A stretch of 64,000 nt of DNA from Devosia submarina (GTDB lineage Bacteria > Pseudomonadota > Alphaproteobacteria > Rhizobiales > Devosiaceae). Location of the stretch: the NCBI RefSeq assembly GCF_003056345.1, contig NZ_PYWB01000004.1:248001-312000 (forward strand), read 5' to 3'. This document shows positions 1-64,000 of this stretch, one piece after another. The notes beneath the pieces are model-generated. The model was not told the origin of the DNA. It saw nothing but the letters and a program-made list of their open reading frames with translations, and did not search any database. A program made the translations under genes and the position numbers. Position 1 is the first letter of the stretch. Every line of letters starts with the position of its first letter.

Positions 1-120
1 GATAGCTGAGGCCAGCACAATGCCGGCAATAATCGCGGGCCAGTCCACATAGGACGACTGTTCGCGGTCATGAAGGGACGTCTTGGCAATACCACCGCCA
101 GTTGGCGCATCAATGGTCAT
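1..120 (-). CDS. Membrane protein, N-terminal fragment (cut by window edge)
   Basis: Only the first 40 codons are present; the rest lies beyond the window. The start reads MTIDAPTGGGIAKTSLHDRE, then a hydrophobic run (WPAIIAGIVLASAI) that looks like the beginning of a first membrane helix after a polar cytoplasmic tail. I do not recognise the family. A tiny hydrophobic protein gene lies just upstream on the same strand, so the two may be co-transcribed. Confidence 0.6.
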   Translation of the reverse strand, partial: MTIDAPTGGGIAKTSLHDREQSSYVDWPAIIAGIVLASAI

Positions 121-154
121 GGGGCAGCTCCTGTTCTTGATGTCTGGAACCGGC

Positions 155-229
155 TCAAGCGAGGCCGATAAACGACAGGATGGCCATGACGATGACGATG
201 AGGCCGACGATATAGATGATCGAGTTCAT
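155..229 (-). CDS. 24-residue single-helix membrane peptide
   Basis: A short frame encodes MNSIIYIVGLIVIVMAILSF followed by IGLA and a TGA stop, essentially one transmembrane helix. The ATG is preceded by GGAAGG at ribosome-binding distance. Tiny hydrophobic proteins of this type (MNSIIYIVG...) recur in Hyphomicrobiales genomes, as far as I recall, and are often missed because of their size. It sits 34 bases upstream of the truncated membrane protein on the same strand. The function is unknown; the call rests on the in-frame hydrophobic run and the binding site. Confidence 0.6.
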   Translation of the reverse strand: MNSIIYIVGLIVIVMAILSFIGLA

Positions 230-360
230 TTTCGATTGCCTTCCGAGTTGACGCAGATGTGAAATCAACAGCAGGCAAAACGAATCGTTCCGCAGGGCTG
301 CGCAGAATCTGGACAGAGGCTGTTAAACTCCTGTCGCGGCTTAGCTTCTTGATACCCCCT

Positions 361-465
361 GCCGCTGATCCGGCAGGTTCTGCCAGCGGCATCACCCGGC
401 TCGTCCGGGTGATCCATTTCCTTGATGCGCTCGTCGGATTGCCCGGATGAGCCCGGGAATGACGA
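361..465. repeat. Intergenic palindromic repeats (chromosomal REP-like family)
   Basis: The 338-base gap between the small peptide gene and the ABC operon terminator holds no convincing gene. It contains a perfect hairpin, ATCACCCGG at 391-399 with CCGGGTGAT at 405-413, followed by a second imperfect dyad at about 438-463 (ATTGCCCGG...CCGGGAATGAC). The same two-part arrangement recurs between dnaA and dnaN at about 36187-36255, so this is a dispersed repeat and not a local terminator. Confidence 0.65.
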
Positions 466-507
466 CCAGAGATAGGCACCCTGGGCCGCCCTTCCGCACC
501 ACCTCAC

Positions 508-544
508 AAGCAAACAAGAAAGGCGGGGATTGCTCCCCGCCTTT
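508..544 (-). terminator. Rho-independent terminator of the pyrimidine operon
   Basis: A perfect 11-bp stem (AAAGGCGGGGA at 519-529 with TCCCCGCCTTT at 534-544) has a 4-base loop. Read leftward it is followed by a T-rich stretch (TTTCTTGTTTG). It lies 24 bases past the substrate-binding protein stop codon and ends the leftward operon. Confidence 0.85.
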
Positions 545-567
545 GGTATTCCATAGCTGCCCGAACC

Positions 568-1563
568 TCAAAGCCCGTCGGTCACCACATGGGTAAAGGC
601 GCCCTCGGGGGCCTTGGTGATGGCCGGGTTCTCTTCCGAAACGGCGGACAGCAGCGTTTCCACCGTCTGCTGGTAGTCGGCTTCGTCCAGCACGCCGGTG
701 GAGCCTTCCGCAAGCTTGTTGGCTTCGGTTACCTGATAAAGCTGGTCTTCCACGGTCATGGCGCCGGTCATGTCATTATCGACAACGATCTGCGCGGCTT
801 CTTCGGGATTCTCGCGGGAATATTCCCAGCCCTTCATCGAAGCACGGACGAACTTGGTCATCTTCTCGACAAAGGCGGGATCTTCGAGGCTGTCTTCGAG
901 CACATAAAGCCCGTCCTCCAGCATGCCGACGCCTTCGTCGCGATAGTTGAACACCGTCAGTTCTTCAGGCGTGATACCGGCGTTCAGCACCTGACCATAC
1001 TCATTATAGGTCATGGTGGAAATGCAGGCGGCCTGCTTCTGGATCAGCGGATCGACGTTGAACGCCTGCTTGAGCACTTCGACGCCATCCGGCCCACCAT
1101 CGGTGGAATAGCCGAGCTTGGCCATCCATGCATAGAACGGATATTCATTGCCGAAGAACCAAACGCCCAACGTCTTGCCCTTGAAGTCCTCGGTGCTTTC
1201 GACACCGGCTTCCTTGAGGCAGGTGAGCAGAAGGCCCGATTGCTTGAACGGCTGCGCGATGTTGACCAGTGGCACGCCACGCTCGCGCGCTGCCAGCCCT
1301 GCCGCCATCCAGGTGGTGATCACATCGGCGCCACCGCCGGCAATTACCTGTTCCGGCGCAATGTCGGGCCCGCCTGGCTTGATTTCGACTTGGAGGCCCT
1401 CTTCCTCATAAAAGCCTTTGGCCTGCGCCACGTAATAACCAGCAAACTGCCCCTGGGTGACCCATTTGAGCTGCAGCGTCACCGAGTTGTCCTGTGCCCA
1501 GGCAGCCCCCACGCTGCTCATGGCCATCGCGCCTGCAAGCGCACCAATCAGAAGTTTTCCCAT
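568..1563 (-). CDS. ABC transporter substrate-binding protein, NMT1/THI5-like (probable pyrimidine uptake)
   Basis: Periplasmic solute receptor of 331 residues. An N-terminal Sec signal runs to about residue 24 (cleavage after AWA). The mature part opens with LQLKWVTQGQFAGYYVAQAKG and has the GGGADVITTW ligand-loop segment typical of the NMT1/THI5 family, which binds thiamine-pyrimidine or related ring compounds. It is the last gene of a leftward operon with two permeases, an ATPase and dihydropyrimidinase. That context makes uracil, thymine, a dihydropyrimidine or a hydantoin the likely ligand; this is inference, as the binding-site residues cannot be read for specificity here. Confidence 0.85.
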   Translation of the reverse strand: MGKLLIGALAGAMAMSSVGAAWAQDNSVTLQLKWVTQGQFAGYYVAQAKGFYEEEGLQVEIKPGGPDIAPEQVIAGGGADVITTWMAAGLAARERGVPLVNIAQPFKQSGLLLTCLKEAGVESTEDFKGKTLGVWFFGNEYPFYAWMAKLGYSTDGGPDGVEVLKQAFNVDPLIQKQAACISTMTYNEYGQVLNAGITPEELTVFNYRDEGVGMLEDGLYVLEDSLEDPAFVEKMTKFVRASMKGWEYSRENPEEAAQIVVDNDMTGAMTVEDQLYQVTEANKLAEGSTGVLDEADYQQTVETLLSAVSEENPAITKAPEGAFTHVVTDGL

Positions 1564-1593
1564 TCCCTTGTTCCCTGCTTGCTTGGTCCCGTC

Positions 1594-2688
1594 CTATGCA
1601 CCACGCACGGACGGGTGCCAGAAGGTGACCCCTCGTTCGATCAGAACGATCACCCCATAGAAGACCGATCCCGCGACGGCCGCCACCGCGATCTCGGCCC
1701 ACACCATGTCGACATTCATCCGGCCGACTTCGGTCGATATCCGGAAGCCCATTCCCACAATGGGCGTTCCGAAGAACTCCGCTACGATTGCGCCGATCAA
1801 CGCCAGAGTCGAGTTAATCTTGAGAGCGTTGAAGATAAACGGCCCCGCAGCGGGAAGCCTGAGCTTCAAAAGGGTTTGCCAATAACTGGCAGCATAGGTG
1901 CGCATCAGGTCGCGCTCGATGCTTGAGGCGGCATTGAGCCCCGCCACCGTGTTCACCAGCATGGGGAAAAACGTCATGATGACAACGACCGCCGCCTTGC
2001 TTGGCCAGTCGAAGCCGAACCACATGACCATGATCGGTGCGACGCCCACGATTGGCAGCGCCGAAACGAAATTGCCCAACGGCAGGAGCCCGGATTTGAG
2101 GAACGGCGAGCGGTCGATCAGGATCGCGACCACAAAACCAAGGCCACAGCCAAGCAGATAGCCGATCAAAACGGCTTTCAGGAATGTCTGCTGGAAATCG
2201 GCCCAAAGCGTTGGCACGGACGCCGTGATGCGCCCCCAGATCATGGAAGGCGGCGGCAGGATCACCTGCGGGACATTGCCGGCTCGGGTCACCACTTCCC
2301 AGATCACGAGGATGCTGACGCCGAACATGATGGGGATCAGCAGGCCCAGCCCTGCGTTGTCCGAAAGCCCGGGCGCCAATGTCTTGCTGAGCCGCTCCAC
2401 AAACAACCAGGCAAAAAGCCATGCCGCCACAAGCGCCATCCACAAGAACGATGGGGAGGGGGTGAAGACACCAATGCTCAGGAGCACGGCAACAGCACCC
2501 AGCACTGCCAAGCCGCCATCGAACCAAAGCCCAAGCGGCACAAGGAAGCGGACGAGCGACAATGTCCCAAGCGCCAGGAAAATCTTGAGCAGCAAGGCGC
2601 TTTCAAGGGGTGTGAAGAGGCTGAGCGCCAACGCCGCAGCACTCACACCACCGGAAACCAGAGCCAGAAAGAATTGCAACTGGTTCAT
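1594..2688 (-). CDS. ABC transporter permease (pyrimidine-type importer)
   Basis: Inner-membrane permease of 364 residues. It is longer than usual because the N-terminal third adds extra hydrophobic helices before the standard BPD_transp_1 domain. The EAA-like coupling segment (residues about 260-290, RTYAASYWQTLLKLRLPAAGP) contacts the ATPase. Its start codon overlaps the stop of the second permease gene by four bases (ATGA), so the two are translationally coupled and probably form a heterodimeric channel. It belongs to the SsuC/TauC/ThiX-type permeases that pair with NMT1-like receptors. Confidence 0.88.
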   Translation of the reverse strand: MNQLQFFLALVSGGVSAAALALSLFTPLESALLLKIFLALGTLSLVRFLVPLGLWFDGGLAVLGAVAVLLSIGVFTPSPSFLWMALVAAWLFAWLFVERLSKTLAPGLSDNAGLGLLIPIMFGVSILVIWEVVTRAGNVPQVILPPPSMIWGRITASVPTLWADFQQTFLKAVLIGYLLGCGLGFVVAILIDRSPFLKSGLLPLGNFVSALPIVGVAPIMVMWFGFDWPSKAAVVVIMTFFPMLVNTVAGLNAASSIERDLMRTYAASYWQTLLKLRLPAAGPFIFNALKINSTLALIGAIVAEFFGTPIVGMGFRISTEVGRMNVDMVWAEIAVAAVAGSVFYGVIVLIERGVTFWHPSVRGA

Positions 2689-3581
2689 GCCGGACGTGCC
2701 CCCATGGCGCGGTTGACCAGCTTTTCAACAAGGCCGACAGCGATCACCAACAAGGCCGCCAGGATCGAAGCTGCCACCAGCGCCGCCCAGATCTGGATGG
2801 TTTGCGAATAATAGGACCCGGCCAGGAGCCGCGCCCCCAAGCCCGCCACGGCCCCGGTCGGCAGTTCACCCACGATGGCACCGACCAAAGAGGCCGCGAC
2901 ACCCACCTTGAGCGAGGCAAACAAATATGGCATCGCCGCCGGCCAGCGCAGCTTCCAGAAGGTCTGGTTGGCCGAGGCGCTATAGGTATGCATGAGGTCG
3001 AGTTGGATGGCCTCGGGCGAACGCAGCCCTTTGACCATGCCCACGGCCACGGGAAAAAAGCTGAGATACGCTGAAATGATCGCCTTGCTCATCAGCCGTG
3101 CCGGATCGGTCGGAATACCCATTGTGCCGGTGAAGATGTTGAAGCCAATCACCACGATCAGTGGCGCCAGCGCAAGGATGGGAATGGTCTGGCTTGCCAC
3201 GATCCAAGGCATCAGCGAGCGGTTCATGGCTTCGCTGTGAACGATCATCACGGCGAGCGCGATCCCCAGCAAGGACCCCATCACAAAGCCCAGCGCCGTC
3301 GCCGAAAAGGTCACCCAAGCATGAAACAGCAGGGAACGTGGCTTGTTGGGCGCCACCAGCACGGTTGCGTTCCAAAGCTCGCCAAACACCTGATGCGCCG
3401 TGGGAAGAACGGGCTTTTCCTGGTTCCAGGTGTCGAGAATGAACTGGGTGGCCGGGACATTGGTGATATCGGCCCGGCGATAAACGTCGTTCTGCCATTG
3501 GGCGTTCATGCCAATGGCGGCGGCGTACCAGACGAGGACGATAGCGAGCAGGACGATGATGATGGGGAGGGTGCGCTTCAT
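2685..3581 (-). CDS. ABC transporter permease (second subunit)
   Basis: Binding-protein-dependent permease of 298 residues with about six hydrophobic helices and an EAA motif (MHTYSASANQTFWKLRWPAAMP). I place the start at the ATG followed by AAGCGCACC, giving MKRTLPIIIVLLAIVLVWYA with an immediate membrane anchor. A longer in-frame start 48 bases upstream adds only polar residues. About 240 bases with a palindromic repeat separate it from the ATPase gene, an unusual gap inside an importer operon, so an internal processing or termination point is possible. Confidence 0.85.
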   Translation of the reverse strand: MKRTLPIIIVLLAIVLVWYAAAIGMNAQWQNDVYRRADITNVPATQFILDTWNQEKPVLPTAHQVFGELWNATVLVAPNKPRSLLFHAWVTFSATALGFVMGSLLGIALAVMIVHSEAMNRSLMPWIVASQTIPILALAPLIVVIGFNIFTGTMGIPTDPARLMSKAIISAYLSFFPVAVGMVKGLRSPEAIQLDLMHTYSASANQTFWKLRWPAAMPYLFASLKVGVAASLVGAIVGELPTGAVAGLGARLLAGSYYSQTIQIWAALVAASILAALLVIAVGLVEKLVNRAMGARPA

Positions 3582-3638
3582 GGCCGCCACTTCCGCCGCA
3601 TGGATGTGCCGTGATCTTGCAAAAGCCACCGGCGGATA

Positions 3639-3659
3639 CCTCCCCCTAGACAGGGGAGG
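3639..3659. repeat. Small inverted repeat between ATPase and permease genes
   Basis: CCTCCCC and GGGGAGG arms are separated by seven bases, followed by a polypurine run (GGAGGGGGTG). It resembles short GC-rich intergenic palindromes of alphaproteobacterial genomes. There is no T-tract, so it is not a canonical terminator; an effect on mRNA stability between the two cistrons is possible. Confidence 0.5.
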
Positions 3660-3825
3660 CTAGGAGGGGGTGCGAGAGCTCGGATACCAAGGCCATTCAA
3701 CCCCCACCCTGGATCTCTCCCCGCAAGAGCCTGCACTCGGGTGCGCCAAGGCGCAGCCCGGGTGAGGAGGGTGTCGACTGTAGGATCAGCGCCAAAAACC
3801 AGCATAGGTGACGCTCGCCCGCCCA

Positions 3826-4611
3826 TCACGCCACTTCCTCATAGGAATGCCCGGCCCGCAAGCCATCACGCACCCGCGCCGCAATGGCCAAAAATTCCGG
3901 TGTTTCGCGAATATCGAGCGGCCGTTCGCGCGGTAGGTCGCTTTCGATCACGTCGGTGACCCGCCCTGGCCGCGGCGACATCACCACGATCTTGGTGGAT
4001 AGATACACAGCCTCGGGAATGGAGTGCGTCACAAAGCAGATGGTCTTGCCCGTTGCGGCCCACAGCTTGAGCAGTTCGGAATTGAGGTGATCGCGCACGA
4101 TTTCGTCGAGCGCACCGAATGGCTCGTCCATCAAAAGGAGGTCCGCGTCAAACGCCAGCGCTCGCGCAATGGACGCCCGCTGCTGCATGCCACCCGACAA
4201 CTGCCAGGGATATTTCTTTTCAAACCCCGATAGGTTCACCAGATCAAGCGTCCGGCGGATGCGTTCAGCCTGCTGTGAGGCCGAATAGCCCATGATCTCG
4301 AGCGGCAGCGCCACGTTCTTTTCGATCGTGCGCCAGGGATAAAGCGCCGGCGCCTGGAACACATAGCCATAGGCGCGGTCCTTGCGCGCCTGTTCCGGCG
4401 TTTGCCCGTTAATGGTCAGGCTTCCCGACGTTGGGCGCTCCAGATCGGCGATGGTGCGCAAGAACGTTGTCTTGCCGCACCCCGATGGGCCTATAAAGGA
4501 AACGAACTCGCCCTTGTTGATAGACAGATTGACGTTCGAGAGCGCAACAACGTCACCGTCATTGGTCTTGAACGTCAGCCCCAGATTCTGCGCGGATACA
4601 ACTGCGTTCAA
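3826..4611 (-). CDS. ABC transporter ATP-binding protein (pyrimidine-type importer)
   Basis: ATPase of about 261 residues of the SsuB/TauB/ThiZ type. It shows Walker A (GPSGCGKTT), Q-loop (FQAPALYPW), signature LSGGMQQR, Walker B (LLLMDEP) and the switch histidine (FVTHS). I start it at a TTG (NAVVSAQNLGL) five bases after the dihydropyrimidinase stop, with GAGGGG just upstream. The alternative upstream ATG would overlap dihydropyrimidinase by more than 60 bases and add a 23-residue tail not expected in the family. It powers the two neighbouring permeases. Confidence 0.88.
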   Translation of the reverse strand: MNAVVSAQNLGLTFKTNDGDVVALSNVNLSINKGEFVSFIGPSGCGKTTFLRTIADLERPTSGSLTINGQTPEQARKDRAYGYVFQAPALYPWRTIEKNVALPLEIMGYSASQQAERIRRTLDLVNLSGFEKKYPWQLSGGMQQRASIARALAFDADLLLMDEPFGALDEIVRDHLNSELLKLWAATGKTICFVTHSIPEAVYLSTKIVVMSPRPGRVTDVIESDLPRERPLDIRETPEFLAIAARVRDGLRAGHSYEEVA

Positions 4612-4616
4612 ACCCC

Positions 4617-6071
4617 TCAAACCCCCGACGCCGGAATGCCGCTGCGTTCCACCTTGCGGGGCGAAACGATCTCTTTCCACTGTGATAGCGCCCGGTTCAC
4701 AGGGTTTTTCGCTTCGCGACCGACGAACTTGCCATGGCCTGGTTCGGCCTTGACCTCGTTTTCGGCGACCGAAACCTTGCCGCGCGACAGAACAAAACGC
4801 GGCAGGCCCTTCACCTCGAAGCCCTCGAACACATTATAGTCGATAACCGATTGCTGCCCCTGCGCCGTGATGGTCTTGGAGCGCGCTGGATCCCAGACGA
4901 TCAGGTCGGCATCGGCACCAACAAGAACCGCACCCTTCTTGGGGTAGAGCCCCAAAATCTTGGCGATATTGGTTGAGGTCACCGCCACGAACTCGTTCAT
5001 GGTCAGCCGGCCCGTATTGACCCCCGCCGTCCAAAGCACCGGCAAGCGGTCTTCCAATCCGCCCGTGCCATTGGGGATCTTGCTGAAATCGTTGATGCCG
5101 GTACGCTTCTGCTGGGTGGTAAAGGCGCAATGGTCCGTCGCAACGCAGGAGAGCGAACCCGACTGCAGCCCGGCCCATAGGGAATCCTGGTGCTGCTTGT
5201 TGCGGAAAGGCGGCGACATCACACGACGGGCGGCATGGTCCCAATCGGCGTTGAAATATTCGCTTTCGTCCAGCGTCAAATGCTGGATCAGCGGCTCTCC
5301 GTAAACCCGCATGCCCTTCTGCCGCGCGCGGCGAATGGCTTCATGCGCCTGTTCGGATGAAACATGCACCACGTAAAGCGGCACGCCCGCCATATCTGCG
5401 ATCATGATGGCGCGGTTGGTGGCTTCCCCTTCCACTTCCGGCGGACGCGAATAGGCATGGCCTTCGGGGCCATTATTGCCCTCGGCCAAAAGCTTGGCCG
5501 TCATCGCAGCAACCACGTCGCCATTCTCGGCGTGGACGAGGGGCAGGGCGCCGAGATCGGCGCAGCGCTGGAATGACGAGAACATCTCGTCGTCATTGAC
5601 CATCAGCGAGCCCTTGTAGGCCATGAAATGCTTGAACGAGGTGATGCCGCGATCAACCACTTCGGCCATCTCGTTGAAGACCTGCTCGCCCCACCAGGTA
5701 ATGGCCATGTGGAAGGAATAATCGGCCGAAGCCTTGCCCGTCTTGTTGTCCCACATCTGCAGCGCTTCCAGCAGCGACTGGTTGGGGTTCGGCAGGCAGA
5801 AATCCACCACCATGGTCGTGCCGCCCGCCAACCCCGCGCGCGTGCCGCTTTCGAAATCATCGGCGGAATAGGTGCCCATGAACGGCATTTCGAGGTGGGT
5901 ATGCGGATCAATCCCGCCCGGCATCACATAGCAGCCGGTGGCATCAAGCGTTTCGTCGCCAGAGAGGTTCTGCCCGATCTCGACGATCACATCGCCTTCG
6001 ATCCGCACGTCGGCCTTGTAGGTCAGGTCAGCCGTAACCACGGTGCCATTCTTGATGACCTTGCTGCCCAT
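4617..6071 (-). CDS. hydA: Dihydropyrimidinase (D-hydantoinase)
   Basis: Cyclic-amide hydrolase of 484 residues that opens dihydrouracil or dihydrothymine to N-carbamoyl-beta-amino acids, the second step of reductive pyrimidine breakdown. The binuclear-metal site is complete: HTH at residues 57-59, the lysine of SFKHFMAYKG (about 147) that is carboxylated in the family, H180, H236 and D313 (ATDHCAF). Length fits the family (about 460-490). It lies upstream of the importer genes and downstream of the carbamoyl-amino-acid hydrolase with a 174-base gap, which could hold a second promoter. Confidence 0.95.
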   Translation of the reverse strand: MGSKVIKNGTVVTADLTYKADVRIEGDVIVEIGQNLSGDETLDATGCYVMPGGIDPHTHLEMPFMGTYSADDFESGTRAGLAGGTTMVVDFCLPNPNQSLLEALQMWDNKTGKASADYSFHMAITWWGEQVFNEMAEVVDRGITSFKHFMAYKGSLMVNDDEMFSSFQRCADLGALPLVHAENGDVVAAMTAKLLAEGNNGPEGHAYSRPPEVEGEATNRAIMIADMAGVPLYVVHVSSEQAHEAIRRARQKGMRVYGEPLIQHLTLDESEYFNADWDHAARRVMSPPFRNKQHQDSLWAGLQSGSLSCVATDHCAFTTQQKRTGINDFSKIPNGTGGLEDRLPVLWTAGVNTGRLTMNEFVAVTSTNIAKILGLYPKKGAVLVGADADLIVWDPARSKTITAQGQQSVIDYNVFEGFEVKGLPRFVLSRGKVSVAENEVKAEPGHGKFVGREAKNPVNRALSQWKEIVSPRKVERSGIPASGV

Positions 6072-6245
6072 TTTTTGCTCACTCCCTTAGCTACAAACTT
6101 CGTCCGGTCCCAGCGGCGGGCTTCGCCTTGGCTGCCTGCAAGATTGTCTAGCAAGTTCAATGCCAGTTTGCGCCTGCCCGCCTCGTAAAACGCGGCAACC
6201 CTCCCCGGCGCCGGCTCCCTGGATCGCCCCTTCAGAGGGCGTGAA

Positions 6246-7496
6246 TTACTCCACGATCTCCGCCGTTTCGAGCACCGCGTGGAACAGCACATCTGCCCCT
6301 GCCGCCGCCCATTCCTTGGAGATGTCCTCGGCCTCGTTGTGGCTGAGGCCATCGACGCACGGGCACATGATCATGGTGGATGGCGCCACCTTGGCCGCCC
6401 AGCAAGCATCGTGGCCCGCGCCCGAGATGATGTCCATGTGCGAATAGCCCAGCTTTTCGGCAGCCGCGCGCACCCGTTGCACCAGCGTGGGATCGAACGC
6501 AACAGGATCGAAATGCCCCACCGCTTCCATGGCATAGCCCACGCCCAGCTCGGCGCAAATTGCCTGTGCCCGGGTTTCGATCTGCTCGCGCATGGAATTG
6601 AGCTTGCTCAGTTCGGGCGACCGGATATCCACGGTGAACACCACACTGCCCGGCAGGACGTTGCGGGAATTGGGCGAAAACTTCATTTGCCCAACGCCAC
6701 CGACGGCACCGGGCTGATGATCTATCGCCACCGCCTGCACCATCTCAAGGATACGTGCCATGGCAAGCCCAGCGTTAACGCGCATGCGCATCGGGGTGGA
6801 CCCAGTATGCGCTTCCTTGCCTGTCAAGGTGAACTCGAGCCACCATAGCCCCTGGCCGTGCGTTACGACGCCGATTTGCTTGTTCTCGGCCTCAAGGATT
6901 GGGCCCTGCTCGATATGGTATTCGAAATAGGCGTGCATCTTGCGCGCGCCCACTTCTTCGTCGCCACGCCAGCCAATGCGCGCGAGCTCGTCCCCATAGC
7001 TCAAGCCCGCCTGGTCCTTGCGGTTATAGGCATAGTCGAGCGTATGAATGCCCGCGAACACGCCGGAAGCCAGCATGGCAGGGGCAAAGCGCGCGCCTTC
7101 CTCATTGGCCCAGTTGGTTACAACAATGGGGTGCTTTGTCTTGATGCCGAGATCATCCAACGAACGGACGACCTCCAGGGCCGCTAAAACGCCGAGCACG
7201 CCGTCGTATTTTCCGCCCGTTGGCTGGGTGTCGAGATGCGAGCCGACATAAACCGGCAAGGCATCGGGATCGGTGCCCGGCCGGGTCATGAACATGGTGC
7301 CCATCTGGTCGACGCCCATGGAAAGGCCAGCCTCGTCGCACCAGCGTTTGAACAGGTGCCGGCCCTCGCTGTCTTCGTCGGTCAGGGTCTGCCGATTATT
7401 GCCCCCGGCGATGCCGGGGCCAATCTTGGCCATCTCCATGAGGCTGTCCCAGAGCCGATCACCATTGATGCGAAGGTTTTCTCCTGGGGCAGACAT
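6246..7496 (-). CDS. Beta-ureidopropionase-type Zn amidohydrolase (M20 family, HyuC/PydC-like)
   Basis: M20-family hydantoinase/carbamoylase of 416 residues. It removes the N-carbamoyl group from N-carbamoyl-beta-alanine, giving beta-alanine, CO2 and ammonia. Metal and active-site motifs are present: GSHLDTQPTGGKYDGVLG, NEEGARF and EYHIEQGP. I start it at the ATG of MSAPGENLRIN; a longer frame would run into the upstream dehydrogenase gene. Allantoate amidohydrolases and L-carbamoylases share this fold; the dihydropyrimidinase, aminotransferase and semialdehyde dehydrogenase neighbours favour the pyrimidine role. Confidence 0.88.
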   Translation of the reverse strand: MSAPGENLRINGDRLWDSLMEMAKIGPGIAGGNNRQTLTDEDSEGRHLFKRWCDEAGLSMGVDQMGTMFMTRPGTDPDALPVYVGSHLDTQPTGGKYDGVLGVLAALEVVRSLDDLGIKTKHPIVVTNWANEEGARFAPAMLASGVFAGIHTLDYAYNRKDQAGLSYGDELARIGWRGDEEVGARKMHAYFEYHIEQGPILEAENKQIGVVTHGQGLWWLEFTLTGKEAHTGSTPMRMRVNAGLAMARILEMVQAVAIDHQPGAVGGVGQMKFSPNSRNVLPGSVVFTVDIRSPELSKLNSMREQIETRAQAICAELGVGYAMEAVGHFDPVAFDPTLVQRVRAAAEKLGYSHMDIISGAGHDACWAAKVAPSTMIMCPCVDGLSHNEAEDISKEWAAAGADVLFHAVLETAEIVE

Positions 7497-7509
7497 ATGG
7501 GCTTTTGTC

Positions 7510-9003
<1,494 letters not shown>

Positions 9004-9066
9004 CAAGATTCCCCTTTCGCGGGAACAGAAATTCTATTTTCCAAAGTATAGAACCCTTGTTCCATT

Positions 9067-10395
9067 CTACTCAAGCGTCTTGAGAATGTCCGATAGCGTG
9101 CCGACGATCTGGTCGATATGCGCCTTTTCCACGATCAGGGGCGGGGAAAGGGCGATGATGTCGCCCGTCGTTCGGATCAACAGCCCTGTTTCATAGGCCT
9201 TGAGGAAAGCCGAGAAGGCCCGCTTGGTGGGCTGCCCCGCAATGGGCTCCAATTCGATGGCGCCGACCAGCCCGATATTGCGGATATCGATGACATGCGG
9301 CAGGCCCTTGAGCGAATGCAGCGCCTCCTCGAAATAAGGAGCCAGTTCCGCCCCGCGCGTCAGCAGGCCCTCATCCTTATAGGTCTCCAGAGTTGCAAGC
9401 GCAGCGGCTGAAGCAATCGGATTGCCCGAATAGGTGTAGCCGTGGAAGAACTCGATGACGTGTTCCGGCCCGCCCATGAAGGCGTCGTGAATCTCTGCGG
9501 AAACCAGCACTGCACCCATGGGAATGACGCCATTGGTCAGCCCCTTGGCGGTGACCATGATATCAGGCGTAACGCCAAAATAGTCGGCGCCAAACGGCGT
9601 GCCCAGGCGGCCATAACCGGTAATGACCTCATCAAAAATCAGCAAAATGCCGTGCTTCTTGGTGATTTCGCGCAGGCGCTTGAGATAGCCCACAGGTGGG
9701 ATCAGCACACCGGTCGAGCCAGCCACCGGCTCAACAATCACTGCCGCAATGGTTGAAGCATCATGCAGCGTCACGATGCGTTCGAGTTCGTCAGCGAGCT
9801 CGGTGCCGTGCTGTGGCTCGCCCTTGGTGAAGGCATTCTTGGCAAGGTTATGGGTGTGCGGCATGTGATCGACGCCGGCCAGCAAGGTACCGAACATCTT
9901 GCGGTTGGTGACAATGCCGCCCACCGAAATGCCGCCGAAATTGACGCCATGATAACCACGTTCGCGCCCGATCAGCCGGGTCCGCGAGCCCTCGCCTTTG
10001 ACGCGATGATAGGCCAGCGCCACCTTGAGCGCCGTCTCAACCGATTCCGAACCCGAGTTGGTGAACAGCACATGATCGAGCCCCTCTGGCGCAATATCCA
10101 CTAGCCGGTTGGCCAGCTCGAACGCCTTGGGGTGCCCCATCTGGAAAGCCGGGGCATAGTCGAGTTCGGCCGCCTGCTTGCCGATCGCTTCCACGATCTT
10201 GGGCCGGGCATGGCCCGCATTGACGCACCAAAGCCCCGCAGTGCCGTCCAGCACTTGTCGCCCATCGGTCGTCGTATAGTGCATGTCCTTGGCCGCAACA
10301 AACATGCGCGGCGCTTTCTTGAACTGGCGGTTGGCCGTAAACGGCATCCAGAAGGCGCTCAGATCATTCGGCATCGCGGCGGTTGAATTAGACAC
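9067..10395 (-). CDS. Omega-amino acid:pyruvate (beta-alanine:pyruvate) aminotransferase
   Basis: Class III PLP-dependent transaminase of 442 residues that turns beta-alanine plus pyruvate into malonate semialdehyde plus alanine. The active-site lysine is in VTAKGLTNGVIPMG; the aspartate binding the pyridine nitrogen is in LLIFDEVITGYGR. The start is a GTG (VSNSTAAMPNDLSAFWMPF) with AGGGGAG eight bases upstream; the next ATG is seven codons in. As first gene of the leftward operon, its promoter faces that of the TetR regulator across a putative operator. Substrate is inferred from the pathway context; related enzymes also use aromatic or diamines. Confidence 0.9.
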   Translation of the reverse strand: MSNSTAAMPNDLSAFWMPFTANRQFKKAPRMFVAAKDMHYTTTDGRQVLDGTAGLWCVNAGHARPKIVEAIGKQAAELDYAPAFQMGHPKAFELANRLVDIAPEGLDHVLFTNSGSESVETALKVALAYHRVKGEGSRTRLIGRERGYHGVNFGGISVGGIVTNRKMFGTLLAGVDHMPHTHNLAKNAFTKGEPQHGTELADELERIVTLHDASTIAAVIVEPVAGSTGVLIPPVGYLKRLREITKKHGILLIFDEVITGYGRLGTPFGADYFGVTPDIMVTAKGLTNGVIPMGAVLVSAEIHDAFMGGPEHVIEFFHGYTYSGNPIASAAALATLETYKDEGLLTRGAELAPYFEEALHSLKGLPHVIDIRNIGLVGAIELEPIAGQPTKRAFSAFLKAYETGLLIRTTGDIIALSPPLIVEKAHIDQIVGTLSDILKTLE

Positions 10396-10467
10396 GAATG
10401 GCGCTCCCCTCGATTCTGCACTGGGTCTTCTTTTGGCACTTGACGCCGGGGCTCGAAGCCCAGAATT

Positions 10468-10483
10468 TTGACCAGTTGGAAAA
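10468..10483. promoter_or_regulatory. RutR-like operator in the divergent promoter
   Basis: TTGACCAGTTGGAAAA matches the published E. coli RutR consensus TTGACCANNTGGTCAA at 12 of the 14 defined positions; only TC of the right half-site is replaced by AA. It lies between the aminotransferase start (73 bases away) and the TetR regulator start (37 bases away), where a uracil-responsive repressor could control both directions. The match is direct observation; function is inference. Confidence 0.6.
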
Positions 10484-10519
10484 ATGTTAGCACTCCCAAA
10501 CTTTCCCGCAAGGCGAAAA

Positions 10520-11254
10520 ATGGCGCCCTCTAAGCTGAAAAGTGCCGAGACCGATGCCGCTCCCCGCAGGCGCCGCAAAAGCGTCGTGGCGGTGGATGGC
10601 GAAACCGAGCGCCCAGTCACGCGCATCCAGCGTGAAAAGCAGGACATAATCCTCGAAGCGGCGCTGGAAGTGTTTTCCCTTCATGGCTTTCGCGGCGCCA
10701 CGATCGACCAGATTGCCGAGCGCGCCGGCATGAGCAAGCCGAACCTGCTTTATTATTTCCCCCGCAAGGACGAGATCCACCGGCGCCTGATTGGGCAATT
10801 GCTCAAGACCTGGCTGGCCCCGCTCGAGGAAATGGACGCCAATGGCGATCCTTTTCCCGAGATACGCTCCTATATTCGCCGCAAGCTTGAAATGGCGCGC
10901 GACTTCCCCCGGGAAAGCCGCCTCTTTGCCAATGAGATGCTCCAGGGCGCGCCTCGTATCATCGAGATGATCGAGGTGGATCTGAAAAACCTCGTCGATG
11001 AAAAGGCGCGCGTGCTCCTGGCCTGGATGGATCAGGGCAAGATCGCACGCACCGATCCCTATCACCTGATCTTTTCCATCTGGGCCACCACCCAGCATTA
11101 TGCCGATTTCGACGTACAGGTCCGCGCCGTGCTGGGGCCGGGCCGCGGCGGGGAAGGGCGCTTCGAAGATGCCGCGCGCTACCTTGAGCACTTGTTTCTT
11201 TATGGCCTCACGCCCCGGCCCCGTTCGATCGATAAAATGAGCGGCAAATCCTGA
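10520..11254 (+). CDS. rutR: TetR-family regulator, RutR-like (pyrimidine-responsive)
   Basis: Transcription factor of 244 residues. After a basic N-terminal tail (PRRRRKS) comes a TetR HTH (about residues 45-95: ILEAALEVFSLHGFRGATIDQIAERAGMS, NLLYYFPRKDEI). The C-terminal ligand domain has ESRLFANEMLQGAPRI and IFSIWATTQHYADF, characteristic of the RutR (YcdC) family, which binds uracil or thymine. I start it at the ATG after AAGGCG; an ATG 36 bases upstream abuts the operator. It is divergent from the pyrimidine catabolic operon, consistent with local control. Confidence 0.88.
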   Translation: MAPSKLKSAETDAAPRRRRKSVVAVDGETERPVTRIQREKQDIILEAALEVFSLHGFRGATIDQIAERAGMSKPNLLYYFPRKDEIHRRLIGQLLKTWLAPLEEMDANGDPFPEIRSYIRRKLEMARDFPRESRLFANEMLQGAPRIIEMIEVDLKNLVDEKARVLLAWMDQGKIARTDPYHLIFSIWATTQHYADFDVQVRAVLGPGRGGEGRFEDAARYLEHLFLYGLTPRPRSIDKMSGKS

Positions 11255-11307
11255 GGACTTGTTTCACAGCCAGGCGCTAGGCTGCGGCAAGGTTTGGGGC
11301 CCCGATC

Positions 11308-11964
11308 ATGAGCAAGCCGCGCATTGCCGTTTTGTTTGATGCCGAAAACACCGCCTGCACCAGCGCACCCCTGGTGTTTCGACATCTCGAAACACTCGGA
11401 ACGGTTCAGTCCGCCTGCGCTGTCGGCGATTTCACCATCCTGGCGCCCTGGATCGACTGTGCGCGAATGCACGGCATCGACCTTGTCATGCAGCCGAGCC
11501 TGGGCAAGGGCAAGAACTCCGCCGACATTCGCCTCGCCATCGAGGCAATGGACCTGGCCCATCGCGGCTGCATCGACGCCCTGGCCCTGGTGACCTCGGA
11601 TCGGGATTTTACCCCATTGGCGTTCCGGCTGCGCGAAGCGGGGGTCGCCGTTCATGGCTTCAGCCAGAACGAGCCAAGCCCGGCCTTTCGTGCCGCCTGC
11701 ACCAGCTTCAACCTGCTGCAGCAAGCAACCCCAGAAATGCCAGCGCTGCTTTCGCTCAGCGAAAGGCAGAGGCTGCGGAAAATCGTTTCAAGCGTTTGCA
11801 AGAACGGCGATGTGGACCACGTTATGCTTGGGCAAGCCGTCCGCGCGGCGGCGCCCGAACTGGCAACCAGACTCAAAGGCAAGTTCCTCAAGACGCTTAT
11901 TGCCCACGGCCTTGTTCAGCGCATCGGCTCTGGATCACAACAAAAGCTGCGCCGCGCCGGTTAA
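11308..11964 (+). CDS. NYN-domain (LabA/DUF88-like) protein with C-terminal OST-HTH-like domain
   Basis: Protein of 218 residues. The N-terminal NYN/PIN-like nuclease fold has conserved acidic positions in VLFDAENTA (residues 8-16), KNSADIRLAIEAMDL and ALVTSDRDFTPLA. The C-terminal 70 residues (SLSERQRLRKIVSS to QRIGSG) resemble the winged-helix OST-HTH/LOTUS domain often fused to bacterial NYN domains. Such proteins are predicted RNA-binding or RNA-cleaving factors; the target is unknown. It follows the TetR gene by 53 bases on the same strand but is not an evident part of the pyrimidine pathway. Confidence 0.8.
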   Translation: MSKPRIAVLFDAENTACTSAPLVFRHLETLGTVQSACAVGDFTILAPWIDCARMHGIDLVMQPSLGKGKNSADIRLAIEAMDLAHRGCIDALALVTSDRDFTPLAFRLREAGVAVHGFSQNEPSPAFRAACTSFNLLQQATPEMPALLSLSERQRLRKIVSSVCKNGDVDHVMLGQAVRAAAPELATRLKGKFLKTLIAHGLVQRIGSGSQQKLRRAG

Positions 11965-12508
11965 TTGCCCTTGCTCGTCCGTGCAGTTACATCCCCGAGC
12001 TTTGTAGATGCACTCAAGCATCGCGGTGGTCGCCGACACAACCCGTTAACAGATTGTAAAGGCCGCTCTGTATTCCAGCAGTCTCACTGGTTCCATGTTA
12101 GAGGATCAACTACCAGATCTCTGCGCTAAGCCCTGCCACATTTGCCACAATTAGGCCAGCTTCCGCCGCTGACCGCGTTTTCCACAGCCCTGATCAGCCA
12201 GATCTCAACATGAAAACTGCGGAAACGCGAACTCGTGATGGAACTGTTACCGCATGGGCACACAAGGGAACGTGGTTCCCGATTCGCCGCTGAGTGGTTC
12301 CAGATGAAGGATGATCTCTCAGTCGCGTAGAATAATGTTCTACAAACGCGCGCAAACGCTCAGCGATACAGCCAGAAAACTCCCAAAATTCCTGTGTTCC
12401 CTGCGCAACAGAACGGCCCGCAAGGCCAGTTAAGGCTCTTGCCGGCACATTGTGGCCAGTCGCCACCGTTAAACCTCTGCTCACGTTAACTTAAGTGAGA
12501 CTAGACGT
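11965..12508. other. Intergenic region without a convincing gene
   Basis: This 544-base stretch has no frame with protein-like composition or a good binding site. It holds a perfect 6+5+6 dyad, GTAGAATAATGTTCTAC, at 12327-12343; a single DnaA-box-like TTTTCCACA at about 12178; and TTAACTTAA near 12485, about 20 bases upstream of the RlpA-like gene. It is less G/C-rich than the flanks and may carry a long leader, a regulatory RNA or a decayed gene. I cannot tell which. Confidence 0.4.
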
Positions 12509-12862
12509 TTGATCAGGAAAGCCATTTCGGTCGCCGCTGTTGTTGCAGCTCTCTTTTCCTTCTCCACTGCAGCCTACGCCCAATGTGGCGGCGCATCCTG
12601 GTACGGCCCCGGCTTCAACGGGAAAAAAGCCGCGTCAGGTGAAATCTTCAACGAAAACGCCATGACGGCGGCACATCGTTCGCTGCCCTTCGGTACCAAG
12701 CTTCTTGTCACAGACCAGAACACCGGTCGTCAGATCAAGGTAACCATCAATGACCGCGGTCCGTTCCACGGCAAGCGCATCATCGACCTGAGCAAGGCCG
12801 CTGCCGGCAAGCTGGGCTTCCGCAACCGCGGCACCACTTCCGTGTGCATCAGCCAGCTCTGA
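12509..12862 (+). CDS. Small exported RlpA-like double-psi beta-barrel protein
   Basis: Secreted protein of 117 residues with a Sec signal (MIRKAISVAAVVAALFSFST, cleavage after AYA at about residue 24) and one RlpA-type double-psi barrel: CGGASWYGPGFNGKKAASGE, AHRSLPFGTKLLV, VTINDRGPFHGKRIIDLS. The conserved WYG, aspartate of NDRGPF and DLS signatures are intact. RlpA proteins cut denuded glycan strands at the septum, but the SPOR domain that targets full-length RlpA is absent, so this is a minimal version. The start is TTG; no ATG is available. A terminator follows. Confidence 0.85.
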   Translation: MIRKAISVAAVVAALFSFSTAAYAQCGGASWYGPGFNGKKAASGEIFNENAMTAAHRSLPFGTKLLVTDQNTGRQIKVTINDRGPFHGKRIIDLSKAAAGKLGFRNRGTTSVCISQL

Positions 12863-12886
12863 TCCTTCCCCTGCACGTGCCTTTCC

Positions 12887-12917
12887 AACGGGTCTCCGCC
12901 AAGGCGGGGGCCCGTTT
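12887..12917 (+). terminator. Terminator after the RlpA-like gene
   Basis: A long GC-rich hairpin (AACGGG...CCGCC paired with GGCGG...CCCGTT, loop AA) ends in TTTGTAT, 25 bases after the stop codon on the same strand. Confidence 0.7.
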
Positions 12918-12982
12918 GTATGCTAGCCCGCCTTTAGGATGTTGCGCTAGCATGCGCTTGGGGAATGCGGGGGAAAGCGACG

Positions 12983-13537
12983 GTGAAAGCCAGCGCTTAC
13001 ATTATTGGTCCTTTGGATGGCGCAGGCTCTGCCTTGATGGACCTCGCCCGGCGCCTTGATTTCGAAAATGTATCGCCCTTTAGCGGCATCGCGCAGGCCG
13101 AAACACAATCGGCCGTTACCCCGATCTGCTTTTTCCTGTTTGCAGCCGTGCCCGATGTTTCCGCCCTGGGCCCTATTTCAGACGCGATCCGCTTCTGTCC
13201 CAAGAGCCACATCCGCTTCTCGCCACTGATCTATTTTGCGGCAAATCCTTCTGTTGAAGCGATCACCGCCTGCATCGCCATGGGCTTTGATGATGTGATC
13301 ACCATGCCATTCACCACGGCGCGCGTCCGCGAACGAATCGAGCGCCAGCTGGGCCGCAACCTCACCTTCTTTGAAACCGCCGGCTATTTTGGACCAGACC
13401 GCCGCGATCGTGTGACCGCGCCGAAAGGGGCAGCCGAAACGCGCCTTGGCGGGCAGTTCCGGCGCCTCGAGATCCTGCGCAATCCCCTAAGCGGTATCAC
13501 CGTAATCAGCGACGACCTCCACATGCTGCCGAGCTGA
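12983..13537 (+). CDS. Degenerate receiver-domain (CheY-like) protein
   Basis: Protein of about 184 residues resembling a response-regulator receiver whose active site has decayed. The segment where the phospho-acceptor aspartate should lie reads ICFFLFAAV, and the GFDDVITMPFTTARVRERIERQL segment matches the alpha4-beta5 region but has methionine where the conserved lysine (KPF) belongs. About 50 residues without a recognisable output domain follow. I chose the GTG start because GGGGGAAAG sits six bases upstream; an in-frame ATG 18 bases earlier is possible. It may be a phosphorylation-independent partner protein; role unknown. Confidence 0.6.
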   Translation: MKASAYIIGPLDGAGSALMDLARRLDFENVSPFSGIAQAETQSAVTPICFFLFAAVPDVSALGPISDAIRFCPKSHIRFSPLIYFAANPSVEAITACIAMGFDDVITMPFTTARVRERIERQLGRNLTFFETAGYFGPDRRDRVTAPKGAAETRLGGQFRRLEILRNPLSGITVISDDLHMLPS

Positions 13538-13662
13538 CACACCGCTGCTGACGCCTTTTTGCAACGTTGCACAATAAGGGGGAAAACGTTTCCGCACCCC
13601 TATTCTCCGCTGCCGGCTTTTCGCATAGGGTCGCGCGACTGATTTCGCGAGTAGTTTCAGCC

Positions 13663-14838
13663 ATGAGATTCGGCATCGACTTGCCGCCCCAGATTAAAGT
13701 GTTCGGGGCGTTCTTCATCTATTCGTTCACCATGGGCAGCCTTTATCCGCGTCTCCCTGCGATTCAGACGGCCATGAATGTGGGTGAAGGCGCTCTTGGC
13801 CTGGCGCTGATCGGCGCGGCCCTTGGTACGCTGATCTCCCTGACCTTTGCGGGTCCCCTGATCGAGCGCATCGGCTATCGCCGCACCTTGTTGACGGCTA
13901 TCCCGCTGCTGTCGGTATTCTACGCCATTGCTGTTTGGGCCCAGGGTCCGCTGGCCTTTTTCCTGCTGCTCATGCCCGTCGGCATCACCATTGGCTGCAT
14001 TGAAATCATCATCAACCTTGAAGCCGACCGCGTGGAACACGCCATAGGCCGGCGCATCATGAACCGTGCCCACGCCTTCTGGAGCTTTGGCTTTTTCTCC
14101 GCCGGCATGGTGGGCTCCTTTATTGCCCAGACCGGCATCTCGCCTCAGCTGCACCTGGCCATCATGGTTCCGGTGGTAACGGTCGTGTCGCTCCTGCTCC
14201 TTGGCCGGTTCGAGCCAGCCGAGCACCGCGCCGGCGGCAGCACCGAGCAGGTGCCACGCTTTGCCCGTCCAACAGGCCCCATCCTTGTTCTGGTTGGCGT
14301 GTGCCTTTCCGCCATGATCCTTGAAGGCGCAGGTATTGATTGGTCGGCCATCTATATGCGCAACGAATTTGGCGCAGCGCCCTTCTGGGCCGGTTTCGCC
14401 GTGGCCCTGGGTGCGGGCGCCCAGGCCGTGACCCGCTTTTTCGCGGACAGCTTTGTGGAGCGCTGGAGCCCGGTCCTTGTTGCGCGAACCCTGCTTGCCA
14501 TTTCCGGCATCGGCGCGCTGATCGTGTTTTTCACGCCCGTATGGTGGCTCGCCTATGTGGGCCTGGCCCTGATCGGCGTCGGCACCAGCGCGCTCTTTCC
14601 CCTGGCCATGTCCGCCGCAGCACAGCGCACCGATCGCCCCGCCGCGATCAATGTTGCCGCGCTGGCGCAGATTTCCTTTGTTTCCTTCCTTCTTGGCCCG
14701 CCGCTTCTGGGCTATATCGCCGAACATTTCGGCATTCGCTGGGCCTTTGGCGTGGGCATACCGCTCGTCCTCCTGGGCCTCCTTATGGCTGACGCTCTGG
14801 GCAATCGCCGCCAGGGCAAGATGGTGCCGGCACAATGA
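13663..14838 (+). CDS. MFS transporter, YbjJ-like (tandem copy 1)
   Basis: Major facilitator of 391 residues with about 12 hydrophobic helices. It begins MRFGIDLPPQIKVFGAFFIY and carries motif-A-like GTLISLTFAGPLIERIGYRR. It shares long conserved blocks with the next two transporters: EADRVEHAIGRRIMNRAHAFWS, EGAGIDWSAIYMR and LSAAAQRTDRPA-type segments. These are recent-looking paralogues of the DHA family that includes E. coli YbjJ. The substrate is unknown. The stop overlaps the next start by four bases (ATGA). Confidence 0.85.
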   Translation: MRFGIDLPPQIKVFGAFFIYSFTMGSLYPRLPAIQTAMNVGEGALGLALIGAALGTLISLTFAGPLIERIGYRRTLLTAIPLLSVFYAIAVWAQGPLAFFLLLMPVGITIGCIEIIINLEADRVEHAIGRRIMNRAHAFWSFGFFSAGMVGSFIAQTGISPQLHLAIMVPVVTVVSLLLLGRFEPAEHRAGGSTEQVPRFARPTGPILVLVGVCLSAMILEGAGIDWSAIYMRNEFGAAPFWAGFAVALGAGAQAVTRFFADSFVERWSPVLVARTLLAISGIGALIVFFTPVWWLAYVGLALIGVGTSALFPLAMSAAAQRTDRPAAINVAALAQISFVSFLLGPPLLGYIAEHFGIRWAFGVGIPLVLLGLLMADALGNRRQGKMVPAQ

Positions 14839-16025
14839 TGATCGCTCCCCAACACCGGCTCTATAGCTGCTTCTTTCTTTTTGCCGTCACCACGGGCGCC
14901 CTGATGTCGCGCCTGCCCGATATTCAGACCCATCTCGGTGTCAGCGAAAGCCAGCTGGGCCTGACCATGATTGGCATGTCCATCGGCTCGCTGATTTCGC
15001 TTACCTTTGGCGCCGCAATAATCGAGCGCCTCGGCGTGCGCACCACCGCGTTTCTGACGGTGCTCGGCCCTGCGCTGCTCTTTGCGCTTGTGCCTTGGCT
15101 CGGTGTCGCGCCTGCCGTGTTCGTCGCCCTGTTCTTCACCGGCCTTCTTTCCGGCGCGCTGGAGATCAACCTCAACGTCGAGATTGACCGGCTCGAAATG
15201 CACACCGGCGGCCGCTTCATGAACCGCGCTCATGGCTTCTGGAGCGTCGGCTTTTTTGTAACGGCCCTGGTTGGGGCTGGCATTCGCCAATCCGGCTTGT
15301 CCGTTGAGGCTCATCTGGGCCTTATCGCCCTCTTTGTTGTTCTGGTCGGCGGTTACATGATCTCGGGCATCAAGCCCGCGCCCGCCCCGCAACGCACACT
15401 GGGCGAAAACACTCACCGCATTGCCTTCCCAAATCTGGGCCTTCTGCCCTTGTGCCTCATCGGCTTTGCCGCTTTCCTTGTGGAAGGGGCGGGGATTGAT
15501 TGGTCGGCCATTTATATGCGCGACGTTTTTGCGGCCGAACCTTTCGTAGGCGGCATGGGCCTTACGCTCTTTGCCTTCTTCATGGCTGTGATGCGCCTTT
15601 CCGCCGATCCGGTAGTGGCCCGGTTCGGTCCCCGCAACGTGGCAATGGTGCTCCTCACCCTGGCGACATTTGGCGCCCTCATGGTGGGCCTGGCTCCTGC
15701 GACAGGTATCGCCCTTTCCGGCTTTGCTCTGATGGGTATCGGCTGTTCCGCCGTTTACCCCCTGGCGGTTTCGGCCGCCGCCCAGCGCACCGATCGTCCT
15801 GCCGCCGTCAATGTTGCGGCGCTGGGGCAGGTGAGTTTCGTTGTGTTCTTCCTTGCGCCGCCGCTCCTAGGCTTTGTTGCAGAGTTCATGGGCATCCGCA
15901 ATTCCTACCTCATCTGCGTGCCGCTGCTGCTTGCCGGGCTGTGGGCCTCGAGCTTTGCCCTGGGCACGCGCAAGCTCGACACGCCCCATGGCTTGGCTCC
16001 GGAGCCCGTGTCGCCTCATGCCTGA
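14835..16025 (+). CDS. MFS transporter, YbjJ-like (tandem copy 2)
   Basis: Inner-membrane transporter of 396 residues, closely related to the preceding copy. Shared blocks include GSLISLTFGAAIIERLGVR, MNRAHGFWSVGFF, EGAGIDWSAIYMRDVF and AAAQRTDRPAAVNVAALGQVSF. Translational coupling on both sides (ATGA overlap at the start; mmcB begins within its last codons) shows a single transcript. Different N-terminal and loop residues suggest divergence of specificity after duplication, but no substrate can be named. Confidence 0.85.
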   Translation: MMIAPQHRLYSCFFLFAVTTGALMSRLPDIQTHLGVSESQLGLTMIGMSIGSLISLTFGAAIIERLGVRTTAFLTVLGPALLFALVPWLGVAPAVFVALFFTGLLSGALEINLNVEIDRLEMHTGGRFMNRAHGFWSVGFFVTALVGAGIRQSGLSVEAHLGLIALFVVLVGGYMISGIKPAPAPQRTLGENTHRIAFPNLGLLPLCLIGFAAFLVEGAGIDWSAIYMRDVFAAEPFVGGMGLTLFAFFMAVMRLSADPVVARFGPRNVAMVLLTLATFGALMVGLAPATGIALSGFALMGIGCSAVYPLAVSAAAQRTDRPAAVNVAALGQVSFVVFFLAPPLLGFVAEFMGIRNSYLICVPLLLAGLWASSFALGTRKLDTPHGLAPEPVSPHA

Positions 16026-16479
16026 TCTGCCGCCCATTGTTGACCTGCGCCAGTCGCCTACGGCGCTGCGGGTTCAACGTGGCGTCATGCGCCTCCTGCG
16101 CGAGCGATACGACATGGCCTGCTATGCCGAAGTGACGCTCAGGAGCGGCCGGCGCGCCGATATCCTGGGCGTGGGACCAAAGGGCGAGATCTGGATCGTG
16201 GAGATCAAGTCGAGCCTGATCGACTTCCAGGTCGACAAGAAATGGCATGAATATCGCGACTTCTCCGACCGCTTCTTTTTCGCCAAGCCACCCGAACTTG
16301 ATCCTGCCATCTTCCCCCAAACCGAAGGGCTGATCGTCGCCGATGCGCATGATGGGGCCATCCTGCGCCCCAGCCCCGATACCCCCCTTGCGCCCGCACG
16401 CCGCAAGGCGCTGATGCTCCAGCTTGCCCGCCTGGGCGCCGACCGCATCCACGCCCTGATGGATCCCGGCCCCAAGTGA
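16018..16479 (+). CDS. mmcB: MmcB family DNA repair protein (PD-(D/E)XK nuclease-like)
   Basis: Protein of 153 residues of the alphaproteobacterial MmcB family (DUF1052-type), implicated in mitomycin C resistance in Caulobacter. The nuclease-like core is visible: YAEVTLRSGRRADILGVGPKGEIWIVEIKSS gives the E...D...ExK acidic/lysine set. The start ATG lies inside the end of the upstream MFS gene and the stop overlaps a GTG start of the next MFS gene, so a repair gene is locked into a transporter operon. I see no clear LexA box (GTTC-N7-GTTC) immediately upstream. Confidence 0.88.
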   Translation: MPDLPPIVDLRQSPTALRVQRGVMRLLRERYDMACYAEVTLRSGRRADILGVGPKGEIWIVEIKSSLIDFQVDKKWHEYRDFSDRFFFAKPPELDPAIFPQTEGLIVADAHDGAILRPSPDTPLAPARRKALMLQLARLGADRIHALMDPGPK

Positions 16480-17660
16480 GCAAAGCCATGGCCATCCGGG
16501 CCCCCGCACAATGGCGCATCATGGCCCTGTTCTTTGTCCATGCCCTGGCCGCTGGCGCCATTCACACCCGCATCCCCGATGTGCAGCTGCAGATTGGCCT
16601 CAGCGAAGCCGAACTTGGCATGGTCCTGATGGGCCAGCCCCTGGGCGCGCTCAGCATGTTCCTTTTTTCGAGCCGCCTCATCGAGGCCCTTGGCCCACGC
16701 AAGATCATCCTCTGGCTCCTGCCCGTGATGACCGCCAGTGCCGCCCTGGTCACAGTGCTGCTCCATCCCCTGGCCATGTTTATTCTCCTTGCCATCAACG
16801 GCGTCGGCTTTTCCGTCACCAACATCGCCATCAATGTGGAAGCCGACCGGGTGGAAGCCAGCACCGGCCAGCGCATCATGAACACCTGCCATGGCGCCTG
16901 GAGCCTGGGGTTCCTCCTCACCTCGCTTCTGGGCGCGGCCTTGCGCGGCATGCATGTCTTGCCCGCCATTCATCTCTGGGGCTTTGCGCCGATCCTGATC
17001 GCCTTGCTGCTGGTGATCGTCCTGCCCATGCCCTCGGCCGCCGAACGCGCCTTCAGCGTCACAGGCAAGCGCAAGCTCGCCTGGCCCACCCTGGCCACCA
17101 TGGGCCTGGTCGCCTTTGGGCTGGGCGCAGGCCTTATGGAAGGCGCCTCGCGCGCTTGGTCCATCATCCTTCTGCGCGACAGTTTCGACGCCCCGGTCTG
17201 GGTTGAATCCATGGCGCTTCCAGCCTTGCTGGTCACCATGGCCATCGGTCGCCTGCTGGCCGATCCCATCATCGAGCGCCATGGCCCGGTAAAGGTGGCG
17301 CGCCTCCTCACCAGCCTTGCCATCGCAGGCCTGCTCATGGTCGTTCTTTCGCCCCACTACCTCTTTGCCATTGGCGGCTTTGCCCTGATCGGCGCCGGCA
17401 TCTGCGTGCTGTATCCGCTCATGCTCTCCGCCGCAGCCCGTCTTGGCGATCGCCCCGCGTCCGAAAACGTCGCGGCCACCACCCTGATCGTCCAGATGCT
17501 CAATCTGGGCGCGCCGGCCCTGATCGGCGGCACGGCGGAGAATTTTGGAGTTCGCATAGCGTTCGCCATCCTCCTGCCCCTCCTCATGCTCACCTGGGCC
17601 ATGTCAGGGCGCCTTGCGCCACCTGAAGGACAGGCTGGGCCCGCCGCTGCCACGCGCTAG
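16476..17660 (+). CDS. MFS transporter, YbjJ-like (tandem copy 3)
   Basis: Major facilitator of 394 residues, the most divergent of the three copies. It keeps EADRVEASTGQRIMNTCHGAWS and LSAAARLGDRPASENVAA, but the DWSAIYMR block of copies 1 and 2 is replaced by RAWSIILLRDSF. The start is GTG, overlapping the mmcB stop by four bases (GTGA); an ATG four codons later is an alternative. It ends the operon at a bidirectional terminator. Confidence 0.85.
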   Translation: MSKAMAIRAPAQWRIMALFFVHALAAGAIHTRIPDVQLQIGLSEAELGMVLMGQPLGALSMFLFSSRLIEALGPRKIILWLLPVMTASAALVTVLLHPLAMFILLAINGVGFSVTNIAINVEADRVEASTGQRIMNTCHGAWSLGFLLTSLLGAALRGMHVLPAIHLWGFAPILIALLLVIVLPMPSAAERAFSVTGKRKLAWPTLATMGLVAFGLGAGLMEGASRAWSIILLRDSFDAPVWVESMALPALLVTMAIGRLLADPIIERHGPVKVARLLTSLAIAGLLMVVLSPHYLFAIGGFALIGAGICVLYPLMLSAAARLGDRPASENVAATTLIVQMLNLGAPALIGGTAENFGVRIAFAILLPLLMLTWAMSGRLAPPEGQAGPAAATR

Positions 17661-17680
17661 AGCCACCAACACGCAAACAA

Positions 17681-17713
17681 AAAGGGCAGGCCCATAGGAC
17701 CTGCCCTTTGTTT
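17681..17713. terminator. Bidirectional terminator between MFS operon and infC
   Basis: AAAGGGCAGG (17681-17690) pairs with CCTGCCCTTT (17700-17709) around a 9-base loop, with a T-rich tail on both sides (TTTGTTTT rightward, TTTTTGTTTG leftward). It serves the rightward transporter operon and the leftward infC gene. Confidence 0.85.
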
Positions 17714-17730
17714 TGGATCGCATTGTCGCC

Positions 17731-18267
17731 TTACTTGGGCGCCAGCACCATGACCATCTGCCGCCCTTCCGAGCGTGGCTGCGATTCAACCTTGGCGATG
17801 GCCTCGGTCTGGTCCTTGACCTTGATCAGGAGCTGCATGCCCAATTCCTGGTGCGCCATTTCGCGACCGCGAAAGCGCATGGTCACCTTGACGCGATCCC
17901 CGTCATCCAGGAACCGCTGCACAGCCTTCATCTTGGTCTCGTAGTCATGCGTGTCGATGTTCGGACGCATCTGGACTTCCTTGACCTCGATCACCTTCTG
18001 CTTCTTGCGTGCCTCGGCAGCTTTTTTCTGCGCGGCATATTTAAAGCGCCCAAGGTCAAGCATCTTGGCGACCGGCGGCTGGGCATTGGGAGAGATCAGA
18101 ACAAGATCGAGACCCTGTTCCTGCGCTTCTGCGAGAGCTTCGCGGGTGCGAACAATTCCGCGGTTCTCGCCTTCAGCATCGATGAGCTGCACATCGGGGC
18201 TGGTGATATCTTCGTTCGAGAGCGGCCCATCTTTCTGGGGCGCGACTGGTCTCATGGGACGGCGAAT
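17731..18267 (-). CDS. infC: Translation initiation factor IF-3 (AUU start)
   Basis: IF-3 of 178 residues, keeping 30S subunits free and proofreading the start codon. The N-domain ([37 protein letters not shown]), linker and C-domain ([34 protein letters not shown]) are all present. No ATG or GTG lies at the conserved start; the codon before [14 protein letters not shown] is ATT with AAGGA eight bases upstream. An ATT start is how E. coli infC autoregulates through IF-3 discrimination. A downstream ATG (MRPVAPQ) and an upstream extension are alternatives. rpmI and rplT do not follow. Confidence 0.93.
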
Positions 18268-18380
18268 GGCAAACGATCCTTGTGTTGTTGCTACCTGGGG
18301 GTGAAATCCGCCATAAAATCGTGTTAGCCGGGCCATAAGTCAACTGCCAAGCGCTACAATTTACGCAACGGGCCCATCTC

Positions 18381-19154
18381 ATGACCATATCCGAGCCATC
18401 CGCCACCACCATCACCGTCGGGCAGGGTGCCGCCGAGCGCCCGATCGCCGTTCTCCAGCGCCCCGGCACTGCGCCGGGCCTCTTCTGGCTGGGCGGCTTT
18501 CGCTCCGACATGATGGGCAGCAAGGCCCTCTGCCTCGACGAATTGGGCGCTGAAAAGGGCCTGGCCGTCACGCGCTTTGATTATTCCGGCCACGGTGCCT
18601 CAGGCGGCGATTTCAACCAGGGCACGATTACGCGCTGGCTCGAGGAAGCCCAAGCCGTATTCGCCACGACACAAGGCCCCCAAATCATTGTGGGCTCCTC
18701 CATGGGCGGCTGGCTTGCCCTTCTTCTGGCCCGCGCCCTGCTGCGCCACGGCGAAAAACGGGCACATGCCATGGTCCTGATCGCGCCAGCACCCGACATG
18801 ACCCACGAGCTGATGCTCCCCGGTTTCACCCCGGCCGAACAGGAATCCCTGCAAAACAACGGCTATGTGGAGCAGCCCAGCCAATACTCCCCCGAGCCCT
18901 ACCGCATCAACCGCGCTCTGCTCGATGACGGGGAAAACCACCGCCTCTTCGGCAATGTCATCGAAACCGGCTGCCCCGTCACGATCCTCCAGGGCGGCCA
19001 GGACCCCGACGTGCCCCAAAGGCACGCCATCAAGCTCGTAACGCACCTTCTTCACGACCCGGTCACCCTGACCCTGATCCCCGACGGCGACCACCGCCTC
19101 AGCCGCCCGGAAGACCTCCAGCGCCTGCGCCAGGCTATTTTGGCGTTGCTCTAG
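18381..19154 (+). CDS. Alpha/beta hydrolase (serine hydrolase)
   Basis: Cytoplasmic hydrolase of 257 residues. The nucleophile elbow is GSSMGG (VGSSMGGWLALLLARAL); the acid is probably in ILQGGQDPDVP and the histidine in LIPDGDHRLSRPED. The oxyanion segment is WLGGFRSDMMGSKA. It resembles the ABHD10/palmitoyl-thioesterase-like group and some carboxylesterases. The substrate is not predictable. It is divergent from infC with about 110 bases between. Confidence 0.82.
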   Translation: MTISEPSATTITVGQGAAERPIAVLQRPGTAPGLFWLGGFRSDMMGSKALCLDELGAEKGLAVTRFDYSGHGASGGDFNQGTITRWLEEAQAVFATTQGPQIIVGSSMGGWLALLLARALLRHGEKRAHAMVLIAPAPDMTHELMLPGFTPAEQESLQNNGYVEQPSQYSPEPYRINRALLDDGENHRLFGNVIETGCPVTILQGGQDPDVPQRHAIKLVTHLLHDPVTLTLIPDGDHRLSRPEDLQRLRQAILALL

Positions 19155-19195
19155 GGCACTCCACGCCCTTAGACCCCATCGGGAGCACGCCAGTA

Positions 19196-19228
19196 GACCT
19201 CATGGTGAGCTTGTCGAACCACGAGGTC
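19196..19228. repeat. Family A palindromic repeat
   Basis: This is an imperfect palindrome: GACCTCATGGT, a spacer GAGCTTGTCGA, then ACCACGAGGTC. Family A recurs at least a dozen times in the window, mostly between convergent or tandem genes, in both orientations. Translated in one frame it reads MVSLSNHE. Confidence 0.85.
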
Positions 19229-19272
19229 GTGGCACCCAAGCCTCCATGGGCCAAAGCTGGTGCCTCCATCCC

Positions 19273-20010
19273 TCAAGCGCCATGCGCCATCAGCTGGCGC
19301 CCATGCGCCTTGAGCCAGGCCCGGCCCCGGTCCATGTCCGGCAGCGTCCGCTCCACCGTTGCCCAGAACGCGGCCGAATGGTTCATCTCCACCAGATGCG
19401 CCACCTCATGGGCCGCCACATAATCCAGCACAAAGGGCGGCGCGAGAACCAGCCGCCAATTGTAGTTGATATTGCCGGTCGACGAACACGAACCCCAGCG
19501 GCTCGCCTGGCTGCGCATCCGGATCGAGCGGACATGGACCCCAAGACGCTCCGCATGAAAAGCCGACCGCGCGGCAAGATCGGCCTGCGCCTCTTCCTTG
19601 AACCAGTCGGTCAGCCGCCGCGCCTGATGCGCCGGCTCCCCCGGCACCAGCAGCGTTGGCAGCCCATCGAGCTCGACCCTTTCCACACGCCCGCGCACCT
19701 TGCCCATGCCCACGATGCGATGCTCCACACCCCTTAGCGGCACCACGCCACCATCACCGAAATGGCTGGCCTCCGGCGCCCGCTTGATCCGCGCCGCGAG
19801 CCAGGAACGATGCTTCAGCAAAAATGCCTCTGCCTCCGCCCATTTCCCATGCGGCGGCAAGGTCAGCACCGGCCCGCTCGCATGGGGCAGCGACAATCGA
19901 TAGCTGCGCGCACGCGCATGCACCCGCACGGCGATCGTCACCGGCACGCCATCGACCTCGAGAATGGTGCTTTGCGGAATCTTGGGTTTGGCGCGAAAAA
20001 ACAGGTTCAT
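19273..20010 (-). CDS. YgjP-like (DUF45) zinc metallopeptidase
   Basis: M48-like/SprT-type metallopeptidase of 245 residues. The zinc motif is VAAHEVAHLVEMNHSAAFW (HExxH plus a downstream NHS/FW signature), preceded by RWGSCSSTGNINYNWRLVLAP, the DUF45 hallmark. The N-terminal half is the family's beta-rich region (ARSYRLSLPHASGPVLTLPP). I start it at the ATG giving MNLFFRAKPKIPQ; an ATG nine codons upstream is possible. The physiological substrate is unknown; the family is widespread and cytoplasmic. Confidence 0.85.
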   Translation of the reverse strand: MNLFFRAKPKIPQSTILEVDGVPVTIAVRVHARARSYRLSLPHASGPVLTLPPHGKWAEAEAFLLKHRSWLAARIKRAPEASHFGDGGVVPLRGVEHRIVGMGKVRGRVERVELDGLPTLLVPGEPAHQARRLTDWFKEEAQADLAARSAFHAERLGVHVRSIRMRSQASRWGSCSSTGNINYNWRLVLAPPFVLDYVAAHEVAHLVEMNHSAAFWATVERTLPDMDRGRAWLKAHGRQLMAHGA

Positions 20011-20095
20011 GATGTCCAGTGAATCAGGCCCGGGCATAATAGCGCGAAACACTATGCGGCGCTGCCTCCCACTTCGCTGCGCGCCTTCCCTCCAC

Positions 20096-20126
20096 CCAAA
20101 CAAAAAAGCGCCCCTTGCGAGGGCGC
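20096..20126 (-). terminator. Terminator of the DUF2852 gene
   Basis: Read leftward, GCGCCC pairs with GGGCGC around a seven/eight-base loop and is followed by TTTTTTGTTTG. It lies about 50 bases after the DUF2852 stop. Confidence 0.75.
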
Positions 20127-20176
20127 CAAGTTCAGTCGCTAAAACGACCGTCTTCAGGAGGAGATGGGGCTGGGGC

Positions 20177-20626
20177 TTAGCCGTTATTGTTGCTCCAGCC
20201 ATTGTTTGGCTCGTCATAACCCTGGCGACCACCGCGGCGCTCGTTCATGAAGCGATCGAACTCTTCACGATCTTTGGCCTTGTTGAGGTTCGCCATGTAC
20301 TCATGGAACGCATCGATCTCGGCATCGAGCCGGGCGCGCTCTTCTTCGAGGCGCTTGAGCTGTTCGGCGCGATATTCATCAAAAGCGGCATTGCCGGACG
20401 ACTTCATGCTATAGCTCCCTTTGTTCCAGTGACGCTTGTTGGCGCCCACAAAGGAGCAGCCCTTGTTCCAGTAGGCTTGTGCCTTTTCCGGCGTGCCGCC
20501 GAACTTTTCGCCCCAAAGGATATAGCCGAGCACGGCCAAGCCCAACGGCCAGAAGACGATAAAGCCCAGGACCATCAGGGTAATGGTCAGGGGCGACCAT
20601 TGAGGTTTGATGATAGCTGTGTTCAT
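20177..20626 (-). CDS. DUF2852 membrane protein
   Basis: Protein of 149 residues with one N-terminal hydrophobic segment (LTITLMVLGFIVFWPLGLAVLGYILWG), then a charged coiled-coil-like stretch (AEQLKRLEEERARLDAEIDAFHEYM) and an Asn-rich tail. This is the alphaproteobacterial DUF2852 layout. Function is unknown. It is divergent from the regB-like kinase gene, with about 145 bases between them. Confidence 0.85.
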   Translation of the reverse strand: MNTAIIKPQWSPLTITLMVLGFIVFWPLGLAVLGYILWGEKFGGTPEKAQAYWNKGCSFVGANKRHWNKGSYSMKSSGNAAFDEYRAEQLKRLEEERARLDAEIDAFHEYMANLNKAKDREEFDRFMNERRGGRQGYDEPNNGWSNNNG

Positions 20627-20772
20627 GTTGTTTCCCTTTCCCAGTCACGATGCCAATTACGTGGCCCATCAAGGGGTAGGATCAATCCTGTGACCGTGAT
20701 TATTTGGCTCTTGAAATTGGGGCCCCTCATTCCCATTAGCGCCGCGAAATCCTGCCCGGGAGCCACCGAAAA

Positions 20773-22086
20773 ATGAGCATCACACAGGCTCCGGGCCTGC
20801 CCTTGCCCTCTACCTGGCGCCCCCTTCGCCTCCAGACCCTGGTGCTGGTGCGCTGGCTGGCCGTGGCGGGACAAACCATTGGGGTTTTCTTTGTGGCGTT
20901 TGGCCTTGGCTTCGAGGTCCCGCTGGCCGCCTGCTTTGCCCTGATCGCCGCTTCGGCCGCGCTCAATATCTGGCTCGTGCTCAAGCTCGGCGTCGCCCAT
21001 CGGCCCTCGCCGCTTTTTGCCGCCAGCCAGATCGTGTTCGATCTAGCCCAGCTAGGTGGCCTTCTGGCGCTCACGGGCGGGCTACAAAATCCTTTCTCCA
21101 TCCTCCTCCTGGCGCCCGTGGCGGTCTCCGCCACCACCCTGCCGCGCCAGCCCACTTTTGCCATCGCGCTTCTGGCCGTGCTGATCGCCTCGATCATTTC
21201 GGTCTGGCACCTGCCTCTCCCCTGGGCGCCGGGCGAGCAGCTGGTGTTCAACCGCATCTATGTGATCGGCATCTGGGTCTCGATCGTGTGCGGCGTCGCC
21301 TTTATTTCCGCCTACGCCATGCGCGTGGCCCACGATTCACGCCAGATCGCCGACGCCCTGGCCGCAACCGAACTGGCCCTGTCGCACAAGGAGCAATTGT
21401 CCGCCCTCGATGGCCTGGCCGCCGCCGCTGCCCATGAGCTGGGCACGCCCTTGTCCACCATTGCCCTTGCCGCCAAGGAAATGCGCGCCGACGCTCCCCC
21501 CGGGAGCGATCTCGCCGCCGACGTGGAACTCATTATCGAACAGGCCGCCCGTTGCCGGCAGATCCTGGCCAAGCTGCGCAACCTCGGCAATGACGGGGGC
21601 GATCCGTTTGCCGCCGTGCCGCTGCCGGATCTTCTTGCCGAAGTCATGCGCCCCCACCAGGAGCGCGGCAAGCATATCGAAGTGCGCGCCAATGCCGATT
21701 CCGGACCCGCCCCGGTCATCAAGCGCAGCGTCGGCATGCTCTACGGATTAGGCAATCTCATCGAAAACGCTGCCGATTTCGCACGCACCAATGTCGAGGT
21801 CGAAGCGGCCTGGGACGAGGATGCCGTATCGGTCACCATCACCGATGACGGCCCTGGCTTTGCCCCCGAATTGATCGACCGTCTGGGCGAGCCCTACCTC
21901 ACCAGCCGTCCGCGCGATCCTCAGGGGCCCGACACCAATGATGGTGGTGGCCTGGGCCTGGGCGTCTTTATCGCCAAGACCCTTCTTGAGCGCACTGGCG
22001 GGCGCCTCGCCTTCCACAACATCGCTCCAAATGGGCATGCGCGCGTGCGCATCGTCTGGCCAAGAAGCGCTGTCGAGGCGCAGTAA
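20773..22086 (+). CDS. regB: Redox sensor histidine kinase ActS/RegB/PrrB
   Basis: Membrane kinase of 437 residues with about six helices. It has the quinone-sensing heptapeptide GGLQNPF at residues 102-108, the H-box histidine at 221 (AAAAHELGTPLS) and the redox cysteine in AARCRQIL at 261. Positions correspond to His225 and Cys265 of Rhodobacter RegB with a constant offset of four. The C-terminal ATPase has N-box IENAADFA, DDGPGF and GLGLGVFIAKTLLER. It senses the quinone pool and cytoplasmic redox state and passes phosphate to the downstream regulator. Confidence 0.93.
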   Translation: MSITQAPGLPLPSTWRPLRLQTLVLVRWLAVAGQTIGVFFVAFGLGFEVPLAACFALIAASAALNIWLVLKLGVAHRPSPLFAASQIVFDLAQLGGLLALTGGLQNPFSILLLAPVAVSATTLPRQPTFAIALLAVLIASIISVWHLPLPWAPGEQLVFNRIYVIGIWVSIVCGVAFISAYAMRVAHDSRQIADALAATELALSHKEQLSALDGLAAAAAHELGTPLSTIALAAKEMRADAPPGSDLAADVELIIEQAARCRQILAKLRNLGNDGGDPFAAVPLPDLLAEVMRPHQERGKHIEVRANADSGPAPVIKRSVGMLYGLGNLIENAADFARTNVEVEAAWDEDAVSVTITDDGPGFAPELIDRLGEPYLTSRPRDPQGPDTNDGGGLGLGVFIAKTLLERTGGRLAFHNIAPNGHARVRIVWPRSAVEAQ

Positions 22087-22153
22087 TGTCGCACCCGCTT
22101 TTTTCTTGTGCCCAGATTTTGACCTTTGGCCAGGGAACACCTACATCTGTGCC

Positions 22154-22705
22154 ATGAGCACAATCGAAGAACTTTTGGCCGACGACCCCAGCCTCCTGCT
22201 GGTGGATGACGACGTGGCCTTCTTGCAGCGCCTCGAGCGCGCCATGGCTCGCCGTGGCTTCGACGTTCGCATCGCCAGCACGGTGGCCGCGGGCCTTTCC
22301 GCCGTTGCGGACAAGCCCCCCGCCTATGCCGTGGTGGATCTGCGCCTCGAAGACGGCAATGGCCTTGAAGTCGTCTCTGCCCTCCACACCAAGCGCCCCG
22401 ACGCCCGTGCCGTCGTGCTGACCGGTTACGGCAATATCGCCACCGCCGTCACCGCCGTGAAACTTGGCGCCATCGACTATCTCAGCAAGCCCGCCGACGC
22501 CGACGACGTCATCAATGCGCTCCTCGCCACCGGCGAAGAAAAGCCCGAGCCGCCGGAAAATCCCATGTCGGCGGACCGCGTGCGCTGGGAGCACATCCAG
22601 CGTGTCTACGAATTGTGCGACCGCAATGTTTCCGAAACCGCTCGTCGCCTCAGCATGCACCGTCGCACCCTGCAGCGCATTCTGGCCAAACGCGCCCCGC
22701 GATAG
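22154..22705 (+). CDS. regA: Redox response regulator ActR/RegA/PrrA
   Basis: Response regulator of 183 residues. The receiver has the acidic pocket VDDD (residues 17-20), phospho-acceptor D62 (VVDLRLEDGNG) and the lysine of LSKPAD. A proline-containing linker (EEKPEPPENPMSADRVRWEH) leads to a Fis-type HTH (NVSETARRLSMHRRTLQRIL) that is almost invariant in RegA/ActR proteins. With its kinase it controls respiration, carbon and nitrogen assimilation in relatives. It starts 67 bases after the kinase stop on the same strand. Confidence 0.95.
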   Translation: MSTIEELLADDPSLLLVDDDVAFLQRLERAMARRGFDVRIASTVAAGLSAVADKPPAYAVVDLRLEDGNGLEVVSALHTKRPDARAVVLTGYGNIATAVTAVKLGAIDYLSKPADADDVINALLATGEEKPEPPENPMSADRVRWEHIQRVYELCDRNVSETARRLSMHRRTLQRILAKRAPR

Positions 22706-22737
22706 TTTGGCGGCGCGCTGCACCTTTACCCAACCAT

Positions 22738-22830
22738 TCGTCACCCTCGAGCCTGACCCGGGGGCTCTTCTACCCGCCCCCCAAGACCTCATGGTGAGCT
22801 TGTCGAACTACGAGGGCGAGCGAGTGGAGC
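22738..22830. repeat. Family B and family A palindromes after regA
   Basis: A family B element (CGTCACCCTCGAGCCTGACC, then CGGGGGCT) is followed by a family A element at 22787-22815. After that comes the recurring tail GAGCGAGTGGAG, which also follows family A copies at 45267 and 45748. The pair separates the convergent regA and ribokinase genes. Confidence 0.75.
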
Positions 22831-22845
22831 CCTGAGCGCCCTACC

Positions 22846-23733
22846 TCAAAGCCTTTCATCCACTTCATTCCCCCACGGGATCGCCGGCTGCGCCCCAGCC
22901 TTGAGGCACGCCAAGCTCGCGGCCACCGCCGCCCTCCTCATGGCCGCCTCCAGCTCCAGCCCCCCATCCAGCCCCGCCGCAAGGTACCCGCAAAACGTAT
23001 CGCCCGCGCCCACTGTATCCACCGGCTTCACCTTGAGCGCTGGCACCGCAATCAACCGCCCATCAATGGCAGCCTTTGCCCCATCCTCTCCCAGGGTCAC
23101 GATAACGACCTGCCCATGCTCCCCGGACCAGTCGAGCATCGCCTGATCCAGCTCCGCCAGCGGCCGCCCACTCAACAGTTCAAACTCGGTCTCATTGGCA
23201 ATCACGATGGAGGCCCTCGGCGCCACCGCCCGCGTGGTCGGCAGAAACGGCGCAGTGTTGAGAATGGAGACCATGCCTTTTTGCCGGGCCAGATCCAGCG
23301 CCCGCTCCGTCGCTTCCTGCGGGATCTCCTGCTGCAACAGCAAGACACCACCCTGAACAGCGCTCAACGCCTGCTCGGCGTCCTCCGCAGAAACAGTGCC
23401 ATTGGCGCCCGGCAGCACGGCAATGCAGTTTTCGCCCGCCTCATCCACAAAGATCATGGCAATGCCCGTTGGCTCTGAAACCGTCTTGAGCCCCGAAAGG
23501 TCCACGCCATCTGCCCGGAGCATCTCAAGCGCCAACTCGGCAAAGGCATCCTCGCCCACCGCCGAAACATGCCGGACATCACCACCCGCCCGGCGCGCCG
23601 CCAGCGCCTGGTTGGCGCCCTTGCCACCCGCGGCCATGGAGAAGGTGCCGCCCGCCACCGTTTCACCCGGCCTGGGCAGCCGGCTCACGGTGCCGATCTG
23701 GTCCAGATTGGTGGAGCCGAAAACGGTGATCAT
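22846..23733 (-). CDS. rbsK: Ribokinase
   Basis: PfkB-family sugar kinase of 295 residues phosphorylating ribose at O5. Signature 1 is MAAGGKGANQALAARRAG (about residues 33-50); signature 2 with the catalytic aspartate is DTVGAGDTFCGYLAAGLDGG (about 239-258). The start MITVFGSTNLDQIGTV matches ribokinases. It stands alone with no ribose transporter nearby. Other PfkB nucleoside or sugar kinases are possible, but the NLD and GGKGANQA motifs favour ribokinase. Confidence 0.88.
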   Translation of the reverse strand: MITVFGSTNLDQIGTVSRLPRPGETVAGGTFSMAAGGKGANQALAARRAGGDVRHVSAVGEDAFAELALEMLRADGVDLSGLKTVSEPTGIAMIFVDEAGENCIAVLPGANGTVSAEDAEQALSAVQGGVLLLQQEIPQEATERALDLARQKGMVSILNTAPFLPTTRAVAPRASIVIANETEFELLSGRPLAELDQAMLDWSGEHGQVVIVTLGEDGAKAAIDGRLIAVPALKVKPVDTVGAGDTFCGYLAAGLDGGLELEAAMRRAAVAASLACLKAGAQPAIPWGNEVDERL

Positions 23734-23791
23734 GCTTTTGTTCCCCTGCCGCCATGGCGGCGTTTAGCGCGACGCTCTTGCGCGCCCTTGC

Positions 23792-24388
23792 TTACTTAGC
23801 CGCCTTTTGCGGGTAAATGGTTTCGCCGCGCTCCAGCATTTCGACAAAGCTGCGGATCTTTCGCTCCCGTCCCGCCGGTGTCTTGATGGCAGACAGCCGA
23901 AACACGAGGGCAAACCGGTTCTGGCTGGTCAAACCCCCATATGTCGCCTTGGCTGCCGGGCTGGCCTCGATCGCCGCAAGGAAATCCGCCGGCGGCTCCA
24001 TTCCGATCCGGTAGGCTGCGTCCCAGCGCCCGTCGGCCTTGGCCGCTTCCACGGGCCGAAGCCCATGCTCGGTCATCTTCCCCTCGGCAATCAGCCTTTG
24101 GACATTGTCGCGGTTGACCTGGCTCCACACGCTCTTGCGTCCGCGCGGCACATAGCGCTGCACAAAACTCTGCTCGTCCCAACTTTTGCGGATTGCGTCG
24201 ATCCAGCCCCAGCACAACACGGCATCAATAGCCTCGGTCGGGGAAATCGTGTCTCGACCGGACGCTTTCTTGAAGATGCGGATCCAGATCTCATCATCGC
24301 TGGCATGGTGCTCCGCCAGCCAGTCGTAGAATTGCTCAAAACGCGTAAACTCATGAACCTTGTTGGGGTTCACGATTACCGGCGCCAT
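23792..24388 (-). CDS. YdeI/OmpD-associated (DUF1801-like) family protein
   Basis: Cytoplasmic protein of 198 residues with the YdeI-family hallmarks EIWIRIFKKASGRDTISPTEAIDAVLCWGWIDAIRK, PRGRKSVWSQVNRDNVQRLIAEGKM and a C-terminal TSQNRFALVFRLSAIKTPAGRERKI. Family members are linked to resistance to cationic peptides and stress in some bacteria, but the biochemical activity is unknown. The ATG lies one base after the stop of the upstream acetyltransferase gene, so the two are co-transcribed. Confidence 0.82.
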   Translation of the reverse strand: MAPVIVNPNKVHEFTRFEQFYDWLAEHHASDDEIWIRIFKKASGRDTISPTEAIDAVLCWGWIDAIRKSWDEQSFVQRYVPRGRKSVWSQVNRDNVQRLIAEGKMTEHGLRPVEAAKADGRWDAAYRIGMEPPADFLAAIEASPAAKATYGGLTSQNRFALVFRLSAIKTPAGRERKIRSFVEMLERGETIYPQKAAK

Positions 24389-24389
24389 T

Positions 24390-25226
24390 TCAGCGGCCGT
24401 CTGTCTGTGCGTCCGCGAGGATCGCCTCGAGCTCGGGGTTGAGCTTTTCTGCCTCGGGCAGCGAAATGCCAAATTCCTCGCTCAGGACGGCGCGCAGCGC
24501 CTCAACGCTTTCCAGCATGCGTCGCTCCGGCTCCTGCCCTTCCGCATGGATGGTGAAGCGATTATTGTGGAGCGCCAGCCGCCTCCCGCTGGGCGACAGC
24601 GCCACTCGCAACTCACGGGTAAAGGCTGAACCGGGGTCGCTCGACACAAAGCGGTTGAGCCCCTCATAGTCTTCCAGTGTCTGCTCGGCGAGGTCGAACA
24701 CGTAAAGCGCCTTCCACTCCTCCCCGATCCGCGCCTCCAGCTGCCAGCTCTTTTCGCTGTTGATCAACCGGTACTTTTCATGGGGCGTGGATTGCTCCGC
24801 TTCCGTCTTGAGTTTGAGCGGCGCCGTCAGCGTCATCCCGCCAAAGCCCGCATCAACCAAATACTGCGTCCCCCCGATCTCGACGGTGAGCACCATGTGG
24901 GTTGGCGCAGCCGACAAGCCTTCTGGATTGTTCCAAAGCACGCGCGCCGCATGTCCGCGCACGGTGAATTCGAGCTCCCGCAGCATCGCCATCAAAAGCA
25001 GGTTATGCTCAAAGCAATAGCCACCCCGCCCATCCGACAAGAGCTTGCGCTGCAAGGAGGCAAGATCGAGCTTCACCGGCTCGCCCAGAAGTGGATCAAG
25101 GTTCTCGAACGCAATAGCGGCGGGATGCAGCGCCGAAATCAGCTCGAGCGTCGCCAAGGTCGGGGCGATTGAGCCGGCAAAGCCGATTCGCTCGAAATAG
25201 CCGTTCAGATTGACCTTTTGGCTCAT
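24390..25226 (-). CDS. nat: Arylamine N-acetyltransferase
   Basis: NAT of 278 residues transferring acetyl from acetyl-CoA to arylamines or hydrazines. The catalytic triad is visible: Cys in GRGGYCFEHN (about residue 71), His in APTHMVL (about 110) and Asp in LVDAGFGG (about 125). Length and motif order match bacterial NATs. It forms a two-gene unit with the YdeI-like gene. Natural substrates in soil alphaproteobacteria are unknown. Confidence 0.92.
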   Translation of the reverse strand: MSQKVNLNGYFERIGFAGSIAPTLATLELISALHPAAIAFENLDPLLGEPVKLDLASLQRKLLSDGRGGYCFEHNLLLMAMLRELEFTVRGHAARVLWNNPEGLSAAPTHMVLTVEIGGTQYLVDAGFGGMTLTAPLKLKTEAEQSTPHEKYRLINSEKSWQLEARIGEEWKALYVFDLAEQTLEDYEGLNRFVSSDPGSAFTRELRVALSPSGRRLALHNNRFTIHAEGQEPERRMLESVEALRAVLSEEFGISLPEAEKLNPELEAILADAQTDGR

Positions 25227-25313
25227 TGGCCACCCTTGTCGCTGTTGTAACCGGGGGCAATATGCTGGATCGGCTCCATGCTGTCACGGGGGCGACAGCA
25301 TCGCTGGAGCCGC

Positions 25314-25757
25314 CTAGCTCATCTTGCGGACGCGGATCACCACGTCGACATGGCTCACCTTCATCCCGCTCGGCGCTTCGGGCAGGGCCGCGAATTCCAC
25401 CGATGAAGCGGGAATGTCGATCATGCGCTGCTCGTCTTCCACATAGAAATGGTGGTGGTCCGAAGTGTCGGTATCGAAATAGGAGCGCGACGCATCCACC
25501 GCCACTTCGCGCAGCAGCCCTGCTTCGTGGAACTGATGCAGCGTATTGTAGATTGTGGCCAGAGACACATTGACCTGCGCTTCGCTGGCTTCGCCATGCA
25601 ATTGCTCGGCGCTGACATGGCGATGCGGGCCGCCGAACAGCAGCTCGGCAAGCGCGACGCGCTGACGGGTGGGCCGGAGGCCTGCCATGCGCAAAACGGC
25701 CGTGAGGCAAGGCTTGCGCGAGGGAAGTGACCGGACGGTCTGGGAACGATCAGTCAT
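25314..25757 (-). CDS. irr: Iron response regulator Irr (Fur superfamily)
   Basis: Fur-family regulator of 147 residues. It has a winged-helix N-domain (RPTRQRVALAELLFGG, HVSAEQLH, VSLATIYNTLHQFHEAGLLREV) and the Irr-type HHH heme-binding motif at residues 101-103 (TSDHHHFY). The N-terminal heme regulatory motif of Bradyrhizobium Irr (GCPWHD) is absent, as in Rhizobium-type Irr. Irr represses or activates iron and heme genes when heme is scarce. Its divergent position next to fabA-fabB is a conserved Hyphomicrobiales arrangement. Confidence 0.93.
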   Translation of the reverse strand: MTDRSQTVRSLPSRKPCLTAVLRMAGLRPTRQRVALAELLFGGPHRHVSAEQLHGEASEAQVNVSLATIYNTLHQFHEAGLLREVAVDASRSYFDTDTSDHHHFYVEDEQRMIDIPASSVEFAALPEAPSGMKVSHVDVVIRVRKMS

Positions 25758-25941
25758 TGGGTCCTTAACTGAAAAGGGCCGGAAAACATTGGGCTGTTAT
25801 AACTATGGCGCAAAAATCACACAAGCGGCACGCACCATGCAATGGACGGGCAATCACGCTCGCGTCAGGGCAGGGCTGACTTGACCCCCCTCCCATGCCT
25901 CTATACGAGACAAAATAACAGGGTTAACCGGGAAGTTTGGC

Positions 25942-26475
25942 ATGGCCGAGCGGCAAAATAAGTACGGGTACGAAGAATTGCTGGCCCACAGCCGGGGCGA
26001 ATTGCCCGGGCAGGGCGATGCGCGCCTGCCTGCCCCGCCCATGCTGATGTTCAACCGCATCACGGAAATCTCCGAAACCGGCGGCAGCTTTGGCAAGGGC
26101 CTGGTTCGTGCCGAGCTCGACGTCGATCCGGACCTGTGGTTCTTCAAGTGCCATTTCGTCGGCGATCCCGTCATGCCGGGGTGCCTGGGGCTCGACGCCA
26201 TCTGGCAGATGACTGGCTTTTTCCTGTCCTGGATCGGCCAGCCGGGTAGGGGACGCGCACTTGGTGGTGAAATTAAATTTACCGGCCAGGTCACCAATGA
26301 CGTCAAATTGGTGGAATATGGCATCGATCTCAAGCGCGTCATGCGCTCACGCCTCACGCTGGGCATTGCCGATGGCTGGGTCAAGGCCGACGGTAAGGTG
26401 ATCTACGAGGCCAAGGATCTCCGGGTGGGCCTGTTCACCGACAGCCAGCTTCAGGACCAGAAGATCGCCGTTTAA
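25942..26475 (+). CDS. fabA: 3-hydroxydecanoyl-ACP dehydratase/isomerase
   Basis: FabA of 177 residues, dehydrating 3-hydroxydecanoyl-ACP and isomerising the product to cis-3-decenoyl-ACP, the branch point of anaerobic unsaturated fatty acid synthesis. Catalytic H71 and D85 ([20 protein letters not shown]) line up with E. coli H70 and D84. TTGACC and TATACG about 45 and 25 bases upstream are a plausible promoter, though their 15-base spacing is short. fabB follows directly. Confidence 0.95.
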
Positions 26476-26540
26476 CGGCCCTGATTACCCAACAAGATGA
26501 GGCGTCCTCCTCAAGGGCGCTCGACGGAGCGAGTATCAAG

Positions 26541-27767
26541 ATGAGACGTGTTGTCGTCACCGGCATGGGGATTATTTCTTCCATCGGCAATTCGCTGGAC
26601 GAAGTCACCGAAAGCCTGCGCACGGCCAAGCCCGGCATCATCTTTGCCCAGGACTATGCCGATCTGGGCTTCCGCAGCCAGGTCAAGGGCGATCCGCGCC
26701 TGGACCCATTCGAGACGCTCGATCGCCGCGTTACCCGCTTCATGGGCAAGGGCGCAGCCTGGAACTACCTTGCCATGCAGCAGGCTATTGCCAATGCGGG
26801 CCTCGAAGAATCCGACATCAGCAATCCGCGCACCGGCATCGTCATGGGCTCGGGCGGGGCCTCCACCCGCACCATCGTGGAAGCGGCCGACACCACCCGA
26901 AAGAACACCAGCCCCAAGCGCATCGGCCCCCTGGCCGTGCCCAAGGCCATGGGCTCGACGGCATCGGCAACCCTTGCCACCGCCTTTGGCATCAAGGGCG
27001 TCAACTACACAATCACCGCCGCCTGCGCGACCTCCAAGCATTGCATCGGCAATGGCATGGAACAGATCATGCTCGGCAAGCAGGACATCGTTTTTGCCGG
27101 CGGCCACGAAGACCTCGATTGGACCTTATCCAATTTGTTTGACGCCATGGGCGCCATGAGCTCGGACTATAACGACACCCCTGAAAAGGCCAGCCGCTGC
27201 TATGACGCGGCGCGCGATGGCTTCGTGATCTCCGGCGGCGCCGGCGTCCTCGTGCTCGAGGAATACGAACACGCCAAGGCGCGCGGCGCCACCATCTGGG
27301 CCGAACTGGTCGGTTATGGCGCAACCTCGGACGGGCTCGACATGGTCGCCCCATCCGGTGAAGGCGCCGAGCGCTGCATGCGCATGGCGCTCGAAAACGT
27401 GCGCGGCAAGGTCGACTACATCAACCCCCACGCCACCTCGACGCCCGTGGGCGACCTCAAGGAAATCGAGGCTATCCGCGCCCTTTTCGGCAACGAAGAC
27501 AAATGCCCGCCCATTTCGGCAACCAAATCGCTCACCGGCCACTCGCAGGGTGCCACCGGCGTTCATGAATCGATCTATTCGATCCTAATGATGAAGCACC
27601 GCTTCATCGCCGAAAGCGCCAACATCGAAAACCTCGACCCCGCCTTTGCCGACATGCCCATCATCCGCGAGCGGCGCGACAATGTGGACCTCGGCATCGT
27701 CCTCTCTAATAGCTTCGGCTTCGGCGGCACCAACGCGGCCCTGGTCTTCAAGCACCCGGACGCCTGA
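26541..27767 (+). CDS. fabB: Beta-ketoacyl-ACP synthase I
   Basis: KAS I of 408 residues that elongates unsaturated acyl-ACPs. The Cys-His-His triad is present: C162 ([11 protein letters not shown]), His in [11 protein letters not shown] and His in [10 protein letters not shown], with Lys in SATKSLTGH. It follows fabA by 65 bases with a good binding site, in one operon. fabI, third gene of this operon in many rhizobia, is missing: palindromic repeats and a convergent MoeB/ThiF gene follow instead. Confidence 0.95.
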
Positions 27768-27804
27768 ACCAGTCGGTACCCGCCCACCGGCCCAACCCCA
27801 ACCA

Positions 27805-28037
27805 CGATGTCATCCCGGGCTCGACCCGGGATCCATCCTGAGACGGACGCCTCAGGCGCCGAACGCCCGTTTAGCCCCTTGCGGCTGTGGCACAATCTAG
27901 AGCTGGATCCCGGGTCAGGTCCGGGATGATACCGCAGCCCGGGACCACCTCGTCCACCCACCTCCAGTCTCCCCAACAGCCCTTATCCTGAGCCTGTCGA
28001 AGAGCCTGCCCCCGCGAAAGCGGGGGACGGGGCGTGC
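27805..28037. repeat. Composite palindromic repeat block between fabB and the MoeB gene
   Basis: Two family B elements in opposite orientation (ATGTCATCCCGGGCTCGACC at 27807 onward; GGATCCCGGGTCAGGTCC at 27905 onward) flank about 70 bases that include the palindrome CCTCAGGCG. A family-A-like CTTATCCTGAGCCTGTCGA follows at 27982, then the hairpin CCCCCGCGAAAGCGGGGG at about 28010. The region lies between convergent genes and has no coding potential. Confidence 0.75.
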
Positions 28038-28049
28038 CACCATGCGCCC

Positions 28050-28766
28050 CTAAAACGCAAACTCGGAAAACCGGGCATCCTTGCCGTCATAGGTCAGCAC
28101 CCGCCCGATCAACGGCTCCCCGATCCCCGTGATCACCTTGATCGCCTCCATGGCCATCAGTGTCCCGATCACCCCCACAAGCGGCCCCAAGATTCCTGTC
28201 GCCTCGCAGGACGGCAGATCCCCGTCATCCGCCCCATCGGGGTAAAGCGCCTCGAACTGCGGTCCATCAGGCGCAAACACCGTCACCTGCCCGTCAAACA
28301 TCGACACTGCACCCGAGACCAGGGGTATCTGCAGCTCCCGCGCCGCCTCTGCCACCACCCGCCGCGTTTGGAGATTATCCGTCCCATCGAGCACAAGGTC
28401 ATGCCCTGCCATGATCGCTCGCGCGTTCTCCCGCTCCAGCCGCTCGGCATGCACCTCCACCTGCACATGCGGATTAAGCGCATGCGCAAACCCCGCCGCA
28501 CTCTGCGCCTTGCCCACCCCAACAGCTGAATGGATCACCTGCCGCTGCAAGTTCGACAGCGACACATAGTCATGATCAATCACCGAGAGCGCCCCCACAC
28601 CCGCGCCGGCAAGATAGGCAATCACCGGGCTACCCAGCCCACCCGCCCCCACCACCAGCACGCGCGCAGCCTTGAGCCGCTGCTGCCCGCTTCCACCCAT
28701 GCCCTTGAGCACCAGATGGCGCGCATAACGCCGCGTTTCCTCGGGTGACAATGGCTCAGCAGGCAC
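28050..28766 (-). CDS. moeB: HesA/MoeB/ThiF family adenylyltransferase
   Basis: E1-like adenylating enzyme of 238 residues that activates the C-terminus of a sulfur-carrier protein (MoaD or ThiS). It has the nucleotide loop VVGAGGLGSP (residues 38-47), IDHDYVSLSNLQRQ, the aspartate of DGTDNLQTR and SCEATGILGPLVGVIG with MAMEAIKVITG. The zinc-binding CxxC pairs of E. coli MoeB are not visible and there is no rhodanese domain. MoeB versus ThiF cannot be settled from sequence alone. It is 14 bases downstream of dut. Confidence 0.8.
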   Translation of the reverse strand: MPAEPLSPEETRRYARHLVLKGMGGSGQQRLKAARVLVVGAGGLGSPVIAYLAGAGVGALSVIDHDYVSLSNLQRQVIHSAVGVGKAQSAAGFAHALNPHVQVEVHAERLERENARAIMAGHDLVLDGTDNLQTRRVVAEAARELQIPLVSGAVSMFDGQVTVFAPDGPQFEALYPDGADDGDLPSCEATGILGPLVGVIGTLMAMEAIKVITGIGEPLIGRVLTYDGKDARFSEFAF

Positions 28767-28780
28767 GATGCATCACCACG

Positions 28781-29245
28781 CTAACCCCTTCCAGTCGAGC
28801 CAAAGCCCCCGCTGCCCCGCTCCGTTGCATCCAGCACCTCCTTGATGCTGAACCGAGCTGCCACGACCGGCGCCACCACCATCTGCGCGATCCGCTCCCC
28901 GCGGCGCACAGCAAACGGCTCCTGGCCCAGGTTGATCAGGATCACCTGCACCTCGCCGCGATAGTCGCTATCGATCGTGCCGGGCGAATTGAGCACCGTC
29001 ACCCCATGGCGAGCCGCCAACCCCGATCGCGGCCGCACCTGCGCTTCAAAGCCATCCGGCAAGGCCATCGCAAAGCCGCAGGGTACCAGGGCGCGCTCCC
29101 CCGGCGCCAGAACCCGCACCTCGTCCTCAGCCAAGGCCGCCACCAGATCCAGCCCCGCCGCCCCCGCACTCTGTCGCGCCGGCACCAGCAAGCCCAGCCC
29201 ATGCGGTAACCACCGGAAGCCGATTTCCAACTCATCCCCCATCAC
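28781..29245 (-). CDS. dut: dUTP diphosphatase
   Basis: Trimeric dUTPase of 154 residues producing dUMP and keeping uracil out of DNA. The five motifs are present, including the substrate-binding [20 protein letters not shown] with DSDYRGE, the catalytic aspartate within it, and the flexible C-terminal [12 protein letters not shown]. The start (ATGATG) overlaps the lipoprotein stop. In many relatives dut follows coaBC; that gene is missing here. Confidence 0.95.
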
Positions 29246-29850
29246 GGCACCCGCACCACGGCATAATACTCCTGCGGCAAATCTTCCTTGTCCCGCAGGA
29301 GGTCCAAAAACATGATCTTCTGCTCTGCCGAGCGTCCATTACCGGACAGCTTCATATTGGTTTCCACCACTTCCAGCCCGCTAAAGCGGATGGAAAGGCC
29401 ACGGCCGGCGAAAAACGCTTCCACCATTTTCTGCGTTTCGGCATCCATCGCCTCATCGGCGCCGATTTCGCTCTTCATGCCGCTGATAGGCAGCGCCACT
29501 CGCACAAGATCGCCGCCCTCCGGCGTAAACCGCAGATGCCGCCGCTTGGCGCCCATGCGCAGCTGGGCAAACCGGCCCTCTTCCCGGATCACGCAGCTGG
29601 CCGTGCCATCGCTGTTTTCGCTGAGTTCGCCCCGGGCGCAGAACCGGTCCTCCTCGGGCTGGTCCTCACCTATTTCCTCTTCGTTCATCTTGATCATGGT
29701 GTAAAAATCGGCACCCATGATCTGCGTCGTCACCGCCTTGGCCGTCCTGGCGCTCAGCAGCTCCACTTCGACCTTGGCATCGATGCATCCCGCCAGCGAT
29801 CCGGCGAGCACGACAAGCATCGCCAATTTTCCCAGCGCCTTGAGGATCAT
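29242..29850 (-). CDS. Putative outer-membrane or periplasmic lipoprotein
   Basis: Lipoprotein of 202 residues with signal [22 protein letters not shown] (lipobox LAGC, lipidated Cys at 22). The mature part is a mixed alpha/beta domain ([53 protein letters not shown]). I do not recognise the family. It overlaps dut by four bases and follows ubiB, taking the place where coaBC usually sits. An ATG 60 bases upstream is rejected because it would bury the signal peptide. Confidence 0.72.
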
Positions 29851-29919
29851 CGAAAAACACACTCCGGAACGGCAAACCGGCAGTCTAGGGGCAGCAGGGA
29901 GGGGGAACAAGCCAGGCCC

Positions 29920-31476
29920 CTATGACACCATGGTGAGCAGCCGCCACAGCCCCACCAGCAGCGTCACGCCCGCCAAGCCGATCAAGGCCAGCAGCATGCC
30001 GCGCATGGTGCGGTCCCGTGGCTGGTTGCGACGGATGTTGTAGTCTGCCAACGCCAGCTCCGCCTGCGCGAGAATAGCCGGCAAACGGCCCGCCGCATCC
30101 GTGGCGTTGCGCCAATGATCGCTCAGATCCTGGATCCGGCCCATGGGGCCTTCTTCCCGGCGCAGCCAATCGCCCACCACCGGCTCGGCAATGGTCCAGA
30201 TATCAAGGTCAGGATCGAGCGCGCGCGACACGCCTTCCACCAGCACCATGGATTTTTGCAGCAGCACCAGCTCGGGCCGCGTCTGCATGGAAAAGAGCTC
30301 GGTGATGGCAAAGAGTTGGCCCAGAACCTTGGCCATGGAGATGTCGCTCGCCGTGCGGCCATGGAGCGGCTCGCCGATGGAGCGAATGGCCAGGGCAAAA
30401 TCATCGACCGACTGGTTGGGGGGCACATAGCCGATTTCGAAATGTCGCTCGGCCACCAGCCGGTAATTGCGCGTGATGAAGCCATAAAGAATATCGGCCA
30501 AAAACCGCCGTTCGCGCCGGTTGATGCGGCCCATGATCCCGAAATCAACGGCAATCACATCGCCCGTGCGCGGATCGGCAAAGAGATTTCCCGGATGCAT
30601 GTCCGCATGGAAAAAGCCGTCGCGAATGGCGTGCTTCAAAAAGCTCTGCAACAGATTTGCCGCCAATGCCTTGCGATCCACCCCCGCGGCGTCGAGCGCG
30701 GCGTGATTGCGGATGGGAATGCCGTCCACCCAAGTGGTGGTCAGCACATTTTGCGCCACATGCTCCCAGCTGACCTGGGGAATGACAAAGCCCGTGTCAT
30801 CCTTGATGTTCTCGGCCATTTCCGAAATGGCCGCAGCCTCGAGGCGCAGATCGAGCTCCAGCCGCGCCGAGCGATCTAGTGTTTCGACGACCTCTGTTGG
30901 GCGCAGGCGTTGCGTGGAGCGCACGAAACGCTCCGCAAGGCCAGCGGCGGCATAAAAGCTCTCGATATCGGCCATGAAGCGGTCGGCAACACCGGGCCGC
31001 AGGATCTTCACCGCCACGATTCTAGCCGGGGCATTAGGCGGCACGAGCTTGGCCCGGTGCACCTGCGCAATGGACGCAGCCGCAATGGCGGGGCTGAGCT
31101 CGGTCAGCTCGCTGGCCTTGTCGTCCAGCGCTGCGCGCAGGATGGGTTGCACCAGGCTTGGATCAAACGGATCCATCCGGTCCTGCAATCCGGCAAGGTC
31201 ATTGGCAATGGTCGCGCCCACCACATCGGGACGGGTCGCAAGCGTTTGCCCGAATTTCACGTAAGTGGGACCCAGCCGGTTCAAGGCCTTGTTGAGGCGC
31301 TCCACATGTCCCGTCTTGCGCACTTCGGGCCGCTCCACCAGCCGCCCAAGCCAAATGCCTAGCCGCAGCGGCGCGAGGGCCGGCGGTAAGCCATCAAGCG
31401 AAATAATCGACAACGCGCCTTCACGCGCCAAGACATACCCGGCCCGCGCCAGACGAAAATAGGCCGAAATGGGCAT
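29920..31476 (-). CDS. ubiB: UbiB atypical kinase for ubiquinone biosynthesis
   Basis: ADCK/ABC1-family protein of 518 residues supporting the ubiquinone biosynthetic complex. The KxGQ motif (GPTYVKFGQTLATRPD), the invariant lysine in IVAVKILRPGV, the HADMHPGN catalytic loop and the DFGIMG metal site are all present. Two hydrophobic segments close the protein (MRGMLLALIGLAGVTLLVGL). The ATG of MPISAYFRLAR lies four bases after the ubiE stop, so ubiE-ubiB is an operon. Confidence 0.93.
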   Translation of the reverse strand: MPISAYFRLARAGYVLAREGALSIISLDGLPPALAPLRLGIWLGRLVERPEVRKTGHVERLNKALNRLGPTYVKFGQTLATRPDVVGATIANDLAGLQDRMDPFDPSLVQPILRAALDDKASELTELSPAIAAASIAQVHRAKLVPPNAPARIVAVKILRPGVADRFMADIESFYAAAGLAERFVRSTQRLRPTEVVETLDRSARLELDLRLEAAAISEMAENIKDDTGFVIPQVSWEHVAQNVLTTTWVDGIPIRNHAALDAAGVDRKALAANLLQSFLKHAIRDGFFHADMHPGNLFADPRTGDVIAVDFGIMGRINRRERRFLADILYGFITRNYRLVAERHFEIGYVPPNQSVDDFALAIRSIGEPLHGRTASDISMAKVLGQLFAITELFSMQTRPELVLLQKSMVLVEGVSRALDPDLDIWTIAEPVVGDWLRREEGPMGRIQDLSDHWRNATDAAGRLPAILAQAELALADYNIRRNQPRDRTMRGMLLALIGLAGVTLLVGLWRLLTMVS

Positions 31477-31480
31477 GAGG

Positions 31481-32245
31481 CTACAGCTTCCAACCCGAAA
31501 ACAGCGTGGCGACATTGCCCGTATAAGGCGTCGCCTTGACGCGGCGGAACCCCGCTTCCGTCAGCATCGACTGGAACAGGGGAGGAGAGGGGAATTTGCG
31601 TATTGATTCCACCAGATATTGGTAGGGCTGCGCATCCCCGGTCACGAGGCGCCCCATTGGCGGGATCACCCGGTCCGAAAACGCCTTGTAGACCGCGTCA
31701 AGCCCCGGCACATCGACCTGGCTGAATTCGAGCACCAGGATACGCCCGCCGCGCTTGAGCACCCGATGCGCCTCGTTCAGCGCCTTCTGGATGCGCGGCA
31801 CGTTGCGAATGCCGAACGCAATCGTATAGGCGTCAAAGCTCCGATCTTCGAAAGGAAGCTCCTCGGCATTGGCTTCCACAAAGCTTGCCTGTGCGGGATA
31901 GCGCCATTTCTGCGCCCGCTCCGCCCCCACGCGCAGCATGTCGGCGTTAATGTCCGACACCACGACCTCGGCATAGCCCACCGAAGCATTGATGATGCGC
32001 TCGGCGACATCACCCGTGCCGCCCGCCATGTCGAGCACGCGATAGGGCCGCGAACCGCTCTTGGGTGGGGCAAGTTCGGCCACCATGGCATTCTTCCAAA
32101 GCCGGTGGACGCCCCCGCTCATGAGGTCGTTCATAAGGTCATAGCGGTCCGCCACCTGGTGGAACACCTGGTTAACCATGCCCTGCTTGGCATCAAGCGC
32201 CACGGTCTGCTCACCGAAATGAGTGGTCTCTTGCGCTTCGGTCAT
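31481..32245 (-). CDS. ubiE: Demethylmenaquinone/2-polyprenyl-6-methoxybenzoquinol C-methyltransferase
   Basis: SAM-dependent C-methyltransferase of 254 residues in ubiquinone synthesis. Signatures are [25 protein letters not shown] (family signature 1), the SAM loop [10 protein letters not shown] and [10 protein letters not shown]...[13 protein letters not shown] with LEFS (signature 2). The start is the ATG of [13 protein letters not shown]; upstream in-frame codons run antisense through mutM. It is divergent from mutM, the standard Hyphomicrobiales arrangement. Confidence 0.95.
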
Positions 32246-32342
32246 GGCGTAGCTCGCTGGTACTGGACAGGTCCGGCGCACCATATAGAAGCGATATGGG
32301 CTTTGCCATGGCGCAAAGCCGCACATGTTTAAAGAGGCCGTG

Positions 32343-33230
32343 ATGCCCGAATTGCCCGAGGTCGAAACCGTCCGCCGCGGCCTTGAGCCCTGGCTCGAGG
32401 GCGCCATAATCGAGAAAGTGACCCTCCACCGGCCCGATCTGCGCTTCCCTTTTCCGCAAGGTTTGGCCGAACAGATCGAGGGCGCAACCATCCGATCGGT
32501 GGGCCGGCGCGCCAAATACCTCCTCCTGGGCCTGTCCACCGGCAAGACGGTGCTGAGCCATCTGGGCATGACCGGCACCTGGCGCTTTGCCGAGCACGCC
32601 ATCGACAAGCCGCCGCGCTACTACGAAACCGAGCCCGTCCCCAAGCACGACCACATGGTCTGGACCATCCACCATCCCAGCCACGGTCGCTCGCACCTCA
32701 TCTATGCCGATCCCCGCCGCTTCGGCTTCATCGATCTTTATGACGACCCCGCCGACAGCCCCTATCTCAAGGGCCTGGGTCCCGAACCGCTGGGCAATGA
32801 CTTCAACGCCAATGAAATGGCGGAAAAATTCAGGGCCAAGAAAACCCCGATCAAGTCGGCGCTGCTTGATCAGCGCGTGGTTGCGGGCCTTGGCAATATT
32901 TATGTGGCCGAAGCGCTCCACCGCAGCCACATCCTGCCCACAATTCTGGCCGGCCGCCTCGTTACACCAAAGGGAAAGCCCAAGCCGGTCCTGGAAGACC
33001 TAGCCAGCGCCGTCCGCCAGGTTCTCACGGAAGCCATCGAGGTGGGCGGCTCCACCCTGCGCGATTTCCGCAATGCCGAAGGTGGCTCGGGCTATTTCCA
33101 GCATCGCTTCGCCGTCTACGACCGTGAGGGCGAACCCTGTCCAACGCCCCTCTGCACCGGCACCATCACCCGGATCGTCCAGTCCGGCCGCTCCACCTTC
33201 TTCTGCCCCGTCTGCCAAAAGAAGGTGTGA
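32343..33230 (+). CDS. mutM: Formamidopyrimidine-DNA glycosylase
   Basis: Fpg/MutM of 295 residues that excises 8-oxoguanine and nicks the abasic site. The catalytic N-terminus after Met removal is PELPEVE. The H2TH region includes [22 protein letters not shown], and the C-terminal zinc finger has four cysteines (CPTPLC...FFCPVC). The start is fixed by the catalytic proline, so the ATG six codons upstream cannot be right. Confidence 0.96.
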
Positions 33231-33252
33231 GGCGGTTACTGAACTCCCGAAG

Positions 33253-33283
33253 GCCTCATGGTGAGCCTGTCGAACCACGAGGC
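33253..33283. repeat. Family A palindromic repeat after mutM
   Basis: GCCTCATGGT, spacer GAGCCTGTCGA, ACCACGAGGC: a near-perfect copy in the mutM-rpsT gap. Confidence 0.85.
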
Positions 33284-33458
33284 CGGGCACACTGAACCCA
33301 CGAGCCACCCATCGCCTGAATCCAGTTGACGCTCGCCCTTACTTCCCCTATAGACCCCGCAACTTGGCGGCACATGATAGCCGCCGATTTCATTTCATCC
33401 CGGACCCTGCTGCGCCCAAGGCGCGAGGTAAGTTCGGTTGGACGCTAAGAGGACCATT

Positions 33459-33725
33459 ATGGCCAATACGCCTTCAGCCAAAAAGGCTACCCGCAAGATC
33501 GCAGCCCGTACTGCCGTCAACAAGTCGCGCCGCTCGCGCGTGCGCACCTTTATCCGCAAGGTTGAAGAAGCCATCGTTGCTGGCGATCACAAGCTGGCCA
33601 TGGAAGCCCTGGCCGTTGCTGCCCCCGAGATCAACCGTGCGGCCTCCAAGGGCATCGTTCACGCCAATCTCGCCGCTCGCAAGGTTTCGCGCCTCAACAG
33701 CCGCGTCAAGGCTCTGAGCGTCTAA
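33459..33725 (+). CDS. rpsT: 30S ribosomal protein S20
   Basis: S20 of 88 residues ([20 protein letters not shown]...), basic and helical, with the family core [19 protein letters not shown] and a C-terminal [26 protein letters not shown] precedes the ATG by six bases. An in-frame ATG seven codons upstream overlaps this binding site and is rejected. S20 upstream of dnaA is typical of the order. Confidence 0.96.
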
Positions 33726-33773
33726 ACCGCTCCCATCAAGCGCCGCACCATTGATTGCCGCGCAAGGCTGAAC

Positions 33774-33797
33774 AGGGCTCCAGACGGAGCCCTTTTT
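33774..33797 (+). terminator. Terminator of rpsT
   Basis: AGGGCTCC pairs perfectly with GGAGCCCT around AGAC, followed directly by TTTTG. It is a textbook intrinsic terminator about 50 bases after the stop. Confidence 0.92.
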
Positions 33798-34536
33798 GTT
33801 GCCCTTCTGTTTGGGCAAGCTTTTCTCCTTCTGGCCAGGTGTGACAAAGCCATGACAGCGCTGCTGACCCAGTGCTGTTTCGGGGCGGCATCGGGATTTT
33901 CTCGGCGAGAGAAGGGCTTAAGGCATTTCGGCAGGGCGTGTTGTGCCTTGATGGCAAAGGTTCCGCCGGCAATTGCGACCCCGGCAAAAATAAATTTTTC
34001 ACCAACAAGGCCTGCCCTTCAAACCGATTCTCCATTGAGTCACAGGGCCTTGGTTTTCCCCGCCCGGAGGGGGTTTCGGCGGGCCAAAAAGCAAGCAGAG
34101 AGTCAAGCCCCCATTTTGCAGATTCCACGGTTGCGGGGCCAAAACGCACCCTCTAAAGTAATCTCGTCAGCTTGAAACAAGGCGCCAGAAACGAGCGCCC
34201 AGCCAGGCTGGCAGGTTCAATATGGGTCAAGGTTTTGGCGGTTGCGGCAGGAACCTGCCGTCGTATTTTGAGCTGGTGCAAGAGTGTTGGCAGCGTATTT
34301 GGCAGCCGGGCCGGAGGGTCTGGCGTAGATAATCAAACCGGTCCGCAGGTTCGGACTGGCTTCATGACACCAAGAAACAGGACGCCGGCGGCCCAACCGC
34401 CGGGCAGAACAGCTGTGCCCGCAACGTTGGGCACTGGGGCAAAGCATTGGCCAGAACCACGCGGTCCGGCTCATGTGGAATTCAACAAGCGGCGCGATTG
34501 TGCGGACGCGCCGGACAACAGGAAATGGGGCTTTCT
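33798..34536. other. dnaA upstream region without a gene
   Basis: About 740 bases separate the rpsT terminator from dnaA. Short frames here have no protein-like composition. I find an A/T-rich patch (AAAAATAAATTTTTC near 33985), a hairpin CGGCAGG-AA-CCTGCCG at 34245-34260, and no copy of TTATCCACA or a close cluster of DnaA boxes on either strand. It may hold the dnaA promoter and a long leader. Because many Hyphomicrobiales place oriC away from dnaA, I do not call an origin. Confidence 0.5.
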
Positions 34537-36087
34537 ATGATGCGACAGGCGACCGCCAGCGGAGATGATTGGGCAGCCAAGGCCCCCAAATCCTCCCCTT
34601 CCATGATCAGCAAAGGCGACACTCCTGTTATGGGCACCATCGATTCCGGCGAAGCGCAACGCGAGCTCTGGAACCGTGTGCGTGCCCGCATCAAGGCTTC
34701 GGTCGGCACCGATGTGTTCACCTCCTGGTTTGCCGCGCTCGAGCTCGAGGAAGTGCTCGATGACGTGGTCCACCTGTCCGCCCCCACGCGCTTTTTGTGT
34801 TCGTGGGTGCAAAGCAATTATTCCGATCTTCTGCTTGAAACCTTCCGGCAGGACATCGACCATCTCGCCCGCGTCCAGGTGACCCTGCGCGTCAACGGCC
34901 AGGCTCGCCCGCGCCTTGCCCAACCAGCGCCTGAAGCCGCCGCCCCGGCGGCCGAACCTGCCGCAGCGCCTTCGGCCAACACCGTCCAGATGCCAGCCGC
35001 ACCGCGCCTCGTGCGCGACAACACGGCCAAGGGCGGCGATGCGCTTTCCGGCAGCGCGATCGATCCGCGCATGACCTTTGACACCTTCGTGTCCGGCGAA
35101 GCCAATGAGATGGCGTTCGGCGTTGCCAAGCAGATCGCCAACGCGGCGGCCAACAACACCGTGACCTTCAACCCGGTCTATATCCATTCCACGGTTGGCC
35201 TCGGCAAATCCCATCTGCTCAACGCTATTGCCCATGCGGTGCAGACGGCCGATCCGTCCAAGAACATCGTTTATCTCACCGCCGACCATTTCATGTACCA
35301 TTTCATCACGGCCGTGCAGCGCCAGTCCGCGCTCGGCTTCAAGGAATGGCTCCGTCGCGTCGATCTCCTCCTGATCGATGACATGCAGTTCCTCCAGGGC
35401 AAGTCGGCCACCGAATTCGGCCATACCCTTGGCACGCTCCTCACTGGCGCCAAGCAGGTCGTCGTCGCCGGCGATGCGCCCCCGCGCGACCTTGAAATGC
35501 TCGACGAGCGCGTCCGCTCGCGCCTTTCGGGCGGCCTTGTGATCCCGATCACCGGCTTTGACCTCGATTTGCGCCGCGCCATCGTGCAGCGCCGGGCCGA
35601 CCAATCGAGCGCCCGCTTCGGCATGCATTTCCCTGCGCCCGTGATCGACTACATCGCCCGCGCCGTGATCAGCCATGGCCGCGACCTCGATGGCGCCGTC
35701 AATCGCCTCGTTGCCGCCAACCAGCTGACGGGCGAGCTGATCACCGTGCCCCTGGCCGAAAAGACCCTGGGCGACCTCATCCGCGCCCATGAAGCGCGCC
35801 GCGTCCGCATCGAGGACATCCTCAAGATCGTTTCGCGCCACTACAAGGTGCCGCGCAACGAACTCCTCTCCGCCCGCCGCTCGCGCGACGTGGTCCGCCC
35901 GCGCCAGATCGCCATGTTCCTGGCCAAGGCCCTGACCTCGCGCTCCCTGCCCGAAATCGGCCGGCGCTTTGGCGGCCGCGACCACACCACCGTCCTTCAT
36001 TCCGTCCGCAAGGTCGAACAGATGATCAAGGACGATGTGGAGCTGGCCCAGGAAATCGAACTGCTCAAGCGCATGCTGGAGGAGTAG
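34537..36087 (+). CDS. dnaA: Chromosomal replication initiator DnaA
   Basis: DnaA of about 516 residues with N-terminal domain I, an Ala/Pro-rich linker (EAAAPAAEPAAAPSA), the AAA+ core and domain IV. The Walker A reads STVGLGKSH, with serine replacing the first glycine, as in some relatives; Walker B is LLLIDDMQF. The DNA-binding signature GGRDHTTVLHSVRKVE is intact. Three ATGs lie within six codons (MGLSMMRQ); I use the second, with GGGG nine bases upstream. dnaN, recF and gyrB follow. Confidence 0.93.
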   Translation: MMRQATASGDDWAAKAPKSSPSMISKGDTPVMGTIDSGEAQRELWNRVRARIKASVGTDVFTSWFAALELEEVLDDVVHLSAPTRFLCSWVQSNYSDLLLETFRQDIDHLARVQVTLRVNGQARPRLAQPAPEAAAPAAEPAAAPSANTVQMPAAPRLVRDNTAKGGDALSGSAIDPRMTFDTFVSGEANEMAFGVAKQIANAAANNTVTFNPVYIHSTVGLGKSHLLNAIAHAVQTADPSKNIVYLTADHFMYHFITAVQRQSALGFKEWLRRVDLLLIDDMQFLQGKSATEFGHTLGTLLTGAKQVVVAGDAPPRDLEMLDERVRSRLSGGLVIPITGFDLDLRRAIVQRRADQSSARFGMHFPAPVIDYIARAVISHGRDLDGAVNRLVAANQLTGELITVPLAEKTLGDLIRAHEARRVRIEDILKIVSRHYKVPRNELLSARRSRDVVRPRQIAMFLAKALTSRSLPEIGRRFGGRDHTTVLHSVRKVEQMIKDDVELAQEIELLKRMLEE

Positions 36088-36115
36088 GAGCGAGCTCTCG
36101 GCCTCACCTCACCCC

Positions 36116-36313
36116 CGATGTCATCCCGGCCTCGAGCCGGGATCCATCCTGAGATGTTGGAAAAGGTCCGCTGCCTTCTCCCTCTGTCATCACCAGGCCT
36201 GTCCCGGTGATCTACCTTCCCCGCTGGATTGCCCGGACAAGCCGGACAATGACGATCGGAACTGGCAGCAATGCTGCTCGCCCACCGCGTCATTCCCGCG
36301 AAAGCGGGAACCT
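36116..36313. repeat. Block of palindromic repeats between dnaA and dnaN
   Basis: The 369-base dnaA-dnaN gap holds a family B element (GATGTCATCCCGGCCTCGAG, then CCGGGATCC), a two-part element like that at 391-463 (CATCACCAGGCC...GGTGAT and ATTGCCCGGACAAGCCGGAC), and the hairpin ATTCCCGCGAAAGCGGGAA at 36292-36310. No gene is present. The insertion of repeats explains the unusually wide gap. Confidence 0.8.
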
Positions 36314-36456
36314 CTGTTCTCCACAGGTGGATATCCCTGCGACAATCCACCACCCGCCCTTGCTAATCCTTTACGAAATTGTAAATGTCCAACCCCCGGC
36401 CTGCCGGGGGTTTTGCTACCACACGGCGGCTGCGTAGTGCCAGGGAATATGCCGAT

Positions 36457-37578
36457 ATGAAAGTCACGCTCGAACGCAATCATCTGCTCAAGTCGCTGAG
36501 CCATGTGCATCGGGTGGTGGAACGGCGCAATACCTACCCCATTCTGGCAAACGTCCTGTTCAAGGCTGCCGACGACAAGGTCGAGCTGCGCGCCACCGAC
36601 CTTGATATCGAGGTCACCGAAGGCGTGCCGGCCATGGTTTCCACGCCCGGCACCACCACCGTTCCCGCCCATACGCTTTATGAAATCGTGCGCAAGCTCA
36701 GCGATGGCGCCGAAGTGCGGCTCGAAACCGATGGCGGGGAAAACATGGTCCTGACCTCGGGCCGTTCGCGCTTCAACCTCGCCTGCCTGTCGCCTGACAG
36801 TTTCCCAGATCTCAAATCAGGCTCGTTCGGGCACGAATGGTCTATGCCCGCGACGGCTCTGCGCGAGCTGATCGAGCGCACCCAGTTCGCTATCTCCAAC
36901 GAAGAAACCCGCTATTACCTCAACGGCATTTATTTCCACACCGTTGATATCACCGGGCAGGGCGCCGTCCTGCGCGCCGTTGCCACCGACGGCCACCGCA
37001 TGGCCCGCGCCGAAATCGAAGCGCCCGAAGGTGCCCGTGGCATGCCCGGCATCATCGTCCCGAAAAAAACCGTCGGTGAAGTGCAAAAGCTCCTCGATGG
37101 CGCCGATGGCGACGTCAAGGTTGAGGTTTCCGACACCAAGATCCGCGTCACCGTCGGCTCGGTGGTTCTCCTCTCCAAGCTGATCGAAGGCACTTTCCCC
37201 GATTATGATCGGGTTACGCCCAAGAACAACGACAAGCAGATGAATGTCGACCGGCAGAGCTTTGCCATTGCCGTTGACCGCGTCTCCACCATTGCATCGG
37301 ATCGTGGCGGCAAGGCCGTCAAGCTGCAGGCCCGCGATGGCCTGCTGGAGCTTTCCGTCACCAACCCCGACCACGGCACAGCCAGCGAAGAGCTCGCCGT
37401 CGAGTTCGACACCGAGGGTTTCGAGATCGGTTTCAACGCCCGCTATTTGCTCGACATCATCAGCCAGATCCGCTCCGACAGCGCCGTTTTCATGTTCAAC
37501 GACGCCGGCTCCCCTACGCTCGTCAAGGACGAGGGCGATACAAGGGCGCTCTATGTCCTGATGCCGATGCGCGTGTAA
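36457..37578 (+). CDS. dnaN: DNA polymerase III beta sliding clamp
   Basis: Beta clamp of 373 residues, three topologically similar domains, ending in YVLMPMRV, close to the family terminus. Typical segments are MKVTLERNHLLKSLSHVHRVVERRNTYPIL at the start, ATDGHRMA in domain 2 and KLIEGTFPDYDRVTP. The start is the ATG before AAAGTCACG; an upstream frame would extend through a C-rich repeat. It lies between dnaA and recF. Confidence 0.96.
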   Translation: MKVTLERNHLLKSLSHVHRVVERRNTYPILANVLFKAADDKVELRATDLDIEVTEGVPAMVSTPGTTTVPAHTLYEIVRKLSDGAEVRLETDGGENMVLTSGRSRFNLACLSPDSFPDLKSGSFGHEWSMPATALRELIERTQFAISNEETRYYLNGIYFHTVDITGQGAVLRAVATDGHRMARAEIEAPEGARGMPGIIVPKKTVGEVQKLLDGADGDVKVEVSDTKIRVTVGSVVLLSKLIEGTFPDYDRVTPKNNDKQMNVDRQSFAIAVDRVSTIASDRGGKAVKLQARDGLLELSVTNPDHGTASEELAVEFDTEGFEIGFNARYLLDIISQIRSDSAVFMFNDAGSPTLVKDEGDTRALYVLMPMRV

Positions 37579-37604
37579 GGGCGCCTTTGCTCACCCAAAC
37601 CCCA

Positions 37605-37692
37605 GTCGTCACCCTCGGGCTTGACCCGAGGGCCCTGCACTTTTTCCAAGCATGGGCAAAGCCCCTCCGGTCGAGCCGGAGGGTGACGACCG
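37605..37692. repeat. Two palindromes between dnaN and recF
   Basis: GTCACCCTCGGGCTTGACCC, then GAGGGCCCTGCAC, matches the copy at 45387 almost exactly. It is followed by CCCTCCGGTCGAGCCGGAGG. Both are family B type, lie in the 142-base intergenic gap and end about 30 bases before recF. Confidence 0.8.
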
Positions 37693-37720
37693 AAGGCCAA
37701 GTGAGGCTGCGACGCCTCCC

Positions 37721-41457
<3,737 letters not shown>

Positions 41458-41473
41458 CGGCCTCCACTCTCCC

Positions 41474-41576
41474 GCCCTCATGGTTCGACACGCTCACCAT
41501 GAGGGCCCGACTACATCCCGCCAGACGCCTCAATCCCCCAGTAGACCTCATGGTGAGCCTGTCGAACCACGAGGTC
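41474..41576. repeat. Inverted pair of family A repeats after gyrB
   Basis: A reverse-orientation copy (CCCTCATGGTTCGACACGCT, then CACCATGAGGG; 41474-41506) is followed by a forward copy (41544-41576). The convergent gyrB and metallopeptidase-like genes flank the pair. Each is a hairpin, and the pair could also fold into a larger structure. Confidence 0.8.
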
Positions 41577-41586
41577 GTGCCCCGAC

Positions 41587-42129
41587 CTATCCCGGCAACC
41601 GAAACCCCGACACCCCACAGCCACTCGCCCGCCAATACGCATCCACCGGCGTCCACCGCCCCCTTGCCTGCTGCTCGACCGCTGCCGCAAATGCCATTGC
41701 CCGGCACTCATCCGTTCCTGCCACCACATGCACCATCTCGTGCAGGATCGTCAGCGTCCGCAATTCATCCGCCCCCGGCGCGAAAAACCGCGGACACAGC
41801 ACCAGCGGAACCGCCCCGTCCCGTGGCGGCACCCGCGTGAACGCCGCAAAGCGCGCGCATTGCCCGCCTTCGTCCGCCTGCATTTCGATTGAAACGCTTA
41901 CCGTGCCGCCCCAGCGTCCCGACGAAAACCGCTGCAAGCTCAAGGCATCCCGATACTCCGCGACATTCACCCCGAAAACCTCGCCCCCCAATGCTGGCAG
42001 CGCCCCCTCGAAACTGTCCAGCGCCGAAGCCAGCGCCCGCTCCAGCACATCACTATTCTGTGCTGTCGCCGGGCCCGCCAGGCTAATCCCCGCCAGCAAA
42101 ACCACAGCCCTCACCAGCGCCCTGACCAT
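41587..42129 (-). CDS. Putative exported HExxH metallopeptidase-like protein
   Basis: Secreted protein of 180 residues with a Sec signal (MVRALVRAVVLLAGISLAG, cleavage after ATA at about residue 22). A possible zinc motif, ILHEMVHVVAGTDECRAMAFAAAVE, has HExxH followed by a Glu/Asp-rich helix, and four cysteines in the mature part could form disulfides. I do not recognise a named family. I start it at the ATG with GGGAG upstream; an ATG six codons earlier is possible. It is divergent from the penicillin-binding protein gene. Confidence 0.65.
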   Translation of the reverse strand: MVRALVRAVVLLAGISLAGPATAQNSDVLERALASALDSFEGALPALGGEVFGVNVAEYRDALSLQRFSSGRWGGTVSVSIEMQADEGGQCARFAAFTRVPPRDGAVPLVLCPRFFAPGADELRTLTILHEMVHVVAGTDECRAMAFAAAVEQQARGRWTPVDAYWRASGCGVSGFRLPG

Positions 42130-42439
42130 CCGCCGCTTATCTCCCATCCAAGAACCACCGCGATAAGCCCACTCACCCCGGCAAAAGCAAGGCGCCCTCG
42201 ACACCTGCCGCCCTGTGTTCCCCCTGCAACACCGCGCCAACATCGGGAAAGCCGCACCATAAACGGCCACAATTCCCCCGGAAAACACGCCTCGTGGCCG
42301 CGTGCGCTGCGCCCCCATCAAACAGGCGCCAAAACACGAGCCGGCCAGCAAAGCTTCACCTTGCGTTCGCGTCCCCGATTCCCAAGCCAGCGGGAACGGA
42401 GTAGAAGCGGCAAGGGGCATTCGAAACTGGGTATGCTTG

Positions 42440-45139
42440 ATGGACTTCCGCATTTCCGCCGATGATCGCGTTGGTGGCCGGCCCGCCAAGGCCACCAAGC
42501 CGCGCGGCACGACCCGCCCTAAGGGGCAGGGCTCGCGCGTCGAGCCCTCCATGGGCCGCTCGGTCGGTGTTTTTGTGGATGACGAGCGCTCCGGCGGCGT
42601 GCCGCCCAATGCACCCCGCGGCAAGGCGCCCAAATCTCCCAAGCCCCCCAAGCGCGGCAAGGCTAAGCTGCCGGCACCCAAGCGCAAGCGCTCGCGCTCT
42701 GGCGGCTTCCTCATGGGCCTCCTCTGGTGGGGCTTTGTGGCGTGCCTTTGGGGCGGCATCGCTGTTATCGGCATTATCGTTTACTATGGCGCCCAGCTGC
42801 CCTCGTCCGACACCTGGGCCATTCCCGATCGCCCGCCCAATATCCGCATTCTGGCGGCCGATGGCTCGCTGATCTCCAATCGCGGCGCCACGGGCGGCGA
42901 AGCCATCACCTATCGTGAACTGCCCTATTATGTCCCCGCGGCGATCATCGCCTCGGAAGACCGCCGCTTCATGAGCCATTTCGGCGTCGACCCCATTGGC
43001 CTTGCCGCGGTGGCCGTTGAATCCATCCGCGCCCGCGACGTCACCCGCGGCGCCTCCACCATCACCCAGCAGGTCGCCAAGAACCTCTTCCTCACCCCCG
43101 ACCAGACCCTGGGCCGCAAGGTGCAGGAAGCCATTCTGGCCGTCTGGCTGGAACAGAACTACACCAAGGAAGAGATCCTCGAGCTCTACATGAACCGGGT
43201 GTATTTCGGTTCGGGCGCCACGGGTATCGAAGCTGCAGCGCAGACCTATTTCGGCGTTTCCGCCCGCAATCTGTCCCTGGGCCAGGCGGCCATGCTTGCC
43301 GGCATCCTGCCCGCGCCATCTGCCTATAATCCCAAAAGCAATCCCGAGCGCGCCATCACGCGCCAGCGCCTTTCGCTCAATGCTATGGCCGAAGAAGGCT
43401 ATATCACGCGCGAAGAAGCCCAGGCCGCCCAGATCGACCCCAGCCAAAGCGTACGCACCCGCGTTGCGGGCTCGGAATCCTATGTCGCCGACTGGGTTGA
43501 ATCCTTGATGACCGCCTATCTCGGCGAAATCAAAACCGACGTTGTCGTGCAGACCACCATCGATTGGAAGATGCAGCGCGACGCCGAGTTCATCGTCAAG
43601 GAAATGGTCGCCTCCGAAGGCCCCAAGCGCGGCTTCAGCCAGGGCGCCCTTGTTGCCATGGATGTGGACGGCACAGTCCGCGCCATGGTGGGCGGCGTCG
43701 ATTACCAGAAAAGCCAGTACAACCGCGCCGTCACGGCCAAGCGCCAGCCCGGCTCAACCTTCAAGCCCTTTGTTTATCTGGCCGCCATGGAAAAGGGCTA
43801 CACGCCCGATACCCTCGCCGAGGACGCCCAGTTCGACTACAATGGCTGGAGCCCGCGCAATGCCTCGGGCAAATATGCCGGCACCGTGACCTTGCGCCAG
43901 GGTCTCGCCTATTCGCTCAACACCATAACGGCGCGCCTTGCGATCGACGTGACGCCCGAAGTCGTGGTGGATGTGGCTGCGCGCATGGGCATTTCCTCGC
44001 CCCTCACGCCTGTTCCCTCCATTGCCCTTGGCAGCCAGGAAGTGAACCTGCTGGAGCTGACATCGGCCTACGCTCCCTTCGCCAATGGCGGCATGGGCGT
44101 CATCCCCAATGTCATCACCAACATCAAGAGCAAGGACGGCGACGTTCTTTATGAAGCTTCCGATGCCGGCCCCGGCCGCGTCATTGCGCCCAATGTTCTT
44201 GCCGAAATGAACGACATGCTCAAGACCGCCGTGGAAGTGGGCACCGGCAAGGGCGCTAATCTCAGCGGCTGGGAATTCGCGGGCAAGACCGGCACCAGCC
44301 AGAACGCCCGTGACGCCCTGTTCGTGGGCTATAGCTCTGCCATGGTCACCGGCGTCTGGCTCGGCAACGATGATGACACCAAAACCACCCTCTCGGGCGG
44401 CAACGTGCCGGCGGCCATCTGGTCCGAATTCATGACCAAGGCTCATTCCGGCAAGCAGCCCGCGCCGCTTCCGGGCGGCTCCTATGAGGGCCAGCTGGTC
44501 GCCCAGCAGGTGATCGACCCCGCCACCGGCCAGGTCGCCATCGATCCCAATACCGGCCAGCCCATGGTGCAATATGTGGATGCCGGCACCGGCCAGCCTG
44601 TCCAGACCGTGACCGATCCGGCCACCGGCCAGCTCATGCGCATCGATCCCGCAACCGGCCAATATGTTGCCGCCGACCCTGCAACAGCCCTTGCCCCCAC
44701 CGGGCAGGCCGGCGTCAGCGATCCCAATGCGGCCTACAGCAATGGCGCCCAGATCGACCCCAATACGGGCCAGCCGATCAACAGTACTGGCGGCTACCTC
44801 GTGGACGCCTATGGCAACCAGATCGATCCAGCCACCGGCATGCCCGTGGGCCAGGTCGTGGGTGGCAACCAGGTCGTCCAGCCCCAGGCCATCGACCCGG
44901 TCACCGGCTATCCGCTTCAACAGCAGAACCCAGGCGTCGGTCAGGCCCCGATCGACGCCAATACGGGCCAGCCCATGACCCTGGTCACCGACCCTGCCAC
45001 CGGCCAGCAAGTCTGGGTGCCCAGCACCCCGGCCCAGATGCAGCCCCCCGCCGACATCATGGTCCAGCCCGCGCCCATCCAGAACGAACGCGCCCAACGC
45101 ACCCTGATGGACATCATCTTCGGCGCCGAGGAAAACTAG
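42440..45139 (+). CDS. Class A penicillin-binding protein (PBP1a-type) with DPxTGQ repeat tail
   Basis: Bifunctional peptidoglycan synthase of 899 residues. A basic Pro/Lys-rich cytoplasmic tail precedes one membrane helix (GLLWWGFVACLWGGIAVIGIIVYYG). The GT51 domain has IIASEDRRFMSHFGVDPIG and GASTITQQVAKNLFL; the transpeptidase has the serine in QPGSTFKPF, the SLN-type SYSLN region and KTGTSQNARDA. Residues about 685-875 form a low-complexity tail with about ten copies of a DPxTGQP-like unit, unusual for this family. It ends with a strong terminator. Confidence 0.92.
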   Translation: MDFRISADDRVGGRPAKATKPRGTTRPKGQGSRVEPSMGRSVGVFVDDERSGGVPPNAPRGKAPKSPKPPKRGKAKLPAPKRKRSRSGGFLMGLLWWGFVACLWGGIAVIGIIVYYGAQLPSSDTWAIPDRPPNIRILAADGSLISNRGATGGEAITYRELPYYVPAAIIASEDRRFMSHFGVDPIGLAAVAVESIRARDVTRGASTITQQVAKNLFLTPDQTLGRKVQEAILAVWLEQNYTKEEILELYMNRVYFGSGATGIEAAAQTYFGVSARNLSLGQAAMLAGILPAPSAYNPKSNPERAITRQRLSLNAMAEEGYITREEAQAAQIDPSQSVRTRVAGSESYVADWVESLMTAYLGEIKTDVVVQTTIDWKMQRDAEFIVKEMVASEGPKRGFSQGALVAMDVDGTVRAMVGGVDYQKSQYNRAVTAKRQPGSTFKPFVYLAAMEKGYTPDTLAEDAQFDYNGWSPRNASGKYAGTVTLRQGLAYSLNTITARLAIDVTPEVVVDVAARMGISSPLTPVPSIALGSQEVNLLELTSAYAPFANGGMGVIPNVITNIKSKDGDVLYEASDAGPGRVIAPNVLAEMNDMLKTAVEVGTGKGANLSGWEFAGKTGTSQNARDALFVGYSSAMVTGVWLGNDDDTKTTLSGGNVPAAIWSEFMTKAHSGKQPAPLPGGSYEGQLVAQQVIDPATGQVAIDPNTGQPMVQYVDAGTGQPVQTVTDPATGQLMRIDPATGQYVAADPATALAPTGQAGVSDPNAAYSNGAQIDPNTGQPINSTGGYLVDAYGNQIDPATGMPVGQVVGGNQVVQPQAIDPVTGYPLQQQNPGVGQAPIDANTGQPMTLVTDPATGQQVWVPSTPAQMQPPADIMVQPAPIQNERAQRTLMDIIFGAEEN

Positions 45140-45150
45140 AAAACGAAAAC

Positions 45151-45176
45151 ATCCCGGCCCCGCGCCGGGATTTTTT
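45151..45176 (+). terminator. Terminator of the penicillin-binding protein gene
   Basis: ATCCCGGC pairs with GCCGGGAT around CCCGC, followed by TTTTT. It lies 11 bases after the stop codon. Confidence 0.92.
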
Positions 45177-45235
45177 ACGCTGACTGCTATGCGCTCAGGG
45201 TCGAGCACAATACGCCCCCACCCCACCTCTCAGAG

Positions 45236-45926
45236 GCCTCACGGTGAGCCCGTCGAACCAGGAGGCCGAGCGAGTGGAGCCCCGTGCACGCCCCCATGAT
45301 TCGACAAGCTCACCATGAGGTCTACTGAAAACCCTAGAACCCGGCACGTCCGGCCGGGTAAGACGGCCTAACCACCTCACCCACCGGCCGTCACCCTCGG
45401 GCTGGACCCGAGGCCCTGCACTTCCCCATCCCACCATAAGTGCAATCCCCTTGGGTCAAGCCCAAGGTTGACGATCGGGCCGGCAACAAGAAATCACCCC
45501 ATTACCCCGACTTCTCAAAGGTCCCCTGATAAGCTCGTTGAACCACAAGGCTGCGCGAGTGCAGTTTGAAGTGCCACGCCCCCATGGTTCGACAGGCTCA
45601 CCATGAGGTCTGCTGAGAAAACGTGGAGCGGAGCATGCAGGGCGCCCAAGCCAAGCGCGGTGATAACGACCGCAGCAACAACTCACCAGCCCCTCCAACC
45701 CACGAGCCCCTCAAAGGCCTCATGGTGAGCCTGTCGAACCACGAGGCCGAGCGAGTGGAGGGTCAGATGCGATGTCCCCGTGGTTTGCCCCACCCCCGAT
45801 GTCATGCCGGCCCTGAGCCGGCACCCATCCTGAGATGTCAGCTTCGGCAAAGTGGACGACCAACCCACCACTCCGCACCCACGACCCCCTCAAAGGCCTC
45901 ATGGTGAGCCCGTCGAACCACGAGGC
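45236..45926. repeat. Dense cluster of palindromic repeats
   Basis: The 800-base gap between the penicillin-binding protein and GNAT genes has no gene but is packed with repeats. Family A copies lie at 45236-45266, 45294-45320 (reverse), 45521-45551 (degenerate), 45582-45608 (reverse), 45717-45747 and 45896-45926. Family B copies lie at about 45387-45420, 45450-45477 and 45796-45839. The tail GAGCGAGTGGAG follows two of the forward family A copies. The spacing is irregular, so this is not a CRISPR array. Confidence 0.85.
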
Positions 45927-45943
45927 CGCTCAAGTGGAGCTTC

Positions 45944-46594
45944 CTACCGCCCGCCCAACCGCGTGCGCTGCATCCCGTTCTCGTCAAAATTCTCCGGCGC
46001 CAGCCAGCGCTCGAACTCCGCCTTCAACCCCGGCCATTCCCCATCGATCATGGAAAACCAAGCCGTATCCCGGCTCTCGCCCTTGACGATCATGTCCTGC
46101 CGGAACAGCCCCTCATACTGAAACCCGAACCGCCTTGCCGCGGCCTTGGATGGCCCATTGCGATTATTGCACTTCCATTCAAAGCGCCGGTAGCCCAGCT
46201 CATCAAACGCGTGCCGGGCAAAAAGGAACAGCGCTTCGGTTGCCAAGGGCGTCCGCGCCATGGGCAAGCCCCAATAGATGCCACCGATCTCAATGGAAGC
46301 ATGCTGGGGAAATATCCGCAGCCATCCCTGCCGCCCCACCGCCTTGCCGGTCCGCTTGTCCACCACCGCAACATAGCGGTCCTGTCCCGCAGCACTCGCC
46401 TCGATCCAGGCCGCCACGGCTGCGAGGCTCTCGGGTGGCTCGGAGGGCAGCCAGCGATAGCGCTCGGCCGCGCCTGGCATGGTGGAAACCTCATAAAGGT
46501 CAGCCGCATGCCGCTGCTCGACGGGCTCGAGCCTGACATAGCGCCCCTCGAGCACGATCCGCTCAGGCGCCCCCTTGGCCGGCTGGACACTCAT
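45944..46594 (-). CDS. GNAT family N-acetyltransferase (RimJ/RimL-like)
   Basis: Acetyltransferase of 216 residues. The fold is recognised from the N-terminal LEGRYVRLEPVEQRHAADLYEV, VAVVDKRTGKAVGRQGW, the acetyl-CoA-binding segment and the C-terminal YRRFEWKCNNRNGPSKAAARRFGFQYEGLFRQDMIVKG, typical of RimL-type enzymes acting on protein N-termini or small amines. The last helix is longer than usual. Its start overlaps the stop of the SDR gene by four bases, so it is the last gene of a queG-SDR-GNAT operon. Confidence 0.85.
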   Translation of the reverse strand: MSVQPAKGAPERIVLEGRYVRLEPVEQRHAADLYEVSTMPGAAERYRWLPSEPPESLAAVAAWIEASAAGQDRYVAVVDKRTGKAVGRQGWLRIFPQHASIEIGGIYWGLPMARTPLATEALFLFARHAFDELGYRRFEWKCNNRNGPSKAAARRFGFQYEGLFRQDMIVKGESRDTAWFSMIDGEWPGLKAEFERWLAPENFDENGMQRTRLGGR

Positions 46595-47460
46595 CGCCGG
46601 GCCTCCCAGATCTGCGCCAGCCCGGCCCGGTAATTGGGATAAAGCAGCTCGATCCCCAGCGCCTCCTTGATCGCGCGATTGCTCACCCGCTTGTTGTCCG
46701 CGTAAAAGCTTCGCTGCATGGGCGTCATCTCTGCTTGATCGAACGCAATGGCGGGCGGCGGCTCCACCCCCATCATTTCGGCTGCATGGGTCACCAGATC
46801 CTGTGGCGGCGCCGGCTCGTCATCGGCAAGGTTGAATGTGCCATCGAGCCGTGCCTCGGCCGCCAGCGCCGTTACCCGGCCGATATCGTCCACATGGATG
46901 CGGTTGAACACTTGTCCCGGCTTGACGATCCGCCGCGCCGTTCCATCCCCAAGCTTGTCAAAGGTCGAACGCCCCGGCCCATAGATCCCCGCCAGCCGCA
47001 ATATAGTGAGCGGCACCCCACGCTCGCGCGCATAGTCGCGCCACGCCTGCTCGGCCAGAACCCGACGATCGGATCGCTCATTGCGCGGCACCAGCGGTGC
47101 ACGCTCATCGATCCACTCGCCCCCGAAATCCCCGTAAACGCCAACCGTGGAATAATAGCACAGCCATTGCAGATTGTCGGCCGCATCCAGATCAGCCCGA
47201 TGGTGCTGCAGCGCCGGATCGCCCTCTGCACCCGGCGCAATCGAGAACACCACATGGCTCGCCGCCCGCACCGCTTCCCCCAGCGTATCCCCCGGCCTTG
47301 TGCCGTCAAACACATGCGCCCCGATGCCCTCCTGCTTTAACCGCAAGGCCTTTTCGGTGGTGCGAACGGTGCCTTCAACGTTAACAGTCTGCTGACATCT
47401 ACGCAGCTGTGCTAACGCCGCGAGCGAGGAAAATCCGAGCCCGAAAAAGAACGCCTTCAT
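46591..47460 (-). CDS. NAD(P)-dependent SDR/epimerase-like protein
   Basis: Extended SDR-like protein of 289 residues. The N-terminal Rossmann loop is GLGFSS (MKAFFFGLGFSSLAALAQLR), a variant of GxxGxxG. YYSTVGVYGDFGGEWIDE contains the conserved Ser/Thr and Tyr of the active-site region, and LRLAGIYGPGRS is a family hallmark. FNRIHVDDIGRV is also typical of atypical SDRs. The substrate is unknown. The start overlaps the queG stop (ATGA), and its stop overlaps the acetyltransferase start. Confidence 0.82.
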   Translation of the reverse strand: MKAFFFGLGFSSLAALAQLRRCQQTVNVEGTVRTTEKALRLKQEGIGAHVFDGTRPGDTLGEAVRAASHVVFSIAPGAEGDPALQHHRADLDAADNLQWLCYYSTVGVYGDFGGEWIDERAPLVPRNERSDRRVLAEQAWRDYARERGVPLTILRLAGIYGPGRSTFDKLGDGTARRIVKPGQVFNRIHVDDIGRVTALAAEARLDGTFNLADDEPAPPQDLVTHAAEMMGVEPPPAIAFDQAEMTPMQRSFYADNKRVSNRAIKEALGIELLYPNYRAGLAQIWEARR

Positions 47461-48593
47461 GCCAATTCCCCTGTCCATTCGACCCGCACTGCCGCATCGT
47501 TTTCCCACGGTTCAAAGGAAAGCCTGAGCATTTCCGCCCGCGCCGGCGCCAGCCGCCGCATGGCCCAGATCGCCGCCCCCCGCACCAGCGGATCTTCGTC
47601 CACAAGCTTTGCTTCGGCCAGTGGCACAAGGCTTTGATCCCTGGAATTGCCTATGGCTATCAACACATTACGCAAAAACCGCCCCAGCCCGATCCGTTTG
47701 ATCGGCGAGCCAGCAAACATCTGCCGAAACCCCTGGTCATCCAGCTGCACCAAATCTGCGAGACGTGGCCGCTCAAGGTCATCCCGCGCCCTGAGCTTTG
47801 CTTCATGGGCAATCGACGCGAACTTGTTCCATGGGCACACCGCCAGGCAATCATCGCACCCATAGATGCGATTGCCCATGGGCGCGCGGAATTCAACCGG
47901 GATCTGCCCCTTATGCTCCACGGTGAGATAGGCGAGGCACCGGCGGGAATCGAGCTGGAAAGGCCCGGGAAAGGCCCGTGTTGGGCACACATCGAGGCAC
48001 CGCGTGCACCGCCCGCAGCTTTGCGGATGCGACTTGTCCACGGGCAGGTCCGCCGAGGTTACAATGGCCCCCAGAAACAACCAGGAGCCAAAATCGCGAC
48101 TGACCAGAACCGTATGCTTGCCCTGCCACCCCAATCCAGCCGCTTCCGCGAGCGGCTTTTCCATCAGGGGCGCTGTATCGACGAACACCTTGACCGCTTC
48201 ACCCGAACGCCGCGCCAGCAATCCGGCTAGTTCCTTGAGCTTGCCCTTGATGATCTCATGGTAATCGCGATTGCGGGCATAAACGGAAATAGATCCTAGC
48301 GATTTCTCCTCGAGAATGCCAAGCGGGTCGCTTTCCGGTCCGTAATTATAGCCAAGCAGGATCAATGACTTGGCTTCGGGCCACAACCCCTTGGGGCTTC
48401 CCCGGCGTTCCGCTGTTTCGGCCATCCATTCCATGTCCCCGTGCCAGCCCGCCTCAAGCGCCTGCCGTAGCTTTTCCGGCAAATCTGGCCGCGCATCGGC
48501 GCCCGCAATCCCGAAACTGCCAAACCCAAGCGCCATCGCCCGCGCGCGCAGCTCGGCAACAAGGTTTTCGGAATTGGGTAGGGCGATGCTCAA
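47457..48593 (-). CDS. queG: Epoxyqueuosine reductase
   Basis: Cobalamin-dependent iron-sulfur enzyme of about 378 residues that performs the last step of queuosine tRNA modification. Two [4Fe-4S] motifs are visible (SCGRCTRCLDVCPTRAF and GCDDCLAVCPWNKF) and a C-terminal HEAT-like part. The catalytic aspartate region is KVFVDTAPLMEK. I start it at a TTG (SIALPNSENLVAEL) because upstream codons translate a truncated family A repeat (RAHHEVC); no ATG lies between this point and MALGFGS, which is too far inside. Confidence 0.9.
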   Translation of the reverse strand: MSIALPNSENLVAELRARAMALGFGSFGIAGADARPDLPEKLRQALEAGWHGDMEWMAETAERRGSPKGLWPEAKSLILLGYNYGPESDPLGILEEKSLGSISVYARNRDYHEIIKGKLKELAGLLARRSGEAVKVFVDTAPLMEKPLAEAAGLGWQGKHTVLVSRDFGSWLFLGAIVTSADLPVDKSHPQSCGRCTRCLDVCPTRAFPGPFQLDSRRCLAYLTVEHKGQIPVEFRAPMGNRIYGCDDCLAVCPWNKFASIAHEAKLRARDDLERPRLADLVQLDDQGFRQMFAGSPIKRIGLGRFLRNVLIAIGNSRDQSLVPLAEAKLVDEDPLVRGAAIWAMRRLAPARAEMLRLSFEPWENDAAVRVEWTGELA

Positions 48594-48596
48594 ACA

Positions 48597-48615
48597 GACC
48601 TCATGGTGAGCCCGC
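48597..48615. repeat. Truncated family A repeat at the queG start
   Basis: GACCTCATGGTGAGCCC is followed by GCACCGGC instead of the second arm. The half-element sits where the queG ribosome-binding site should be; its antisense GAGGTCTG may serve as that site. Confidence 0.6.
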
Positions 48616-48692
48616 ACCGGCAGGCCCTGCAAACCCGGCCCTTCTAGCTCAAAACAAGGCCCGATGCACAATCAAGCGAGCGTGCGGGTGTC

Positions 48693-49370
48693 TCAGAAAT
48701 CCAGATCCGCATAGCCCCGCTGCGGCGGCATCGCGACCACCCGGTCGTTCAAAAGCGTGCGGAATGCCGGGCGCGACTTGATGCGCGAGTACCAGTCCCG
48801 CGTTTCCCCAGCCTTGCCCCAGTCGATGTCGCCCAGATAATCCAGCGTCGACAGATGCGCGGCCAGTGCGAAGTCGGCCAGCGTCATGGTGTGGCCGGCG
48901 AGCCATGAATGATTGGCAAAGAGCCAATTGAAATAAAGCATATGCTCGTTGAGGTTAGCCTTGGCGATCCGCAACACGGCCGGGTCCGGTGTCGCCCCTG
49001 GCTGGTCCCGCTTGATGATCTTTTCTTCCAGGATATAGCGGGTCACTTCATCATTGAGCTTGAAGATCACCCATTCGATCATCCGCCACATTTCGGCCCG
49101 CGCCACCGGATCGGCCGGCACCAGCCCCATCACGACGCTGGGCGTATAAAGATCCTCGATAGTGTGGATATTGGCCAGAACGCCGATGATGGGCTGGTCG
49201 CTTTCGTCCAGCATGATCGGCAGCGTGGCGGCCGGATTGATCTCCAGCAGTTCGGGCGTGCGCAGCCAGGGCTTGATCTCCTCCATGTCGAGCGGCACGC
49301 CATATTCGGCGCACATCAGCCGGATCAGGCGGGAGGATGGATCAAGGGGATGGTGCAGCAAGCTTGGCAT
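48693..49370 (-). CDS. Glutathione S-transferase family protein
   Basis: GST-fold protein of 225 residues. The thioredoxin-like N-domain (PSLLHHPLDPSSRLIRLMCAEYG; cis-proline region ATLPIMLDES) is followed by an all-helical C-domain (NHSWLAGHTMTLADFALAAHLSTLDYLG, the N-capping box and hydrophobic staple of GSTs). The enzymatic substrate is unknown. I use the ATG of MPSLLHHPLD; an upstream extension is Arg/Ser-rich and unlike the family. It is separated from queG by the truncated repeat. Confidence 0.88.
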   Translation of the reverse strand: MPSLLHHPLDPSSRLIRLMCAEYGVPLDMEEIKPWLRTPELLEINPAATLPIMLDESDQPIIGVLANIHTIEDLYTPSVVMGLVPADPVARAEMWRMIEWVIFKLNDEVTRYILEEKIIKRDQPGATPDPAVLRIAKANLNEHMLYFNWLFANHSWLAGHTMTLADFALAAHLSTLDYLGDIDWGKAGETRDWYSRIKSRPAFRTLLNDRVVAMPPQRGYADLDF

Positions 49371-49482
49371 GTGACGCTCATACTCTTTTTGGGGCCGCTG
49401 TCGACTGGCCGCTTGGCGCTTGGGTCGAACAGCGCTAGTGCTTGCCAAAATTCGAAGCCCGATAGGCTGATTAGGGGATCAA

Positions 49483-50292
49483 ATGAACGCCGATCAAGGT
49501 CTTTTTGTGCCGCTGATCCTTGGAATTCTTGAAGGGCTTACTGAATTCCTTCCCGTCAGTTCCACCGGCCACCTGCTTTTGGCTGGCCATTTCTTCGGAT
49601 TGACCCAGCCGACCACCTTTATCGTGCTGATCCAGCTCGGCGCTATCCTGGCGGTCATCACCGTTTATTTCGCCAAGCTGGGCATGCTGCTCCGCGATGC
49701 TCTCCTTGGCAAGCGCTATGCCTGGCAGTTCGCGCTAGCGGTGGTCCTGGCCTGCCTGCCGGCCGTGGTCACCGGCGTCCTGCTGCGCGATTTCATCCAG
49801 GGTGACCTCTGGGAATCCGCCATGCTGATCTGCATCACGCTGCTGGTCGGCGGCGTGGTCCTCCTCATCGTCGACCGGCTGCCCCTGCAGCCGCGCTATG
49901 ATGATATCTATCGCTTTCCCTGGCATTTGGCGCTGATCATCGGCCTGTTCCAGATGCTCTCGCTAGTGCCCGGCGTCTCGCGCTCTGGCTCCACCGTCGT
50001 GGGCGGCATGCTGTTTGGCGCCAGCAAGCGCGCCGCTGCCGAGTTCACCTTCTTTATCGCCCTGCCGATCATGGTCGGCGCCTTCGGCTATGATCTCTAT
50101 AAAAGCCGCGACCTGATCGACGCTTCCATTGCCCTCAATGTCGCTATTGGCTTTGCCGCCGCCTTTGTCGCCGGGGCCCTGGTCGTGCGGTACCTGCTGA
50201 GCTTCGTCAGCCGCTATGGCTTTGCCCCCTTCGCCTGGTGGCGCATCGCCGTCGGCGGCGCCGGCCTCGTCGCGCTCTTTGTCATGCGCTAG
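49483..50292 (+). CDS. uppP: Undecaprenyl-diphosphatase
   Basis: BacA/UppP-type membrane pyrophosphatase of 269 residues recycling the undecaprenyl carrier for peptidoglycan synthesis. The two signature loops are GLTEFLPVSSTGHL (near the N-terminus) and PGVSRSGSTVVGGML. About eight hydrophobic helices fit the family. It is divergent from the GST gene and overlaps no neighbour. It confers bacitracin tolerance when abundant in E. coli. Confidence 0.95.
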   Translation: MNADQGLFVPLILGILEGLTEFLPVSSTGHLLLAGHFFGLTQPTTFIVLIQLGAILAVITVYFAKLGMLLRDALLGKRYAWQFALAVVLACLPAVVTGVLLRDFIQGDLWESAMLICITLLVGGVVLLIVDRLPLQPRYDDIYRFPWHLALIIGLFQMLSLVPGVSRSGSTVVGGMLFGASKRAAAEFTFFIALPIMVGAFGYDLYKSRDLIDASIALNVAIGFAAAFVAGALVVRYLLSFVSRYGFAPFAWWRIAVGGAGLVALFVMR

Positions 50293-50325
50293 CCGCCAAC
50301 TGCAGAGACCTCATAACCCGCAGTA

Positions 50326-50417
50326 GACCTCATCCTGAGCCTACCGAAGGACGAGGTCGTGGCACGCACGCGTCCGCTCCTCCCGACCTCATGGTTCGGC
50401 AAGCTCACCATGAGGCC
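50326..50417. repeat. Two family A repeats between uppP and lolA
   Basis: The first copy is variant (GACCTCATCCTGAGCCTACC, then GAAGGACGAGGTC; 50326-50358). The second is in reverse orientation (GACCTCATGGTTCGGCAAGC, then TCACCATGAGGCC; 50385-50417). They separate convergent genes. Confidence 0.8.
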
Positions 50418-50439
50418 TCCGGGATAGTCTAAGCCAAGC

Positions 50440-51063
50440 CTACTGCTCGATAGCCTTGTAGGTCGCCGGGATCGAGAAGAACGCCCGCGGAATCTGCACG
50501 CCCTTTTCCACGTCATAAAGCGAAAAGGTCAGCTCCGCCCCGCTCGGCTCCACCAGGCTCCACTGCGCCAGATCCTTGGTATCGGTATCGAAAATCAGCG
50601 ACACCTGCACGGTTCCCGCCACCGTCTCGTCGATCACGGTGATCGTCATATACCCGTCAGCCGTCGTAACTCCGACCACATTGGCGTTCAGCAGGTCGAT
50701 ATTATTGCCCAGAAACTGCCGCAGCGGGATCGTGTCCTGTGGATAGGCATAATAGGTCTCGTCACGCCGGTTGAGCACATAAAAGCCTCGACCCACCGAA
50801 ACGATTTCTTCCCGGCTGGGCGGCGCATAGCGGAAGGCGATCTTGTCTGGCCGTTCCAGGAAGAACGTTCCTTCAGTGCGCCCACCATCGGTATCGATCT
50901 GCAGGAATCGGCCCACCATGGTTCGGATCTGGGAGTTGTGGGCGTTGATGTCCGCGATCAGCTGCTGTTCCTCGGCCGTTAGGGCACGATCAAGTGCCCA
51001 GGCTGGCACGCTAAGGGCAAGGGCGGCGGAAAAGCCGAGCAACAAGGCATCGCGGCGAATCAT
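50440..51063 (-). CDS. lolA: Outer-membrane lipoprotein carrier protein LolA
   Basis: Periplasmic chaperone of 207 residues that ferries lipoproteins from LolCDE to the outer membrane. It has a Sec signal (MIRRDALLLGFSAALALSVPAWA) and the LolA domain: TMVGRFLQIDTDGGRTEGTFFLERPDKIAFRYAPPS, then the DTKDLAQW segment. Alphaproteobacteria often have LolA without LolB. It lies downstream of ftsK on the same strand, a common arrangement, but a terminator sits between them, so it may have its own promoter. Confidence 0.92.
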   Translation of the reverse strand: MIRRDALLLGFSAALALSVPAWALDRALTAEEQQLIADINAHNSQIRTMVGRFLQIDTDGGRTEGTFFLERPDKIAFRYAPPSREEIVSVGRGFYVLNRRDETYYAYPQDTIPLRQFLGNNIDLLNANVVGVTTADGYMTITVIDETVAGTVQVSLIFDTDTKDLAQWSLVEPSGAELTFSLYDVEKGVQIPRAFFSIPATYKAIEQ

Positions 51064-51161
51064 GAATGGGCGTCCCGTTGGGTAAAAGATACTGCTGAAG
51101 CTAACCTAGGAAACAATTGCGGCAACAGCTGGTTCCGTCCAGCCCTTCGGCACGACGCCGA

Positions 51162-51196
51162 GCAAACAAAAACCCCGGACTTGTGATCCGGGGTTT
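51162..51196 (-). terminator. Terminator of ftsK
   Basis: Read leftward, AAACCCCGGA pairs with TCCGGGGTTT around a seven-base loop and is followed by TTTTTGTTTG, about 23 bases after the ftsK stop. Confidence 0.88.
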
Positions 51197-51218
51197 CAAG
51201 TTTGCTGCGATCTGCCTC

Positions 51219-53960
51219 CTAGTCCGAGCCCACCAGGATTTCGCGCTTACCGGCATGATTGGCCTGGGAAATCACCCCTTCGCGCTCCATCCTCTCGATC
51301 AAGGTCGCTGCCTTGTTGTAGCCAATGGCAAGGCGCCGCTGGACATAGGATGTGGAAGCCTTCTTGTCCGTCAGGACGATCTGCACGGCCTTGTCATAGA
51401 GCTCGTCGCCCGAGCCGGCATAATCATCGCCGCCGCCCGCGCTCTCCCCACCAAACTCGCCGCCTTCACCTTCTTCCTCGGTGATGGAGTCGAGATAATC
51501 GGGGGCGCCCTGAGCCTTGAGGTGGTTCACCACCGACTCCACCTCGGAGTCAGCCACGAACGGGCCGTGGAGGCGCTTGGTGCGGCCGCCCGAGGCCATG
51601 TAGAGCATGTCGCCATTGCCCAGCAGCTGCTCGGCACCCTGCTCGCCCAGAATGGTGCGCGAGTCGATCTTGGATGTCACCATGAAGGAAATACGGGTTG
51701 GGAAGTTGGCCTTGATCGTACCGGTGATCACGTCCACCGATGGACGCTGCGTCGCGGTGATCATGTGGATACCGGCGGCACGGGCCATCTGCGCGAGGCG
51801 CTGGATGGCGCCTTCGATGTCCTTGCCCGCCACCATCATGAGGTCAGCCATTTCGTCGACGATCACCACGATATAGGGCAATGGCTCGAGATCGAATTCC
51901 TCCGATTCAAAGATCGCTTCCCCGGTTTCCCGATCGAATCCGGTCTGCACCGTGCGAGTGATGACCTCGCCCTTGGCCTTGGATTCGGTGACGCGCTGGT
52001 TGAAGCCATCGATATTGCGCACGCCGATTTTGCTCATCTTGCGATAGCGATCCTCCATCTCGCGCACCGCCCATTTGAGCGCCACCACGGCCTTGTGCGG
52101 GTCCGTCACGACAGGGGTCAGCAGGTGCGGGATGCCGTCATAGATCGACAGTTCCAGCATCTTGGGGTCGATCATGATGAGACGGCACTGCTCGGGCGTC
52201 ATCTGGTAAAGCAGCGACAGGATAAACGTGTTGATACCAACAGACTTGCCCGAACCGGTGGTACCGGCAATCAGGAGGTGCGGCATGCGGGCAAGGTCGG
52301 CAATCACCGGCTCGCCGCCAATGGTCTTGCCCAGGCAAATAGGCAGCTTGCCCTTCATCTTCTCGAAATCGGACGAGGCCAGCATTTCGCGGAAATAAAC
52401 GGTTTCGCGCGTCTGGTTTGGCAGCTCGATACCGATGGCGTTCCGCCCAGGCACCACGGCCACACGGGCCGAGATGGCGGACATGGAGCGGGCAATATCA
52501 TCGGCCAGCGAGATCACGCGGCTAGACTTGATGCCCGGCGCGGGCTCGAGCTCGAACAGCGTGACAACAGGACCGGGGCGGACATTGATGATGTCACCTT
52601 TAACGCCAAAGTCCTGCAGCACTTCCTCGAGCTTGCGCGCCATGGCTTCGAGGCGCTCTGGCGCATGCTCGGGCGACGGCCCGCTATGCCTGGGCTCGGA
52701 GAGCAAGGTGAGGGGTGGCAGCTCGAACCCGCCGGGCTCGTCCAGGAACGAGGCTTGCGCTTCGCGCGCAACGCGGTTGCCTTGCACCGGACGGGGCGCT
52801 GGTGCCGTCACGCGCGGCTTGGTCGGATCGGCCGGATGGAAGCGCGAATCGCCCTGCTGGCGGTGGTTGACCACCGGCGTCGGCAGATCCGCCACGAATG
52901 GCATGTCGTCCTCGTCCTGCGGCTCATCGGGATAGTCGAGCTCGGTCTCGTCATAGCTCGGGCGCGCATTGATGCGGGGCGAGATTTCCGACTCAAGCGC
53001 GGGCTCGAAGGCCGGCTCCATGACTGGCTCGACGGGCGCATGGATGCGCCGCTGCGTCGCGGCCACAACCGGCTCCCGACGCTCGACCACGGGGGCGCTA
53101 TCAAGGCTGGGTTCAAGGTCATCATCGCGCCAGTTCGCGCCATCAGCCGCACGCTTTTCAGCATGGTTCGCCCGTGCGCGCCGGAATGCCGTACGCAGGG
53201 AATAGCCCATGTGCACCATGGCTCCGAGCGCAACATCCACCAGGGGGTTTGTTTCCGGCTCGTCTTCTTCAGCAGGTTCAGCCACAAAGCCCTTGCGCCC
53301 TGTGGCTGCCGCAGCGGCCTTGCCCTTGGCAGGGCCGGTGGACACCGACTTGCCCAGGCCCATGGCGATCCAGAACAGGGCAAAGGCCGGGATGGCGATG
53401 ATGATCGCAAACAACGCTGCGGTAACCGCCTGCGGCTGCTCGCCAGTCACCATGGTTGCAAGCGTGGTGAAGCCTGTTCCGATTAATCCACCCAGGCCCG
53501 TTGGCAGCGGCCAGCTGGGCGGCATGGCGACAAAGGAAAGCACGCCCGCACCCAGCAGCGTCGCCCCGATCCAGCCGGTGAAGCGCAGGCCCAGGCTTGT
53601 TGGCATGCAGCGGCGCGAGAAATTCCAGCCCCAAATTGCGGGTGGCACCAGCATGATCAAGGCGGCCAGCCCAAATACCTGAAACAGCGTGTCGGCGATC
53701 ACCGCGCCGGGGAAACCCAGCCAATTGGCGGGAGCCTTGGTGGTGGCATAGGAAAAGCTTGGATCGTCCACCGACCATGAGCTCAGCGCCAAGAGGCATA
53801 CGGCTACGACGCCGATCAGGAAAAAGCCCGCCACGCGAAGCGGGATGCGGATGGCCAGCGCGGGCGGCGCTGCGGGAACGGCCGGCTTGCTGCCGCTGCG
53901 CGTACCGCGCTGCGGAACAGAGCGAATTTCGTCAAGAACGGGCGAGGGTGAGCTGGGCAT
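51219..53960 (-). CDS. ftsK: DNA translocase FtsK
   Basis: Septal DNA pump of 913 residues resolving chromosome dimers. About four N-terminal helices anchor it; a 250-residue acidic/Pro-rich linker follows. The motor has Walker A ([13 protein letters not shown]), Walker B ([13 protein letters not shown]) and [14 protein letters not shown]. The C-terminal gamma domain ([38 protein letters not shown]) reads KOPS sequences. I use the ATG of [12 protein letters not shown]; 13 upstream codons are an optional extension. A CtrA-like site lies 66 bases upstream. Confidence 0.95.
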
Positions 53961-54025
53961 GGGCAATCTCGATACGCCCCGAAAAAGGACTGGGGCCATT
54001 GTGCCGCAACACTAATCGGCTCGGG

Positions 54026-54040
54026 TTAACCCAAGGCTAA
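54026..54040. promoter_or_regulatory. CtrA-like binding site upstream of ftsK
   Basis: TTAACCCAAGGCTAA fits TTAA-N7-TTAA at seven of eight defined bases (the right half is CTAA). It is 66 bases before the ftsK start, a plausible promoter position. CtrA control of division genes is known in Caulobacter and relatives; occupancy here is inference. Confidence 0.4.
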
Positions 54041-54080
54041 CCATGCCCACCCTGGCGCTTGCTCTTGTGGCAAGCCGGCA

Positions 54081-54109
54081 AAGAAAAGGCCCGCCACAAG
54101 GGGCGGGCC
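54081..54109 (-). terminator. Probable terminator of glnK-amtB
   Basis: Read leftward, GGCCCGCC pairs with GGCGGGCC and is followed by TTTTCTT. It lies about 180 bases past the amtB stop; the closer hairpin at 54256-54282 has no T-tract in this direction. Confidence 0.65.
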
Positions 54110-54290
54110 AGATCGCCGCAGCACAGGCGAGGGAGGGCGGTGGCTGCGGAAAGCGGATAATTGATCGTGGAGTGCGGCCCGTGCAGTTTGCGAGTGGGAA
54201 GCCTCTGTGGCGGGCCAAGAGGGACACGAGCCGCACACCAAGATCAACGGGAGATGCAGGTGGCGCTAAGGACGCCACCTGCTTTGTTGG

Positions 54291-55634
54291 TTAATTGTAA
54301 GCGCGCTCGCCATGGCTGGAGAGGTCCAGCCCGTCGGTTTCGCTCGATTCGGTGACGCGAGCCCCACCAAAGATCGCCTTGACCACCAGCATGGCGACAA
54401 GGGCCACCACGCCCGACCAGATGATGGCAACGACCACGGCCATGATCTGGGTGACCAGCTGACCGCCCATGGCATAACCCTCCGCACCAAAGCCGCCCAG
54501 GCCAGGGTCTGCAACGATGGCAGTGCCGATGGCGCCAACAATGCCGCCTATGCCATGGATGCCGAACACGTCGAGGCTATCGTCATACTTCAGCATCGGC
54601 TTGAGGGTCACGACGGCCCATAAGCACACAAAGCCGGTAACTGCACCCAGCACGATCGCACCGAACGTGCCGGCAAAGCCAGCTGCCGGGGTGATCGCAA
54701 CGAGGCCGGCGACGGCGCCCGAAACAAAGCCCAGGGCCGAGGCATGGCCGCGGGTGATCTTTTCGCCGACAGCCCAGGCGATGCCTGCAGCCGCCGGAGC
54801 GGTGATCGTGTTAAGGAATGCCTGTGCGGCAACGCCATTGGCACCTAGCGCCGAGCCGGCGTTGAAGCCAAACCAGCCAACCCACAGCAGGCAGGCACCG
54901 ATATAGGTGAAGACGAGGTTATGGGGCGCAATCGGCTCCTTCATGTAGCCAAGGCGTGGCCCCAGCACGATGGCAGCCACCAGCGCCGCAACGCCCGAGT
55001 TGATGTGCACGACCGTGCCGCCGGCAAAGTCCAGCGCACCCATCTGGAAGAACAGGCCCGCGCCCGACCACACCATATGGGCAATGGGCAGATAGGCGAA
55101 GCTGAACCAGATCGCGAGAAAGGCCATCACCGCGCCGAACTTCATGCGCTCGGCAATGCCGCCCACCACCAGCGTGGCGGTGATGCAGGCAAAGGTGAGC
55201 TGGAACACCACAAAGATCAGCTCAGGGATAGTGCCCGACACAGAGTCGGGGTTCACATTGGCCAGGAAGAAGTTGGAGAAATCGCCGATGAAGGCAGAGA
55301 GTCCACCTTCGCTCGGGCCCGAAAAGGCGAGCGAATAGCCATAGGCAACCCAGAGCAGCGCGATCATCGAAAAGGCACCGAACACCTGGGTGATGACCGA
55401 AAGAATGTTCTTGGAGCGCACAAGGCCGCCATAGAACAGGGCAACACCCGGAATGGTCATCAGGATGACCAGCAGGGTCGAAACGATCATCCAGGCGGTA
55501 TCGCCCGTATCGATCGTAGCCACGGCCTCTTCAACGATCTCGGCAGTCGGCGCTGCCGCGTCCTGGGCAAGGGCCGGCAAGGCCAGCAAGAGGGAGGCAA
55601 GAGCCGCACTCCCCATGATTTTGGTTATCTTCAT
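54291..55634 (-). CDS. amtB: Ammonium transporter AmtB
   Basis: Ammonium channel of 447 residues with a cleavable N-terminal segment (MKITKIMGSAALASLLLALP) and 11 helices. Conserved pore residues include the twin histidines (PIAHMVWSG and FGIHGIGGIVGAI), the Phe gates and GFNAGSALGANGVAAQAFLNT. It imports ammonium and is gated by GlnK, whose gene lies 22 bases upstream in one operon. The C-terminal tail (SETDGLDLSSHGE) is the GlnK contact. The start is the ATG preceded by GAGAGAAC. Confidence 0.95.
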   Translation of the reverse strand: MKITKIMGSAALASLLLALPALAQDAAAPTAEIVEEAVATIDTGDTAWMIVSTLLVILMTIPGVALFYGGLVRSKNILSVITQVFGAFSMIALLWVAYGYSLAFSGPSEGGLSAFIGDFSNFFLANVNPDSVSGTIPELIFVVFQLTFACITATLVVGGIAERMKFGAVMAFLAIWFSFAYLPIAHMVWSGAGLFFQMGALDFAGGTVVHINSGVAALVAAIVLGPRLGYMKEPIAPHNLVFTYIGACLLWVGWFGFNAGSALGANGVAAQAFLNTITAPAAAGIAWAVGEKITRGHASALGFVSGAVAGLVAITPAAGFAGTFGAIVLGAVTGFVCLWAVVTLKPMLKYDDSLDVFGIHGIGGIVGAIGTAIVADPGLGGFGAEGYAMGGQLVTQIMAVVVAIIWSGVVALVAMLVVKAIFGGARVTESSETDGLDLSSHGERAYN

Positions 55635-55656
55635 CTCTAGTTCTCTCCCAAGACGC

Positions 55657-55995
55657 TTAAAGGGCAGATGCGCCGGTTTCACCGGTGCGAATGCGAGTAA
55701 CGGCAAGCAGATCGAGCACGAAAATCTTGCCGTCGCCGATCCGGCCCGTCTGGGCGCTGTCACGAATAGCGGTGGAGACGGCATCGGCGAGTGCATCGTC
55801 GACCGCGATCTCGATCTTGAGCTTGGGCAGGAAATGGACGGCATATTCCGTGCCGCGATAGATCTCCGAATGCCCCTTCTGGCGGCCATAGCCCTTCACC
55901 TCGGTCACGGTCATGCCGTGGACATCCAGGGAGTTGAGAGCCTGACGGACCTCTTCGAGGCGCGATGGCTTAATTATTGCGATCACCAGTTTCAT
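55657..55995 (-). CDS. glnK: Nitrogen regulatory PII protein GlnK
   Basis: PII signal protein of 112 residues sensing 2-oxoglutarate and ATP/ADP. The T-loop has Tyr51 in RGTEYAVHF, the uridylylation site, within GRQKGHSEIYRGTEY. The B-loop TGRIGDGKIFV and C-terminal RIRTGETG are canonical. When deuridylylated it would close the downstream AmtB. A sigma-54-like promoter lies about 45-60 bases upstream, matching NtrC-type control of glnK-amtB. Confidence 0.95.
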   Translation of the reverse strand: MKLVIAIIKPSRLEEVRQALNSLDVHGMTVTEVKGYGRQKGHSEIYRGTEYAVHFLPKLKIEIAVDDALADAVSTAIRDSAQTGRIGDGKIFVLDLLAVTRIRTGETGASAL

Positions 55996-56039
55996 GTATG
56001 CCCCTTTTCGGCTGGCGCTGGTCTGAATGCCTCAAGAGA

Positions 56040-56055
56040 GTCAAACAGTGTGCCA
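56040..56055 (-). promoter_or_regulatory. Sigma-54-like promoter of glnK-amtB
   Basis: On the leftward strand TGGCACACTGTTTGAC fits TGGCACR-N4-TTGCW except at the last two bases (AC for C and A/T). The -24 GG is intact; the -12 GC is GA. It predicts a start about 30-35 bases before the glnK ATG. The match is seen; sigma-54 use is inferred from gene identity. Confidence 0.45.
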
Positions 56056-56255
56056 AGTGGCAGCAGCGTGAAAATATTAAGGAAAAACAATGGCCTATGT
56101 TCGTGCCGCTTTTCTGGGCGTCTTGGGTGATCGTCGGATGCTTATTTCTTGCGCAAGGCTGCGCTTGTTTGAGCAAAAATAAGGCACGCTGTGACGTTGC
56201 AGCCGCTTGCGCAAGCGGGGCCGAACGGCACAATGAGGGCAAACGGAGACTTGGG

Positions 56256-57476
56256 ATGTCAGGGCAGAAAACATTTGACGTACTGATCGTCGGCGGCGGA
56301 CCCGTGGGGCTCACCCTGGCGCTCGCGCTGGCTCAGTCCGCGCGTGGCATGCGCATTGGCCTTGTGGATCGGCGCGCCCTCAGCGTTCCCAAGGACAATC
56401 GTGCCTCGGCCATTGCTGCGGGCGTTCGGCGTGTGTTTGAGGCCTTGGGTGTCTGGCCGCTCATGCTGGGCGAAGCGCAGCCGATAACGGCGATGCGCAT
56501 CACCGATTCCGGTGTCAGCGATATCACACGCCCGAGCTTTTTGACTTTTGACGGCGATGTCGCGCCGGGCGAAGCCTTTGCCCACATGGTACCCAACAGG
56601 GTCACGGGAGAGGTGCTTCTCAACGCCGTACAAGACAAGATCGATGTGATCGCGCCCGCACAGATCCATGGCATGAGCGTTGACGGACGATGGGGGCGGC
56701 TCGCCCTTGCCGATGGGACTGAGCTACGCGCGCCGCTCGTCGTGGCAGCCGATGGCGCCCGATCTGCCTTGCGCGAGATGGCTGGGATTGCGGTGCTGGG
56801 TCAGCCTTATGAACAGATGGGCCTTGTGGCAACCATCAGCCATGAACTGCCGCACGCGGGCGTAGCCTATGAACATTTCCGCCCCTCCGGTCCCTTTGCG
56901 AGCCTGCCGCTTCCGGGGAAACGCTCATCGCTGGTCTGGACGGAAACAACAGCGGAAGCCAAGCGCCTGCTGGCGCTGGATGCCGAACAGAACGCAACCG
57001 AGATCGAGGCGGCGATGGGCCATGTCCTGGGTTCGGTAAAGCTCGAGGACACGCTGGTGGGCTATCCCTTGCGCCTCCAGATCGCCCGCTCCTTTGTAAG
57101 CCAGCGCCTGGCGCTGGTGGGCGACGCCGCCCATGTGGTGCACCCCATTGCTGGGCAGGGGCTTAATCTGGGCCTCAAGGACGTTGCCGCCCTGGCCGAA
57201 GTCGTCGTTGAGACCATACGGCTCGGGCTCGATCACGGTAGTGATGATGTTTTGGAGCGCTACCAAAGCTGGCGTCGGCTCGACACATCAAGCATGGCGG
57301 CAATGACCCATGCCCTTAACGCCCTTTTTTCCAACGACATTGCCCCGCTTCGCGCCGCGCGCGATCTCGGCCTGGAACTGGTTGATCGAACCGGGCCGGT
57401 CAAATCAGCACTGATCCGTGCAGCATCGGGCGTTTCAAGCAATGGTCCCCGGCTGCTGAGCGGCCTGCCGCTTTAG
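56256..57476 (+). CDS. UbiH/UbiF/VisC/COQ6 family FAD-dependent hydroxylase
   Basis: Flavin monooxygenase of 406 residues for aromatic ring hydroxylation in ubiquinone synthesis. It has the FAD loop VLIVGGGPVGLTLALALAQ, the DG motif VVAADGARSALR and the GD motif LALVGDAAHVVHPIAGQGLNLGLKD. Which ring carbon it acts on (C1, C5 or C6; UbiH, UbiI, UbiL or UbiM) cannot be read from the sequence. It is divergent from glnK and starts with GGGATG-type spacing after GAGACTTGGG. Confidence 0.9.
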   Translation: MSGQKTFDVLIVGGGPVGLTLALALAQSARGMRIGLVDRRALSVPKDNRASAIAAGVRRVFEALGVWPLMLGEAQPITAMRITDSGVSDITRPSFLTFDGDVAPGEAFAHMVPNRVTGEVLLNAVQDKIDVIAPAQIHGMSVDGRWGRLALADGTELRAPLVVAADGARSALREMAGIAVLGQPYEQMGLVATISHELPHAGVAYEHFRPSGPFASLPLPGKRSSLVWTETTAEAKRLLALDAEQNATEIEAAMGHVLGSVKLEDTLVGYPLRLQIARSFVSQRLALVGDAAHVVHPIAGQGLNLGLKDVAALAEVVVETIRLGLDHGSDDVLERYQSWRRLDTSSMAAMTHALNALFSNDIAPLRAARDLGLELVDRTGPVKSALIRAASGVSSNGPRLLSGLPL

Positions 57477-57485
57477 CCGGAATGG

Positions 57486-57731
57486 TTAGTCCGGCGAGCC
57501 CTTGAGCTCGGGCAGGCGCCGCAAGGCTTCGGGATCCACGGTCCGGGCTTCATCCAGGCTCAGCAGCGGCACGCCCTTGACGATCGGGAATGCCAGCCGG
57601 GCTGCGACCGAGATCAGCTCCCGCTTATCCGCCGACAGGGTCAGCCGGGTCTTGGTCAGCGGGCACACCAGCATTTCAAGCGTCCTGCGATCGAACTGAT
57701 GCCGCGGATCAACGCTTGGCATATCGGTCAA
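57486..57731 (-). CDS. Trm112/YcaR-like small protein
   Basis: Protein of 81 residues with RRTLEMLVCPLTKTRLTLSADKRELISVAARLAFPIVKGVPLLS, the core of the Trm112/YcaR family (single-strand beta-rich fold). Only the first cysteine of the usual zinc pair remains (LVCP). Eukaryotic and archaeal Trm112 activate methyltransferases; the bacterial role is poorly known. Its start overlaps the LON-domain gene stop by four bases, so they are one operon. Confidence 0.88.
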   Translation of the reverse strand: MTDMPSVDPRHQFDRRTLEMLVCPLTKTRLTLSADKRELISVAARLAFPIVKGVPLLSLDEARTVDPEALRRLPELKGSPD

Positions 57732-58393
57732 TTCAGTGGCGCCGCGCCGGTACCGCCGCGGGCAATTTCATATTCGGTCATGGCAATCAATGTTTCCGCG
57801 CGCTGCTCCAGTGTCTTGGCTTCCAGCAGCACCTGCTTTTCCGCCGGTCCATAGGGCCCTACCATGCAGCAGAAATTGACGAGGTCGGCCGTGCCTGTCC
57901 GCTCAATCTCTTCCCAATTCAGTTCAATATTGGCGAACTCGGCATAGTCGCGCATCATCTTGACGAAGCGGTTCCGGTCAACCAGCTCTTCCCCAAAGTC
58001 ACGCTCGAAATCCCTGGTAAATTCCCCCGCATCGATGATGCCCTGCCGGTACGGCGTCATCACGGTCAGCTCTTGCGCCAGGCGGAACCGTGTTATGCCC
58101 TCGAGGATAATAAAATAGCGCCCGTCTCCGCTTTCCTCGAAATGCGTGAGGCGGCCCAGGCAACCGATCGCCTGCAAGGGAGAACGGCCACGCGGGCTCT
58201 CCTCCTCCGTATCCTCGGGTTGGATCAACCCGATCAACCGGTCACCCCGGAGCGCTGCATCCACCATTTCGATATAGCGGGGCTCGAAAATGTTGAGTGG
58301 GCGGTGGGAGAACGGCAGCAGCAATGCGCCGCTCAGGGGAAAAAGCGGAACCGAGCTGGGCAGGTCAGCCACTGATTGAGGACGCTTGAGCAT
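57728..58393 (-). CDS. LON peptidase substrate-binding domain protein
   Basis: Protein of 221 residues with the N-terminal Lon domain only: VPLFPLSGALLLPFSHRPLNIFEPRYIEMVDAALRGDRLIGLIQPE and a C-terminal helix bundle. There is no AAA+ or Ser-Lys protease part. It lies downstream of the YbbN thioredoxin gene, a common alphaproteobacterial pairing, and upstream of the Trm112-like gene. Role unknown; possibly protein quality control with YbbN. Confidence 0.9.
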   Translation of the reverse strand: MLKRPQSVADLPSSVPLFPLSGALLLPFSHRPLNIFEPRYIEMVDAALRGDRLIGLIQPEDTEEESPRGRSPLQAIGCLGRLTHFEESGDGRYFIILEGITRFRLAQELTVMTPYRQGIIDAGEFTRDFERDFGEELVDRNRFVKMMRDYAEFANIELNWEEIERTGTADLVNFCCMVGPYGPAEKQVLLEAKTLEQRAETLIAMTEYEIARGGTGAAPLN

Positions 58394-58404
58394 AGGGCCT
58401 CCCG

Positions 58405-59352
58405 TCAGGAGAAAAGAGCTGCCGACAGCATGCGCCGGCCCTTGTTGGTCGCCGGGTCCTTAGGGCCCCACGCATCAAAGAACTCCAGCAGCTTCTTGCG
58501 TGCGCCATCTTCGTTCCAGGTGCGGTCGCGCTTGAAAATGGCTACGAGGCACTCCGCGGCTTCCACGCGCTTGCCCTCTGCATTGAGCGCTAGCGCAAGA
58601 TCATAGCGTGCCTGATGGTTGTCCGGATCAGCGTCAACGGCCGCTTGGAGCGACGCTGTTTCCGATAGATCCGCCGCCTCGGTCAGCAGGCGAATCGATT
58701 GCGCCGTCGAGTTGTAGCTCTCACCCTTGCGCTCGGCCTCGGGGACCATATCCAGCGTCGCCTTCGCCTGCTCCACTTCGCCAGCCGCCAGGTAAACCTT
58801 GGCAAGACCGACCAGGGCTTGCGCATGATCTGGCTGGTGCTGCACCACCATGCCATAGATCTGGGCAGCGCGCCCCAGATCGCCGCCTCCCAAAGCTTCG
58901 TCGGCCGCGGCAAGGGCCGCAGTGATCTGGGCTTCGAGCGAACCCTCAGCCGCCTGCGGCGCTGGCGCTCCGGCAATCACCTTTTCGGCGAAGCGGCGGA
59001 CTTCCCCCTCCGGCATCGCGCCCATGAAGCCATCCACTGGCCGGCCACCGGCAAAAGCGAACACGGCGGGGATCGATTGAATGCCCAACTGACCAGCAAT
59101 CTGCGGATTTTCGTCGATATTGATCTTGATCAGCCGCATCGCCCCAGCCTTCTCATTGACCACTTTTTCCAGTGCTGGCGTCAGCGCACGGCAAGGTCCG
59201 CACCATGGAGCCCAGAAATCCACCAGGACCGGCTGCTCCAGCGATGCATCGATCACATCGGCCTTGAAGGCCTGATCGCTCGAATCCTTGATCAAGGCTC
59301 CGGGCGGCACGGCGGCAGAAGAAGGATTAGCGCTGGTGAACGGAGTGGACAT
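58405..59352 (-). CDS. Thioredoxin-TPR protein, YbbN/CnoX type
   Basis: Co-chaperone-like protein of 315 residues. The N-terminal thioredoxin domain keeps an active-site pair (FWAPWCGPCRAL), unlike E. coli CnoX where the second cysteine is lost. It is followed by TPR-like helices (AAQIYGMVVQHQPDHAQALVGLAKVYLAAGEVEQAKATLD). I use the ATG of MSTPFTSANPSSA. It heads the leftward YbbN-LON-Trm112 operon and is probably involved in protecting or reducing unfolded proteins under oxidative stress. Confidence 0.9.
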   Translation of the reverse strand: MSTPFTSANPSSAAVPPGALIKDSSDQAFKADVIDASLEQPVLVDFWAPWCGPCRALTPALEKVVNEKAGAMRLIKINIDENPQIAGQLGIQSIPAVFAFAGGRPVDGFMGAMPEGEVRRFAEKVIAGAPAPQAAEGSLEAQITAALAAADEALGGGDLGRAAQIYGMVVQHQPDHAQALVGLAKVYLAAGEVEQAKATLDMVPEAERKGESYNSTAQSIRLLTEAADLSETASLQAAVDADPDNHQARYDLALALNAEGKRVEAAECLVAIFKRDRTWNEDGARKKLLEFFDAWGPKDPATNKGRRMLSAALFS

Positions 59353-59485
59353 TGGGGCAAAGATCCTTGCAGCTCTTGGCAAAAGACGGCGTATTGGCGG
59401 CACTTATTGCGCCCGGAAACGGCCCTGTGACAAGCCCCCGAACCCACAACAATGCTCTAAGATGACTCAGAGGCAAAATTGTGGG

Positions 59486-59516
59486 TTGCAAAGGCAATCG
59501 TGTTTGGGCATATAGG
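59486..59516 (+). promoter_or_regulatory. Possible tRNA-Gly promoter
   Basis: TTGCAA and TATAGG are 19 bases apart, followed by a GC-rich discriminator (CCCGCGTCGCC) as expected for a stringently controlled tRNA promoter. The -10 lies about 43 bases before the mature tRNA. The spacing is longer than optimal. Confidence 0.35.
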
Positions 59517-59558
59517 CCCGCGTCGCCGGACATCAAGTGTGGTCGGAGGCAACGGAGC

Positions 59559-59633
59559 GCGGGTGTAGCTCAGGGGTAGAGCATAACCTTGCCAAGGTTA
59601 GGGTCGTGGGTTCGAATCCCATCGCCCGCTCCA
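59559..59633 (+). tRNA. tRNA-Gly (anticodon GCC)
   Basis: A 75-base cloverleaf with encoded CCA. The acceptor stem GCGGGTG pairs with CGCCCGC (one G-T). The D arm has GGGG, the anticodon loop is TTGCCAA with GCC at 59591-59593, and the T arm is GTGGGTTCGAATCCCAT. It marks the boundary of the putative integrated element; the 3' half is a typical attachment core. Confidence 0.97.
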
Positions 59634-59662
59634 AAAACTGGTTGTTTATCAGCCACTAAACA

Positions 59663-59688
59663 AAAGGCTCGCTTCGGCGGGCCTTTTT
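59663..59688 (+). terminator. Terminator of tRNA-Gly
   Basis: AAAGGCTCGC pairs with GCGGGCCTTT (one G-T) around a TTCG tetraloop, followed by TTGTTTT. It lies 30 bases after the tRNA CCA. Confidence 0.85.
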
Positions 59689-59697
59689 GTTTTCTTC

Positions 59698-59719
59698 TTG
59701 GGGGCCGCTTGGGGGCCGC
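59698..59719. repeat. Tandem 11-base repeat in the putative attachment region
   Basis: CTTGGGGGCCG occurs twice in direct contact, 65 bases past the tRNA. It could be an arm-type recombinase or excisionase site, or chance. Confidence 0.45.
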
Positions 59720-59773
59720 ATTGTTCGGTCATGGATCCTGTGTATCATCGGGGAGCATAGGTGGGGCTGAATC

Positions 59774-60658
59774 ATGCGAAGTAACCTAGGAGGGCTTCCA
59801 ACGCTTGCGACTTTCGTTGAAAATGCACGTCAGGCTTTTAGCCCGAGCGTGTCTGAGTGGATGGGCCAGTCCTCGACCAGCGTTAAGAATGAAGCATGGC
59901 TCTTAAGTTATGTTTTAGATGCGCTAGCTTTAGGGGAGGTCCGGTGCGTGGTCCCTATAAAGATTCCAGCCTGTCGCAACGACCAACCTCAAACCGCCTC
60001 CGGTGTGATTCGCCTAGAACTACCTTCTGTTGAAGATGCAGACCTCACGTGGCAGGCACCAAACCCGAGTAAAGACGTCAAAGACGACGATCTTGATGAC
60101 GACGATGTCGAGCCTATTGGTGGCCCAGTTGACGGGCTTTTCATAGTTGAGGCTTCTTATTGGCAGGAGCACCGCGACACTCAGCCGTTGAAAACTGGTC
60201 TAGCTGATGTGCCTGCAAGTTATCTAACTGCATTACTAAAGAGCTTAGGGTCACGCTCGAACGTACGCACTCTCAACCAGCTACGACCTGACCTAAGCGA
60301 TCTTCAAGGATTGCCGCTTCGGGTTTTAGACGCCAATGCGTCTCTTGACGCGATTTTCCCCTTAGTTGAACTGACGGAGCCGAAGCGACGCTTCCCCGCG
60401 ATTATTTATAGGAGGCGGCTTCTATACGAATTACAGGCAGCGGCATGGCGGTACTTGGCGATAGCACAGCCGAAAGACCAACATGGGGTAGTCACTGACG
60501 TTTTTAACGCGCTCGTCGCGTACATTGACGCTATGGGCATCGATGAAGAGGAAGCTTCAACTCCTAAAGAGCATAGTCTCAGGAACTTGGCAGGTGCGGT
60601 GGTGAGGCAGTGGCGGGCAAAAAACCTGACTTCTCCTGTGCTACTCAGGGAACGTTGA
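59774..60658 (+). CDS. Unknown protein of a tRNA-linked element (294 residues)
   Basis: I do not recognise this protein. It starts MRSNLGGLPTLATFVENAR after GGTGGGG, has a very acidic stretch near residues 95-112 (DVKDDDLDDDDVEP), and a basic-aromatic segment RRFPAIIYRRRLLYELQAAAW near 210. No membrane helix, signal, zinc or nucleotide-binding motif is visible, and the Arg-His-Arg-Tyr pattern of tyrosine integrases is absent. Codon use differs from the upstream core genes. As the first gene behind the attachment site it may be cargo (for example defence) or an element-specific regulator; nothing here decides. Confidence 0.6.
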   Translation: MRSNLGGLPTLATFVENARQAFSPSVSEWMGQSSTSVKNEAWLLSYVLDALALGEVRCVVPIKIPACRNDQPQTASGVIRLELPSVEDADLTWQAPNPSKDVKDDDLDDDDVEPIGGPVDGLFIVEASYWQEHRDTQPLKTGLADVPASYLTALLKSLGSRSNVRTLNQLRPDLSDLQGLPLRVLDANASLDAIFPLVELTEPKRRFPAIIYRRRLLYELQAAAWRYLAIAQPKDQHGVVTDVFNALVAYIDAMGIDEEEASTPKEHSLRNLAGAVVRQWRAKNLTSPVLLRER

Positions 60659-60736
60659 CATTCATCCAACAGACTTTCGCGCATTTTGCAGCCGTGTTGG
60701 TTGGATTTTGCCATCCGACTGCGGTTCAATCAGCAC

Positions 60737-61030
60737 ATGAACAGCCAGCAACTTTCCAAAAAATTCCATTCTGTAGCCTACGCTTGCGACTTCTTTGATG
60801 TTGGTCGAACCACCTTCTATTCGCTCGTCAAACGCAAGATCATCAAGACTGCTAAGATTGGTCGTCGCACCGTCGTGACGACTGAAATGTTGGAGGAAGC
60901 TGCTGCCTTAATTGTTGCACTTTCCCTCACTGATGCTGCCGATAAGCCAGAAAACCCTACCTCGATACATCAGAGTGAAAGGACTGGTTCCAACGTGACC
61001 CCTGCCAGTGAGAGGGGCAGCCATGGGTGA
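60737..61030 (+). CDS. AlpA/excisionase-like HTH DNA-binding protein
   Basis: Protein of 97 residues. The N-terminal half has the MerR-type winged-helix pattern of AlpA/Xis proteins: SVAYACDFFDVGRTTFYSLVKRKIIKTAKIGRRTVVTTEMLEE. The rest is polar and may be a tail. In phage satellites AlpA turns on excision or replication genes. The ATG is the second of two; the earlier one lacks the HTH context. A TCCAACA/TGTTGGTTGGA dyad lies at about 60663-60705, upstream of the start, as a candidate operator. Its end overlaps the next gene by eight bases. Confidence 0.7.
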   Translation: MNSQQLSKKFHSVAYACDFFDVGRTTFYSLVKRKIIKTAKIGRRTVVTTEMLEEAAALIVALSLTDAADKPENPTSIHQSERTGSNVTPASERGSHG

Positions 61031-61520
61031 AGTTATTTTCGGTCGCTTCGGCAAACCGATTGATGATCAGCCACAAAGCCTGAAGGCTGGATTGCCGGTG
61101 AGTGCAACAGCAGTGGCTTCCCCGAACCTCTTTCACCACATAGCGGCGCTTGATTGCCGCTCCGCACTAGATAGGTTTGAACAAGCCGTAAGCGAGCGCC
61201 TGTTTGCGGCCATCCCCCTTGCGAACGCTCTCAAGCGCGACTCATGGGCATGGTACGACTTCCAAGACCTGCTCAAAGATCATGGTTTGAAGGCGCCCAT
61301 AGACGCGGACTTACCGGATGCGCTGTACCATGTGATCCGGTGGACGATGCGTGACATCAAAGGTTGGTCTGACAATATGAGCCGCGAATGCTGTTCGGAC
61401 ATCCAGTTTCGCCAATCGCTTATACTGTCTGAGCCAGAAGATCACGACGAACTCACCTCAGCGGACATCGCCCATATTCTCGAATGGGCACGTTTCTTCC
61501 GCCGCAAGAAAAGCGACTAG
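61023..61520 (+). CDS. Unknown protein of the element (165 residues)
   Basis: A soluble, mixed-charge protein with no recognised domain. Segments such as RDSWAWYDFQDLLKDHGLKAPIDADLPDALYHVIRWTMRDIKGWSDNMSR and the C-terminal SADIAHILEWARFFRRKKSD look helical. GAGAGGGG precedes the ATG by six bases. It overlaps the AlpA-like gene by eight bases, so it is translated from the same mRNA and probably acts in the element's replication or regulation module. Confidence 0.6.
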   Translation: MGEVIFGRFGKPIDDQPQSLKAGLPVSATAVASPNLFHHIAALDCRSALDRFEQAVSERLFAAIPLANALKRDSWAWYDFQDLLKDHGLKAPIDADLPDALYHVIRWTMRDIKGWSDNMSRECCSDIQFRQSLILSEPEDHDELTSADIAHILEWARFFRRKKSD

Positions 61521-61549
61521 GCTCAACTAGGCAACGGCGGGGCAACCTA

Positions 61550-61571
61550 CCGCTCCCCGCTCCCCGCTTCC
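61550..61571. repeat. Iteron-like CCGCTCC repeats
   Basis: CCGCTCC occurs twice in tandem, followed by CCGCTTCC, in the only gap of the element, directly upstream of the Cys-rich Rep-like gene. They may be initiator-binding repeats. Confidence 0.4.
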
Positions 61572-61671
61572 CAATTCACCTGTGAAACTAACCAGCCGCT
61601 TCATTGCGGCATCGAGAGCGGCTGCCCTTTACTCCTCGGGTAAACGGCAGGGCCGCGACTGGAGACAACAA

Positions 61672-62520
61672 ATGCCACCAAAACGATATGCCGTTCCACC
61701 TCCCCCAGACTTTGAGTCCATCGAGGATGCCGCCGACCACGCTGCGATTATCATCAATGCGCTGCGTCGGCTGGCTTCGACCGAAGCGAACAGCCTTGCG
61801 GATAAACTCTTCGCCTGTGTTGATTACCAACCATGCGGCTCCGAAGCGTGCCCAGTATGCGTGCGCTCGTTTCGCAAGCGACTCCACTCAGGAGGGGTGA
61901 AAGCCGCACCTATCGGTGCTGGTTTCCTTGCCATGTCGCTCATCCCTGCTACTTGCCGGGTAGAAGTTGGGCAACTCTCAGCCGTTGACCTGAAAACATG
62001 GGTGACGAGCCGCCAGCGGGCTATCGCCCGCGCCCTGCCTGCCGAGGCCATGTTCTTCGGCGGCGTGGACATATCGTTGAACACCTTCAACAACGCCGAT
62101 CCGCACTGGTGCAAGCACCTTTACGGATACGTGATCCTGCCGCCAGCCTTCGACATTTTTAAGCGGTCTGTCCGTGATGGGATTCGGTCGGCGCTAAAGC
62201 GCCACTGCCCCCTGCATAATGGCGCATCGCGTTCACTGTTGTTGAGTGCGCGTGACCGCGCAACGTTCAATGCCAAGCTCCTGTATGCCTACAAGGCGAG
62301 GTTCTACCGGCGCTCGCAATACGGCGAAGTGAAGTGGAAGACCGGCAAGCGTTCTACGAACGTCGATGGTCAGTCGCTTCGTAGCGCCGAGGTCGCGGAA
62401 CTGGCGCTGTTCCTTGACCGGTTTCCACTTGGCTCCCGGCTCATACTGAAGGGTTTGCGCCGCCGTGGCCTACGTGGCGGCACTGGCCAATTCACCCTTG
62501 TTCGCGAGGTGAACTGGTGA
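61672..62520 (+). CDS. Cys-rich Rep-like protein of the element
   Basis: Protein of 282 residues. A zinc-ribbon-like cluster lies at residues 49-63 (C49, C55, C60, C63; CGSEACPVCVRSFR), followed by FFGGVDISLNTFNNADPHWCKHLYGYVILPP with an HWxxHLYG motif. This order, zinc ribbon then a beta-strand GVD and an H-rich strand, resembles replication initiators of small plasmids and phages, but the catalytic tyrosine cannot be assigned. I start it at the ATG with GGAGAC nine bases upstream; a GTG 90 bases earlier is possible. Rep role is tentative. Confidence 0.45.
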   Translation: MPPKRYAVPPPPDFESIEDAADHAAIIINALRRLASTEANSLADKLFACVDYQPCGSEACPVCVRSFRKRLHSGGVKAAPIGAGFLAMSLIPATCRVEVGQLSAVDLKTWVTSRQRAIARALPAEAMFFGGVDISLNTFNNADPHWCKHLYGYVILPPAFDIFKRSVRDGIRSALKRHCPLHNGASRSLLLSARDRATFNAKLLYAYKARFYRRSQYGEVKWKTGKRSTNVDGQSLRSAEVAELALFLDRFPLGSRLILKGLRRRGLRGGTGQFTLVREVNW

Positions 62521-62771
62521 TGGTCCATCATTTTTCTAGTCGTCACCAAACTTGGGTGAAAATGGCCGCGATGCGCCTAGGGGCCATGTTGGCGGTGTCG
62601 GTGGCCGTGTTGATGGCGTCGGGAGGGCTGTTGGCAAATGCCTCGTGCAACACTGCAAAGCTTACATCAACATGCAAACACCAGTTCGAAATCAGCGGGG
62701 GGAAGGGTGGGAACGTGGGTAATCCGCAACTCGCAGTGCCCACGCTTGGAGGTAATCATGTCTCAGCCTAA
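62520..62771 (+). CDS. Small protein with one membrane segment
   Basis: Protein of 83 residues starting in a TGATG overlap with the upstream stop. After a short polar N-terminus comes a hydrophobic stretch (MRLGAMLAVSVAVLMASGGLLA) that could be a signal or a membrane anchor. The tail is rich in Gly and Asn. Its 3' end overlaps the DUF927 gene by 14 bases, so both depend on one mRNA. Function unknown; it may be a small accessory protein of the element. Confidence 0.5.
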   Translation: MVHHFSSRHQTWVKMAAMRLGAMLAVSVAVLMASGGLLANASCNTAKLTSTCKHQFEISGGKGGNVGNPQLAVPTLGGNHVSA

Positions 62772-64000
62772 GAAGTTCACACCGGACAAAATGGCGACAG
62801 GCGGCAGCGTCCGCACTAAACTATCGGACACAGCCCCAGCGGGCATTTTGGACGCTGTCCGCGACCAGCATGGCGACCATTGGATACGCTATGGCACGTC
62901 GGACCGCGCGTTGTGGTTCTCACTCCCCGATCTCCAGCTTTCGCCTCAGTCCGTCTTCGGTCGCCTTGCAGGTCCCGGAATGGTTTTTCTAGCAACATCG
63001 ACCAAAAATCGTTTCATGAATCTGATTGAAGCGCATGAAGACTACCGCGAGGCATTGGTCGCGTCGCATCCAGGCTGGGTCGGCGGCGTGTATGTATATG
63101 GCAACGGCGAGTGTGAAGCCCAGTCCGATGATGATCGCCCTGTGATCGTAGGCTTCGAACCAAATCGTAAGTTCGACGCCTGTGGAACTCTGAAGGGGTG
63201 GAAGCAAGGTATTCACCCGCTCGTTCGCGGGCAAACTTTTCCGATGTTCGCGCTGGCGTACTCTTTCATTGGCCCATTGTTGCAGTTCGCCCCACCGGAT
63301 CTCCATAACCCACTTGTCGAGTTCGTTGGTGACCCCGGCACGGGCAAGTCAACTTTGGGTGTCATGGCCTCGTCGGTCTGGGGTGGTAATCCCGGCAGTG
63401 ATGTTGGGGGTGGTGAAAGCTGGAAGGTGACACTCAATTCACTAGATCCGATCAGGCGGACATACAGTGATTGCCAGCTTACCCTTGACGAGGGAAACTT
63501 GCTCGGCAGCAACCCAAGCGAACGCGGTGTGCTTCTGCAGATCGCAGTGTTTGCTCTGTTCAGCACCGAAGTAAAGCGCCGCTACACTGACAATGGTTCA
63601 ACAGACCATCTTCGGCACGCTACCCTGAGCACGACCAACCTGCCCGTAAGGGAACTCGTAGCAGCACGCGAGACGATTCAAGATGCAATCGAGCAGCGGA
63701 TGGTCACGATCATTCCAGAAAGCAAATTCGGGGTTTTGGACAGTCTGCCGCGCGGATTTACAAACTCGAGGGCTGTGATCGAAGCTCTTCGTAGCGCCAG
63801 TGATGCTGACTACGGGGTTGCGGGTCGCGAGTTCGTCCGCCGTTTGCAGCTCTGGAATAGCCACCCGCAGAACGACCTACCGGCAAGCGTGCGCCATCGA
63901 ATGAAACACTACGAAGCACATGCCCGCAGCCAGTCGGAACGCAGTCCGCCGCGGATCACAAAAACGTTCGCAATCACCTTCGCTGCCGGTTCGCTAGCGC
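62758..64000 (+). CDS. DUF927 domain NTPase (primase/helicase-type), C-terminus beyond window
   Basis: The first 414 residues are present, with no stop before the window ends. The DUF927 hallmarks are visible: GWKQGIHPLVRGQTFPMFALAYSFIGPLL, Walker A GDPGTGKS at 191-198, ASSVWGG just after, Walker B LTLDEGN at about 242-248. DUF927 proteins are phage, satellite and plasmid ATPases thought to act with primases in replication. GGAGG lies five bases before the ATG. The N-terminal 130 residues do not look like a primase. Confidence 0.85.
   Translation, partial: MSQPKKFTPDKMATGGSVRTKLSDTAPAGILDAVRDQHGDHWIRYGTSDRALWFSLPDLQLSPQSVFGRLAGPGMVFLATSTKNRFMNLIEAHEDYREALVASHPGWVGGVYVYGNGECEAQSDDDRPVIVGFEPNRKFDACGTLKGWKQGIHPLVRGQTFPMFALAYSFIGPLLQFAPPDLHNPLVEFVGDPGTGKSTLGVMASSVWGGNPGSDVGGGESWKVTLNSLDPIRRTYSDCQLTLDEGNLLGSNPSERGVLLQIAVFALFSTEVKRRYTDNGSTDHLRHATLSTTNLPVRELVAARETIQDAIEQRMVTIIPESKFGVLDSLPRGFTNSRAVIEALRSASDADYGVAGREFVRRLQLWNSHPQNDLPASVRHRMKHYEAHARSQSERSPPRITKTFAITFAAGSLA

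Follow-up and report, generated by a model that had tools for sequence, protein, structure and literature searches.

The closest described relatives of the locus analysed here are integrative islands with a DUF927 helicase, such as the staphylococcal islands that encode SaPIbov1 Rep or SCCmec Cch. In Gram-negative bacteria, the relevant passages of PMC10111431 describe PICIs and helper-embedded PICIs that share with our island an integrase, an AlpA-like regulator, a replication module and a doubled motif flanking att, while those of PMC7449626 deal with the site-specific islands MGIVchHai6 and MGIVflInd1, where an HTH_17 gene likewise lies near a DUF927 gene. According to these same passages (PMC7449626), the DUF927 gene of MGIVchHai6 is dispensable for excision and mobilisation. 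The island of which one end lies in the window, that is, the whole 64,000-nucleotide stretch of Devosia submarina DNA that we analysed, differs from the staphylococcal islands in having a tyrosine integrase at a tRNA gene, a Rep-like protein adjoining the helicase, and no repeats of at least 14 nt behind the helicase gene. Unlike the PICIs, it has its integrase at the far end, a length of about 35 kb, a large and probably anti-phage cargo, and, among its 32 longer ORFs, no Pfam family for a primase proper or for packaging; compared to MGIVchHai6 and MGIVflInd1, it has a tRNA target and a Rep-like gene, of which the passages in question (PMC7449626) make no mention. As for rolling-circle initiators, pMV158 RepB and the replication initiators of microviruses share with the Rep-like protein a conserved Asp, an HxH-like motif and a Tyr with Lys, and microvirus Rep also has a similar cysteine motif. 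In contrast to these Reps, however, the family in the window mostly has Tyr in place of the second His, is placed in no curated family above cut-off, and is coupled to a DUF927 helicase. The element is best seen as one of a known kind, a tRNA-integrated genomic island, with a replication pair of which the DUF927 papers searched gave no description.

Attachment sites and probable extent of the island

A sequence-only reading of the window had proposed an uncharacterised element integrated at tRNA-Gly(GCC), citing a shift in composition and a loss of chromosomal repeats past this gene. The shift is evident, as GC content is 61.9% upstream of the tRNA (window positions 1-59558), 55.0% over the 23.8 kb downstream of it on the same contig (C34) and 53.7% in C2:1-10599, on a second contig. 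The 12-mer CTCATGGTGAGC does go from 11 copies before the tRNA to 0 in the last 4.4 kb, but such absence weighs little, as the number of copies expected in that interval is below one. The co-directional genes said to start after the tRNA (ORF1, the HTH_17 protein, ORF3, and the Rep-like and DUF927 genes) were all found, and are listed in Table 1.

Table 1. Features at the tRNA end of the island (window coordinates unless a contig is named)
Feature	Position	Strand	Basis or remark
tRNA-Gly(gcc), integration target, left intact	59559..59633	+	ARAGORN; Rfam tRNA, 68.9 bits
tRNA-side attachment core, 54 bp	59581..59634	+	Identical copy at C2:10600-10653, outside the window
Doubled TTGGGGGCCG motif	59698..59718	+	Exact 21-bp direct repeat; co-oriented copy at C2:10469-10489 (far end)
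ORF1, 294 aa	59774..60658	+	Without relatives; cargo or regulator
AlpA-like helix-turn-helix protein	60686..61030 (likely start 60737)	+	Pfam HTH_17, 2.5e-7
ORF3, 170 aa	61008..61520	+	Without known family
Rep-like protein, predicted HUH-type nickase	61582..62520 (likely start 61672)	+	Sequence motifs, weak profile and fold matches
DUF927 AAA+ helicase	62638..64000, on to C34:312458 past the window end (likely start 62758)	+	Pfam DUF927, 3.9e-19

A second copy of the tRNA 3' end, which the earlier reading had proposed to look for, is present with 54 of 54 bases identical on C2, a contig other than the window's, and about 35 kb away if the contigs join as described below. No far att site was found on the tRNA's own contig through to its end, and neither ARAGORN nor Rfam detects a tRNA gene at the C2 copy. 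Direct repeats built of the tRNA 3' end are present, one per end in the contig order that we infer, and a terminator-like hairpin lies beyond the far copy, of the same kind as that found after this tRNA in relatives. Just inside the far copy is a tyrosine integrase gene (Pfam Phage_integrase 3.3e-15, Arm-DNA-bind_3 5.7e-17). The window holds one end of the element, and the integrase that had been correctly reported as missing from the tRNA end is at the other.

Contigs C34 and C2 both terminate in one IS, with matching 3-bp target duplications. This IS is presumably of the IS3 type. Based on the 3-bp duplication, the two contigs would adjoin through a single IS copy; the left and right IS ends can also be paired in other ways. 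Because the two contigs share this IS end and matching duplications, the element likely extends over about 35.4 kb from the tRNA to the second att copy across the contig break, provided that the join is as proposed. The doubled TTGGGGGCCG motif, which was found in just two places across the window, L003, L004 and L005, likely serves as arm sites for the integrase or the AlpA-like protein. A search of L003:7400-20000 with Rfam returned the tRNA as its sole match.

With regard to relatives, 30 same-genus tRNA loci were kept, of which 2 were unreadable and 27 others were compared by blastn. The next 1.5 kb after the tRNA is absent from all 27, and the same genes are therefore not at the same place in all relatives; this absence, along with the second att site and the integrase, supports integration at tRNA-Gly(GCC). 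A near-full-length Rep match, in fact, is present in 1 of 75 genomes of the genus and absent from the other 74. A call of empty sites by the right-flank gene was dropped, as the 152-aa gene past the far att copy does not lie within 1.5 kb of the tRNA in relatives and, where found, is located elsewhere; since gene order on this side was unusable as a marker, the terminator hairpin was used instead. No far att copies were seen on the contig parts examined in G119, G419 and G095. G119 has, on its contig C5, two partial att copies (96% and 91%), and ARAGORN calls no tRNA there. In G232, a tRNA-Ser tail is present in copies of at least 14 and at least 16 bp, and int lies directly inside the first of these.

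The IS insertion inside the element, as deduced from the contig ends, and the lack of relatives for ORF1 could also point to a decayed and immobile defence island, in which the replication genes would be relics of an insertion made long ago. Such a scenario appears very improbable to us, however, as the ORFs for the integrase, the AlpA-like protein, Rep and DUF927 are all open, no mismatch has arisen between the two 54-bp att repeats, and the DUF927 protein keeps both its Walker A (GTGKST) and Walker B (LTLDE) motifs.

The Rep-like protein and the adjoining DUF927 gene

The claim that two or three of the proteins match nothing known was borne out for ORF1, which gave nothing in Pfam at E ≤ 1 and matched itself alone among 5.8 billion proteins, and very nearly so for Rep, a rare protein with 14 matches, including itself, in the same set. 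ORF3 gave nothing above cut-off in Pfam, PHROG or NCBIfam. The AlpA-like protein scores 31.3 bits against a cut-off of 27 for HTH_17, which is the family it matches rather than AlpA, has no NCBIfam match, and reaches the PHROG excisionase at 0.015 only; it would regulate excision and the early genes.

The Rep-like protein carries a four-Cys motif, D163, H179-x-Y181 and Y235-x-x-K238. Within its family, Y235 is conserved in 21 of 21 members and HxH in 7 of 21; in the window protein the second His of HUH is replaced by Tyr (HLY), and three of the 21 diverge further. Nothing was found above cut-off in Pfam, NCBIfam or PHROGs, and the matches below it were HGWP (0.0014), REP_ORF2-G2P (0.039) and, for a fused relative, Rep_1 (0.08). 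There was no match at E ≤ 0.1 to the sequences of solved structures and none at E ≤ 0.001 for either Rep model when Foldseek was run against the PDB. The top fold matches were ferredoxin-like but unrelated, for example HPPK and CutA, and Z was below 8 in the fold comparison, a level that unrelated folds also reach. Four matches at E ≤ 0.001 came from a viral structure library, all without a name, and a search with the window's own Rep family, once its distant members were removed, yielded nothing from microviruses (A1, P 0.61). Other weak profile and fold matches, to rolling-circle Reps such as pMV158 RepB and the microvirus replication initiators, lean towards Rep proteins, and they bear on a different explanation. 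HUH enzymes include relaxases, and Rep might be a relaxase-like nickase, or the island might have an oriT, so that a conjugative plasmid would carry it in the manner of an IME or MGI; the grouping of xis with HTH_17 and DUF927 genes in MGIVchHai6-like islands, as given in the relevant passages of PMC7449626, agrees with this. We nonetheless deem a plasmid-mobilised island unlikely, as Pfam recognised no relaxase or secretion family, the hallmarks of ICEs, among the 32 longer ORFs, and the weak matches of Rep favour Rep proteins instead.

The DUF927 family profile matches PDB entries 8tch ('Pathogenicity island protein', 7.4e-18) and 5dgk ('Active helicase', 3.3e-12), which we take to be SaPI Rep and Cch, respectively. 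A DUF927 gene comes after rep in all 14 loci that have most of Rep, and is fused to it in one, where the P-loop is apparently degenerate; a 15th Rep locus, on an Azospirillum plasmid, has the same arrangement. Over all loci the count is 14 of 18, the misses being the weak Rep matches G330, G203, G536 and G703, which have neither a Rep ORF covering most of the profile nor a DUF927 match. No convincing origin repeats of at least 14 nt were seen, nor any direct repeat of this length outside ORF1, and the relevant passages on DUF927 initiator helicases describe iterons that can be only 5 nt long. No description of a Rep-DUF927 replication pair was found in the DUF927 literature searched, and in the DUF927 papers that contain it, the term 'rolling circle' appears in reference lists alone. 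Literature searches on integrative rolling-circle HUH elements, DUF3768, and Kiwa islands in sphingomonads likewise found nothing.

Probable anti-phage cargo and possible routes of spread

Judging by gene content, the cargo probably consists of several anti-phage systems. An MmeI-like methyltransferase, a helicase and a T5orf172/GIY-YIG protein follow one another in the gene order that the relevant passages of PMC9973331 give for the DnmA-YeeB-YeeC island operon; here, this is one operon within the cargo, predicted from its genes, and it is accompanied by Kiwa, Mrr and a metallo-beta-lactamase candidate.

The choice between phage satellite and integrative plasmid, both of which the sequence had been said to resemble, could be settled only in part: no Pfam packaging family is found in the 32 longer ORFs, and the replication genes look plasmid- or SaPI-like. 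A P4-like or PICI-like satellite would replicate by its own helicase and be packaged by a helper phage, and the integrase, AlpA-like HTH protein and replication ATPase do follow the core plan of Gram-negative PICIs. Moreover, the DUF927 protein matches the PHROG for phage DNA primase, although in its helicase part only, ORF1 has a weak PHROG match (E 0.031) to a terminase small subunit, and the relevant passages of PMC10111431 place DUF927 in a 'Primase' family and report that the att core is surrounded by a doubled motif whose copies are co-oriented. We find this rather unlikely all the same, because Pfam detects no capsid, terminase or primase-proper family among the 32 longer ORFs, the 16 of these 32 that were scanned have no PHROG head or packaging match at E ≤ 0.01, and Rep has no relatives in 50,697 phage records (E ≤ 0.001) or in a viral-contig scan. 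Furthermore, 35 kb is large for a phage satellite.

A proposed two-part replication engine

The reading that we prefer, and consider fairly probable, is that of a tRNA-Gly island of about 35 kb that excises as a circle and replicates by rolling circle with the predicted Rep nickase and the DUF927 helicase, which would together form its replication module. Excision, nicking, replication and transfer may be envisaged as follows. The integrase and the AlpA-like protein would recombine the two att sites to give a circle, in which int would come to adjoin alpA and rep; because circularisation would set these genes side by side, the integrase may merely appear to be misplaced. Rep would then cut the origin with Tyr235, with Asp163 and His179 holding the metal, and the DUF927 ATPase, similar to SaPI Rep and Cch, would unwind DNA ahead of the host polymerase, so that copy number would rise before re-integration or transfer. 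The host would benefit from the anti-phage cargo. As no genes for transfer or packaging were recognised, the island would need a helper, either a plasmid or a phage, in order to spread.

More tentatively, and with chances that we put a little short of even, the island may represent a distinct and sparsely distributed class of integrative elements of alphaproteobacteria. Their rolling-circle engine would have two parts, an HUH/HUY nickase and an MCM-like DUF927 helicase that are sometimes fused, and would amplify tRNA-borne anti-phage islands. In small circular ssDNA viruses Rep is a nickase-helicase, and such an engine would be its bacterial counterpart, built with another helicase. If this is so, the DUF927 helicases, which in staphylococcal islands are known to be related to self-loading initiators, would also pair with a separate nickase in alphaproteobacteria. 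This would account for the way in which elements that lack a recognisable primase are copied after excision, and the Rep-DUF927 gene pair would be a marker for finding such islands. The island would also be another vehicle in which several probable anti-phage systems are packed together.

Ends of the element

An intact tRNA-Gly gene marks the near end. When the end of the window was searched against the source genome (45 contigs, 3.98-Mb in total), a single other match emerged, the repeat of the tRNA 3' end that the sequence-only reading had proposed to look for: 54 bases on contig C2, 100% identical to the window copy. The C2 copy is a tRNA tail and not a second gene, because ARAGORN calls no tRNA there. 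Immediately past it lie a ATCTTCCC-hairpin and a G+C-rich terminator-like stem, a design also found directly 3' of tRNA-Gly in several same-genus relatives (e.g. loci L011, L015, L019 and L021), whereas the terminator-like stem after the window tRNA-Gly differs. The integrase, as suspected earlier, is not at the tRNA end: a tyrosine integrase (411 aa counted from its inner start) begins 144 bp inside the far copy. A co-oriented 21-bp doubled motif accompanies the two copies, and in this respect the element resembles helper-embedded PICIs, for which the excerpted text of PMC10111431 describes a similar doubled motif around the att core. We are nearly certain that both att copies delimit an integrated element.

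The assembly is broken by an insertion sequence (IS) present in several copies (C12; ends of C2, C5, C13, C34 and C45), whose complete copy encodes a presumably IS3-type transposase. At the end of C34, the contig whose positions 248001-312000 make up the window, and at the start of C2 stand 127 bp of it. The left IS flank on C34 reads CTC, as does the right one on C2, and TTC stands at the remaining left (C45) and right (C5) ends; the C13 flank, CTG, has no partner, and the flanks of the C12 copy are dissimilar. The simplest reading of these flanks is a C34-IS-C2 join, which would give a core-to-core size of 23,865 + 966 + 10,599 = 35,430 bp. As for dispersed short repeats, the 12-mer CTCATGGTGAGC has 11 copies within the window's chromosomal portion (19198-50404).

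Features of the element and related loci
Feature	Position	Remark
tRNA-Gly(gcc)	window 59559-59633	intact
att copies	window 59581-59634; C2:10600-10653
Doubled motif	window 59698-59718; C2:10469-10489
ORF1	window 59774-60658
ORF361	C34:312479-313564 (L003:12479-13564)	directly behind DUF927
MmeI-like methyltransferase, DEAD helicase, T5orf172/GIY-YIG protein	C34:321964-327990 (L004:1964-7990)	three-gene operon
Metallo-beta-lactamase protein	C34:329948-331018	PADLOC PDC-M48B 2.6e-105
Same, with 245-aa neighbour	C34:329209-331018 (L004:9209-11018)
KwaA/KwaB	C2:4544-6029 (L005)	inside element
Mrr	C2:8269-9192
Tyrosine integrase	C2:10455-9223
Complete IS copy	C12:2844-4063	1,220 bp
Element in relative G023	G023:C4:34318-46840 (L067/L068)	12.4 kb
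tRNA-Ser locus in G232	G232:C1:2441244-2472045

The tRNA-Gly site in relatives

The tRNA region was matched in all 61 genomes searched, and 30 tRNA-Gly loci were kept, our own included, 28 of them readable beyond the tRNA. That these genes are no common fixture of the site was borne out, the next 1.5 kb of DNA being shared by none of the 27 other readable loci. The Rep profile matched two of 75 genus genomes, the source genome and G018, in which the match spans 43 positions and is interrupted by stops. In G023 a different element, bounded by a second att copy, occupies the same tRNA-Gly; its integrase, which we take to be P4-type, lies just inside the far att copy with the same kind of terminator beyond, and the Rep profile search found no Rep of this family in it. 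The site therefore hosts more than one element, and in both examined the integrase is at the far end.

The Rep-DUF927 pair

Among 5.8 billion proteins, a search with the Rep-like protein found 14, itself included. Azospirillum and Methylobacterium are names borne by relatives of this protein. One of 72,556 plasmid records matched, and no phage record or viral contig did; within the order 10 of 397 genomes gave a match, and within the class 6 of 385, our own included. Pairing was examined in 18 loci (our own, 9 from the order, 5 from the class, 3 from Methylobacterium). A Rep ORF covering at least 216 of 277 profile positions was present in 14 (in L073 Rep is truncated by the contig end), and in all 14 DUF927 follows downstream on the same strand, in 13 as a separate ORF (6 served in building the profile, 7 are independent of it). 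The remaining one, in G119, is a 949-aa ORF (L072:7957-10803) with Rep N-terminal and behind it a DUF927 region that the profile search missed, with Pfam at 2.4e-4, slightly under the cut-off, and profile comparison at 2.5e-8; its helicase P-loop looks degenerate. On the Azospirillum plasmid the order is integrase, Rep, DUF927. Relatives of both the 217-aa protein and DUF3768 accompany 4 of the 13 other pairs (L069-L072), one of the two accompanies 5 (L074, L084, L085, L106, L108), and neither the other 4. Four loci have a tRNA gene next to the module or its integrase: tRNA-Leu in L069, tRNA-Phe in L071, tRNA-Arg in L072 and tRNA-Thr in L073. In L106 a tRNA-Glu gene lies about 2 kb away. In G232, a tRNA-Ser has two short tail copies, of at least 14 and 16 bp, which suggests tandem elements, one carrying the pair.

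The DUF927 family profile matched two PDB entries, 8tch at 7.4e-18, titled 'Pathogenicity island protein', and 5dgk at 3.3e-12, titled 'Active helicase'; these are presumably SaPI Rep and SCCmec Cch. Excerpts of PMC7581432 and PMC5862659 link DUF927 with the initiator helicases of SaPIs and describe one of its members as a bona fide helicase. In MGIVchHai6, according to the excerpted PMC7449626, the DUF927 gene is dispensable for excision, mobilisation and integration, which argues against a necessary role in transfer and is silent on replication. We somewhat favor the prediction that Rep and DUF927 drive rolling-circle replication.

Cargo and proposed cycle

ORF361 has 427 relatives, and 11 aligned members show a cysteine-rich tail, invariant cysteines and a G-x-G-x-K stretch, features that to us recall iron-sulphur DNA glycosylases. 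The sequence-only reading had spoken of proteins matching nothing, and ORF1, in fact, found only itself among 5.8 billion proteins; a PHROGs scan of 16 of the 32 longer ORFs matched it to a terminase small subunit, but no better than E 0.031. The methyltransferase matches PDB MmeI (6.2e-132, alignment from residue 87), Pfam MmeI_N covering residues 1-159, and its operon has the gene order of DnmA-YeeB-YeeC as given in the excerpted PMC9973331. KwaA and KwaB probably form a Kiwa anti-phage system. The neighbour of the metallo-beta-lactamase protein belongs to no family. Further cargo includes SocA/Panacea, HNH, NYN-LOTUS and superinfection-immunity-type proteins, and Pfam found no capsid, terminase, primase-proper, relaxase or secretion family in the 32 longer ORFs.

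We propose that recombination between the att copies would be the work of the integrase together with the AlpA-like protein, and would bring int, attP, alpA, rep and DUF927 together in an excised circle, in which Rep would nick, DUF927 would unwind and host enzymes would carry out synthesis. Because no transfer or packaging genes were recognised, the element's spread would depend on a helper.
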